A stretch of DNA of 37,865 bases, from positions 1-37,865 of the forward strand of contig JAUXXD010000188.1 of assembly GCA_030681265.1 (NCBI GenBank). Direction: 5' to 3'. The translations under genes were made by a program, and so were the position numbers. The notes beneath the pieces were generated by a model that saw nothing but the letters and a program-made list of their open reading frames with translations, was not told where the DNA came from and did no database searches. Of the stretch, positions 1 through 37,865 are shown piece after piece; the stretch's first letter is position 1, and each line of letters opens with the position of its first letter. The stretch is from Candidatus Didemnitutus sp. (GTDB lineage Bacteria > Verrucomicrobiota > Verrucomicrobiia > Opitutales > Opitutaceae).

Positions 1-1451
1 AGGAACCAAACAATACCGGCACCAAGAATGGTAAAGACGCCGATCCCTTGCTCCCAGTTCTGGCGCTCCCAGTTGGTAGTGCCATCAATCACGCCAAAGG
101 TGCGGACGGCCCACTCAATGTTCAGAAAACGCTCGGTCAAGAAGCTCACGGTAAAGCAGACCATGACCGTGGACCAACCGGCCCAGCCCGGCGTGCGGTG
201 CACGATCATACCGAGAACCAGCGGCACAATGTAGGGTGTCGAAACCAGAATCTGGAACTTCAACATCAACTCGAAGAGCGTGAGGTCTTTAATCGTGCTG
301 TAGAAAAGCGCCACGCAGATGACGATAATACCCAGCACGATCGTCGTGAATTTGCCAACGCGCAGGAGCTCACCGTCCGTCGCGTTAGGGCGAATAAACG
401 GCTGATAGAAATTCTTGATAAAAACCCCGGCGTTCTTGTTCAGCCCAGTGTCCATCGAGGACATGGTCGCAGCAAAAATACCACTGACCAGTAAACCGAC
501 CATCCCGACGGGGAACACCGTCTGCGCGATAGCGAGGAACGAACCTTCCGACGGTGCCGAAAGTTTCGGATAGGTTTCCGCGAGGTTCGGGTGGGTGATC
601 GTCGCCAGCATCGGCGGAATGATCCAAACAAAGATGCCGCCGAGGAAGAGCACCCCTGCCAATATCGCTGCCTTACGGGCGTGGTGGCTGTCTTTGACGC
701 ACAAATAGCGGGAGGCGTCGTTGAGATTATTGGTGGAAAGAAATTGTTTGAACAGAATCGCCACGCACCAGAAAAGGAGGAAATCGTCCGTCGCCAACTT
801 CTGGAGATTGAGTGTGGTTTCGGATAGACGCTCGACCGCGATTGACCATCCGCCGACATGGGCGATGGCCAGCAGGGTAGTCACGATGGTCACCGGCATC
901 AAGATGAGCACTTGAATGAAATCGCTGGCCAAAACCGCCCAACTCCCACCGACCAACGAAATGATCACCACGGATACACCCGTAATTGCGATGGTGAGAC
1001 CGACATCGATGTTGAAGACGGCCGACAAAAATACGCCGAGCCCGTAGAGCCAAATGCCCGCGGTGAGCATTTGCAGCGGTAACGTGATCCACGTAAAAGT
1101 CTGTTCACTGGCGCGACCGAAACGTTGGCGCACGGCTTGCATCGCGGTGATGACGCGCAACTGGCGCAGTTTCGGCCCGAACCAAATCGCGTTGCCAAAA
1201 AACCCGATGGCATTGGCCAGATAAATCACCGCAATCGGCCAACCGTCACCATAGGCGCGGCTCGCGGCACCGGTAAATGTCCACGCACTAAACGAAACCA
1301 TGAAAGCGGACCCGCCCGCCATCCACCAAAGGACTTGGCCGCCACTGCGGAAATAGTCACTGACGTTTGTGATGAATCGCCGGAAGACCCAGCTGATGAC
1401 CAGCATGAAGACAAAATAGAAAGCAAGGACGGCGTAGTCGTATCCGGTCAT
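1..1451 (-). CDS. Sodium:solute symporter (SSS family), 3' end missing
   Basis: An open frame starts at ATG 1451 and runs off the left edge without a stop, giving 483 visible residues. The protein is strongly hydrophobic from the N-terminus (first membrane segment about residues 5-23). It carries the pattern DYFRSGGQVLWWMAGGSAF (residues 32-50) followed by SFSAWTFTGAAS (53-64), typical of the N-terminal helices of SSS transporters. These inner-membrane proteins couple Na+ entry to uptake of sugars, uronates, amino acids and similar solutes. It lies 108 bp downstream of the LacI-type gene on the same strand, and across from a secreted polysaccharide lyase. I infer that it imports lyase products such as uronates or oligosaccharides. 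The substrate cannot be read from the sequence. The family is confident; only the C-terminal part is unseen. Confidence 0.88.
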   Translation of the reverse strand, partial: MTGYDYAVLAFYFVFMLVISWVFRRFITNVSDYFRSGGQVLWWMAGGSAFMVSFSAWTFTGAASRAYGDGWPIAVIYLANAIGFFGNAIWFGPKLRQLRVITAMQAVRQRFGRASEQTFTWITLPLQMLTAGIWLYGLGVFLSAVFNIDVGLTIAITGVSVVIISLVGGSWAVLASDFIQVLILMPVTIVTTLLAIAHVGGWSIAVERLSETTLNLQKLATDDFLLFWCVAILFKQFLSTNNLNDASRYLCVKDSHHARKAAILAGVLFLGGIFVWIIPPMLATITHPNLAETYPKLSAPSEGSFLAIAQTVFPVGMVGLLVSGIFAATMSSMDTGLNKNAGVFIKNFYQPFIRPNATDGELLRVGKFTTIVLGIIVICVALFYSTIKDLTLFELMLKFQILVSTPYIVPLVLGMIVHRTPGWAGWSTVMVCFTVSFLTERFLNIEWAVRTFGVIDGTTNWERQNWEQGIGVFTILGAGIVWF

Positions 1452-1559
1452 GGGCGTAAAAAGCGGGGGGGGCGGGGGCGGTTGGGCAACCCAAGGATAA
1501 TAATTATGAAGTTCCAAGCCCAATCGTCTGCCCGGGAGAAAAAACAACGGCGGGGCCAA

Positions 1560-2606
1560 CTAGCGGCCGGGGCCGGTTGACTGGCCGACAAATACGAAGG
1601 AAGGCAAAATCAAATCGTGGAAACTCTCGTCGTCTTCCCCAGTCGAATCGAGCACCAGCTTCGCGGCGGCGCGCCCAAGCTTCTCGGCATCGCAACCTGC
1701 GGCGGTGATCGTCGGTTCCTCTTCCAGTGCCAGCGGCGAATAATCGGCTGCCGCGATGCTCACGTGCTTCGGCACTGACATGCCGGAGCGGCGGAGCGCT
1801 TGCACGGCACCGATCGACATGTGCAGGTTGTAGGTAACGAAAGCGGTGGGAAAGTCTTTGCGCTTCGCGTCGGGAATGAGTCGTAGCATCGCCTCGGAGC
1901 CTTCTGCCCGGTCACCCTGTTTTAGGGAGACAGCATAGCGCGGATCCAGCATGAGGCCGGCCAGTTTCATGGCGGCCTGGTAAGCTTGAAAACGCGCTTC
2001 GTGACGCGCCATGCCCACATTGCCGCCGAGCCAACCAATGCGCGTGTGCCCCAACGCTTTGAGGTGGTTCACCAGTCCTTCCAACGCGTGCGGCTCGTTG
2101 CCGACGACGGAATGACAATGCCCCGTATGCCGAGCAGAAACAGCGACAATCCGACGTTCGAGTTGGCGCAGTTGATTCAAGAAAGGACCGCTGACTTCAC
2201 CTAGCAAAACGATGCCGCGTAGCGAATGTCCGGTATGGTAGAATTGCTGAAGGCGTTCACGCGACAGGGCATCCTCCGCCCCAAGATAAACTGCCGCATA
2301 GCCACGCTCGGCCAACGCGGAGTGCAACCCGTGCAGCACGTGACTGAAGTAACTGCCTTGCGTGTGGATATTCAGGCCGGCGCGGAGGATGAAGCCCACT
2401 TGGCGCGCCCGTGCCTCCTGCGGCGATTGCTCGAACTTCATGCCTTTTGGCTGATAGCCGAGGCTGATGGCGTGTTCCCAAATGCGTTGGTAAGTCTCGG
2501 CCCCGATGCCGTCCTTCCGGCCGTTGAGCGCGAGCGATACGAGCGCTTGCGAAACGCCCAAGTCCTTTGCGATACGTTGCTGCGAAACTTTCTTACGCTG
2601 AGGCAT
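1560..2606 (-). CDS. LacI-family transcriptional regulator
   Basis: The protein has 348 residues, the normal LacI/GalR length. The N-terminus shows the LacI helix-turn-helix and hinge region: SQQRIAKDLGVSQALVSLAL at residues 8-27, then a second helix with YQRIWEHAISLGYQP. Residues from about 68 to the end resemble the periplasmic-binding-protein-like effector domain. Examples are VGFILRAGLN, RIGWLGGNVGMARHEARFQAY and the late segment VSIAAADYSPLA. The start is ATG 2606, immediately before the DNA-binding domain; no clear Shine-Dalgarno precedes it. It is divergent from the PL6-type lyase gene and upstream of the symporter, so I infer control of both by a sugar or uronate effector. The effector is unknown. 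Family assignment is very sure. Confidence 0.93.
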   Translation of the reverse strand: MPQRKKVSQQRIAKDLGVSQALVSLALNGRKDGIGAETYQRIWEHAISLGYQPKGMKFEQSPQEARARQVGFILRAGLNIHTQGSYFSHVLHGLHSALAERGYAAVYLGAEDALSRERLQQFYHTGHSLRGIVLLGEVSGPFLNQLRQLERRIVAVSARHTGHCHSVVGNEPHALEGLVNHLKALGHTRIGWLGGNVGMARHEARFQAYQAAMKLAGLMLDPRYAVSLKQGDRAEGSEAMLRLIPDAKRKDFPTAFVTYNLHMSIGAVQALRRSGMSVPKHVSIAAADYSPLALEEEPTITAAGCDAEKLGRAAAKLVLDSTGEDDESFHDLILPSFVFVGQSTGPGR

Positions 2607-2642
2607 GGCGGGACAATCTGATAGCTATGAACATTTTCAACC

Positions 2643-2672
2643 AATTATTAGCCGGGAGGAACGAATTATTAG
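2643..2672. promoter_or_regulatory. Direct repeat AATTATTAG x2, candidate operator or promoter of the LacI-type gene
   Basis: AATTATTAG occurs at 2643-2651 and again at 2664-2672. The start-to-start distance is 21 bp (two helical turns), just upstream of the LacI-type start at 2606. This is an AT-rich island in an otherwise GC-rich intergenic stretch. On the minus strand both copies read CTAATAATT, so either could act as a -10-like element or as half of a tandem protein-binding site. The rest of the 2607-2893 intergenic region is GC-rich and holds no gene that I can support. Confidence 0.4.
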
Positions 2673-2863
2673 ATCAGACCGGCGGCGCCGGCTTACGGCC
2701 GGCGGTTGCGGCAAATCACGGGCGACCAATCTTTCCTGACCGCGGGTGGGCAGTCCTTACCGTGTCGCCTTGTTGCAGCGGGAAATCCCCCGGCAGGTCT
2801 CACGGCGGGCGACGCCTCGGTCGTTGGCCATGGCGCGGAAATGAGCGGTAACAATGTTTGACT

Positions 2864-2869
2864 TATAAA
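2864..2869 (+). promoter_or_regulatory. Candidate -10 element (TATAAA) of the PL6-type lyase
   Basis: TATAAA lies 24 bp before the chosen ATG at 2894, so transcription would begin around 2876 with a short leader. I see no convincing -35 hexamer at the proper spacing, which would fit an activator-dependent or repressed promoter. No Shine-Dalgarno is visible. Confidence 0.35.
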
Positions 2870-2893
2870 TATGAGTCATCTTCGTCTTCACTT

Positions 2894-5800
2894 ATGAATC
2901 GATCGCTGGCCCTGCGTTTCACTTGGAGTTGGGCTGCGCTGTTCGTCTTGGTTGCCGGAGCCCGCTCCGGCGCGGCGATTTACCACATCACCACCGCGGC
3001 AGGCTTTTCGAGCCTACCGGCGACGCTGCAACCGGGCGACGAGATCATCATCGCCAACGGCACCTATCACGCCGTTGACCGAACGCTGATGGCGGCGGGC
3101 ACCGCGGCCAATCCGGTCCGCATGCGGGCTGCGACTCCGGGAGGGGTGGTATTTTCCGGTGGCACCCGGTTTACGCTTCAAGGCAGTTTCATGGTGATTT
3201 CCGGCCTGAAATTCGATGGCGATGTGATCGCCGGCGGACCGAAATACGACAGCGGCATCTTCCGTTTCCATACCCATTCCTCCGATTTTATACTCCGCGA
3301 CTGCGCGTTTAATAATTTCGACACCGGTTCTCCTGCGACAGGGGCGTTTTGGCTGCAGATCAACGGTTATCGGCACACCATCGAGTATTGCAGTTTTGTG
3401 GGAAAAACCTCCGAGGATCCCGTCCTTAACATCATCCCGACCGAAGGGATCGGCTCCAAGGACATTCCTCGCCGCCACCTCATTCGTTACTGTTATTTTG
3501 GCGAGCGCACTGTCATCGGGCTCAATGGTTTCGAGACCATCCGCATCGGCGAGAGCCAGTATCAGATGTATGATATGTCCACGATCATCGAGCACAGTGT
3601 CTTCGAACGTGCCATTTACGGAGATGATATCTCCAATTACGAGCCCGAGGTCATCTCCAGCAAGTCGCGCAACAATATCTATCGCTACAACACCTTCCGC
3701 GAAAACAAGGGCGGTCTCGTGCTTCGCCATGGCGACGACAATATCATCGAGGGTAATTTCTTCTTCGGTGTCTCCGGCGAAAGCGCCAACATGGGCGCGG
3801 GAGTGCGCATCATCGGGCTGCGCCATCTCATTCGGAACAATTACTTCCAAGACATCGGCGGCACCGGCCTGCGCGCCGCGATCTGCTTGATGAAGGGCAC
3901 CGGCGAATTCAGCGACAGCTCCACGAGCAACGGCTACGAAAGCCCCGGCTCGGCCAAGATTTATAACAACACGATCGTCAACAGCGCGCAGCCCTTCGCG
4001 CTCGGCGCGATCACGTCGTCCAGCGGCACGACCGCCCCGCGCAACGTCGAAATTCGCAACAACATCGTGCAGAGTTCCTCGGCCGGCGGGGACGTCATCT
4101 ATTTCAACTCCGACAACGGTTGGGCGATCAGCCAGATCACCTTCTCGGGTAATCATGCCTTCCACGCCAATGGACAATACGGTCCGATCTTGCCCGCCTC
4201 CGGCTTCACCCTCGGCACGCCGGTCCTCCTCGCGCACGACGACGCGCTCGGCTATTCCATCCCGCTATCCGTAAGCCCCGTGCGGGGCTCCACCACCGCC
4301 ACGGTCCCCGCGACGCTGCGCGACATCCGCTCGAAATTGCGGCCCGCCAACGGCGCCGACGCCGGCGCTTACGACGCCAACGCGACCGGCACCAGTTTCA
4401 ACCGCCCGCTCGTCCGCGCCGATGTCGGCCCCGTCTTCGCCAATCGTCTCGTCGCCGAACGCGCGCCGTCGTTCATCACGCAACCCACCTCGGCGACCGT
4501 CAGTGAATTCACACCCGTGACGCTCGCCGTCACTGTTGAAAGCACGGCGTCCGTTTCCTACCAATGGTATCGCGATGAAGTCGCCGTGCCTGACGCGACC
4601 AGCGCGAGCCTTGAACTCGGCGCTGTCTCAATGGGCTCCGCCGCCTCCTACACGGTCGCCGCCACCAACAGCGCGGGCCGCGCGATTAGCTTTCCGTCCA
4701 CTCTCGTCGTTTCCCCGTCCGCTCCGGTCATTACCATGCATCCGGTTTCGCGTCTCGTCAGCGCCGGTTCGACGGTAACCTTCACCGTCGCCTCCGACGG
4801 CGTGGCTCCCTTCACTTTCCAATGGTTCAAAGGCGAAATTCCGGTGCCCGGCGCGACTTCGGACACCCTCTTGATTCCGAACGCCCAGACGGCCAACGCC
4901 GGCGACTACACCGTCCGCGTCACCAACTCCTACAACACGGCCATCAGCAACGTCGCCACCCTCAGCCTCGCGGCCGGCACGCTGCTGTTGAGTGATACCT
5001 TCGATGACGGCGAGCGCCTCACCCAAGCCCTGCCCAACTCTGCCAAATGGGTTTCGTCGAGTGGCTCGCTGTCCGTCATGGCCGGCGCGCTTGTCCTCCC
5101 GAAGGGCCGCCACGCGGTCGCTTTCTTCAAGGATCCCGGCACGCAGGCCGTCAACGTCGGCGAAAAACTCAGCGCCAGTGCGACGCTTCGTTTCTCCTCG
5201 GTGGGCAACTCCTCCGGTGGTCTCCGTTTCGGCCTTTTCAACTCCAACGGTGCCGGCATCCCTTCGTCCGACGGCAACACCGCTTACGCCGGTTACGACG
5301 GCTACGCGGCGACCACCACGGCGCTTTTCCCCGACAGTAACACCAGCACTTCGGCTCCGGTTGTTTTCCGACAAAAAAATCCCGGGGTCGGCACTGGTTC
5401 GTTAATCACGACGACCGGCAGCGGCATTTTCTCCGACGTCGGTTCGAGCGATCCGCTTTCGCAAAGCCTCGACGTCAATATCGACTACACCGTCACGCTC
5501 ACCGCCGCGCGCCACACGTCCGACACGCTGACGCTCACGCTCTCGATCACCGGCGGCGCGCTCACCAACTACGTCGTCTCGACGAGCGACACCGCCGGAC
5601 TCATCACCGCGTTCAATTGCTTCGCGCTCAGCTCCACCAGCACCAACGGCTCCGATTTCACCATCGACAACGTCGTCGAGGAACACGCGCCGCTGCCGCC
5701 TGCGGCGCCGACCATCAGCACGCCGCCGACAAGCCAAACCGTGGCGCCCGGTGCCAGCGCCAGCTTCTCGGTCGTGGCGTCAGGCAACGCTCCATTTACC

Positions 5801-6583
5801 TATCAATGGCGCAAGGATGGGGTGGCGATCAACGGTGCTACCTCTGCGACGTTGGTTTTCCCCTCGGTCGAAGAAATCCACACGGGTAGCTACGATGTTT
5901 TGGTGACCAATGCGACCGGCACGACGCCGAGCTCCGCCGTCACGCTAATGCTCTCGCAAACCATTACGTTTATCTCACTCGCGGACCGCTGGTTCACGGC
6001 CGCACCGCTGTTTCTCGCCGCAGAGTCCAGTTCCGGATTAAGCATCAGTTACACCGTCGTCTCCGGCTCGGCCTTTGTCACGGATAACGAACTCACCTAC
6101 ACTGGCACCGGCACCGTCACCATCCGCGCCAGTCAGGCGGGCAACACCAGTTATACTGCAGCCACTCCGGTCGAACGCACCTTCACCGTTCGCCCGAGCT
6201 TCGCCTCATGGCAACTCGCGCGCTTCTCACCCGCAGAACTCGCTGATCCCGCCCGCACCGGTCCCAACGGCATCTATGGCTCCGACGGCGTCACCAATCT
6301 CATGAAATACGCCCTCGGCTTGGAACCCAACCAGAGCGCCACCGCAAACTTGCCTGAAGTGACCTCCGACGAAAATTCGTGGAAGCTCACCTACACACGC
6401 CCGACCACGCGCGAAGACATCACCTATGCGGTCCAAATCTCCATCGACTTGACGACATGGACGGCCACAGGAGTGACGCTTCAGCGACTCGCTCCCGGCG
6501 GTGAAACTGAGACGTGGCAAGGACGTTACCCGAAGAGTTCGGCGACGAATCTCTTCATGCGCCTGCAAGTGACGCGGAATTAA
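2894..6583 (+). CDS. Secreted PL6-type polysaccharide lyase with three Ig-like domains
   Basis: The chosen start, ATG 2894, gives 1229 residues beginning with a signal peptide (MNRSLALRFTWSWAALFVLV, cleavage near ARSGA). An in-frame TTG at 2858 would put a hydrophilic extension before the signal. Residues about 28-400 form a right-handed beta-helix lyase of family PL6 (alginate lyase / chondroitinase B). The segment EPEVISSKS places E250, E252 and K257, and LRHGD places R278. The spacing (Glu, +2 Glu, +7 Lys, +28 Arg) equals that of the Ca-binding glutamates and catalytic Lys/Arg of the family. Two Ig-like domains (about 530-690), a LamG-like region, and a third Ig-like domain (about 940-1030) follow. 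A C-terminal region with NLMKYALGLEP ends the protein. It beta-eliminates uronate polymers outside the cytoplasm. Alginate versus chondroitin/dermatan specificity is not decidable here. Confidence 0.88.
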   Translation: MNRSLALRFTWSWAALFVLVAGARSGAAIYHITTAAGFSSLPATLQPGDEIIIANGTYHAVDRTLMAAGTAANPVRMRAATPGGVVFSGGTRFTLQGSFMVISGLKFDGDVIAGGPKYDSGIFRFHTHSSDFILRDCAFNNFDTGSPATGAFWLQINGYRHTIEYCSFVGKTSEDPVLNIIPTEGIGSKDIPRRHLIRYCYFGERTVIGLNGFETIRIGESQYQMYDMSTIIEHSVFERAIYGDDISNYEPEVISSKSRNNIYRYNTFRENKGGLVLRHGDDNIIEGNFFFGVSGESANMGAGVRIIGLRHLIRNNYFQDIGGTGLRAAICLMKGTGEFSDSSTSNGYESPGSAKIYNNTIVNSAQPFALGAITSSSGTTAPRNVEIRNNIVQSSSAGGDVIYFNSDNGWAISQITFSGNHAFHANGQYGPILPASGFTLGTPVLLAHDDALGYSIPLSVSPVRGSTTATVPATLRDIRSKLRPANGADAGAYDANATGTSFNRPLVRADVGPVFANRLVAERAPSFITQPTSATVSEFTPVTLAVTVESTASVSYQWYRDEVAVPDATSASLELGAVSMGSAASYTVAATNSAGRAISFPSTLVVSPSAPVITMHPVSRLVSAGSTVTFTVASDGVAPFTFQWFKGEIPVPGATSDTLLIPNAQTANAGDYTVRVTNSYNTAISNVATLSLAAGTLLLSDTFDDGERLTQALPNSAKWVSSSGSLSVMAGALVLPKGRHAVAFFKDPGTQAVNVGEKLSASATLRFSSVGNSSGGLRFGLFNSNGAGIPSSDGNTAYAGYDGYAATTTALFPDSNTSTSAPVVFRQKNPGVGTGSLITTTGSGIFSDVGSSDPLSQSLDVNIDYTVTLTAARHTSDTLTLTLSITGGALTNYVVSTSDTAGLITAFNCFALSSTSTNGSDFTIDNVVEEHAPLPPAAPTISTPPTSQTVAPGASASFSVVASGNAPFTYQWRKDGVAINGATSATLVFPSVEEIHTGSYDVLVTNATGTTPSSAVTLMLSQTITFISLADRWFTAAPLFLAAESSSGLSISYTVVSGSAFVTDNELTYTGTGTVTIRASQAGNTSYTAATPVERTFTVRPSFASWQLARFSPAELADPARTGPNGIYGSDGVTNLMKYALGLEPNQSATANLPEVTSDENSWKLTYTRPTTREDITYAVQISIDLTTWTATGVTLQRLAPGGETETWQGRYPKSSATNLFMRLQVTRN

Positions 6584-6616
6584 GCGGCCGCAGCGCACGC
6601 TGCTTCCGTCCCGTGG

Positions 6617-6637
6617 GTTGCGCGCTCGCCGCGCAAC
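6617..6637. repeat. GC-rich 8-bp stem-loop after the lyase gene
   Basis: GTTGCGCG at 6617-6624 pairs with CGCGCAAC at 6630-6637 around a 5-nt loop, between the convergent lyase and thermonuclease genes. There is no U-tract, so it could stabilise mRNA ends but is not a classical intrinsic terminator. Confidence 0.35.
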
Positions 6638-6678
6638 TCTCCACACGTCGCTAAGCGCGCATGTCCTGCGCCTTGCGG

Positions 6679-7161
6679 CTACTTCTTGCGATTTTCGCGG
6701 CGGAAATCCCACGGCGCGACCGGCTTCTTCTCCGACCACAACCCGCGTCTGGCGCTCTTCGCCTCCGAATGCGCGGATCGCAGCAGCGAATCATTTGGCG
6801 CGTGAAATTCGTAATGCCACGCGAAGCCCTGTTTCACCATCGCGACATTGATGTCCTGCTTGTCCACGTAGACGCGTCCAACTTTGCGTCCATAGGTGTC
6901 GGTATCCTCGACCTGCACGCGCACCTGTTTGCCCTGCACCAGAGTGTTCAACGCTTGGCGGCCCCGGTCGCCATAACTCTGCGCCAGCTCCGGCGCATCG
7001 ATCCCGAAGAGCCGCACCTTGTGACTGCTCCCGTTCGGCATTTTCAGCGTCAATGTATCGCCATCCGATACGTTCGTGACGCGCCCATTGAGCACTTCGC
7101 GACCGAGCAGCGGACTGGCCCATAACAACGCCAACAATAACCAAACACGACAGACCAACAT
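6679..7161 (-). CDS. Secreted thermonuclease (SNase) family protein
   Basis: The protein has 160 residues. Residues 1-20 form a signal peptide (MLVCRVWLLLALLWASPLLG), so it probably acts in the periplasm or outside the cell. The staphylococcal-nuclease fold is clear. SDGDT at 32-36 gives the Ca-ligand Asp. RLFGIDAPE at 50-58 supplies R50, D55 and E58, matching Arg35, Asp40 and Glu43 of the S. aureus enzyme. DTYGR ends at R92, matching Arg87. All catalytic residues are therefore present. The family cleaves single- and double-stranded DNA and RNA phosphodiesters in a Ca-dependent way. It is convergent with the lyase gene and about 130 bp downstream of a small lysine-rich gene on the same strand. 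The function is likely nutrient scavenging from nucleic acids, an inference. Confidence 0.92.
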   Translation of the reverse strand: MLVCRVWLLLALLWASPLLGREVLNGRVTNVSDGDTLTLKMPNGSSHKVRLFGIDAPELAQSYGDRGRQALNTLVQGKQVRVQVEDTDTYGRKVGRVYVDKQDINVAMVKQGFAWHYEFHAPNDSLLRSAHSEAKSARRGLWSEKKPVAPWDFRRENRKK

Positions 7162-7290
7162 GCCCCGTTGCTACGAGTTCTCAGCCCGCTGGCAAAGCAA
7201 TTGCCACGGCGCCGCACTCGCGACGTGAGTGCGGGTGAGTCCGTGCGAAAATCACGACGCGTCCCGCCCGCGCCGCATAGCCCGCCTCGA

Positions 7291-7485
7291 CTATTTTACC
7301 GACGACTTCGCTTTCTTTTTCGCCTTGGTCGCTTTCAATTTTTTCTTCGCCGTCTTCTTCAGTGGTTTCTTCTTCGTCGGTTTTTCGTCCACGAACACGA
7401 TGTCGCTGTCCTTCCAAGTGAAGTAGTCCGCCCGCGAGCGCAGCGGACGTTTTTGTGAAGCAGGGGATTTGGATTTCTTTTTCAT
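7291..7485 (-). CDS. Small lysine-rich basic protein, unknown
   Basis: A 64-residue protein starts at ATG 7485. The first 35 residues are mixed (KRPLRSRADYFTWKDSDIVF), and the last 30 are almost entirely Lys with Ala, Thr and Ser, in KKxxKKTAKKK-like runs. This resembles the histone-H1-like or nucleoid-associated tails seen in many bacteria. The charge suggests nucleic-acid or ribosome binding, but no domain is recognised. There is no clear ribosome-binding site. It could be a real small gene or a low-complexity open frame. The sharp compositional bias and the non-repetitive head favour a real gene. It lies upstream of the thermonuclease on the same strand with a 129-bp gap. Confidence 0.55.
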   Translation of the reverse strand: MKKKSKSPASQKRPLRSRADYFTWKDSDIVFVDEKPTKKKPLKKTAKKKLKATKAKKKAKSSVK

Positions 7486-7605
7486 GTTCAGAGGAGTTGA
7501 GGAATGATTCTCACCCTAGAGACTTAAATCCGCGCCAGCCACCAGTAAGTGCAAGTGAGGGAGCAACCATTAGTCCATTCTGCGGGCTCCCAGTGCTTCC
7601 CGCTT

Positions 7606-7860
7606 ATGAAATTGAAGGTTGCGCTGGTGTGTCCGGGTCAAGGGATCGACACGAGCAACGCGAATCCGGCGGGGCGGTTGCAAATGCACGTCCTGATGGC
7701 GGTCGCAGAGTTCGAGCGGAGCCTGATTGGTGAGCGGACGCGGGCCGGATTGAGGGCGGCGGTCGCGCGAGGGTCGATCCTCGGTCGCCCCAAAGTAACC
7801 CTTCCAAAAGATTGGCGAGCACTGGTGGCCGCTTGGCGCGAAGAGACCGGCGGCAAGGGC
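7606..7860 (+). pseudogene. Truncated serine recombinase (resolvase/invertase) remnant
   Basis: From ATG 7606 the frame encodes a stretch typical of the second half of the resolvase catalytic domain: GIDTSNANPAGRLQMHVLMA, then AEFERSLIGERTRAGL, then ARGSILGRPK. The N-terminal part, which carries the catalytic serine (normally about 60-70 residues earlier), is absent. The C-terminal DNA-binding helix-turn-helix is also missing after about GGKGYHR. The open frame continues to 8181, but from about 7862 onward it is only the antisense of a helicase remnant. It is therefore a dead internal fragment of a mobile-element gene, fused to another fragment near 7860. Identification of the family is good; the exact ends are approximate. 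Confidence 0.75.
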
Positions 7861-7861
7861 T

Positions 7862-8212
7862 ATCATCGACGCCTCGTCGACGATGAAGACCGTGTCGTGA
7901 TCGATGTCGTTGTTTCGCGTCTCGAAGTAGAATTTGTAGGTGACGTCGCCGTTTTCGTCTACCTCCCGGTATTCCTTGAGGTCGCGAAGCGAATAAATGC
8001 TGCGATGGATGGTGCCCGCTTCGATTTGGTGTCGGTCTCGCAGCACGTAGGCCGCTCGACCGGTAGGGGCCGTCATCACGGTTTGTCGACGAGAGGCCCT
8101 GAGATATCGCAGCAAGCCGCCGATAAGAAACGTCTTACCGGTTCCCGCGTAACCTCACCAGCTGGATCACGGTCGGAGTGATCCATGAAAGAGCATCTGC
8201 GTCTGGCGGAGT
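7862..8212 (-). pseudogene. RecD-like ATP-dependent helicase remnant with frameshift
   Basis: Reading leftward, a frame from about 8212 encodes ADALSWITPTVIQLV. It then shifts by one base at 8155 into GYAGTGKT (8154-8131), a perfect Walker A. APTGRAAYVL, TIHRSIYSL and the Walker B-like VFIVDEASMI follow. This order (Walker A, motif Ia PTGRAA, TIHR, DEAS) is that of COG0507/RecD-type superfamily 1 helicases. Deleting the single extra base at 8155 would restore QLV-GYAGTGKT. After DEASMIA, near 7862, helicase similarity stops at the junction with the recombinase remnant. So it is both frameshifted and truncated, keeping only about the first 115 residues of the ATPase domain. It is surely non-functional unless a sequencing error is involved, and even then the 3' part is missing. 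Confidence 0.75.
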
Positions 8213-8370
8213 CGAAACCTGGCGAGCGAAGGATCCACTGGCCTCAGCCGCGAATGTTTTTTCCGGTTGCGCGTCAGCAACTAACGTTGCGTGAGCGAAG
8301 CTAGCAGACGTATGTTGGCATCCCGCCGCTCTCCACCAACTTAGGTCGATGGTTCGACCTTGGCTAAAAT

Positions 8371-8445
<75 letters not shown>

Positions 8446-8640
8446 ACGTGGCTCCCACAAGGGGAAGGGCCAAAAAGAGGTTCGGCTCAGGCGTTGTCAA
8501 CACCGCTCTCCTCGAAATTGTGGCTTTTCGAGTCACTGCGCGAAAGTTTTGTTTGCTTCGCTCGGACTCGGTCTCTCAACTCTCGCCTCTTTTCCATTAC
8601 GCCTGCCTCCAATTCCGGAGTCACAGGGGGAACGAAACTC

Positions 8641-9369
8641 ATGAAATCCTACCAACTCACCGTCAATTCCCGCGCTGGCACCGGCCGCAGCGCCTCGCGC
8701 CGTCTGCGCAAGGCCAATCAGATTCCGGCCATCCTCTACGGGAAGCACACCAGCCCTGAAACTTTGGCCGTTAGCGCGCCGGAGTTCGTTAAACTCCGCA
8801 AGGCGATCGCCGGCCGTGCCGCGCTGATTCAGTTGAATCGCGAATCCGGCGCCACCTCACTTTCCTTTATTCAGGAAATTCAGCGCGATGCGATCACCGA
8901 TCTTTACCTCCACCTCGACCTTCAAGAAGTGAAGGAAAACGAAAAGATGGTCATCAACGTCGCGGTGCAACTCGTCGGCGAGTCCACGGGCGTGAAGAAC
9001 GAAGCCGGCACACTCGACACCCAGGCGCACCGCCTCCGCATCCGTTGCTTGCCGAAGGATCTGCCGGAAGTGCTCGAAGTGGACGTCACCGAACTCAAGG
9101 TCGGTCAATCCATTCACGTCAGCGAACTCAAGCCGGTGGCCGGCGTCGAATACCTCGATGCCCCCGGTCACGTGGTCGTGCTTTGCGTCGCTCCGGTGGC
9201 CGAAGAAGCGGCATCCACGCCCGCAGCCGATGCTGCGGCTCCCGTTGCTGGTGCCGCGGCGCCCGCCGCTGGTGCCGCGCCCGCCGCTGGTGCAGCCGCT
9301 CCGGCCGCTGGTGCAGCCGCTCCGGTCGCCGCCAAAGCCGCGGCCAAACCGGCCGCCGCCAAGAAGTAA
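8641..9369 (+). CDS. rplY: 50S ribosomal protein L25 (TL5/Ctc type)
   Basis: The protein has 242 residues from ATG 8641, preceded by AGGGGG about 9 nt upstream, a good ribosome-binding site that decides this start over upstream in-frame codons. Residues about 3-95 are the L25 domain that binds 5S rRNA (start YQLTVNSRAGTGRSASRRLR, then PAILYGKH). Residues about 100-195 are the TL5-type C-terminal beta domain (for example LPEVLEVDVTELKVGQSIHV). The last 45 residues are a low-complexity Ala/Pro/Gly tail with AAGAA-type repeats ending in KPAAAKK. Long-form L25 with an Ala-rich tail occurs in several phyla. It precedes pth by 60 bp, the common ctc-pth pairing. Very sure. Confidence 0.96.
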   Translation: MKSYQLTVNSRAGTGRSASRRLRKANQIPAILYGKHTSPETLAVSAPEFVKLRKAIAGRAALIQLNRESGATSLSFIQEIQRDAITDLYLHLDLQEVKENEKMVINVAVQLVGESTGVKNEAGTLDTQAHRLRIRCLPKDLPEVLEVDVTELKVGQSIHVSELKPVAGVEYLDAPGHVVVLCVAPVAEEAASTPAADAAAPVAGAAAPAAGAAPAAGAAAPAAGAAAPVAAKAAAKPAAAKK

Positions 9370-9429
9370 TCCTTTTCCCGTGGGGCGCCGCTTCGGCGGC
9401 GCGCCATGTTGCAGCACGTTCTTTGAGTC

Positions 9430-10029
9430 ATGTCCGTCACGCTCCTCGCTGGACTGGGCAATCCGGGTGCAAAATACACCGGCTCGCGTCACAACCTCGG
9501 CTTTGTCGTGGTGGAAGCGCTGGCCGCGGCCGAAGGGCTCTCGTGGCAACGCGAGCCGCGCTTCGACGCCGAAGTTGCACGTTGGAATGTCCGCCCCGGT
9601 GAGACCCGTTGGCTCGTCAAACCGCAGACCTTTATGAATGAGAGTGGCCGCGCCCTGCGCCGCTTCCTCGATTTCCACAAACTGCCCATCGAGTCACTCG
9701 CGGTCGCCTACGACGATCTCACGATCGACGCTGGGCGCGTGAAGTTGTCGGTCACCGGTTCCGCCGGCGGCCACAACGGTGTCGCCAGCCTCCTCGCGCA
9801 ACTCGGCAACGGATTCGTCCGTTACCGGCTCGGGATTGGCAACACGCGACCGCCAGACATGGATCTCGCCGACTACGTGCTCGGAAAATTCTCCCTCTCA
9901 GAAAAAAAACTACTCGATTCCCAACTCCCATTCTTCGTCGAAGGCGCCCGGCTGCTCTTCACGAGCAGCCCCGCCGAAGCGATGAATCGACTCAACCGCA
10001 GAGACCGCAATGAACCAGAACAAGCGTAA
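9430..10029 (+). CDS. pth: Peptidyl-tRNA hydrolase
   Basis: The 199-residue protein is the usual Pth length. LAGLGNPGAKY carries the conserved N11, and GSRHNLGF supplies the catalytic H21. FMNESGRAL holds the conserved Asn, DDLTIDAGRVKL the conserved Asp, and GSAGGHNGVASL the second Asn-containing loop. It releases peptides from prematurely dropped peptidyl-tRNA in the cytoplasm, recycling tRNA. It follows L25 and overlaps the S6 start by 20 nt, so the L25-pth-rpsF-ssb-rplI genes are likely one transcription unit. All key residues are intact. Confidence 0.97.
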   Translation: MSVTLLAGLGNPGAKYTGSRHNLGFVVVEALAAAEGLSWQREPRFDAEVARWNVRPGETRWLVKPQTFMNESGRALRRFLDFHKLPIESLAVAYDDLTIDAGRVKLSVTGSAGGHNGVASLLAQLGNGFVRYRLGIGNTRPPDMDLADYVLGKFSLSEKKLLDSQLPFFVEGARLLFTSSPAEAMNRLNRRDRNEPEQA

Positions 10030-10306
10030 CTACAAAGCCACCTTCATCCTCGATAATCGTGGCAAAGAAGACTCCGTCGAACAAATCATCGATGGCGTCA
10101 AAACCGAGATCGTCGCCGTGCAAGGTGAGGTCACCGCCGTCGAACAACTCGGCCGTCGCGATTTCATTCGCGTGACCGACGACAAGTTCCCCGCCGGCGT
10201 CTACGTGAACATCAGCTTCTCGGCCCCCGCGGCCGCGCCGGCGCAGTTGCACGAGCGCCTTCGTTTAAACAACAGCGTCTACCGCGCGCTGGTCGAAAAC
10301 GCCTAA
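10010..10306 (+). CDS. rpsF: 30S ribosomal protein S6
   Basis: The protein has 98 residues, the usual S6 size. The start YKATFILDNRGKEDSVEQII matches the first beta strand and helix of S6, followed by LGRRDFIRVTDDKFPAGVYVN and the closing helix with RLNNSVYRALV. S6 binds the 30S platform together with S18. The ATG at 10010 lies inside the end of pth (20-nt overlap), implying translational coupling. The ssb gene follows 21 bp later. The protein is slightly more diverged than proteobacterial S6, but length, fold pattern and neighbours agree. Confidence 0.93.
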   Translation: MNQNKRNYKATFILDNRGKEDSVEQIIDGVKTEIVAVQGEVTAVEQLGRRDFIRVTDDKFPAGVYVNISFSAPAAAPAQLHERLRLNNSVYRALVENA

Positions 10307-10327
10307 CGCGCTCTGCGCCCCGCCCCC

Positions 10328-10798
10328 ATGGCCAATCTCAATAAAGTCATGCTCATCGGTAACCTGACACGCGATCCGGAACTCCGGGTCACGCCGAAAG
10401 GCACCGCCATCTGCAGCTTCGGCCTCGCCGTGAACCGCAAGTTTCGCGACGAGTCCGGCGCCGACCGTGAAGAAGTGACTTACATTGATATCGAAGCCTG
10501 GGGCAAGACCGGCGAAACGATCTCCAAGTATTGCACCAAGGGCCGCCCGCTCTTCGTCGAAGGCCGTTTGCGCCTCGACCAGTGGGAAGACAAGAACACG
10601 AAGGAAAAACGCAGCCGCATGAAAGTGGTCTGCGATAACTTTCAGTTCCTCGGTTCCGGTCGCACGGATGGTGCTCCCGGCGGTGGCGAAGGTGGCGGCG
10701 GCGAATCCCGCTTCAGCCCACCTGCACCCCGCCAAAATGCGCCGAGCCGCCAGGCTCCGGCCCAGCAAGAATCCCTCGACGAAGACGTGCCATTTTAA
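10328..10798 (+). CDS. ssb: Single-stranded DNA-binding protein
   Basis: The protein has 156 residues. The N-terminal OB fold starts MANLNKVMLIGNLTRDPELR and runs to about residue 106, including YIDIEAWGKTGE and KGRPLFVEGRL. A Gly/Pro/Gln-rich linker follows. The protein ends in DEDVPF, the conserved acidic tip that recruits replication and repair partners such as DNA polymerase III chi, PriA and RecO. It coats ssDNA as a tetramer. It lies between rpsF and rplI, a conserved position. Confidence 0.97.
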   Translation: MANLNKVMLIGNLTRDPELRVTPKGTAICSFGLAVNRKFRDESGADREEVTYIDIEAWGKTGETISKYCTKGRPLFVEGRLRLDQWEDKNTKEKRSRMKVVCDNFQFLGSGRTDGAPGGGEGGGGESRFSPPAPRQNAPSRQAPAQQESLDEDVPF

Positions 10799-10846
10799 GC
10801 CGTCTCCTCGCTCAACCTTACAAGAAACAACCAACTCCGACAGAAT

Positions 10847-11323
10847 ATGGCTCACAGCGAAGTGCTCCTCCTCAAACCGGTCGACGGCCTTGGCGCCGAA
10901 GGCGATCAGGTCAAAGTCCGCGCCGGCTACGCGCGCAATTTCCTCCTGCCTCAAGGCATGGCGGTTCCTCTCACCGTTTCCAACCGTAAGCAGGTGGAAG
11001 CGTTGAAGCGGGCCCGCGGCCTGCGCGAAGCAAAGGAACTCAACGGGGCGCAAGAAATTGCCGCCAAATTGGCCAAGACCAATATCGCCATCGCCGTGAA
11101 AACGGGCGAGGGCGGCAAGCTCTTCGGCGCGGTCACCGTGAACGACATTCACGAGAAGCTCGTGGCTGCCGGTATCGAAATCGAAAAGCGCCGCATCCAC
11201 CTCGGTCAGCCGGTCAAGACCCTCGGCAAGCACGAAGTGAAGATCAAGCTGCACACCGATGTCTCCGTCGAACTCTCGTTCGATGTCGTTTCCGAAAATC
11301 CGATCGAGCCGGCGCAAGCCTAA
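10847..11323 (+). CDS. rplI: 50S ribosomal protein L9
   Basis: The protein has 158 residues. The N-terminal L9 signature is present as VLLLKPVDGLGAEGDQVKV and GYARNFLLPQGMAVP. A long connecting helix (about residues 42-80) links it to a C-terminal domain with KLFGAVTVNDIHEKL and GKHEVKIKLHTDVSVEL. L9 spans the L1-stalk side of the 50S subunit. The gene follows ssb by 48 bp, with no rpsR in between, and ends just before an intrinsic terminator. Annotation is secure. Confidence 0.97.
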   Translation: MAHSEVLLLKPVDGLGAEGDQVKVRAGYARNFLLPQGMAVPLTVSNRKQVEALKRARGLREAKELNGAQEIAAKLAKTNIAIAVKTGEGGKLFGAVTVNDIHEKLVAAGIEIEKRRIHLGQPVKTLGKHEVKIKLHTDVSVELSFDVVSENPIEPAQA

Positions 11324-11350
11324 GCGCAGACCGAATTTCCCACTACTAAA

Positions 11351-11376
11351 GCCGCGACACCTGTCGCGGCTTTTTT
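11351..11376 (+). terminator. Intrinsic terminator after rplI
   Basis: GCCGCGACA at 11351-11359 pairs with TGTCGCGGC at 11362-11370, followed directly by six T (11371-11376). It closes the L25-to-L9 operon. The next 206 bp to dnaB hold no gene that I can see; they should contain the dnaB promoter, but no clear consensus is visible. Confidence 0.92.
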
Positions 11377-11582
11377 GGGCGCGGAGCAAAAGAAATGCGC
11401 GCGAGAATGGAAATTGGGATTTCGCGCGATAGGGCGCGTTGAGCCACGGTTGGCCGACGGGGAATTTGCACGGACGAGAGCCGGGTCGGGGGGCGGCTGT
11501 TTGTTCACTGCGCCCGGTGAATAAAAAACCAGCAATCGGAGATTGCTCCGCGTCTCGCGAACCGCAACAAACGTCCCCTCCC

Positions 11583-13004
11583 ATGGCTCAATCAGCACTC
11601 GATAATCCCGAACGCTCGGCAGCGCGCCGCAGCGCGATTCGCCCGGAGGCCGGGGGGGCTCCGCCGAGTCGGGAGATGCCGTGGAGTGAAGAGGCGGAAC
11701 AACACGTCATCGCCTGTTGTTTGTTGGATGGCCACGACACGATCGCACGCTGCATGGAGGCACGCCTCACCGATCTGTCGTTTTTCTCCGCCGCGAACCG
11801 GTTGATTTTCAAAACGATCATCGATCTCTATCAAAAAAGCCCACCGGTGACTTTGGAGATTCTCGCGGAGGAGTTGAAGACACGGCGCCAACTCGATGCC
11901 GTGGGCGGCATTCCCTATTTGATTCAAGTCACGGGCCGTATTCCGACTGCGGCGCACGCCGGCTACTTTATTGAAAAGGTGCGCGAGAAGTTTTTATTGC
12001 GCGAATTGATCAAAACCGCGACGGGCGCCGTCGAACAATGTTACAGTTTCACAGGCGGACTCGAGGAATTCGTCGATCGCGTGGAGCAGGAATTGTTCAA
12101 AGTCACCCAGGATCGCGTCAGTGACAGCGCCGAAGAAATCAAGGAGTCGATGAAGGCGGCCAACCAAGTCATCGCGAAACTCCTGATGAAGAAAGGAGAG
12201 CTCACGGGAGTGACGTCGGGCTTCAAGGACCTCGACCAGATGACTTTTGGTTTTCAGAAGCAGGAAATGATCGTGGTCGCAGCTCGCCCGTCGATGGGTA
12301 AGACCAGCTTCGCGCTCAACATCGCCGAGGCGGCGTCATTGCCAAAGAAAGGGGAGCCAATTGCGACGCTGATATTTTCGCTGGAAATGAGCGCGTCCCA
12401 ACTCGCCTTGCGCATGCTCTGTTCACGTGCGCGGGTGAATTTGAAATTACTCCGCGACGGGCTCGTCAGCCGCGACGGTCAGGAGGTCAACGCGCTGGGC
12501 AAGACGGGCGAGGAATTTAAGACCGCTCCCATCCTGATCGACGATTCGAGCAGTTTGACGATTATGGAAATGCGCGCCAAAGCCCGCCGCATTTACGCCC
12601 GCCGCAAACTGGGCCTGATCATAGTGGACTATTTGCAACTCCTCAACGGCTCCGACTCGAAGATGCCGCGCGAACAGCAAGTGGCGGAGGTTTCCCGCGG
12701 CCTAAAAGCGATGGCCAAGGAACTTGATCTCCCCGTTATTGTTCTAAGTCAGCTCAACCGCTCGTCGGAAAAAGAGAATCGCACCCCGCGACTGTCGGAC
12801 TTGCGTGAATCTGGCTCCATTGAGCAAGATGCCGACGTGGTGCTCATGCTTTCCCGCCCCAAAGACAAAGATGCCGACGACCGTTTTCAAACGGCGACGA
12901 ACATGGCAGATTTAATCGTTGCCAAACAACGCAATGGACCGGTAGGGGATTTGAAACTAACTTTCATTCAAGAAATTACGCGCTTTGAAAACTTCACTCC
13001 GTAA
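11583..13004 (+). CDS. dnaB: Replicative DNA helicase DnaB
   Basis: The start at ATG 11583 gives 473 residues, the typical length; the open frame extends upstream but without recognisable content. The DnaB N-terminal primase-interacting domain covers about residues 33-135 (EEAEQHVIACCLLDG). The RecA-like ATPase has Walker A ARPSMGKTSFAL near residue 234 and Walker B LGLIIVDYLQLL near 345. The late motifs LSQLNRSSEKENRTPRLSDL and RESGSIEQDADVV are also present. As a hexamer it unwinds the replication fork and binds primase. Its last 20 nt overlap the TTG start of bamA. All motifs look intact and no intein is present. Confidence 0.96.
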   Translation: MAQSALDNPERSAARRSAIRPEAGGAPPSREMPWSEEAEQHVIACCLLDGHDTIARCMEARLTDLSFFSAANRLIFKTIIDLYQKSPPVTLEILAEELKTRRQLDAVGGIPYLIQVTGRIPTAAHAGYFIEKVREKFLLRELIKTATGAVEQCYSFTGGLEEFVDRVEQELFKVTQDRVSDSAEEIKESMKAANQVIAKLLMKKGELTGVTSGFKDLDQMTFGFQKQEMIVVAARPSMGKTSFALNIAEAASLPKKGEPIATLIFSLEMSASQLALRMLCSRARVNLKLLRDGLVSRDGQEVNALGKTGEEFKTAPILIDDSSSLTIMEMRAKARRIYARRKLGLIIVDYLQLLNGSDSKMPREQQVAEVSRGLKAMAKELDLPVIVLSQLNRSSEKENRTPRLSDLRESGSIEQDADVVLMLSRPKDKDADDRFQTATNMADLIVAKQRNGPVGDLKLTFIQEITRFENFTP

Positions 13005-15330
13005 CCCGTTTCGTCGGGCTTATCTCCTTTTCGCTGTATTATTTGCCAGTGTTGCCGGGCTTTATGCTCAGCCGCAGGAAGCGACCGAGCCTGCCTTGCA
13101 GATCGGCACCATCGACGTAAAATTCGTCGGTGCGGCCAATGTGAGCGAACAAGTCGTTCGCGCCAACATGGCCCTTCGCGAAGGCACAGTCCTCGACGAA
13201 TCGCTGATCGACCGCGACATCCGCTCGCTCTACCGCACCGGCCTGTTCGAGTTCATCGAAGTGAAGCGCGAAGCGCGTCCGAGCAACACAGTGAATCTCC
13301 TCATTGAGGTGACGCCAAAATACCGCGTTCTCTCGGTCATTTTCCAAGGTAACAAGGCCTACAAAGAAAAACGCCTCAGCCGCGAAGCTAAAACTGTCCC
13401 GAACAGCACGCTCGACGAGCGGCAGATCAAGGAAGATTCGGAGAAAATCTACCAATACTACCAGAAAAACGGCTACAACCAGGCGCAAGTCACCTACACG
13501 ATCGACCGCAATCGCAGCACGGGCTTCGGCACCGTGACATTTAAGATCCGCGAAGGCGCGAAAGTGCGCATTTCGGATATCAAATTTGTCGGCAACACCA
13601 AAACCAAGGCGCGCAAACTACGCAAAGAAATGGAGACCAAGAAATGGCACCTTTTCTCTTGGATTTCCGGTGGCGGTCGATTCATCGACAGCGATTTCGA
13701 CGAGGATTTGGAGAAGCTCCGCGATTACTACCGCGAACTCGGCTACCTCGACGTCGAAATCACCGAGGACAAAGTCAATTTCAACTACGTCTCAGCGGGC
13801 CGATTGGTCATCACGGTTAACATCAACGAAGGCCGCCAGTATCACATCGGCGACGTTATGTTTAGCGGCAACAAGATTCACCCCTCCCGCCTGCTCCGCC
13901 TCGTCGTGCGGCAGCGCAAGGGCATGGTGTTCATCCCGTCGAAACTCGATAAAGACGTGGAAAATATCGAAGACTTCTACGGTCGCGATGGCTACCTCGA
14001 TACCCGCGCCCGCCTCATCCGCAAACCCAATCTCGAAACCGGTAACATCGACATCGAATACCAGATCAACGAGAGCGAAAAATTCCAGGTCGAGTCCATC
14101 AACATCGAGGGCAACACCAAGACCAAAAGCATCGTCGTGCTGCGCGAACTCGTGCTCGGCCCCGGCGACGTCTTTGACTCCGTGCGCATGAAGATTTCGA
14201 AGATGCGCCTCGAAAACACGCGTTTCTTCGAAGACGTCAATGTCACCCCCGAGTCGACCAATATTCCGGGCCGCCGCAATCTCCGCGTCGCCTTGCGCGA
14301 AGCGCGCACCGGCAATCTCACATTCGGCGCCGGTTTCAGCTCCTTGGAACGCGCCGTGATCTTTACCGAAATCACGCAGTCGAACTTCGATCTCTTTAAT
14401 CGGAAATCGTTCTTCCAAGGCGACGGCCAGAAATTCCGTCTTCGCATGCAACTCGGTTCCGAATCGAGCGAAGTGGTGCTCGCCTTTGAAGAACCGTGGC
14501 TCTTCGAACGCGAACTCGCCCTCGGTTTTCAACTCTTCCGGACGACGTCCGATTACAACAGCGCCTTCTACAACGAAATTCGTTCCGGTGGCCAAATCTA
14601 CCTGCGCAAGCGTCTCTTTGGTCTCGTCGAAGGCACACTGACTTACACCTTCGAAATCGTCGACATTGCCAACGTCGATCCGACCGCGCCCGCGAGCATT
14701 CAGTCCATCGCGGGCCAGACGACGATCTCCAAGCTCGGTTTTTCGCTCTTGCGCGATACGCGCGACAAGATCGTTAATACCACGCGCGGTAATCGCATGG
14801 AATTGATCACCGAAATCGCCGGCGGTCCGCTGTCGGGCGATGTGAACTACTACCGCGTTGAACTCCGTGGCTCACAATTTTACCCAGTGTTCGAATTCCA
14901 AGAGCAAGTGCTCTCACTCATCGCCCGCGCCGGTGTCGTGCAAAATTTCGGCAAATCCAACTCGGTGCCTTTCTTCGACCAATACTTCCTCGGTGGCCCG
15001 CAGACGCTGCGCGGCTTCGAATTCCGCGAGGTCGGCCCCAAGAACGCCTTCGGCGAACCCGAAGGTGGCAGAACCTACGGGTTCTTCTCCGCCGAGTATT
15101 CGATCGATTTGGTTAAGCCGATCCGCTTTGCGCTCTTCTATGACGCAGGCTTCGTCAACCGCGACGCTTACGACTTTTCCCCGGCGGAATTTAACGACAA
15201 CTTTGGATTTGGTCTCCGTCTTTTCGTCGCGGGCGCTCCGCTCAGCCTCGATTTCGGCATCCCGCTCCATGGCGACCGTTTCAACAAAAAAGGCAGTCAG
15301 TTTAATTTCTCCTTTGGCACCCGCTTCTAA
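12985..15330 (+). CDS. bamA: Outer membrane protein assembly factor BamA
   Basis: The protein has 781 residues. The start is TTG 12985, inside dnaB, because it gives a proper signal peptide (FRRAYLLFAVLFASVAGLYA, cleaved near residue 29) and no ATG lies suitably nearby. Five POTRA repeats span about 38-430, recognisable by phrases such as VKFVGAANVSEQVVRANM, VIFQGNKAYKEKRL, IKFVGNTKTKARKLRKEM and INIEGNTKTKSIVVLREL. A 16-strand Omp85 beta-barrel follows, with the lid-loop region LGGPQTLRGFEFREVGP, and ends in an aromatic C-terminus (FSFGTRF). It inserts beta-barrel proteins into the outer membrane. The downstream skp and lpxD genes form the conserved envelope cluster. Family very sure; the TTG start is likely but inferred. 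Confidence 0.95.
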   Translation: MKTSLRNPFRRAYLLFAVLFASVAGLYAQPQEATEPALQIGTIDVKFVGAANVSEQVVRANMALREGTVLDESLIDRDIRSLYRTGLFEFIEVKREARPSNTVNLLIEVTPKYRVLSVIFQGNKAYKEKRLSREAKTVPNSTLDERQIKEDSEKIYQYYQKNGYNQAQVTYTIDRNRSTGFGTVTFKIREGAKVRISDIKFVGNTKTKARKLRKEMETKKWHLFSWISGGGRFIDSDFDEDLEKLRDYYRELGYLDVEITEDKVNFNYVSAGRLVITVNINEGRQYHIGDVMFSGNKIHPSRLLRLVVRQRKGMVFIPSKLDKDVENIEDFYGRDGYLDTRARLIRKPNLETGNIDIEYQINESEKFQVESINIEGNTKTKSIVVLRELVLGPGDVFDSVRMKISKMRLENTRFFEDVNVTPESTNIPGRRNLRVALREARTGNLTFGAGFSSLERAVIFTEITQSNFDLFNRKSFFQGDGQKFRLRMQLGSESSEVVLAFEEPWLFERELALGFQLFRTTSDYNSAFYNEIRSGGQIYLRKRLFGLVEGTLTYTFEIVDIANVDPTAPASIQSIAGQTTISKLGFSLLRDTRDKIVNTTRGNRMELITEIAGGPLSGDVNYYRVELRGSQFYPVFEFQEQVLSLIARAGVVQNFGKSNSVPFFDQYFLGGPQTLRGFEFREVGPKNAFGEPEGGRTYGFFSAEYSIDLVKPIRFALFYDAGFVNRDAYDFSPAEFNDNFGFGLRLFVAGAPLSLDFGIPLHGDRFNKKGSQFNFSFGTRF

Positions 15331-15350
15331 TCCCATATCTTAACCATCCT

Positions 15351-16034
15351 ATGCATAAAGTCCTCCGCATCTCCCTCGCCACGGCCGCCTTCGCCGCCTG
15401 CGCGCTCATGTCCTTCGCCCAACCCGCCTTGAAGGTCGTGGTCGTCGACATGGCTAAAGTTTACGACACCCACTTCAAGACCGAGGAGGCGAACGCGAAG
15501 TTCAACGACGCCGCCCAACGCGCCCGTGAAGAGCTCGACAAGCTGAACAAGCAAATCCAAACCGCCGCGGAAGAATTCAAAGTCCTCGTCGAAGATTCGC
15601 GCAGCACCGTGCTAAACGAAGCCGCCCGCAACAAGGCCGCCAACGACGCCCAAAAGAAGCGCGAAGAAATCGAGCGCATGCAAGGGGAAGGCCAGAATTT
15701 CAGCGCCAACACCCAGCGCTCGTTGCAACAACGCGCGAAAAATCACCGCGACTTGATCATGGATGAAATCATGAAGGTCGTGAATGAAGTTTCCCGCGCC
15801 CGCGGCGCCACGCTCGTGCTCGATCGTTCCGGCCCCAGCGTCTTCGGCATTCCAGTCGTGCTGCACGCCGATGCGGCTTACGATGTCACCGACGAAGTCG
15901 TGAAAGAAGTGAACAAGGATCGTCCTGCTGGCAGCGTTTCCGCCAGTAGCGCCGTGACACCTCCGGCGGCCGCGAACAGCGCCGCGACCGGTTTCACGGT
16001 CCCCGGCGTAACACCGGCTCCGAAGAAAAACTAA
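15351..16034 (+). CDS. skp: Periplasmic chaperone, Skp/OmpH family
   Basis: The protein has 227 residues with a signal peptide [20 protein letters not shown], cleaved near SFAQ. The mature start [20 protein letters not shown] is the strand and helix of the Skp body. A long charged helical region (about residues 45-135, rich in Glu, Lys, Gln and Ala) forms the coiled-coil tentacles. A conserved return strand with [20 protein letters not shown] closes the body. The last 35 residues are Ala/Pro/Ser-rich, longer than in E. coli Skp. It holds unfolded outer-membrane proteins for BamA in the periplasm. It sits 20 bp after bamA and is closed by a strong terminator. Confidence 0.93.
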
Positions 16035-16049
16035 GAAAACTTTTGCCAA

Positions 16050-16077
16050 GCCCTGCTCTCGCGAGCAGGGCTTTTTT
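16050..16077 (+). terminator. Intrinsic terminator between skp and lpxD
   Basis: GCCCTGCTC at 16050-16058 pairs with GAGCAGGGC at 16063-16071 around a TCGC loop, followed by six T (16072-16077). The lpxD ATG comes only 7 bp later, so the hairpin overlaps where its ribosome-binding site should lie. Confidence 0.9.
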
Positions 16078-16083
16078 GTGTCT

Positions 16084-17136
16084 ATGCAACTCGCTTACAG
16101 TGCGGAAGAAATTTGCAGCATCGTTAACCCGCAACGAATGGCCGGGGCGACGACAGAAACGGTGCGCGACATCGCATCTCTCAGTAGCGCGGCAACGGGC
16201 GATTTGTCGTTCCTTGCAGCGTCGAAGTATAAAGCGGAAGTCGGCGGCACCAAGGCGTCGGTTGTCTTGTTGCCCCTCGATTATGCCGGTGGGCCGCAGC
16301 CCAATCAGCTGTTTCTTTTTGTGGAGCAACCTTCGCTCGCACTGGCCAAGCTCTGCGCGCGGATTGAGCAGTCTTTGTGGCCGAAACCACCGGCGGGCAT
16401 TCATCCTTCGGCACACGTGGCGGCGGGTGCGCAGATTTCCCCGCACGCGACCATCGGTCCGCTTTGTGTTGTCGAGGAAGGAGTCAAAATCGGTGACGGC
16501 ACCGTGTTGATTGGCTCCGTGCACGTCGGCCGCGGGGCTCAAATCGGCGAACAGTGCCTGATCATGCCGCACGGTGTGATTGGTGCGTCCTGTGTCATCC
16601 ATAATCGTGTGCGTCTCGCGGGCGGGGTAGTGATTGGTTCCGATGGATTCGGCTACGAGTTTGTGAAGGGCCGCCACCTGAAAGTGCCGCAAATCGGTAT
16701 CGTAGTTATTGAAGACGACGTGGAGATCGGAGCAAATACGACCATCGATCGCGCGCGTTTCAGCCGCACCGTGATCGGCGAGGGGACCAAAATCGATAAT
16801 CTCGTCCAAGTTGGCCACAATGTGATCATCGGCAAGCACTGCATCCTCTGCGCCCAAGTGGGTATTTCCGGCAGCGCGACACTGGAGGATTACGTAGTGC
16901 TTGGTGGTCAGGCGGGGGTGGGTGGGCACATCACTTTGCGCAAAGGCACCAAGGCGGGTGGCCAAACGGGCGTCGCCTTCGACACGGAGCCCGGAAGTTT
17001 CATCAACGGCACGCCCGCAATTCCTTACATGCTCGAACGTCGCCTCCAGGTTTTGCATCAAAAACTGCCGGATTTGTTCAAGCGCGTCGAATACCTCGAG
17101 TCCGAAATTAAAAAGACTTCCGCCGCAGGCGAGTAG
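16084..17136 (+). CDS. lpxD: UDP-3-O-acylglucosamine N-acyltransferase LpxD
   Basis: The start at ATG 16084 gives 350 residues; a GTG two codons earlier (16078) is an alternative. The N-terminal uridine-binding domain (about 1-95) includes [18 protein letters not shown] left-handed beta-helix of hexapeptide repeats runs from about 105 to 290 ([20 protein letters not shown] and neighbours). [14 protein letters not shown] carries the catalytic H245, equivalent to His239 of E. coli. The enzyme adds the second 3-hydroxyacyl chain in lipid A synthesis in the cytoplasm. The C-terminal helix includes [11 protein letters not shown]. It follows skp, as in many Gram-negatives, but a terminator separates them. 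Identification is very sure. Confidence 0.96.
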
Positions 17137-17154
17137 AAGGTAGTTTGGCCCGGA

Positions 17155-18102
17155 ATGAAGGACTCGCGGCTCAAGATTTTCACCGGCAACTCAAATCGCA
17201 CGCTCGCAGAAGACATCTGCAAGTCGATCGGCGTCCCTCTCGGTGAGGCGACCGTCACGTGTTTCCCCGATGGGGAATCCTTCGTGAAAATCAATGAGAA
17301 CGTCCGCGGGGCGGATGTTTACATTATCCAATCCACGTGTCCGCCGACGAATCACCACGTGATGGAGCTGCTCATCATGATCGATGCGGCCCGGCGCGCT
17401 TCCGCCGCACGCATCACGGCGGTTATTCCGTTTTACGGTTACGCGCGGCAAGATCGCAAAGACCAACCGCGCGTGCCGATTTCGGCGAAACTCGTGGCGA
17501 ATTTGTTGACCGCCGCCGGGGCCACGCGAGTGCTGACGATGGATTTGCACAGCCAGCAGATCCAGGGCTTTTTCGACGTGCCAGTGGACCACCTATTTGC
17601 GTCGCCGGTTTTCTTTCAATACCTCGCCACGCGTGTCAGTTCCAATCTTGTCGTTTGTTCACCGGATATCGGCGGCATGAAAATGGCCGCGGCCTATGCC
17701 GATGCACTCGGTGCCAGTATCGCGATGGTGGCGAAAAAGCGCATCAATGCGACCACCGTGGCCGCGACCAACATTGTTGGTGAAGTCAGCGGCTGCGATG
17801 TGTTGCTCGTCGACGACATCACGGAAACCGCCGGCACTGTCACGGCCGCGGCGCGCATTTTACGCGAACACGGCGCGAAGAGCGTGCGTGCCGCGATCAG
17901 CCACTGCGTCCTCAGCGATGTCGCATACGAACGCTTGAAAGACGGCGTGCTCGACGAGCTGATCACGACGAATTCCGTGCCGACCGACCCGCGTGGGCTG
18001 CCCATCACGGTGTTGTCGATCGCCCCGCTGCTCGGCGAAGCCATTGTGCGCATCAACAGCAACGAAAGCGTGACCAGTTTGTTCAAGATCAAGGGCTTCT
18101 AA
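17155..18102 (+). CDS. prs: Ribose-phosphate pyrophosphokinase (PRPP synthetase)
   Basis: The protein has 315 residues, the standard length. KIFTGNSNRTLAEDICKSIG opens the first phosphoribosyltransferase-like domain. FPDGESFVKINENVRGADVY and FYGYARQDRKDQPRVPISAK are signature loops for ATP binding. MDLHSQQIQGFFDVPVDHL is the divalent-cation signature, and VLLVDDITETAGTV is the PRPP loop. It makes PRPP from ribose-5-phosphate and ATP for nucleotide, His and Trp synthesis. It lies 18 bp after lpxD and so is probably cotranscribed. pyrE, a PRPP-using enzyme, lies nearby in the opposite direction. Confidence 0.97.
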   Translation: MKDSRLKIFTGNSNRTLAEDICKSIGVPLGEATVTCFPDGESFVKINENVRGADVYIIQSTCPPTNHHVMELLIMIDAARRASAARITAVIPFYGYARQDRKDQPRVPISAKLVANLLTAAGATRVLTMDLHSQQIQGFFDVPVDHLFASPVFFQYLATRVSSNLVVCSPDIGGMKMAAAYADALGASIAMVAKKRINATTVAATNIVGEVSGCDVLLVDDITETAGTVTAAARILREHGAKSVRAAISHCVLSDVAYERLKDGVLDELITTNSVPTDPRGLPITVLSIAPLLGEAIVRINSNESVTSLFKIKGF

Positions 18103-18157
18103 GCCATTCACCGGGGAACCCATCGGTGTGCCACCTGTCGCATCCACCCACCTCCCT

Positions 18158-19597
18158 ATGAAATCGCTCCTCGCTTTCTTTTCATTGATCGCCGGATTGG
18201 GTCTCCTGTCGCTCAACGCGCAAACGCCGCAACGGACCAAGCCGGGCTCACCCGCTCCGAAGACAGGTCTGCCGCACCCAGAATTGCGCACGGACACGAC
18301 GCCGGTCGGCGAGGGTAAGGCACCCGTGCTGACGAGCTATGCCGATGTCCTCGAAAGCGTGCGCCCGTCGGTCGTCTCGGTCTTCTCCAGTAAGATTGTG
18401 CGTCAGCGCGCGCCCGAAGTTTACCGCCGCATGTTCGGCCCGCTACCGGATCGGGAACAAAAACTCAGCGGCCTCGGCTCAGGCGTCATCATCTCTTCCG
18501 ACGGCTACATCCTGACCAACAACCATGTCGTCGAAGAAGCCGACGAACTGCGCGTGGTGCTCAGCGACGAACGCGAGCTGCCTGCCAAATTGATCGGCAC
18601 CGACCCGAAGACGGATATCGCCGTTATCAAAATCGACGCGACCGATCTGCCCTTCGTCACGCTTACTAATAGCGAGAATCTCCGCGTGGGCGACATCGTC
18701 TTCGCCATCGGCAATCCGCTCGGCATCGGCCAAACCGTGACGATGGGCATCGTTTCCGCGACCGGCCGGAAAAACGTCAATCTTCTCACTGACCGCGCTC
18801 CCGACGCCTACGAAAATTTCATCCAAACCGATGCGTCTATCAATGTCGGTAACTCCGGTGGCGCGCTCATCGATGCGAAAGGCCGTCTCGTCGGCATCAA
18901 CAGCGGCATCGCCACCAACAACCGCGGTAACATCGGCATTGGCTTCGCGGTGCCGATCAATCTCGCGCGCGGTGTCCTGACGAGTCTGATCGAACACGGC
19001 ACCGTCATCCGCGGCTACATGGGAGTGGCAAGCAACACACTCACGCCCGACGTGGCCGAGGCCTTTGGCCTGCCCCGCGACACCCGCGGAGTAGTTGTGA
19101 CTGACCTCAGCCCGCGGGATGGCCCGGCGGCCAAAGCCGGCGTCAAACGCGAAGACATCATTACCGGCATTAATGGTCGCCCGCTCACTTCACGCGATGA
19201 TTTGCGCCTGCAAATCGCTCAACTCCTCCCCGGCACTATTGTCGGCGTGCAATTACTGCGTGACGGTAAACCACTGACGATCGAGGTCACCCTCGGTCGA
19301 CTTGAAGATGAGGCGGCGGCTGGCGAATTGTTGCCCGGTGTCACCGTGCAGCCATTGACCCCCGAAATTCGCGCCGAACTGCGCATCGACAACCGCGTCG
19401 AAGGCATCGTCGTGACCGATGTTTCGCAGCAATCGCCCTACCAAGGGATTTTTCCCGCGGGCAGCGTGATTGAGCAAATCAACCGCGTGCCGGTCGTGGA
19501 TGCCGCTTCGGCGCGCGCGGCCATGCGCAGTGGTCGCAACCTCGCGCTCATCCAATACCGCGGCGTCTATCGGCATTTGATTTTCGAGGTGCGCTAA
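18158..19597 (+). CDS. HtrA/DegP-type periplasmic serine protease with two PDZ domains
   Basis: The start at ATG 18158 gives 479 residues and a clean signal peptide (MKSLLAFFSLIAGLGLLSLN). The trypsin-like domain (about 55-270) carries the triad H123 (LTNNHVVEE), D153 (KTDIAVIKID) and S233 (NVGNSGGALID). A first PDZ domain begins near RGYMGVASNTL and contains PAAKAGVKREDIITGINGR. A second, shorter PDZ follows from about residue 390. It degrades or refolds misfolded periplasmic and outer-membrane proteins, which suits its place downstream of bamA, skp and lpxD. DegP and DegQ types cannot be separated with confidence, so no symbol is given. A terminator follows. Confidence 0.95.
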   Translation: MKSLLAFFSLIAGLGLLSLNAQTPQRTKPGSPAPKTGLPHPELRTDTTPVGEGKAPVLTSYADVLESVRPSVVSVFSSKIVRQRAPEVYRRMFGPLPDREQKLSGLGSGVIISSDGYILTNNHVVEEADELRVVLSDERELPAKLIGTDPKTDIAVIKIDATDLPFVTLTNSENLRVGDIVFAIGNPLGIGQTVTMGIVSATGRKNVNLLTDRAPDAYENFIQTDASINVGNSGGALIDAKGRLVGINSGIATNNRGNIGIGFAVPINLARGVLTSLIEHGTVIRGYMGVASNTLTPDVAEAFGLPRDTRGVVVTDLSPRDGPAAKAGVKREDIITGINGRPLTSRDDLRLQIAQLLPGTIVGVQLLRDGKPLTIEVTLGRLEDEAAAGELLPGVTVQPLTPEIRAELRIDNRVEGIVVTDVSQQSPYQGIFPAGSVIEQINRVPVVDAASARAAMRSGRNLALIQYRGVYRHLIFEVR

Positions 19598-19626
19598 ACG
19601 CGGGGCATCCCGGCCCATCCATTTCC

Positions 19627-19656
19627 GAGGCGCGTCGCTCTGACGCGCCTCTTTTT
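19627..19656 (+). terminator. Intrinsic terminator after the HtrA-type gene
   Basis: GAGGCGCGTC at 19627-19636 pairs with GACGCGCCTC at 19642-19651 with a 5-nt loop, then five T (19652-19656). It acts for the rightward genes. The opposite strand has no T-run, so it would not end pyrE in the standard way. Confidence 0.9.
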
Positions 19657-19671
19657 ATTATCCCCCGCCCC

Positions 19672-20241
19672 TTAACTGCCCGGTTTGCTCGCGGGTATCG
19701 CCGCCAACTCCGGCGGGATTTGCTCCGCTGCGTAAGTGGGAAAACTTAATTCCAGCAGCGCATAAACCGGCACCGTGAACTTCGCTTGGCCCTGACTCCG
19801 ATCCACCAGCACCGCGACACCGACAGCTTCACCGCCGAGCCTGGCAATGATATCGAGACACTCCTGCACGCGACCGCCGCGCGTGATGACATCTTCGACC
19901 ACGAGCACTTTCTCGCCTGGCGTGAGCGTGAAACCGCGCCGCACGACGAGCACGTTATTTTCTTTTTCCGCAAAAATATAACGGCAGCCCGCCTGACGCG
20001 CGACCTCTTGGCCGATCACCAGACCGCCCATGCCCGGCGCCAACACCGTGACGAACGGCAGCCCGCGCAATTTTTCATGCAGCAACGCGCCCAATCGCTC
20101 GACTTCAGGCATGTGTTGGCAAACTTGGGCACATTGGAAGAAGTTCGCGCTATGCAGTCCGGAGCGCAGCACGAAATGACCCTGCAGCAGCGCCTTGGTG
20201 CGCTTGAAAATCTCCATTACCTCTTGTTGAACGGCATCCAT
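19672..20241 (-). CDS. pyrE: Orotate phosphoribosyltransferase
   Basis: The chosen start ATG 20241 gives 189 residues. Upstream in-frame codons exist, but they would run into the divergent gene at 20299 and add unrelated sequence. The phosphoribosyltransferase fold is shown by LRSGLHSANFFQCAQVCQ near the start, VLAPGMGGLVIGQEVARQ, and the PRPP-binding motif VLVVEDVITRGGR. It converts orotate and PRPP to orotidine 5'-phosphate in UMP synthesis. The gene is convergent with the HtrA-type gene and divergent from the HTH-MBL gene, with 57 bp between the two starts. Identification is sure; the exact start is likely. Confidence 0.93.
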   Translation of the reverse strand: MDAVQQEVMEIFKRTKALLQGHFVLRSGLHSANFFQCAQVCQHMPEVERLGALLHEKLRGLPFVTVLAPGMGGLVIGQEVARQAGCRYIFAEKENNVLVVRRGFTLTPGEKVLVVEDVITRGGRVQECLDIIARLGGEAVGVAVLVDRSQGQAKFTVPVYALLELSFPTYAAEQIPPELAAIPASKPGS

Positions 20242-20298
20242 GGCCGAAAACGCTGTGGCATTCGCCCGTGAAATGGAAATGATTTTTCGATCACCGTT

Positions 20299-21141
20299 AT
20301 GACGCCCCATGCCACCAGCCTCGAAGATGAACTGGGCGATGTCCTGGAAAAAGCGGCGCGGCACGCCGGCTGGAGTTACGAGAAACTCGCGGTCGAGGCG
20401 CAGGTGGAACTCAGCCGCATCAAGGATGCCCTCGATTATCGCGCCGACCTCAACTCAGCGGAACTAAATCGCCTCGCCCGCGTGCTGAACTTAAACGAAG
20501 TCGGTCTTTGCGCACTCGCGCAAAACGCGTATCCGCAACCGGAGATCGGCGGATTGCCGTTCTGCTTGCATCCGATTCGCATGCCCTTCGGCGTCGGCGT
20601 GGCCAACGCTTACCTCATCGCGTGCGGTAGCGACAGCGCGGTATTGTTCGACACCGGCGCGAGCGGGGCGGAGCTACGACGCGCGTGGCCGGCGAAAATT
20701 CGGCGCCTCGAAGCGGTGTTCGTGACGCATTACGAAGCAGAGCACATCGGCGGACTCGAAGAAGTGATGGCGGAATTTGGGCTCGCCCATTTCTATGGAC
20801 CACCGACGGGCCGTTGGCCGCGTTGTCGCGGATTGAGCGAAGGGGAATCCGTCGCGATTGGCGGCTTGGCGATCCAAGCGATGCAAACTCCCGGGCACGC
20901 GCCGGAGCACAACTGTTACGTCGTGAAACTCGCCGGAGCACCCGCGCGGCGCGAAGTCGTGATCTCCGGCGATCTGATTTTTGCCGGCTCGTTAGGTGGT
21001 GGCTATTTTTGTTGTCAACGACAGCTCAAGCACGCCCGTCGCGTGCTCGCCGCGCTGCCAGATGATGCCTTAATCGCACCCGGGCACGGCCCGCTATCGA
21101 CCGTGGCGAACGAACAGCGCTTCAATCCGTTTCTCGTTTAG
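20299..21141 (+). CDS. HTH domain fused to a metallo-beta-lactamase-fold protein with H-x-E-x-E-H motif
   Basis: The protein has 280 residues. Residues about 18-70 resemble a Cro/C1-type (XRE) helix-turn-helix: SYEKLAVEAQVELSRIKDAL then LNSAELNRLARVLNLNEVGL. Residues about 90-278 form a metallo-beta-lactamase fold. LFDTGASGAELRRAW starts it, and VTHYEAEHIGG gives H144, E146, E148 and H149. TPGHAPEHN gives H200, ISGDLIFAGS gives D225, and APGHGPLS gives H263. The usual Zn motif H-x-H-x-D-H is thus H-x-E-x-E-H, close to the H-x-E-x-D-H of the diiron site in flavodiiron proteins. No flavodoxin domain follows. Function is unknown. A metal- or oxygen-responsive regulator or a DNA-tethered hydrolase are inferences. 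Its last 20 nt overlap the end of the convergent histidine-kinase gene. Confidence 0.85.
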   Translation: MTPHATSLEDELGDVLEKAARHAGWSYEKLAVEAQVELSRIKDALDYRADLNSAELNRLARVLNLNEVGLCALAQNAYPQPEIGGLPFCLHPIRMPFGVGVANAYLIACGSDSAVLFDTGASGAELRRAWPAKIRRLEAVFVTHYEAEHIGGLEEVMAEFGLAHFYGPPTGRWPRCRGLSEGESVAIGGLAIQAMQTPGHAPEHNCYVVKLAGAPARREVVISGDLIFAGSLGGGYFCCQRQLKHARRVLAALPDDALIAPGHGPLSTVANEQRFNPFLV

Positions 21142-23173
21142 TTGGGGTGAATGGAGCGGTGCTCGCCATATCAAAGGTGGTTGCGGGAGACGCGGCTAGT
21201 GGCAGCAAAACGCGAAAAACTGCGCCGCGACCGGGCTGCGATTGCACTTCGAGGCGACCGCCTTGGAGCGTGAGTAATTCGCGGGCGATGAAAAGACCGA
21301 GACCGGACGAATCTTCGTTGGGACCGGTGGGTTTGGCGGAAAGACGCTGGCGGGGCGCAAAGATCTTGGCGAAATCGGCAGGGCCAAGGCCGGGGCCGGT
21401 GTCGCGCACTTCGGCAAAGGCCCACGCGCCGGACTCGCCGAGGGCGATAGTGATGGTGCCGCCGAGCGGAGTAAATTTCAGCGCGTTGCCGATCAGGTTG
21501 TCAAAAACCTGGCGCAAGCGTTCTTCGTCTGCTTCGACATGAGGAATGCGCGTAAGCGGCGGTTGCAACGAGAGGGATTGATTCTTCGCGGCAGCGACTG
21601 GCAGCAGACTGGCGATGGCGACGGTCGCGACGGCGGTGAGATCGAGTTCGGTGGTGTGCAGTTGCAGGTTGCCGTCTTCGATCGCGGACGCATCGAGAAA
21701 GTCGCGCACGAGATTCCGCATGCGTTCGGTGTCGGCCTGAATGCTTTTGGCCAGGCGGCGCACCGTCGCCTCATCCGCCGGCGCACCGGAAATCAGGCGC
21801 GCGGTGGCGTTGAGCGCGCTGAGTGGCACTTTCAAATCATGCGAAGCCATCTGGAGCATGCGCGATTTCAAGCGCTCCGCGACTTCAGCGCGTTCGCGCG
21901 CATTCTCAGTGGCGGCGCGCATGCGGCGTTCGGCGCGCAGTCGCACCAATTGCACGATAATGACCGAGCCGAAAATGGCCACGCCGCCGATCAGGGCGGC
22001 GGCGAGCGCGACGGTTTGGGAGCGCCGCCGACTTATCTCGGCGACCTTTAATGCTTGGTCGCGCTTGAGCAGTGTGATCTCGAGCTCGCGTTGTTCTTGG
22101 CCGTAACTGGCGCGCAGCTCCGACATGCGCCGACGGTCTTGCTCGCTGTTGATCTCCGTCCAGAGACGGGCGTGGCGGCGTTGAAAATCGAGCGCCTTGG
22201 CGAATTCGCCCCGCGCCTCATGAGTGAGCGCATACTCCTGGTAGATGTCGGCCAGCACTTCCGGACTTTCCAACGATTGCGAAATAAGGCGCGCGCGATT
22301 GAGGTGAACCAGGGCGTCCTCGGTGCGCCCCGCATTGCGGAACACGCGCGCGAGTCGACGGTGGGTGTTGGCGATGTAGCGACGGTATTTTAGCGCCTGA
22401 AATGTCGTCAGCGCTTGGTGCAAATAGTCGAGGGCGGTCACGTAGTCGCCTTGGCCGTCAGCGGCGAGGCCGAGATTGGTCAACGTTTCCGCGATGGCCC
22501 GGCGGTTACCGGTGCTTTGGCGAATCGCGAGTGCTTCCCGATGGAGCGCGATGGAGCGTTCGTATTGTTGCTCGCCGAGGTAGTAGTTGCCGAGGCTATT
22601 GAGCAGGCTGCCACGCATCCGCACGTCCTGCGCTTCGGCGGCAAATTGCAGGCCGAGATCGAGGTGGTGGAGGGCGTCTTCATTACGCCCGAAGCGCTGG
22701 TAAGAGAGTCCCAGCCCACCGTGAGTGCGGGCCAAGAGGGATTTGTCGTCGATCTTTTGCGCGAGGCGCAATTCAGCGAGGTGGGATTCGACCGAGGCTG
22801 GGTAGTCGGTGAGGTTCCAGTAGATGCGCCCCATCAAGTAGAGAAAACCAATCTGCAGCCGCTCGTCGTGGAGTGATTGGGCGCGGTGCAATCCCTGGCG
22901 GGCTTGCGCGAGCCCCTCGCTGTAGTCGCCTTGGCGCCGGAGCAGATTTACCCTGTTGAAGAGGACGCGCAGCTGCTCGGCTTCCGGCAGGGTTTTGTCG
23001 ATTGCCATCACCGTTTCCGAAGAATCGTCGGGATCCATTCCCTCCGGTTCCAATTCCACGGGCTGAGCCGCTACTGGCGCAGGGAGTGTCGTGGTCGTGT
23101 TCTTGGTCGACTGCGCCTGAACGTCGCCGCAGAGCCAGCAACCGAGGAAAAGGACGGCGAGACGATACCACAT
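21122..23173 (-). CDS. TPR-containing sensor histidine kinase
   Basis: The protein has 683 residues. A signal peptide (MWYRLAVLFLGCWLCGDVQA) is followed by a periplasmic part with about seven tetratricopeptide-like repeats (about 60-345), such as LLNSLGNYYLGEQQYERSIA and TLTNLGLAADGQGDYVTALD. A membrane segment lies near 385-408 (VALAAALIGGVAIFGSVIIV), then a short coiled linker. The HisKA domain has the phosphoacceptor H445 in MASHDLKVPLSAL. The HATPase_c domain shows DNLIGNALKFTPLGG (N box), DTGPGLG (G1) and SSGLGLFIARELL (G2). It senses a periplasmic signal by the TPRs and autophosphorylates in the cytoplasm. It starts 4 bp after the deacylase stop, so the two are cotranscribed. No receiver gene with an intact Asp lies nearby. 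Confidence 0.93.
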   Translation of the reverse strand: MWYRLAVLFLGCWLCGDVQAQSTKNTTTTLPAPVAAQPVELEPEGMDPDDSSETVMAIDKTLPEAEQLRVLFNRVNLLRRQGDYSEGLAQARQGLHRAQSLHDERLQIGFLYLMGRIYWNLTDYPASVESHLAELRLAQKIDDKSLLARTHGGLGLSYQRFGRNEDALHHLDLGLQFAAEAQDVRMRGSLLNSLGNYYLGEQQYERSIALHREALAIRQSTGNRRAIAETLTNLGLAADGQGDYVTALDYLHQALTTFQALKYRRYIANTHRRLARVFRNAGRTEDALVHLNRARLISQSLESPEVLADIYQEYALTHEARGEFAKALDFQRRHARLWTEINSEQDRRRMSELRASYGQEQRELEITLLKRDQALKVAEISRRRSQTVALAAALIGGVAIFGSVIIVQLVRLRAERRMRAATENARERAEVAERLKSRMLQMASHDLKVPLSALNATARLISGAPADEATVRRLAKSIQADTERMRNLVRDFLDASAIEDGNLQLHTTELDLTAVATVAIASLLPVAAAKNQSLSLQPPLTRIPHVEADEERLRQVFDNLIGNALKFTPLGGTITIALGESGAWAFAEVRDTGPGLGPADFAKIFAPRQRLSAKPTGPNEDSSGLGLFIARELLTLQGGRLEVQSQPGRGAVFRVLLPLAASPATTFDMASTAPFTPTKRETD

Positions 23174-23177
23174 ACGA

Positions 23178-24791
23178 TTAGTTTCGTATCAGCCAGCGTC
23201 CGGCACGCAACACTGTCGGCGCGCCTTCTGCGTAAGCGATCTGACCGTTGACCACGACCCAAGCGACCCCTTCCGCATAAGCGTGTGGTTGCGTGTAGGT
23301 GCTGGTGTCACGCAGCGTTTGCGGATCGATCACGGCGAGATCGGCGAAGGCACCGACTTGCAACACGCCGCGATCACGCACGCCGAACACCGCGGCGGGT
23401 TGGCCGCTCATCGAGTGAATCGCGCGCTCCACCGAAACGACATTTTGCTCCATCGCATAGCGGCGCAACTTGCGGGCAAACGAACCGTAACTACGCGGGT
23501 GAGCCGCCGTGCTGCCGAAGACCGGCATATCGCCGTCGGAACTGGTCATCGTCCACGGTTGGCGCATGAAGGCGACGATGTCGTCTTCGTGAATGCTGAA
23601 CGAAATGATATCGACGCTCGCGCGCCGCAGGAGATGAATCACGGTTGCCACAGCATCGAGTTGCAGCGCCGTTGCCACGGCGTCGAGGCGTTGCCCTTCG
23701 TAGCTCGGCGCGGGGCGATAGGATCGAATTTGCAACGAACCCGCACCGCCGCGGCGCACCAGATTCTCGGCAATCGCGTCGCGGAGTTTGGGCAGTTGCG
23801 CTTCGTCGTGGAGGCGTTGCCGCAGCGCGGGTTGACCGCCTTCCTGCGCCCAGCGCGGCAGCAACGCCGCCGCGAGAGAAGTGGAGCCGGCTTCATAGGG
23901 ATACTGGTCTGCGTAAATGGAAAGACCCGCGGCCCGCGCGGCGTCGATGCGGCGAATGATTTCCGCCGAAGCACCCCAAGTGCCCGGCCCGAGTGCTTTG
24001 ATATGCGTGACGACGCCGGTGAGTTTTGCGCGCCGCGAGACTTCGATCACTTCCTCCACTGCGGCCACAACCCCAATCGTGTAATCGCTCTCGTCGCGCA
24101 CGTGGCTGGTGTGAAATCCACCGAATGTCGCGACGACCTCGGCGAGCGCCACGATTTCATCGGTGTCCGAGAAACTGCCGGGCGCGTAGAACGGTCCGCT
24201 GGAAAAGCCAAAGGCACCTTGCTCCATCGCCTGCCGCACGAACTGTTGCATTTTTCGCAACTCGGCGGGACTCGGCGCGCGCGTGGCATGATCGAGCACG
24301 GCGATGCGCACCGCGTTGTGCCCGATCAACGGCGCGACGTTTACGCCCGGTCGGGCGGAGAGAATCGCGCTTTGTTGCACGTCTAAATCCGCTGGCCCAC
24401 CACCGTCGGGGTTGATGAACACGGTCGTCACTCCTTGCGCGAGGTGGTTGCGCGCTGCCGCACGATCGGCGACGGCCAAGCCCGCGGCCGCATGCGTGTG
24501 TCCATCGATAAAGCCCGGTGTCACCCACTTGCCGGTGGCGTCGATTTCACGGGTTGCGGTTGCCGTCGCGGGAAGCGAACCGACAAAGGCGATGCGATCC
24601 GCCGTCACACCGATGTCAGCGATTTGCCGCGGGCTGCCGGTGCCGTCGAAGACGAGACCGCCGCGCACGATGAGATCGTAATTTGGGGTCGCTGCGGCCG
24701 TGGGTTGCACCGCGAGCAAACTGAGCAACACCCATATCAAAATGCCGAAGCGGGAAACGGAAACGGGGCGGGAAATTCGAAAACAGAGCAT
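23178..24791 (-). CDS. N-acyl-D-amino-acid deacylase (D-aminoacylase) family amidohydrolase, exported
   Basis: The protein has 537 residues with an N-terminal signal (about residues 14-34, FGILIWVLLSLLAVQPTAAA). The amidohydrolase fold begins YDLIVRGGLVFDGTGSPRQI. The metal motif GFIDGHTH puts H98 and H100 at the active site. Further conserved segments are FGFSSGPFYAPGSFSDTDEI, HTSHVRDES, VTHIKALGPGTWG and the late SSDGDMPVF. This is the D-aminoacylase/dihydroorotase-like group that cleaves N-acyl-D-amino acids or related amides. An export signal suggests periplasmic action on D-amino-acid derivatives, perhaps from peptidoglycan; that is an inference. It is upstream of the sensor kinase with 4 bp between the genes, and divergent from the NtrC-type gene. 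Confidence 0.9.
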   Translation of the reverse strand: MLCFRISRPVSVSRFGILIWVLLSLLAVQPTAAATPNYDLIVRGGLVFDGTGSPRQIADIGVTADRIAFVGSLPATATATREIDATGKWVTPGFIDGHTHAAAGLAVADRAAARNHLAQGVTTVFINPDGGGPADLDVQQSAILSARPGVNVAPLIGHNAVRIAVLDHATRAPSPAELRKMQQFVRQAMEQGAFGFSSGPFYAPGSFSDTDEIVALAEVVATFGGFHTSHVRDESDYTIGVVAAVEEVIEVSRRAKLTGVVTHIKALGPGTWGASAEIIRRIDAARAAGLSIYADQYPYEAGSTSLAAALLPRWAQEGGQPALRQRLHDEAQLPKLRDAIAENLVRRGGAGSLQIRSYRPAPSYEGQRLDAVATALQLDAVATVIHLLRRASVDIISFSIHEDDIVAFMRQPWTMTSSDGDMPVFGSTAAHPRSYGSFARKLRRYAMEQNVVSVERAIHSMSGQPAAVFGVRDRGVLQVGAFADLAVIDPQTLRDTSTYTQPHAYAEGVAWVVVNGQIAYAEGAPTVLRAGRWLIRN

Positions 24792-24904
24792 GGCGAGAGG
24801 GGGTTGACGCTGGCCGAGGTTGCCCGACGTTGTGTTCGAGGTCGAGGGCGCGCTTGGGAAATCGAGGTTGCAAATAGGTCAACCGACGTGGACTAATTGC
24901 CACC

Positions 24905-26269
24905 ATGGAAGTGGGAGCGCATGGTGAGCGGCGGGTGTTGATGGTGGATGACGTGCCGGAATTTTGCCAGCAGGTGCGGGCGATGTTGCGGGGCTTCTGC
25001 GGTGAGACGCAGATCTGCACGAGTCCGGTGCGCGCGTTGCGCCGGTTGCGCGCCGGTGGTTTCGATTTGTTGATCACGACGCTGCAAATGCGCGAACTCG
25101 GGGGCTTCGACGTGATTCGCCGCGTGCGCGGGCAGGGTGATGCGATTCCGATTATGTTGATCACCGGGCACGGCAACGAGCAGACGGGGATCGAAGCGAC
25201 GCGACTGGGCGTGACGGACTATTTGCAGAAACCGGTGGCGACGGCGGAGCTGCGCGCGCGCATCGAAAAAATATTTGCGCGGAGTGTTGAGGCGCCGTCC
25301 CCAAATTGGGAGATGATGGATTTGGTCACGCAGGATCCGGCGACGCGGGCGGTGTTGGACACGTTGCCATTGATTGCGCGCAGTGACAGCCGCGTGCTGA
25401 TTCTCGGTGAAACGGGCACGGGCAAGCAGTTGGTGGCGCAAGCGATTCATCGTGCGAGCGGGCGGGCGGCGGAACCGTTTGTGGAGGTGAATTGCGCGGC
25501 GATTCCGGAAAATTTATTGGAGAGCGAATTGTTCGGTCATGAGCGTGGCGCGTTCACGGGAGCGACGGAGCGCCGGATCGGGCGCTTCGAGGAAGCGGCG
25601 CGCGGCACGCTGTTGCTCGATGAGATTGGCGAGATGAATTTTGGCGTGCAGTCGAAATTATTGCGCGTGTTGCAGAATGGGCGCTTCAACCGCGTCGGCG
25701 GCCAGCAGACCATGCAATCGCAAGCTCGCGTGCTCGCGGCGACCAATCGTGATCTGGCACAAGAAGTCGAGGCGGGGAGATTTCGCGCGGATTTGTATTA
25801 TCGGTTGCATGTCATCTCGCTGACGATGCCGCCACTGCGGAAGCGACCGGCGGATATTCCATTGTTGGCGCGGCATTTTTTGAAACGTTTTCGGCGCGGC
25901 GAGGAAGGTCCGGCGGAGTTCAGTCCGGAGGTGATGCGGGCACTGCAGCTTTATGGCTGGCCCGGCAACGTGCGCGAAATGGAGCACACGGTGGAGCGAC
26001 TCGCGGTGATGAGTGCTAATCCGGTCGTGGAATTGATGGATTTGCCGGAGAAGTTGCGGCTCGGCTTGTCCATGGGTGAGAGTGCGCGCGTAGATTTTTC
26101 GGCGACATTGGCGGAGGCGAGGGCGGCGTTTGAACGCCGTTATTTGGAAGAAGGTTTGCAAGCGTCGCAGGGCAACATGGCGGAAGCGGCGCGCCGAGCC
26201 GGCGTGGACAAATCGCAGTATTTTCGCTTGGTTAGACGGCATGCGCTCGACCCAGCGCGCTTTCGCTAA
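24905..26269 (+). CDS. NtrC-type sigma-54 activator with degenerate receiver domain
   Basis: The protein has 454 residues. The receiver domain (about 9-125) keeps the acidic pair D15/D16 (VLMVDD), T87 (LITGHG) and K109 (LQKP). The phosphoacceptor is replaced: FDLLITTLQMRELGG has T59 where Asp should stand, and the usual Pro after Met is also lost. The AAA+ domain has Walker A LGETGTGKQ, the sigma-54 loop GAFTGA (215-220), Walker B GTLLLDEIGEM and an arginine-finger region (RADLYYRLHVISL). A Fis-type helix-turn-helix ends it (QGNMAEAARRAGVDKSQYFR). It should activate sigma-54 promoters, but not by normal Asp phosphorylation. It is divergent from the deacylase/kinase operon with 113 bp between. 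Confidence 0.94.
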   Translation: MEVGAHGERRVLMVDDVPEFCQQVRAMLRGFCGETQICTSPVRALRRLRAGGFDLLITTLQMRELGGFDVIRRVRGQGDAIPIMLITGHGNEQTGIEATRLGVTDYLQKPVATAELRARIEKIFARSVEAPSPNWEMMDLVTQDPATRAVLDTLPLIARSDSRVLILGETGTGKQLVAQAIHRASGRAAEPFVEVNCAAIPENLLESELFGHERGAFTGATERRIGRFEEAARGTLLLDEIGEMNFGVQSKLLRVLQNGRFNRVGGQQTMQSQARVLAATNRDLAQEVEAGRFRADLYYRLHVISLTMPPLRKRPADIPLLARHFLKRFRRGEEGPAEFSPEVMRALQLYGWPGNVREMEHTVERLAVMSANPVVELMDLPEKLRLGLSMGESARVDFSATLAEARAAFERRYLEEGLQASQGNMAEAARRAGVDKSQYFRLVRRHALDPARFR

Positions 26270-26319
26270 GTGGACTTGGCATCACACCTGCAAAGACTTT
26301 GGCCCAACCATTCCCTACT

Positions 26320-27324
26320 ATGAAAAAAATCAAAATTGCTCAATTCGGCCTCGGCCCCATCGGCCTCGAGGCACTGAAACTCGCTGCGACGCAGCCGTGG
26401 GTCGAAATCATCGGTGCAGTGGATAAAGATCCGTCCAAGGCGGGCCGTCCGTTGACGGAAGTCACCGGACTCGCGCAGTTGGATGGGTTGAAGGTCTCGG
26501 CGAATTTGGAAGAGTTGTTCCGCGACACGCAGCCTGAGGTGATTCTGCACACGGCGGGTTCGAGCGCGGCGATCTCTCTCGAGCAAATGCGGCCGGCACT
26601 GGAACTGGGCGTGAGTGTTGCGTCCACTTGCGAGGAATTGATTTTCCCGGCGTTGAAGGCCGGTCACTTGGTGAAGGAGTATGATGGCCTCTGCCGTCAC
26701 ACGGGTGCGCGCATGGTGGCGACGGGCGTGAATCCCGGTTTCGTGATGGATTTGTTGCCGATTACGATGACGGCGGTGAGTCGCGCGGTGGACAGCATCT
26801 TGGTGGAGCGCGTCGTGAATGCCTCGACGCGCCGCCAGCCGTTGCAGGCCAAGATCGGCAGCGGACAATCGCCGGAGGAATTCCGCGCGAAGTTGCAATC
26901 GGGTCGGGCGGGGCACGCTGGCTTGCGGGAGTCGCTCGCGCTCCTCGCGCACGCGATGGGTTGGCCGATGGATAGCATCACCGAAGTGGGCGAGCCGATG
27001 ATCGCGCAGCACGACATCAAGACGAATTTCTTCACGGTGGCGAAGGGCCAAGCGTGCGGAATTCACCAGCGCGCGGTGGGCCTCTCCGGTGGTGTCGAGA
27101 AGATCGTGCTTGATATCAAGATGTATCTCGATGCGGAAAATCCGTGCGATCACATCGTGATTCGCGGGCGTCCACCGCTCGATGTGACAGTGAATGGTGG
27201 CGTGGCCGGTGACGATGCGACAGTGGCGTCGCTGATCAACATCGTGCCGCGATTGCTCTCGGCGCAACCGGGTCTGCACTTGCCGATTGATTTGCCCGTG
27301 CCGCGTTGGGGTTTCAACACCTGA
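26320..27324 (+). CDS. DapB-like NAD(P)-dependent dehydrogenase (2,4-diaminopentanoate dehydrogenase family)
   Basis: The start at ATG 26320 gives 334 residues; a TTG 21 bp upstream is less likely. The N-terminal Rossmann motif G10-L-G-P-I-G15 lies in KIAQFGLGPIGLEAL, followed by VDKDPSKAGRPLTEVTG. Residues such as VILHTAGSSAA, STCEELIFPA and ATGVNPGFVMDLLPI match the COG3804 group. That group contains 2,4-diaminopentanoate dehydrogenase of ornithine fermentation and many uncharacterised relatives of dihydrodipicolinate reductase. The true substrate here is not evident; an amine or amino-acid dehydrogenase reaction is plausible. It lies 50 bp after the NtrC-type gene on the same strand. Family assignment is good, exact function uncertain. 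Confidence 0.8.
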   Translation: MKKIKIAQFGLGPIGLEALKLAATQPWVEIIGAVDKDPSKAGRPLTEVTGLAQLDGLKVSANLEELFRDTQPEVILHTAGSSAAISLEQMRPALELGVSVASTCEELIFPALKAGHLVKEYDGLCRHTGARMVATGVNPGFVMDLLPITMTAVSRAVDSILVERVVNASTRRQPLQAKIGSGQSPEEFRAKLQSGRAGHAGLRESLALLAHAMGWPMDSITEVGEPMIAQHDIKTNFFTVAKGQACGIHQRAVGLSGGVEKIVLDIKMYLDAENPCDHIVIRGRPPLDVTVNGGVAGDDATVASLINIVPRLLSAQPGLHLPIDLPVPRWGFNT

Positions 27325-27356
27325 GGCGCGCCGGAATAACGGGGGCAATTAGCGCG

Positions 27357-27390
27357 ACACCTTTCCGGTGCACGTGAACGGGAAAGGTGT
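27357..27390. repeat. 10-bp perfect stem-loop upstream of tRNA-Lys
   Basis: ACACCTTTCC at 27357-27366 pairs with GGAAAGGTGT at 27381-27390 around a 14-nt loop. There is no T-run on either side. It ends the dehydrogenase region and may serve as a terminator-like or protein-binding element. Confidence 0.5.
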
Positions 27391-27417
27391 TGACACTCAG
27401 GGCGCGTTCCCAACTTT
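27390..27417 (+). promoter_or_regulatory. Candidate tRNA-Lys promoter
   Basis: TTGACA (27390-27395) is a perfect -35 hexamer 40 bp before the tRNA start. The -10 at 27412-27417 (AACTTT) is a poor match. The -35 overlaps the end of the preceding stem. Confidence 0.35.
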
Positions 27418-27434
27418 TGGCCGCTCTGTTCCTT

Positions 27435-27509
<75 letters not shown>

Positions 27510-27550
27510 GTTTTCGTTATTTGCAGTCACTCTTGTGCGCCGCACACCAC

Positions 27551-27625
27551 GCCGGTGTAGCTCAACGGTAGAGCACCTGTTTTGTAAACAGGCGGTTGCG
27601 GGTTCAAATCCAGTCACCGGCTCCA
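27551..27625 (+). tRNA. tRNA-Thr(TGT)
   Basis: The acceptor GCCGGTG pairs with CACCGGC, with discriminator T and an encoded CCA. The anticodon stem CCTGT/ACAGG has loop TTTGTAA, anticodon TGT. The T-stem GCGGG/CCAGT contains one G-A mismatch and one G-T pair around loop TTCAAAT, which is slightly unusual. Confidence 0.93.
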
Positions 27626-27674
27626 TTAACTCGGAGGTTCACACCTGCCGCAGGCGCACACATTTTCTTTCCAC

Positions 27675-27748
27675 TGCCTGGTGGTGTAATGGTAGCACAG
27701 CAGACTCTGACTCTGCTTGTCTAGGTTCGAGTCCTAGCCGGGCAGCCA
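27675..27748 (+). tRNA. tRNA-Gln(CTG)
   Basis: The acceptor TGCCTGG pairs with CCGGGCA, with discriminator G and an encoded CCA. The anticodon stem GCAGA/TCTGC has loop CTCTGAC, anticodon CTG. It is the last host-type gene before the phage-like segment, so it is the first candidate for an integration site. Confidence 0.94.
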
Positions 27749-27803
27749 GCTTAGAGCGTCAATGACTTGCGGCGTGTTTCGGGGCGAGAAACTAAGGGAT
27801 GGA

Positions 27804-27829
27804 TTGACAGGTCTAACACAATTCTAACA
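27804..27829 (+). promoter_or_regulatory. Phage-side promoter/operator candidate with TCTAACA direct repeats
   Basis: TTGACA at 27804-27809 is a consensus -35. TCTAACA occurs at 27812-27818 and 27823-27829, an 11-bp period equal to one helical turn, and ATG 27846 follows 17 bp later. No good -10 stands at 17-bp spacing. The repeats may be a tandem regulator site. Confidence 0.4.
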
Positions 27830-27845
27830 GGATTGCGTCGCCCAA

Positions 27846-28145
27846 ATGAACCTTTCACCGGCTGCTATTGCCCAACGTCGCGCTGAAATTGAAAAGTTGA
27901 ACAGTCTGTTCCTCTTTCTGGAAAAGACTGAGCCTCGGCTACTGCACGCCTCAGAGAAGTTGCTCGTGGCCGATCTGGCCGAATCGATGCCGCGTTTGCG
28001 CGCCTACGCCATTGAGACGGGAACGGGCATTATCAAAGTGACGTTCGAGTTGTCGGTGAACTTTTGCACCGAAACGCCATCGGTCGATCTGCGCACAACG
28101 ATACAACCGCCAGCCTACTCCAAGAGTAGTTCCTCGCCCGCATGA
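27846..28145 (+). CDS. Hypothetical protein, phage-side small gene
   Basis: The protein has 99 residues from ATG 27846 and shows no recognised family. The N-terminal two thirds looks helical and amphipathic (AAIAQRRAEIEKLNSLFLFL, then LLVADLAESMPRLRAYAI). A strand-like section with IIKVTFELSVNF follows, ending in a polar Ser-rich tail. It begins shortly after a -35-like hexamer and tandem repeats. Its stop overlaps the start of the next gene as ATGA, so the two are translated together. Position suggests a small regulatory or accessory phage gene, an inference only. Confidence 0.6.
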   Translation: MNLSPAAIAQRRAEIEKLNSLFLFLEKTEPRLLHASEKLLVADLAESMPRLRAYAIETGTGIIKVTFELSVNFCTETPSVDLRTTIQPPAYSKSSSSPA

Positions 28146-28582
28146 CGACGAAACCGGCGCAACTGAGTGCGGATGATGTTCGCCGATTACTCTCGGGCGC
28201 TTATCCGACGAAAGAAGAACTGCCGTTGTTGCCCGCGTCGCTTGATTACCGGCTTGCCACCGGCTACCGCGACGGCGGAGAGCAACGCCGACTATTCGAC
28301 CGCTTGGCGTCGTGCGAGGGATTAGTCCTCGCCATCGCGCTCCGACGCGGGTTGGCGGAAAATGTTCTCGCCGCTGCAATTGGGGTCAGCACGTCGGCAA
28401 TCGCGAAACGCCTGCGAGTGTTCGCGCTGCGCCGGCCACGAGGGAGACAAGGCTTTGCCAAGCGGGTCGTCAACAACTGGCGAGTCGTGGTTACGACGGG
28501 GACGCCGGAAGCCAATCAATCGTCAGGCCGTGCAGTATCGCCGTGCGATCAGTCGGCACGATCAACGCAATCCGCAACTTGA
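28142..28582 (+). CDS. Hypothetical protein with HTH-like segment; 3' end overlaps an opposing gene
   Basis: The protein has 146 residues and starts within the ATGA overlap at 28142. Residues about 68-95 (LRRGLAENVLAAAIGVSTSA then IAKRLRVF) fit a helix-turn-helix, and the following stretch is strongly basic (RRPRGRQGFAKRV), so DNA binding is plausible. The last 30 residues lie antisense to the end of the opposing structural gene (92-nt overlap) and look random (polar Ser/Gln/Thr). The native stop may therefore have been lost, and the functional protein may end near residue 116. With its upstream partner it forms the only rightward transcription unit of the phage segment. No closer family is recognised. 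Confidence 0.55.
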   Translation: MTTKPAQLSADDVRRLLSGAYPTKEELPLLPASLDYRLATGYRDGGEQRRLFDRLASCEGLVLAIALRRGLAENVLAAAIGVSTSAIAKRLRVFALRRPRGRQGFAKRVVNNWRVVVTTGTPEANQSSGRAVSPCDQSARSTQSAT

Positions 28583-30320
28583 GGCGGCGCCCTGAAATGC
28601 CGATTCCGCAAACCTGCTCCTCGCGCGGATAAGCCTGCCAGCGCCACTTGCCCGCACGTCGCCCGTCTGCCTCGGCGAAAACGCCAACCTCGGCCACGGT
28701 GTTGCGCTGCCAGTGCAAGCGGACTTGAACAAATTCCTTGAAGGTGTCCGGCTCGCCCATGTCTTCGGGGTTAAGCTCGAACAGGCACAAGTGACACTCA
28801 TTATTGAAGCGCGTAAATGGGTCGCCACTTGCTGGGTCAGGCGCCCAAACACGAATGCTCTGAGAAATTCCAGAATCGTGAACAACGGTGAACTCTTTCC
28901 CGCTGTCTGTTCTGCCGACGTATCGCGTGAACGAACCGAACCCGTCAGAACTATAATACTTCGAGGGCATGTCGCCCGCATAGTTGACTTGCAAGAACCC
29001 TTGGACGTAGGACATGTCGGCGAATCGCAAATGCCCGCTTGCGGTAATGCCGACGACGACGCAACTACTGTTGTCGCGACACACACAGGCGCACTGAAAT
29101 AGAGGGTAGAGAAAAGGGCCGGTGATAGAAAATGCCCGCTGGTCGTAACAGTAGAGAACATTGCCGTTCAATGTTGCCGAATACGCCCAAAACCAAAGTC
29201 GGCCATTGTTGGCATCGTAGGCGGCGAACGCCCTGCGGTCTGTCGAGGGAATGCCGTCCTCGCCGCCAATCGGTCGCGTGATATGGGAATTCCAACTGCC
29301 CGCGCTGCGATTGGTCGCAATCTGCGAGTCTCGGCGTTCTTTCTGGTCGTAAGCTCGTCCATTCGATTGCGGGTTGTAAACTTCGCCATCCGTCCCGAGA
29401 TAAAACGGGTTGCCGCTGGTGTCGCGCACGCAGTCGGGATTTACCGCCCCGGCCGCAGCGGCCATCGGTCGCTGGCTCCCTTTCCATCCATCCGACGAAC
29501 CTTCGCCCGCGTAGGCGTCGATTGCCACCACGCCACGATTCCCCAAGTGTGCGACCACCTGACTGCCCGACATGCTCAGTGCGGTGATGGTTGAGCCGCG
29601 CATCCCGTGGATGTCGAGGTATGACCATTCGGCAGACTTGATGCCATCGACCGATGGATATTGCGCCGTTGGGCGCTCGCTCATCCAAATGCGCACGCCG
29701 TTGCTTGTCTGATTACCTGCCGCGTAAAGTATGCCGTTGTTGTCGCGAATGAACGACGTGCAGGGAGGAAAACGCGCCTGCGACGGATTGTTGATGTCAC
29801 CGCTCCCGCCCGCTGAAGGGCCGAACTCGTAGAGCGCGCCGTCCTGCCAAACGAGATTCGCGTCGTGCCCGTTGCCGAGAAGCAACCGGTTGCCAATCCA
29901 AGTTCCGAACCACTGCGCGTAAGAAACCTTGTCCGCGTAAATACCGCCAGGCGCGGCTACCACTACGCTAGATGATGACCCGAATCCCTTGGTCGTTGTG
30001 CTGGTATTCACATGCCAGATTCCCTTAAAGACACCTCCGCCCGCGCCGCCAAAGTGGAATGCCACAAGAAATGTATCGAGGCCGCGAGAAACGGTAAGGA
30101 AGTGGGTTTTGTTATCCGTCGCCCCAACCTCGGTCAGCTTGTTAATTGCGCTGGTGCGGATGTTCTGGCCCCAAACGCCAGACCACACAGGTCCAGTGCT
30201 CAACGTGCCGACCGGTGTAGGCGCGACGCCAATCGCCATGCGCAACGTGCCGCGATCTTGGTCAACCCCGTCATAGTTCGTCTCGATGCCCGAGAACCGG
30301 CGAATCGCAAAGTGTTTCAT
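28491..30320 (-). CDS. Large phage structural protein, beta-rich, unknown family
   Basis: The protein has 609 residues. It starts MKHFAIRRFSGIETNYDGVD with no signal peptide. The composition is rich in Gly, Ser, Thr, Asn and aromatics with few long helices, and many short strands recur (for example GIYADKVSYAQWFGTWIGNR and RLWFWAYSATLNGNVLYCYD). This suggests a beta-propeller or similar beta-repeat virion protein, such as a tail stabilisation or receptor-binding component. I do not recognise a named family. The start overlaps the stop of the upstream small coiled-coil gene as ATGA. It is the last gene of the leftward operon; its 3' end overlaps the opposing small gene. Confidence 0.75.
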   Translation of the reverse strand: MKHFAIRRFSGIETNYDGVDQDRGTLRMAIGVAPTPVGTLSTGPVWSGVWGQNIRTSAINKLTEVGATDNKTHFLTVSRGLDTFLVAFHFGGAGGGVFKGIWHVNTSTTTKGFGSSSSVVVAAPGGIYADKVSYAQWFGTWIGNRLLLGNGHDANLVWQDGALYEFGPSAGGSGDINNPSQARFPPCTSFIRDNNGILYAAGNQTSNGVRIWMSERPTAQYPSVDGIKSAEWSYLDIHGMRGSTITALSMSGSQVVAHLGNRGVVAIDAYAGEGSSDGWKGSQRPMAAAAGAVNPDCVRDTSGNPFYLGTDGEVYNPQSNGRAYDQKERRDSQIATNRSAGSWNSHITRPIGGEDGIPSTDRRAFAAYDANNGRLWFWAYSATLNGNVLYCYDQRAFSITGPFLYPLFQCACVCRDNSSCVVVGITASGHLRFADMSYVQGFLQVNYAGDMPSKYYSSDGFGSFTRYVGRTDSGKEFTVVHDSGISQSIRVWAPDPASGDPFTRFNNECHLCLFELNPEDMGEPDTFKEFVQVRLHWQRNTVAEVGVFAEADGRRAGKWRWQAYPREEQVCGIGISGRRLKLRIALIVPTDRTAILHGLTIDWLPASPS

Positions 30321-30472
30321 TGGGGTGCAGGGAGAACGATTTGAATGTTGTGCGCGCCGTAAATGACTTGGCCGGTGCCTCCCGCGATCTCGATATTCAA
30401 CAAGGGCAGAATCCGCGCCTCAAGTTCGCGAATCTTTTCCTCAAGTGCGGCGATGCGTTCGGCGTCGGTCAT
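30317..30472 (-). CDS. Small coiled-coil phage protein
   Basis: The start ATG 30472 overlaps the stop of the upstream gene (ATGA), giving 51 residues; a longer reading would overlap that gene by 70 nt. TDAERIAALEEKIRELEARI is a clean heptad coiled coil at residues 2-21. A short strand-forming tail follows (GTGQVIYGAHNIQIVLPAPQ). The next gene starts inside its stop codon. The architecture, a short helix bundle plus a beta tip, suggests a trimeric virion fibre or whisker-like piece, which is an inference. Confidence 0.7.
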   Translation of the reverse strand: MTDAERIAALEEKIRELEARILPLLNIEIAGGTGQVIYGAHNIQIVLPAPQ

Positions 30473-31110
30473 TTGGCTTGTGCGTAGAGGGTTTCCAAAA
30501 CGTAGATGTCGCCCATCCATTTGCGCGGGACTGACCACATGACTAGCTCGTTGCGGCCATAGACCATCGCAATGTATTCGTCCGCGCTCGGGGTCGTGTA
30601 GTCGTTAATTACCGATGTTGCGACGCCATCGGCATCGAACGCTTGGAACTTCTTGTGCTCAAGAATGGCTTCAGGATGCCCGAGGGAATAGCGCCGATTC
30701 AACCGGCAGCGCGAGCGCAGCGTCGTTTGACTGTTGCGAAAGTAAAACTCGGCGGGCGCGTAGAGCGCACTCAATGCAACGCCGGGGAAGGTTTCAACGC
30801 GGTCGATAAATTCATCCCACTCTTGCGGCACTTCGGCGAAGACGCGCCGCAAGTAGCAAACCGTATTGTCTCCCGCCTTCTCGCGCACCGACTGCGCCAC
30901 GATCACCGCGTTAGTGAAAACGGGGTCGAGCGTCGTCGGGTTTTCCAGTGCGACGATGTATTCGGCCTGATCTTCAACGCGCATTTCATAATCGCGCGTG
31001 ATGATGCGATTGTTTCGCTGCGTTGGTGAAACGCCAGATTCAGCCCGAAAGCCAAACTGAATGCCGCGCCCAATCACCGGAGGCCCGAGAGATTTGAGAG
31101 GAGTCGGCAT
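30469..31110 (-). CDS. Phage protein, unknown (structural operon)
   Basis: The start ATG 31110 shares a base with the stop of the upstream repeat protein (TGATG), giving 213 residues. The sequence has mixed alpha/beta character, with phrases such as EDQAEYIVALENPTTLDPVF, VCYLRRVFAEVPQEWDEFID and the C-terminal WMGDIYVLETLYAQAK. Aromatic-rich strands near the end resemble tail or virion accessory proteins, but no family is recognised. Coupled translation on both sides marks it as part of the same structural block. Likely a tail-completion or connector component, inferred from position only. Confidence 0.75.
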   Translation of the reverse strand: MPTPLKSLGPPVIGRGIQFGFRAESGVSPTQRNNRIITRDYEMRVEDQAEYIVALENPTTLDPVFTNAVIVAQSVREKAGDNTVCYLRRVFAEVPQEWDEFIDRVETFPGVALSALYAPAEFYFRNSQTTLRSRCRLNRRYSLGHPEAILEHKKFQAFDADGVATSVINDYTTPSADEYIAMVYGRNELVMWSVPRKWMGDIYVLETLYAQAK

Positions 31111-32996
31111 CAGGTCGGGATTGTTTTTAGAATGGCGAGAGAACCCTGATAGAGAATGCGCCCGTCGCCGCGAATTTCCATGTCCACAACACACACGCGC
31201 CGGAACGCCAACATCGATGCAACAAACTCCGTGACAGGATTCAGCCCGGCCACGAAAATAAGGTCGGACTCACTGAATGCGACGGATGCGATGGTCTTCG
31301 GGCGGACAATCAGGAGCGAATCATCGTAGGCCAGCGTCCCGCCAAGGCTGCGCCGCCCGCGCGTCACGGGTAATGCCGTGACCGCTTTCATCACTTCGAC
31401 GCCGCTCGGCTTGCGCACAAACGGAAAGGCGTGCGCTTCAATGCCCGAGGCTTCGGCTTCGGCTCCTTGGCGCGGAGTAATCGAAATACTCGGAAGACTT
31501 GTGTAGCCGCTACCCGCATTCGTCACGATAATGCCCACAATCGAACCACCCTCGACCGTTGCGAGCACGGTCGCCGTTGAACCACCGACGCCAGCGGGAG
31601 GAGCCGTTACCGTCACCACGGGCGCACTCGTATAACCAGAACCCCCACCGGTTAGCGTCAGGCTTGCGATTGGCGAACCGTCTAAAATGGCGTTGGCTGC
31701 CGACGTTCCGCTGCCGCCCCCGCCAGTGAAAACTACCGTTGGGGCGCTTGTATAGCCACTGCCACCCTCGATCACCTGCAAAGAGTAAATACTCGACTTC
31801 TGAATGACTGCCGCCGTCGCCGACGCGCCGCTGCCGCCCCCGCCAGTGAATCCGATTGTCGGCGCACTGGTATATCCGCTCCCGCCGTTTGTGACAGCGA
31901 CGGATAGCAACTTTCCTGCGCGCGAATCGCCAAGATAGACGGTGAAATTCGCGCCGGAACCAGATACGGAAGTAATGGCAAAACTTGGGGCGGAAATGTA
32001 ACCAAAACCGCCCGCCGTAATTGTGGCGCCTGTGACCAATCCAGAGCTATTTGTTGTCACATAGCCCGACGCGCCGCTGCCGCCGCCGCCAGTGAAAACC
32101 AGGGGTAACGTCGTGCTGACTGGATAGCCTGAACCGAACTCAACCAGGCTCATAAAATTCACAAAGCTGGAAGCTCCAACGTTCGCCACCGCCGTCGCGC
32201 CCGTGCCGCCGCCGCCAGTGATCGTTACAGTCGGAGAACTTGAATAGTTTGACCCGAGTGCAGACAACCCAATCGAAACCAACTTCCCTATGTTCGGGTT
32301 GACCGTGGCAATTGCCGTCGCGCCCGTGCCGCCGCCGCCAGTGAATGAAACAGTTGGCGCGCTTGTCAGGTCATTGTCGAAGCCGGTGATTTGCAGCGAT
32401 TGGACGCTAAACGATGTCCGCGCTAATGTCGCCGTCGCCGACGCGCCGCTGCCGCCCCCGCCAGTGAATCCGATTGTCGGCGCCGTCAGGTATTTGCTAC
32501 CATGCGATACCAGAATGAGCGACAACACCGGCCCCGACGTTGCTGTTACCGCCGCCGTGGCCGTGGCCCCTGTGCCGCCACCGCCGACGATGCTGATGGT
32601 TGGCGCAGCACCAAACCCGCCGCCCGGTGCCGTGACGTAAATTTTGCGCAGTTGGCTTGTCGGCGGCGTGCGCCCCTCCAACAGCCAGACACCGTTACCA
32701 CCCCGAGCACTTACCGGAGCATCATCCCATGCGAGAGCGCCCGGCACGCCGCCAGCAACGGCGAAGGTCGCCAAGTGCCGATTGTTCATCCGGTCAACCC
32801 ACTCGATCGCGTTAGGGAAACTGGTATTTTCAAGACCATACACAAACCCGAGCTTCATGGTAACGCCAGCGGGCGCGAAAAACCCATTGCCGTTGTGAAA
32901 GCGCAGGAGCCAATTCACAGGGTCGCCTAGCACGAAAGGCGGCACATCTGCCGCGCCTGGCTTTGTTGGGTCGGTGTAGATCGTCAGGTTTGGCAT
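31110..32996 (-). CDS. Phage virion protein with about 41-residue glycine-rich tandem repeats
   Basis: The start at ATG 32996 gives 628 residues. A longer reading from 33140 would overlap the upstream gene by 140 nt. The N-terminal 120 residues are a non-repetitive domain (PNLTIYTDPTKPGAADVPPF). From about 120 to 500 at least seven clear units with T-G-G-G-G-S/T-G-A and SGYTSAPTV cores repeat about every 41 residues (123 bp), plus two or more degraded units. A C-terminal domain (about 505-628) is again unique. The repeats resemble those of tail-fibre or capsid-decoration proteins in other phages and would form stacked beta units. It probably builds a fibre or surface spike. Its stop overlaps the next start. 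Confidence 0.82.
   Translation of the reverse strand: MPNLTIYTDPTKPGAADVPPFVLGDPVNWLLRFHNGNGFFAPAGVTMKLGFVYGLENTSFPNAIEWVDRMNNRHLATFAVAGGVPGALAWDDAPVSARGGNGVWLLEGRTPPTSQLRKIYVTAPGGGFGAAPTISIVGGGGTGATATAAVTATSGPVLSLILVSHGSKYLTAPTIGFTGGGGSGASATATLARTSFSVQSLQITGFDNDLTSAPTVSFTGGGGTGATAIATVNPNIGKLVSIGLSALGSNYSSSPTVTITGGGGTGATAVANVGASSFVNFMSLVEFGSGYPVSTTLPLVFTGGGGSGASGYVTTNSSGLVTGATITAGGFGYISAPSFAITSVSGSGANFTVYLGDSRAGKLLSVAVTNGGSGYTSAPTIGFTGGGGSGASATAAVIQKSSIYSLQVIEGGSGYTSAPTVVFTGGGGSGTSAANAILDGSPIASLTLTGGGSGYTSAPVVTVTAPPAGVGGSTATVLATVEGGSIVGIIVTNAGSGYTSLPSISITPRQGAEAEASGIEAHAFPFVRKPSGVEVMKAVTALPVTRGRRSLGGTLAYDDSLLIVRPKTIASVAFSESDLIFVAGLNPVTEFVASMLAFRRVCVVDMEIRGDGRILYQGSLAILKTIPT
31813..31865. repeat. 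Copy 1 of a perfect 53-bp in-frame direct repeat
   Basis: Bases 31813-31865 are identical to 32431-32483 (offset 618 bp, 206 codons). Both encode the TGGGGSGASATA core on the minus strand. Identity at synonymous sites points to recent copying within the gene. Confidence 0.9.
32431..32483. repeat. Copy 2 of a perfect 53-bp in-frame direct repeat
   Basis: Identical to 31813-31865; the flanks then diverge. Neighbouring weaker copies end near 32220 and 32343 with an exact 123-bp period. Confidence 0.9.
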
Positions 32997-32998
32997 GG

Positions 32999-33916
32999 TC
33001 AGCAGAATCGCGGTCGGATGCGCGTCGGGGTGTTCGTTTGCGGCGAGCAAAGCAAGCGGAGTTGCGTGCGCGCCTTGTCGGCCTTCATACGCAAGCCTTC
33101 GGTGTTTTCGCCCGCATACTTCTTGTAAGTAATCGCCCACTCAAAGCGGATGATCGGCAAAAGGATTTCCAACACCTTGTCGGCTGGCATACGCGGCAGG
33201 GTCGAGCCGGACGTGATGCGCCCCGGCAGGACGTAGGTAGTCAGGTTCACCACTGCCGCACGGTCGGGCAGGGGATAGACCACAAAGCGCACGGCATAGG
33301 CCGCAGACGCCAGCAACGCCCCCGCGTCGGCCCGATAAAACAGCGGTCGGCCAGTCTCGTAGGACGCGCCGCCCGTGATCCATGACACACCACCAAAGTC
33401 GGAGGCGAAACTTGCGCGGAGTAACAACTCATCGCGTTGACCAGACAACGGCGACAACGGCCCATGCCCTTGCAACTCGGGCGCGTCCATGACCTCAACA
33501 ACGGAGGCGTCGAGCGGAATCGAATTGTGATAGAACGTCGCGCCAACGGTGCCGGTAGCATTGTTGAACGGTTCAACAAACTCTTGATTCGCGCCATTCA
33601 GGCCCGCGTAGGTGTAGAATGTCGTCCCGATACGCACGACGGAGCCAACCGTCGAAACGCTCGGCGTCGTGCCGGTGAATACATTGGAGCCTTGCGTGAC
33701 GCCAATTGATACCTCGACCGGCGCAAGGAATCGCACACCAAACGAACGCTTCGCCCAAGGTGGTCGGCGCCCATCGATCGGCGCATAGCATTCGAGCAAT
33801 CCCTCGTTAATGACCTGCATGGCTAAATCCAAGTCATCGTCGAGGTCAGTCGCAGTTGGCCGGCCCGACAGTCGGGCAAGGTTCAGAAGTAGATCGTCGA
33901 AATCGCCAGCGGCCAT
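32999..33916 (-). CDS. Phage adaptor/connector-like protein
   Basis: The protein has 305 residues. A good ribosome-binding site (GAGGAGG) lies about 11-14 nt before ATG 33916. The N-terminus is helical (MAAGDFDDLLLNLARLSGRP, then DDDLDLAMQVINEGLLECYA), as in head-tail adaptors whose helices bind the portal. A beta-rich insertion (about 65-125) follows, then a helical C-terminal part with MPADKVLEILLPIIRFEWAI. The end KARTQLRLLCSPQTN is helical as well. It follows the capsid genes and precedes the repeat protein, the place for a connector or tail-terminator, but no named family is certain. Confidence 0.75.
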   Translation of the reverse strand: MAAGDFDDLLLNLARLSGRPTATDLDDDLDLAMQVINEGLLECYAPIDGRRPPWAKRSFGVRFLAPVEVSIGVTQGSNVFTGTTPSVSTVGSVVRIGTTFYTYAGLNGANQEFVEPFNNATGTVGATFYHNSIPLDASVVEVMDAPELQGHGPLSPLSGQRDELLLRASFASDFGGVSWITGGASYETGRPLFYRADAGALLASAAYAVRFVVYPLPDRAAVVNLTTYVLPGRITSGSTLPRMPADKVLEILLPIIRFEWAITYKKYAGENTEGLRMKADKARTQLRLLCSPQTNTPTRIRPRFC

Positions 33917-33922
33917 GATAGA

Positions 33923-34414
33923 TTAGACCTCCTCGAACTCAGGTTGAAGTGTTTCGGCGGGCTCGGGCTGCGGGACATCGGCGGCTGCGGGCTCTTTCGC
34001 CTGCTTCTCGCCAATGGCGCGGCCAATGAAATAGGCATCCAATTGCATACGGAGCGCGCCCGCATCCTTGCTGGACTTGGGGCAGAAACCGCAATCAGCG
34101 CAAAGCGCGGCCAACTCCTCGATACTGTTCTCCGCGTATTTGTCCGGCGTCAGCCACGGCGCGATGCGCGCAATCATGGACGGGTTGCCGCGCTCGCCCT
34201 CGATCACAACAGGGCCATAGCGGAACGGGTGCATCGGGAATGCAACCAATTCAAAAATGTCGTTAATCTCGAACTCGTCGGCAGGCTCGTAAGCGTATGC
34301 GCCAAGGTCGGGATTAAAAAGGAACATGTATTCGCGACCGGACACGCCGGACACGACGCGATGCGGGAACTGGTCGCCCGCTTGATTGGTGATCTTGATT
34401 ACTAGCTTGCTCAT
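33923..34414 (-). CDS. Hypothetical phage protein
   Basis: The protein has 163 residues from ATG 34414. The first half looks beta-rich (LVIKITNQAGDQFPHRVV, EYMFLFNPDLGAYAYEPADE). The middle is helical (PDKYAENSIEELAALCADCG), including the two-Cys pattern C-x-x-C-G-F-C. The end is Pro/Glu-rich and disordered (PQPEPAETLQPEFEEV). No family is recognised. It lies between the intra-operon terminator and the adaptor-like gene, with 6 bp to the next start. Its position after the capsid gene suggests a minor head protein, not provable here. Confidence 0.65.
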   Translation of the reverse strand: MSKLVIKITNQAGDQFPHRVVSGVSGREYMFLFNPDLGAYAYEPADEFEINDIFELVAFPMHPFRYGPVVIEGERGNPSMIARIAPWLTPDKYAENSIEELAALCADCGFCPKSSKDAGALRMQLDAYFIGRAIGEKQAKEPAAADVPQPEPAETLQPEFEEV

Positions 34415-34430
34415 TGAGTTGTGGGGTTGG

Positions 34431-34478
34431 GTTAAGAAAAGAGGCTCCTCGGCACAAAAGCGCAGCGAGGAGCCTCTT
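34431..34478 (-). terminator. Strong stem-loop terminator after the capsid gene
   Basis: AAGAGGCTCCTCG at 34439-34451 pairs perfectly with CGAGGAGCCTCTT at 34466-34478 (13 bp). On the minus strand it is followed by TTTTCTT. It lies between capsid and downstream structural genes and would lower downstream transcription relative to the capsid. Confidence 0.88.
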
Positions 34479-34505
34479 GGATATTAGAGAAACCCTGTGC
34501 GTTGG

Positions 34506-35996
34506 TTAGCCAGTGAACGCGACGGGCACGACGCCCGGCACGGTAGCAGCGCCTTCGACAATGACGAAGTTCTTCGCCAGCGCGCGGCGGTCGGTGAAGA
34601 CGCTCATGCCGCGAATGCCTTGCAGACCGAACGCCTTCAAATGCGCATCATCGGGTTTACCGACAACATGGAAGTCGTCAGTGTGAACGATGGGTCGCGC
34701 ATCTTCGGAGCCGGTAGCGTAGAACAGAGCTTCGCCGCCTGTGTGCATCGCCCAATTGATCGGAACGCCCTCACGCGTGCAGGGGATGATGATTGCACCA
34801 GACGGATGCGCCAGCGAGAAACGGCCAGCGGCTTGCGCCGTGACGTTGCCGCCGCCATTCGTGCCGCCTGTTTGTGTCGCGCTACCACGCGTGACGCTCG
34901 CGATTTGCTTCGCATCGGCATGGACGCCCGCCGCCGTGTATTTCACGATTTCGTATTTCTTGTCCGTGCGATGATTGTAGATCATGAAATAGTAATCGTT
35001 GCTGTCAGACGGCAGCGATTCGTTTTCCGTGATGAACCACGAGTAGCCGGGGAAGTAGGCGAAGTAATCGCTATCGCCAGCGGCGTCGGTCGTGCCGCCA
35101 CCGGTGACGGTCGTTGGCGTGGTGTCCGCAATCGCCGTGCCCAAGTAGGCGACGGGGGCGAATGGGGAACCCTGACGACCATCGGCATCGTCCTGCTTGA
35201 TGTTGTGCGGGTAAATGACGTTGTTGTTCCACAACGGATATTTGCCCGTGAACAGCGGATTGCCTTCACCGCGCAACGCGCCGTATTGCATACCCTGCAA
35301 GTAGGACGAATTACTGCGCAGCGGACTGAGAAACGTCTCGGGACCGAAAAACAGATACTTGGGAATGGTCGCGCCCATTTGGTCGGTTTCCATCCCGAGT
35401 TCGCTGGCGCCCATGCTCAACAGCGTGCTCTTGCCGTTGTCGATAAACGACGGCGTAAGCGTATCGGTTGAGCGCAGTTGGTCGCGAGTGGTGCCCGAAT
35501 GGCCGTTGGTCACGCGGAGCAAGTTGGTGCCCGGTGCGACGAGCAACGCGTGATTGCGAAGACGAATTTGAATATCGTCGTCGTATTTTCGCGTATACCA
35601 ATCGCCCATCAAATCGGAGGTGATTTGATCGACCGTGCCGCCCATGCGGAGCTTCTTGAGGATTTGCGTCCACGAGATAGCATGACGCATCAGATCGACG
35701 CGCACACGGAAGGTATGCGGTTTGATCTTGGCCGTCTTGGTCTTGAGTTCTTGCTCGCCGCGCACGCCTTGACCGCGAATCGCGGACACGAGCGTAAACA
35801 CAACGTCTTGAGCCTGACCGGCGCTCAAGTCTTGTTTATTGACGACAGGCATTTTGCTGCCTTCGCCACCACGGAAATTTTTGAAAACAGATTTTTCGTC
35901 CACCGTTTTGAGAACCTTGCGGCTCCAAACGGTAGCGCGAATATCGGCATTAGCTGCGACCAAAGTTTGATAACTGGTCGGATTAGTGATGCTCAT
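34506..35996 (-). CDS. Putative major capsid protein (N4-gp56/DUF4043-like)
   Basis: The protein has 496 residues. AAGGAG about 12 nt upstream of ATG 35996 gives the strongest ribosome-binding site of the segment, as expected for the most abundant virion protein. The start (NPTSYQTLVAANADIRATVW), the segment with FRGGEGSKMPVVNKQDLSAG, a basic-helix region near residues 90-155 (LMRHAISWTQILKKLRMGGT), and SGAIIIPCTREGVPINWAMH fit the phage-capsid group around N4 gp56/DUF4043. I cannot confirm this by alignment. It follows the scaffold-like gene and precedes a terminator, the usual arrangement. No N-terminal prohead protease is present in the visible order. Confidence 0.75.
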   Translation of the reverse strand: MSITNPTSYQTLVAANADIRATVWSRKVLKTVDEKSVFKNFRGGEGSKMPVVNKQDLSAGQAQDVVFTLVSAIRGQGVRGEQELKTKTAKIKPHTFRVRVDLMRHAISWTQILKKLRMGGTVDQITSDLMGDWYTRKYDDDIQIRLRNHALLVAPGTNLLRVTNGHSGTTRDQLRSTDTLTPSFIDNGKSTLLSMGASELGMETDQMGATIPKYLFFGPETFLSPLRSNSSYLQGMQYGALRGEGNPLFTGKYPLWNNNVIYPHNIKQDDADGRQGSPFAPVAYLGTAIADTTPTTVTGGGTTDAAGDSDYFAYFPGYSWFITENESLPSDSNDYYFMIYNHRTDKKYEIVKYTAAGVHADAKQIASVTRGSATQTGGTNGGGNVTAQAAGRFSLAHPSGAIIIPCTREGVPINWAMHTGGEALFYATGSEDARPIVHTDDFHVVGKPDDAHLKAFGLQGIRGMSVFTDRRALAKNFVIVEGAATVPGVVPVAFTG

Positions 35997-36054
35997 TTAA
36001 TTATGGCTCCTTGATTTGTTGAGTGAAAATGCCGCACGCGATGCCGATGGGTTA

Positions 36055-37110
36055 TCAACCGGTCTTGCCGAGCATCTCGTCGAGTTGCTTGGCCGTCATG
36101 TTGTTGATGTCCCGTGTCAGTTGTTCGCGTGTTGGCGTAAAAGTGCTGTTTGGATTCGCACTGCCGGGTTCAAGAACCTCGACCGAGGTCGCGCGCACAG
36201 CGGGCGCAACGGCTTGCTTCGTCGGATTTGGTTGGTTCGCGCTCGGGCGCGCAGGCGCATTGGCCGTGCCGTCCCCGTTTGCTTTCCAACCTTTCCCCAC
36301 GGCAAATTCACGGGCCATGATGAGCGGCCAGCGTGGAGAGTCGAAAACGCCCTGATATTCGGGGTCTTCTGATTTCAGCTTAATGAAGGCATCAAATTCT
36401 TTCCGCCCAGGGCTTTCTTTGTCCCTGAGTGATGGAAATTCCTCAATGGCCTTCACCGTATGTTGCTGTTCCTTTTGCCGGAAATCTTTTTCGCCGGAAG
36501 TGGCGACATCCGCCTTTTTCGCTTCGGCTTGCTGTTGCAGTTGGGCGATGGCGTTTTCTGCCTTCATCGCTTCGCGCGTCAGACGGGCGATTGCGGCCAT
36601 GTCCATTTCGTCGGCAGCGGTCGCGAGTTTCTTTTCGATCTCGGCGAGGACTTCCTGCTTGGCCGATAATTCGTCAACCGGCGCGGCTTGCGTCTCGGTT
36701 TCGCCCTTCGCGGCGTCGTTCTTCGGTGAGGACTGCTCGCCGTAAACCTTCGAGAATGCTTGCTGCATCGAAAGGCCGGGCGCACCACCGCGCGGCTTCA
36801 TCAGCCGTAAAACCTCCTGCTCCTTAAAGTCGGCAGGCTTGACCTTGATCGCCTTCGGTTGGTCGTCCTCCTCCTTGGCTTGCGCTTCATCGTCGAGTTC
36901 CGTTTCTGTCTTCGTCTCGACTGGCGCAGGTTTCGCTTCTTGAACCGGCTCCGGCTCGGGCTCGGGCGCGGCGGCGGGGACATCCGCCAATAGCGCGTCC
37001 ATTTCGGCGACGCTAAATTTGGGCAATTCGATATTTAACTGCTCCGCAGTCGGTGCAGGTGGGGCTTCGGTTGCCGGGGCAGCGCCCTCGGCAATGGCGG
37101 GATTACTCAT
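36055..37110 (-). CDS. Putative phage scaffold protein
   Basis: The protein has 351 residues. The N-terminus is disordered and rich in Pro, Ala and Glu (APEPEPEPVQEAKPAPVE). The middle (about 150-225) is a charged coiled coil (KQEVLAEIEKKLATAADEMD, ENAIAQLQQQAEAKKADVAT). A folded C-terminal third follows, with SPRWPLIMAREFAVGKGWKA and a final helix INNMTAKQLDEML. This architecture and its place directly before the major capsid gene are typical of head scaffolds, which are highly diverse in sequence. The assignment rests on composition and position, not on motif identity. Confidence 0.7.
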   Translation of the reverse strand: MSNPAIAEGAAPATEAPPAPTAEQLNIELPKFSVAEMDALLADVPAAAPEPEPEPVQEAKPAPVETKTETELDDEAQAKEEDDQPKAIKVKPADFKEQEVLRLMKPRGGAPGLSMQQAFSKVYGEQSSPKNDAAKGETETQAAPVDELSAKQEVLAEIEKKLATAADEMDMAAIARLTREAMKAENAIAQLQQQAEAKKADVATSGEKDFRQKEQQHTVKAIEEFPSLRDKESPGRKEFDAFIKLKSEDPEYQGVFDSPRWPLIMAREFAVGKGWKANGDGTANAPARPSANQPNPTKQAVAPAVRATSVEVLEPGSANPNSTFTPTREQLTRDINNMTAKQLDEMLGKTG

Positions 37111-37164
37111 GCCCGCGATAGAGGAAATTCAACCGAGCTTCCTCAATCGGTAGCATTTGCCTGC

Positions 37165-37341
37165 TCACTGCTTGCGCGATTCCTGACGCTCGATGGCTCG
37201 CTTAATCCACTCCATATCTGCGCGCACGGCGCCGATATGCGAGGTGTTGGATTCGAGCGAGTCGAGGCGGCGGATGCGGTGCGGTTGCCAATTGTGGTGC
37301 TGCTGGCAGACCGGCGGATGATGGCGGCGGAAGATCCGCCT
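37165..37341 (-). CDS. Possible small helical protein, start unclear
   Basis: Between the scaffold-like and membrane-protein genes a minus frame is open for 59 codons down to TGA 37165-37167. The final 33 residues are strongly helical and coiled-coil-like (RIRRLDSLESNTSHIGAVRA, then DMEWIKRAIERQESRKQ), reminiscent of small haemolysin XhlA-like lysis accessory proteins. The only internal ATG leaves a very short peptide, and no GTG or ATG precedes the helix in this frame. It may therefore be a gene with a rare start, a frameshift relic, or chance. Nothing else is visible in 37111-37386. Confidence 0.3.
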   Translation of the reverse strand, partial: RRIFRRHHPPVCQQHHNWQPHRIRRLDSLESNTSHIGAVRADMEWIKRAIERQESRKQ

Positions 37342-37386
37342 TCAACTACGGGCCACGGCGGCGATTGGGTGGAGTAGCCCTTCGAC

Positions 37387-37782
37387 TTAGGGGCGCGGCT
37401 GCAGGCGCTCGATGAGCGTCTGCTGCCGGTCGAGCTGGCGTTGCTGTTGCTCGATAATGGTGGTGAGGCGGGTATCGATCTCGTCTTTCTGGCGACGCCA
37501 GTCGTTGATGGCGGCGAGCTGGAGGCTGCGATCGTTAGAGCGTTCCTCCAGGCGGATGATGCGGGGCGCGAGGTTCTGGAGTGGCTCCAGACTGGTCGTG
37601 ATGGCGGCGAGGGAAACGGAGAGCTGTTCCTGCGTGGCGAAAACCGAGCGGAGATAAAACAGCCCGGCGAGGCCGAGCACGATGATGGCGCGGTAGACGA
37701 CGGTCCAAACCCAGCCCCAGTTGACGGGGATGTTGATGAGCGGGGGCGAGAGTTGGGATTCGGCGTCGGGCAGCGGTGGCAT
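37387..37782 (-). CDS. Membrane-anchored coiled-coil protein, lysis-module candidate
   Basis: The protein has 131 residues. One membrane segment spans about 25-46 (VWTVVYRAIIVLGLAGLFYL), with a short N-terminal side. A long polar coiled coil follows (AAITTSLEPLQNLAPRIIRL, LTTIIEQQQRQLDRQQTLIE) up to the C-terminus. A single anchor plus extended helix is the architecture of inner-membrane spanin components and some holin-associated proteins; the sequence alone does not prove it. It starts 19 bp after the upstream partial gene and lies before the scaffold-like gene. A host envelope protein is an alternative if the prophage border is nearer. Confidence 0.65.
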   Translation of the reverse strand: MPPLPDAESQLSPPLINIPVNWGWVWTVVYRAIIVLGLAGLFYLRSVFATQEQLSVSLAAITTSLEPLQNLAPRIIRLEERSNDRSLQLAAINDWRRQKDEIDTRLTTIIEQQQRQLDRQQTLIERLQPRP

Positions 37783-37801
37783 GGCGATTGGGCGAAGACG
37801 A

Positions 37802-37865
37802 TTATTTGGGCTGAAGCGCGTCGGGGATGCCGTCGCCGTTTTTATCCCACTGGGCGCGTTTGTAG
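37802..37865 (-). CDS. C-terminal end of a protein with a Ca-loop (partial)
   Basis: The visible 20 residues end at TAA 37802-37804 and read YKRAQWDKNGDGIPDALQPK. DKNGDGIPD is the EF-hand/dockerin/thrombospondin-type-3 calcium loop. The rest lies outside the window, so the protein cannot be identified. Close linkage with the membrane protein (19 bp) suggests one operon, perhaps a lysis or surface protein. Confidence 0.6.
   Translation of the reverse strand, partial: YKRAQWDKNGDGIPDALQPK

Follow-up and report, generated by a model that had tools for sequence, protein, structure and literature searches.

A carboxylate-rich metal motif in an HTH–MBL protein of Opitutaceae encoded beside pyrE

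In a stretch of 37,865 nucleotides from Candidatus Didemnitutus sp. (Opitutaceae, Verrucomicrobiota; contig JAUXXD010000188.1), hereafter the window, one gene joins an HTH-like N-terminal domain to an MBL fold whose first metal motif carries two glutamates. An initial annotation, made from the DNA letters, took this motif for a flavodiiron-like site and the protein for a diiron-type, perhaps O2- or NO-responsive, DNA-binding regulator without a flavodoxin domain. What kind of MBL domain is this, is its acidic motif a conserved property of the family, and does the HTH bind DNA? We approached these questions through profile searches, structure models, conservation and gene neighbourhood, with homologue searches that covered 273 genomes of the order, 387 genomes of the phylum and 26 loci from named genome records. 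The features discussed below are collected in Table 1.

Table 1. Features of the HTH–MBL locus, in window coordinates
Feature	Position	Strand	Basis
HTH–MBL gene, 280 aa	20299..21141	+	ORF and translation; orthologues found
Five-helix XRE-like domain, about residues 8-76	20320..20526	+	AlphaFold2, Foldseek, conservation
MBL-fold domain, about residues 86-280	20554..21138	+	Pfam, fold searches
Metal motif H144-x-E146-x-E148-H149 (reads H-Y-E-A-E-H)	20728..20745	+	Translation, alignment
H200, predicted metal 1 ligand	20896..20898	+	56/56 clade B, 57/58 clade A
D225, predicted bridging ligand	20971..20973	+	56/56 clade B, 58/58 clade A
H263, predicted metal 2 ligand	21085..21087	+	56/56 clade B, 58/58 clade A
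pyrE, orotate phosphoribosyltransferase, divergent partner	19672..20241	-	TIGR01367, 186 bits against a cut-off of 150
AT-rich conserved element GAAATGGAAATGATTTTTC	20270..20288		57-bp pyrE/HTH–MBL intergenic region

Results

Domain architecture

The AlphaFold2 model of the HTH–MBL protein, built from an input of 27 orthologues, has a mean pLDDT of 82 and consists of five N-terminal helices followed by an MBL fold; the Pfam family Lactamase_B covers residues 98-263 (E 2.5e-16). The Pfam match of the N-terminal domain is weak, with HTH_31 on residues 11-66 scoring 18.8 bits, below its 27-bit gathering cut-off, and 14 of 27 orthologues matching it at E 0.1. Modelled alone, this domain reached a pLDDT of 75, and a Foldseek search with it returned XRE regulators first (NHTF, C.BclI, ClgR and SinR; probability 1.00, E about 0.01, TM about 0.75), together with HppE and MPnS, two iron enzymes that contain an XRE-like domain. 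By AlphaFold2 and Foldseek it has the five-helix, lambda-repressor-like fold of XRE-type HTH domains. The chain stops at residue 280, directly past the MBL domain. The architecture originally described, an XRE-like domain and an MBL fold with no flavodoxin domain, is thus confirmed in each of its parts. The HTH–MBL gene overlaps by 20 bases (21122-21141) with a convergent minus-strand gene for a histidine kinase (21122-23173).

An acidic metal motif conserved in two families

Homologues of the protein fall into two clades, A and B, that share the HTH–MBL layout. The window gene belongs to clade B, which is found in Opitutaceae (family f1) and in f24, a second family of its order, and forms one branch in a tree of MBL domains (support 99/98). 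Clade A ranges widely through the order and class and across Verrucomicrobiota, and includes a paralogue in the window's own genome (L002, G000:C153:1119-1925) that has the motif HTHEDH and is 32% identical to the window protein. The gene just before this paralogue (L002 14-1027) resembles mnmA (tRNA 2-thiouridylase), a name given by eye.

The motif H144-x-E146-x-E148-H149 and the residues H200, D225 and H263 all lie where the initial annotation had placed them, and residues 146 and 148 are acidic in every one of 56 distinct clade B sequences. Fifty of these, all from Opitutaceae, carry E/E (HxExEH), and the other six, from five genomes of f24, carry D/D (HxDxDH); L024 and L146, two f24 loci with HxDxDH, derive from one gene region. 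H144, H149, H200, D225 and H263 are invariant in all 56, in E/E and D/D sequences alike. Because the acidic pair and the remaining ligands are kept throughout the orthologues, the motif is not a product of chance or sequencing error, and residues 146 and 148 switch jointly, as expected of a common metal site. H204, invariant in clade B and Gly in most clade A sequences, was considered as a substitute for the lost histidine; we dropped it since it falls at the place of a histidine in the GHxxGH/GHxxxH pattern of glyoxalase II that is not known to be a ligand.

No HxHxDH sequence was found among the orthologues, but clade A, with the same HTH–MBL layout, mostly has this motif (His146 in 57 of 58 sequences, Asp148 in 58 of 58). 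The canonical homologues that the initial annotation had set as a refutation of its reading thus exist in clade A and are absent from the orthologues. The clade A outliers are L099, in which Cys replaces the second motif His (HICIDH), and L130, in which Gln replaces H200. The window protein and both clades have in one chain an N-terminal LEDxxxDxxxKA helix within the five-helix domain, the HTH and the MBL fold, and we take A and B to be of common descent because this helix is shared and the proteins align over their full length, with clade A proteins differing from the window protein in their motif, in having no pyrE neighbour and in overall sequence (about 30-37% identity). The HTH fusion is therefore kept both in the orthologues and in clade A, and since canonical-site clade A proteins have it too, the HTH is older than the acidic site and was not acquired with it. 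The tree of MBL domains alone resolves neither A and B as a single group nor the direction of a change from D/D to E/E. By sequence comparison, the HTH–MBL protein appears to be a lineage-specific offshoot of a Verrucomicrobiota-wide family of XRE-HTH and MBL proteins that belongs to the glyoxalase II lineage.

Kinship of the MBL domain

Profile searches did not lead to flavodiiron proteins (FDPs) or ODP: the top NCBIfam profile is TIGR03413 (GSH_gloB), with E 8.6e-18 and 64.6 bits, below its curated cut-off of 200.8. The best PDB matches by sequence and fold are BLEG-1, YcbL, glyoxalase II and persulfide dioxygenases, and VIA Z scores in the fold search are 17-20 for glyoxalase II, YcbL and BLEG-1 and 15-17 for flavodiiron proteins and ODP. 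PF19583, the Pfam family of ODP, does not match the window protein up to E 1 or anything in the window's own genome up to E 0.001. PF19583 hits of relatives, tried as a flavodiiron outgroup, have HxHxDH, are not FDPs and sit on very long branches, and so are uninformative on FDP kinship. The ligand spacing H149-51-H200-25-D225-38-H263 is found in 46 of 59 clade B rows of the alignment, and clade A has 50-52/21/38; in human glyoxalase II the spacing is about 51/24/39. The MBL domain is nearest to the broad glyoxalase II lineage by spacing, profile and fold, with the exact branching left unresolved by the MBL-only tree. It differs from glyoxalase II, YcbL and BLEG-1, whose ligand layout is similar, in having HxExEH where GloB proteins have HxHxDH, in lacking a C-terminal glutathione-binding domain and in carrying an extra HTH.

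With flavodiiron proteins and ODP the window protein shares the MBL fold and the Glu that stands second in HxExDH, a position with Glu in 50 of 56 clade B sequences and Asp in six. If the aligned residues bind metal, its ligands would be four His, two Glu and one Asp, compared with four His, two Asp and one Glu in FDPs. The E. coli FDP ligands (His79, Glu81, Asp83, His84, His147, Asp166 and His227; PMC13133992) give a spacing of 63/19/61, unlike the 51/25/38 of clade B, and at the third motif position, Asp in FDPs, Glu stands in the window protein (E148) and in 50 of the 56 sequences, Asp being confined to f24. Because of this spacing, the third-position Glu, the missing PF19583 match and the lack of a flavodoxin domain, the protein cannot be counted in the flavodiiron family. 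Of the flavodiiron-like site first proposed, the composition class, four His and three carboxylates, holds up, but kinship to FDPs or ODP does not, as judged by PF19583, spacing and folds.

Carboxylates in this motif are also known from hydrolases. In SIE-1, a B3-E MBL, Glu replaces a motif-2 His, and the enzyme binds Zn, is little altered in structure and is active (PMC10318434); the Y2-AiiA lactonase has HxDxDH (PMC6146095). Both resemble the window protein in having a carboxylate for a motif-2 His but differ in being Zn hydrolases without an HTH that are changed at one position only, which in SIE-1 is the first motif His (116) and not the second. Zn sites, too, are on record with a Glu or Asp in the motif, and for the clade B site we can only infer iron. 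In FDPs, a His-to-Glu change has been linked to the holding of Fe(III), and cyanobacterial FDPs with altered ligands have lost metal (review, PMC7785958).

The pyrE neighbour and the intergenic element

A divergent, adjoining pyrE accompanies 51 of 56 testable distinct clade B genes, at a median distance of 79 bp, and the pairing spans both f1 and f24; two further neighbours in f1, genes for a ribose-phosphate diphosphokinase and a DegQ-like protease, were not seen near f24 loci. No pyrE was seen near clade A loci, many of which show ~450 bp of upstream sequence and about 20 several kb. The pyrE of the window is of the Thermus type, TIGR01367, rather than of the commoner TIGR00336 group. One genome of the same family (G181, 99% complete) has no clade B gene, and its best pyrE score against TIGR01367 is 56.6, compared with the cut-off of 150; the two genes were possibly lost together.

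Between the divergent genes lies a conserved AT-rich element (Table 1), and the near-palindrome GAAATGGAATTCATTTC occurs at this intergenic site in one exact copy each in G196 and G202, and nowhere else in either genome. The element was considered as an operator of the HTH–MBL protein and rejected. In four genomes in which the gene and pyrE lie apart, the element remains upstream of pyrE, and none was seen in the new upstream region of the relocated gene; of eight genomes that have pyrE but lack an HTH–MBL gene, about five show a similar element in the pyrE upstream region. These comparisons were made by eye and not with a scored motif; the element-bearing pyrE upstream regions compared are those of L186, L189, L191-L193 and L229-L232, all from Opitutaceae. 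Because pyrE keeps the element where the HTH–MBL gene has moved or is absent, the element reads as pyrE's own, and the simplest reading would make it a promoter or control element of pyrE. The HTH–MBL protein might still bind it in trans.

The N-terminal domain as a possible DNA-binding module

The HTH of clade B is acidic, with a net charge of -4 to -10 (mean -6.2); seven HTH_3 (XRE) domains of the same genome range from 0 to +7, a rough comparison since the segments are of unequal length. Columns 37-39, which we take from an alignment by eye to match the base-contacting residues of the 434 repressor, rank with the most variable positions of the domain in clade B. On helix 1, E9, D10, D14 and K18 show little or no variation in either clade. 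Where the recognition helix ends, clade B conserves D43, A44, D46, Y47 and R48, which could be DNA contacts. The acidic charge, the variable base-contact positions and an element that is independent of the gene do not support the DNA-binding regulator originally envisaged. HppE and MPnS likewise fuse an XRE-like helical domain to a metal-dependent catalytic fold, but in these enzymes the catalytic domain is a cupin and not an MBL fold.

Discussion

Altogether, our results describe an HTH–MBL protein that belongs to the glyoxalase II lineage and whose metal motif has been rebuilt. A literature search found neither an HxExEH MBL protein nor an HTH–MBL regulator, although the absence is weak, most subscription papers falling outside its scope.

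We envision a scenario in which the motif shifted in clade B from HxHxDH, a Zn-type site of five His and two Asp, to HxExEH or HxDxDH. E146 and E148 are likely metal ligands as judged by alignment: H144, E146 and H200 would probably hold metal 1, and E148, H149 and H263 metal 2, with D225 bridging the two. That two hard metals, most likely iron, are bound is in our view about an even call. The protein might be a metalloenzyme, or a metal- or redox-responsive protein, in a process tied to pyrE, and its HTH might be mainly a structural or docking domain that acts via helix 1, as in the XRE-like domains of HppE and MPnS. Divergent pairing of this kind, here with pyrE, is typical of regulator genes and counts against such a reading. 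Taken as a whole, this reading, a dinuclear carboxylate-rich MBL domain with hard metals, iron the likeliest, in a pyrE-connected metalloenzyme or metal- or redox-responsive protein with a mainly structural or docking HTH, is a tentative one that we hold to fall somewhat short of probable.

The same gene arrangement speaks for a DNA-binding regulator with a diiron site that responds to O2 or NO; in the sharpest form of this idea, the protein would bind the 57-85 bp pyrE intergenic region and control both genes by its metal state. The XRE-like fold, matched best by regulators, the divergent pyrE at a short gap, the exact and single near-palindrome in two genomes and the FDP-like ligand composition all fit such a protein. 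We nevertheless think it unlikely, given an acidic HTH with variable base-contact columns, an element that stays by pyrE in the four gene-apart genomes and is present in gene-free ones, and an identical HTH–MBL layout with HxHxDH throughout the phylum. Similarly doubtful to us is a glyoxalase II-type hydrolase, with zinc or manganese in a site that tolerates carboxylates and carries out no redox chemistry. Hydrolases are the closest relatives by sequence and fold, H204 fits the GHxxxH pattern of glyoxalase II, SIE-1 is active with a Glu in place of a motif-2 His, and the lactonase Y2-AiiA has HxDxDH. Against this reading, residues 146 and 148 are both altered and the change is fixed over two families, while Asp148 is invariant in clade A, which suggests more than tolerance.

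A site that had drifted into a metal-free or degenerate pseudoenzyme would explain the loss of one His and of the usual Asp from the motif, and the cyanobacterial FDPs provide a case of metal loss with altered ligands. We regard it as scarcely credible here: the substitutes are always metal-binding carboxylates and the other ligands are kept in 56 of 56 sequences, the opposite of drift. A bolder version of the iron-binding scenario, in which a new diiron MBL class with an HxExEH site arose within the glyoxalase II lineage independently of FDPs and would couple pyrimidine synthesis to iron or redox state via the HTH and the divergent pyrE, seems to us improbable.

Clades A and B form a natural pair of equal domain layout, one with a hydrolase-type HxHxDH site and the other with a carboxylate-rich site, and the HxDxDH proteins of f24 are a further natural variant of the site. 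The pairing with pyrE provides a testable hint to the purpose of the protein in little-studied bacteria. Should iron be bound at the acidic site, flavodiiron-like centres would have originated twice within the MBL superfamily.

Follow-up and report, generated by a model that had tools for sequence, protein, structure and literature searches.

Can the repeat array of a prophage gene gain, lose and exchange units by recombination, and what kind of protein would carry such an array? The question is raised by a gene, here called rep, in a 37,865-nucleotide contig of Candidatus Didemnitutus sp.; this whole stretch of DNA is referred to below as the window. An earlier look at the letters of the window (the original prediction) took rep for a phage virion protein whose glycine-rich repeats had recently been copied within the gene and might change in number or order by recombination, with consequences for fibre length or receptor contacts. 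The gene has ten repeat units, a sharp-edged patch of identity between two of them and orthologues with other unit numbers, and it stands in a prophage setting. Our main reading, to which we give a probability of about 0.6, is that rep encodes a structural, probably tail-associated prophage protein, with an array that would act as a spacer or arm and would change by homologous recombination between units.

The rep gene and its units

The reading frame begins with an ATG at 32996 and ends with a stop codon at 31110 on the minus strand (31110..32996), encoding 628 amino acids. Translation, a hidden Markov model (HMM) of the unit and syntenic orthologues divide the product into an N-terminal domain, ten units of approximately 40 residues and a C-terminal domain. 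The conserved N-terminal domain (residues 1-113; 32658..32996, minus strand) is 47-50% identical to that of the orthologue at L172, a locus from IMG/VR, and is also kept at L176. The array, U1-U10, occupies residues 114 to approximately 515 (31452..32657, minus strand) according to the unit HMM. The conserved C-terminal domain (residues 516-628; 31113..31451, minus strand) aligns with 43% identity to L172 and 50% to L176.

Units of approximately 40-43 residues were placed by the repeat HMM at starting residues 116, 157, 198, 239, 279, 321, 363, 403, 443 and 486. Seven contain the motif GGGG[ST]G[AT] (residues 138, 179, 220, 261, 303, 385 and 425), and the GGGG core is missing from the other three of the ten. 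The final residue of the canonical core is A in six units and T in the last, so that the at least seven G-G-G-G-S/T-G-A units originally counted are six under a strict fit and seven under a loose one. The accompanying statement that some are spaced exactly 123 bp holds, because the core-to-core spacings in the DNA are 120, 246, 126, 123, 123 and 123 bp, three of them exactly that length. Tandem Repeats Finder reported no array at rep. An approximate consensus for the unit, read from alignments, is VxxVxVTNGGSGYTSAPTVxFTGGGGxGATATA, which rep satisfies with ten units by HMM. Read directly, the units have no pattern of glycine at every third residue and no long Gly-X-Y run.

Prophage setting

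The genes on the upstream side of rep, all on the minus strand, include a probable scaffold gene (36055..37110), whose name was inferred from its adjoining the capsid gene and from syntenic homologues, and the gene for the major capsid protein (34506..35996; PF13252, E = 1.5e-11; phrog_334, E = 5.7e-21). BLAST places homologues of the immediate upstream neighbour, g305 (32999..33916, minus strand), behind the capsid gene of L169, L170, L171, L172, L174 and L176; for L029 this was judged by eye. Neither PHROGs nor Pfam gave a match to g305, whose place suggests a head completion or adaptor protein. The downstream neighbour, g212 (30469..31107, minus strand), has homologues that follow rep in L172 and L176. 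The long gene nearest the attachment site on this side, g609 (28491..30320, minus strand), has homologues in L029, L171, L172 and L174; it is possibly a tail protein. No PHROG or Pfam match was found for g609 either, and hhalign comparison with the repeat-bearing viral proteins of 670-750 amino acids gave no support for kinship (E = 0.16, probability 0.4%). The downstream order is capsid, g163, g305, rep, g212, g609 and then a tRNA-Gln gene at 27675-27748.

The 3′ end of that tRNA-Gln(CTG) gene (27704..27748, plus strand) serves as the attachment core: its 45 bp recur exactly at positions 3495-3539 of contig C53 of the same genome (G000), beside the gene for a 453-amino-acid integrase (phrog_1, E = 6.1e-8). 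With the tRNA-Gln end duplicated beside an integrase, the block is most likely an integrated prophage, with its other end on C53, a contig not seen joined to the window. The name ‘phage virion protein’ is backed indirectly by the place of rep in a block of scaffold, capsid and adaptor-like genes; this gene order suggests that the protein may be located in the virion itself.

Other traces of mobile DNA were seen in the genome. On contig C103 (L167, G000), next to tRNA-Pro, are a second integrase gene, part of the gene for a large protein and a portal gene akin to the one in the Geminisphaera prophage; this may be another integration site or another prophage, and the portal may or may not belong with the rep prophage. 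On C53 (L166, 1205-2044), beside the phage integrase, is a tyrosine-recombinase ORF of 280 amino acids that matches Phage_integrase at E = 4e-14 over part of the domain only; we take it to resemble an integron integrase whose C-terminus has been replaced. In the window, fragments of a RecD-like AAA helicase and of a serine resolvase (PF00239) overlap at 7549-8178, adjoining tRNA-Asn at 8371-8445; they are probably the remains of another mobile element. Separately, 21-bp tandem repeats at 9220-9341 encode the Ala/Pro/Gly-rich tail of ORF 8494-9369, presumably an L25-like ribosomal protein.

Repeat number among related phages

Related loci in GTDB contigs and IMG/VR were retrieved with an alignment of four capsid proteins. 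Searches of viral contigs with the capsid protein alone found nothing, and with the whole rep protein found no relative; tblastn searches of phages with rep and with a viral repeat stretch likewise gave none, for which the low-complexity filter of BLAST may be the cause. Related capsid genes were found in 3 of 188 genomes besides the source genome, at three loci in GTDB contigs and at three in IMG/VR; the named relatives retrieved by the alignment are Opitutia and Opitutales records. By reading of the sequences, the capsid-bearing relatives, L176 and the window amount to eight distinct phages.

In three of the eight (the window, L172 and L176) rep lies between homologues of g305 and g212. It is missing there in the other five, where g305 precedes other genes: Geminisphaera colitermitum TAV2 (L027 = L169 = L173), Opitutia CSSed10 (L028 = L170, where the short contig soon stops beyond g305), L029, L171 and L174. 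The unit HMM had no match in the scanned parts of L170, L171 and L174; L029 was judged by eye.

The L172 orthologue, between its g305 and g212 homologues, has 885 amino acids and 15 detected units, and that of L176, in the same gene order as the window, has 398 amino acids and 4 detected units. The end domains of the three proteins align throughout, enclosing a repeat region of approximately 4, 10 and 15 units in L176, the window and L172, respectively. The array therefore lengthens or shortens in evolution. The original prediction had proposed comparing relatives as the check on a changing repeat number; the number is not constant, and the change is borne out at the level of related phages. 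No exact internal duplicate of at least 20 bp was found in the L172 orthologue, nor one of at least 18 bp in that of L176, which means that neither shows patch copying.

Several weaker resemblances were collected. Weak matches to the C-terminal domain in two Opitutales genomes were rejected, the loci being type II secretion-like (L180) and efflux-like (L181), both named by reading. As an orthologue, L178 was also rejected: only 49 residues of the C-terminal domain matched, in a 113-amino-acid ORF that has no units. The N-terminal domain has weak matches at L031 and L032 and a similarity to the last ORF of L022 that we consider too weak to count. In two of the phages that lack rep, the genes after g305, of 948 amino acids (L027, 7602-10448) and 612 amino acids (L028, 309-2147), appear by eye to repeat a g212-like module.

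Recent copying between two units

The longest exact duplicate in rep is 54 bp, in frame, and joins the core of U2 (32430..32483, minus strand) to that of U7 (31812..31865, minus strand). The copies are offset by 618 bp, or 206 codons, exactly five units. A perfect duplicate of 53 bp had been claimed; the exactness stands, and the length is corrected to 54 bp on full extension. A shorter exact duplicate, 31 bp long, has its copies 123 bp apart in U3 (32314..32344, minus strand) and U4 (32191..32221, minus strand).

Codons were compared in a block of 20 about the core for the 21 pairs of the seven canonical units. The U2/U7 pair has 18 same-residue positions, and the codons are identical at all 18, while the other 20 pairs agree at 150 of 236 (63.6%). 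Identity of U2 with U7 ends at once on both edges of the patch; outside it, in a wider block, codons match at one of six same-residue positions. As a yardstick we used rep and 113 other ORFs with at least two units and no ambiguous bases in the array, from at least 120 viral loci picked by the unit pattern and then scanned with the unit HMM. Among the matches listed, the 54 bp of rep is the longest exact internal duplicate in these 114 repeat ORFs, the next being 26 bp. Permuting synonymous codons gene-wide over the seven units gave 54 bp in none of 5000 trials (maximum 32 bp); permuting within codon columns, which share ancestry, reached it in 4 of 5000. The claim of recent intragenic copying thus gains from the 18 identical codons and from both permutations, and the U2/U7 identity is best read as probable gene conversion, a recent copying of a sharply bounded patch.

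Three other explanations were weighed. U2 and U7 could be matching members of an older segmental duplication of five units, in which later divergence spared the cores. Their offset of exactly five units fits this, as does the clear variation in unit number within the rep family; but U3 and U8, which come next and are likewise five units apart, agree at just 8 of their 13 same-residue codons, one codon in six is common to the flanks of U2 and U7, and a recent duplication of five units would leave a long identity that is absent from rep. We regard such an origin as unlikely. Slightly less likely again is strong conservation of the glycine-rich core combined with biased codon use, with no recent copying at all. 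Within the canonical units the core is indeed conserved most strongly, the 63.6% agreement shows that codons tend to coincide even in pairs other than U2/U7, and particular pairs do so closely (U2/U5 at 11 of 12, U4/U5 at 7 of 7). Against conservation of this kind stand the permutation counts (0/5000 and 4/5000), the limit of 26 bp in the 113 other ORFs among the matches listed and the abrupt stop at both edges. That a short-read assembler created the identity by joining reads across the repeat is highly improbable even for an assembly in 220 contigs in which the contig with rep ends within the prophage, since ordinary short reads are longer than the 54-bp patch, each copy sits in its own distinct flanks, the frame is open through all ten units and orthologues with whole arrays are present in independent data.

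If gene conversion produced the patch, its age can be approached through L172. In units 2 and 7 of L172, the corresponding core stretch matches at 32 of 54 bases. U1-U6 of the window compare with L172 at a mean identity of 0.473 at offset 0 and 0.373-0.453 at offsets 1-8, a collinearity that 1.7% of random unit orders fit as well, and both arrays have an odd insert of two residues at one and the same place in unit 5. Because of the divergent L172 cores, the collinearity and the common insert, these comparisons suggest that U2 and U7 predate the split of the window from L172 and that the identity of the patch is younger. The collinearity is weak, and U7 of the window is closest to unit 3 of L172 (0.73), above unit 7 (0.53), so a rearrangement of blocks may have occurred. 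As to direction, the recurrence of the IGF/VGF residues of U2 in units 1 and 2 of L172 favours U2 as the donor, and the 23 bp of the core common to U8 favour a source in U7/U8.

The unit in other proteins

At the sensitivities used, the repeat unit has no convincing match in Pfam, NCBIfam or the PDB sequences. For the N- and C-terminal domains, Pfam, NCBIfam and PHROGs gave no match within the limits applied, and among known fibre families no match to these non-repeat domains was found. Sixteen PHROG families do match rep (phrog_701, 708, 460, 19630, 2885, 5342 and ten others), with their best stretches within the repeat region; their annotations include virion structural, baseplate wedge, head closure Hc2 and tail fibre. 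Many virion and bacterial proteins that otherwise differ contain the repeats. The matches to named phage proteins lie wholly in the repeats, so that a fibre role of rep and any contact with receptors would be conjectural. A search of the literature by motif letters found nothing, a statement limited to searching of that kind.

Among the matches listed, 123 ORFs match the unit HMM at E = 0.001 (from rep, as P0001, plus at least 120 viral loci), and in the viral contigs the carriers of the unit belong to many protein families and have 1 to 9 units detected. In another viral protein family, L063 and L071 differ by a clean two units (80 residues) between flanks that are 73% identical, and L080 and L102, of the same non-rep viral family, also show a clean two-unit difference (80 residues). 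Among genomes of relatives, 24 of 95 have a unit match, the source genome included; in the latter rep is the one match at E = 0.001, with no second. A DNA pattern for the unit hit 9 places in that genome, compared with 20 for the reversed control.

Secreted-type proteins of Opitutales reach up to 53% identity over residues 240-462 of rep. In two Opitutaceae-level relatives (L036, L037), pilM/N/O/Q-like genes, named by reading, are followed directly by genes for long secreted-type proteins that contain the unit. An ABC-transporter-like protein of 656 amino acids (L040, 3192-5162) has two units seemingly inserted near its N-terminus, between transmembrane segments, and one further bacterial carrier is a 675-amino-acid protein that reads as glycosidase-like.

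Single-sequence AlphaFold2 prediction of rep gave a mean pLDDT of 40.4, and a five-unit model from an 18-row alignment gave a pLDDT of 52.4 and a pTM of 0.55. Both low-confidence models have about three short strands per unit. Foldseek found no match at E = 0.001 or better in BFVD or in the PDB; pectate lyases and tailspikes were frequent among the PDB hits, all with E above 1, and carry no weight here. A beta-solenoid fold of the array would be plausible.

Proposed mechanism and significance

In the mechanism we propose, the two conserved end domains would anchor the protein, and the glycine-rich, presumably beta-type units of approximately 40 residues would form a spacer or arm of adjustable length. 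Unequal exchange between units, probably by recombination, would alter their number, while gene conversion would copy short patches from unit to unit and so homogenize the cores, the 54-bp identity of U2 and U7 being probably one recent case. The array may affect adsorption.

The array might instead be a receptor-binding or host-mimicking surface akin to bacterial secreted proteins. Some of the long secreted-type Opitutales proteins with the unit are encoded just after pilQ-like secretin genes, and their similarity to rep, at up to 53% over residues 240-462, would suit such a role; yet the source genome has no other copy of the unit at E = 0.001, the base composition of rep is that of its neighbours, and viral contigs of various kinds often carry the unit. 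We consider this improbable and prefer the spacer or arm. A bolder proposal, tentative enough that we would sooner doubt than adopt it, is that the unit is an unclassified mobile beta-repeat fold common to phages and to Opitutales secreted proteins, used in this phage group as a recombination-tuned arm, with unit number and surface patches that gene conversion continually resets.

Phage structural proteins with repeat spacers of variable length are already known. What rep adds is a small natural series, approximately 4, 10 and 15 units between the same ends, and, within a single gene, a patch of recent conversion; with these, one could measure how fast units are gained, lost and homogenized. 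A further lead is a repeat common to many phage proteins and to bacterial secreted proteins that lies outside Pfam, NCBIfam and the PDB at the sensitivities used.

Comparison with known systems

The collagen-like fibres of Escherichia coli prophages (EPcl) have a repeat region between other domains, and its length varies by multiples of the motif (PMC3368898). As in the EPcl proteins, the length-variable repeat region of rep is flanked by non-repeat ends. The repeats differ: that of EPcl is a collagen triplet, with a heptad coil, whereas the rep unit has approximately 40 residues and about three predicted strands. The fibre ORF67 of the Stx2 phage Sp5 also has collagen-like domains (PMC5155283). 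Unlike collagen-like phage fibres, rep has no run of Gly-X-Y triplets, so it may work like them but is not a member of their family. The repeat-bearing PHROG families have the approximately 40-residue unit in common with rep, but their matches cover the repeats and leave the end domains of rep unmatched.

For the tail-fibre adhesin of T4, to go by a title of Tetart et al. from 1996 (J Mol Biol 258:726, as listed in PMC6957217), duplications of a small domain reportedly expand the host range. That adhesin is a different protein with a different motif, and the effect on host range belongs to T4. By analogy, EPcl, Sp5 and the T4 adhesin are the nearest precedents for rep, whose mechanism would be of the same kind.
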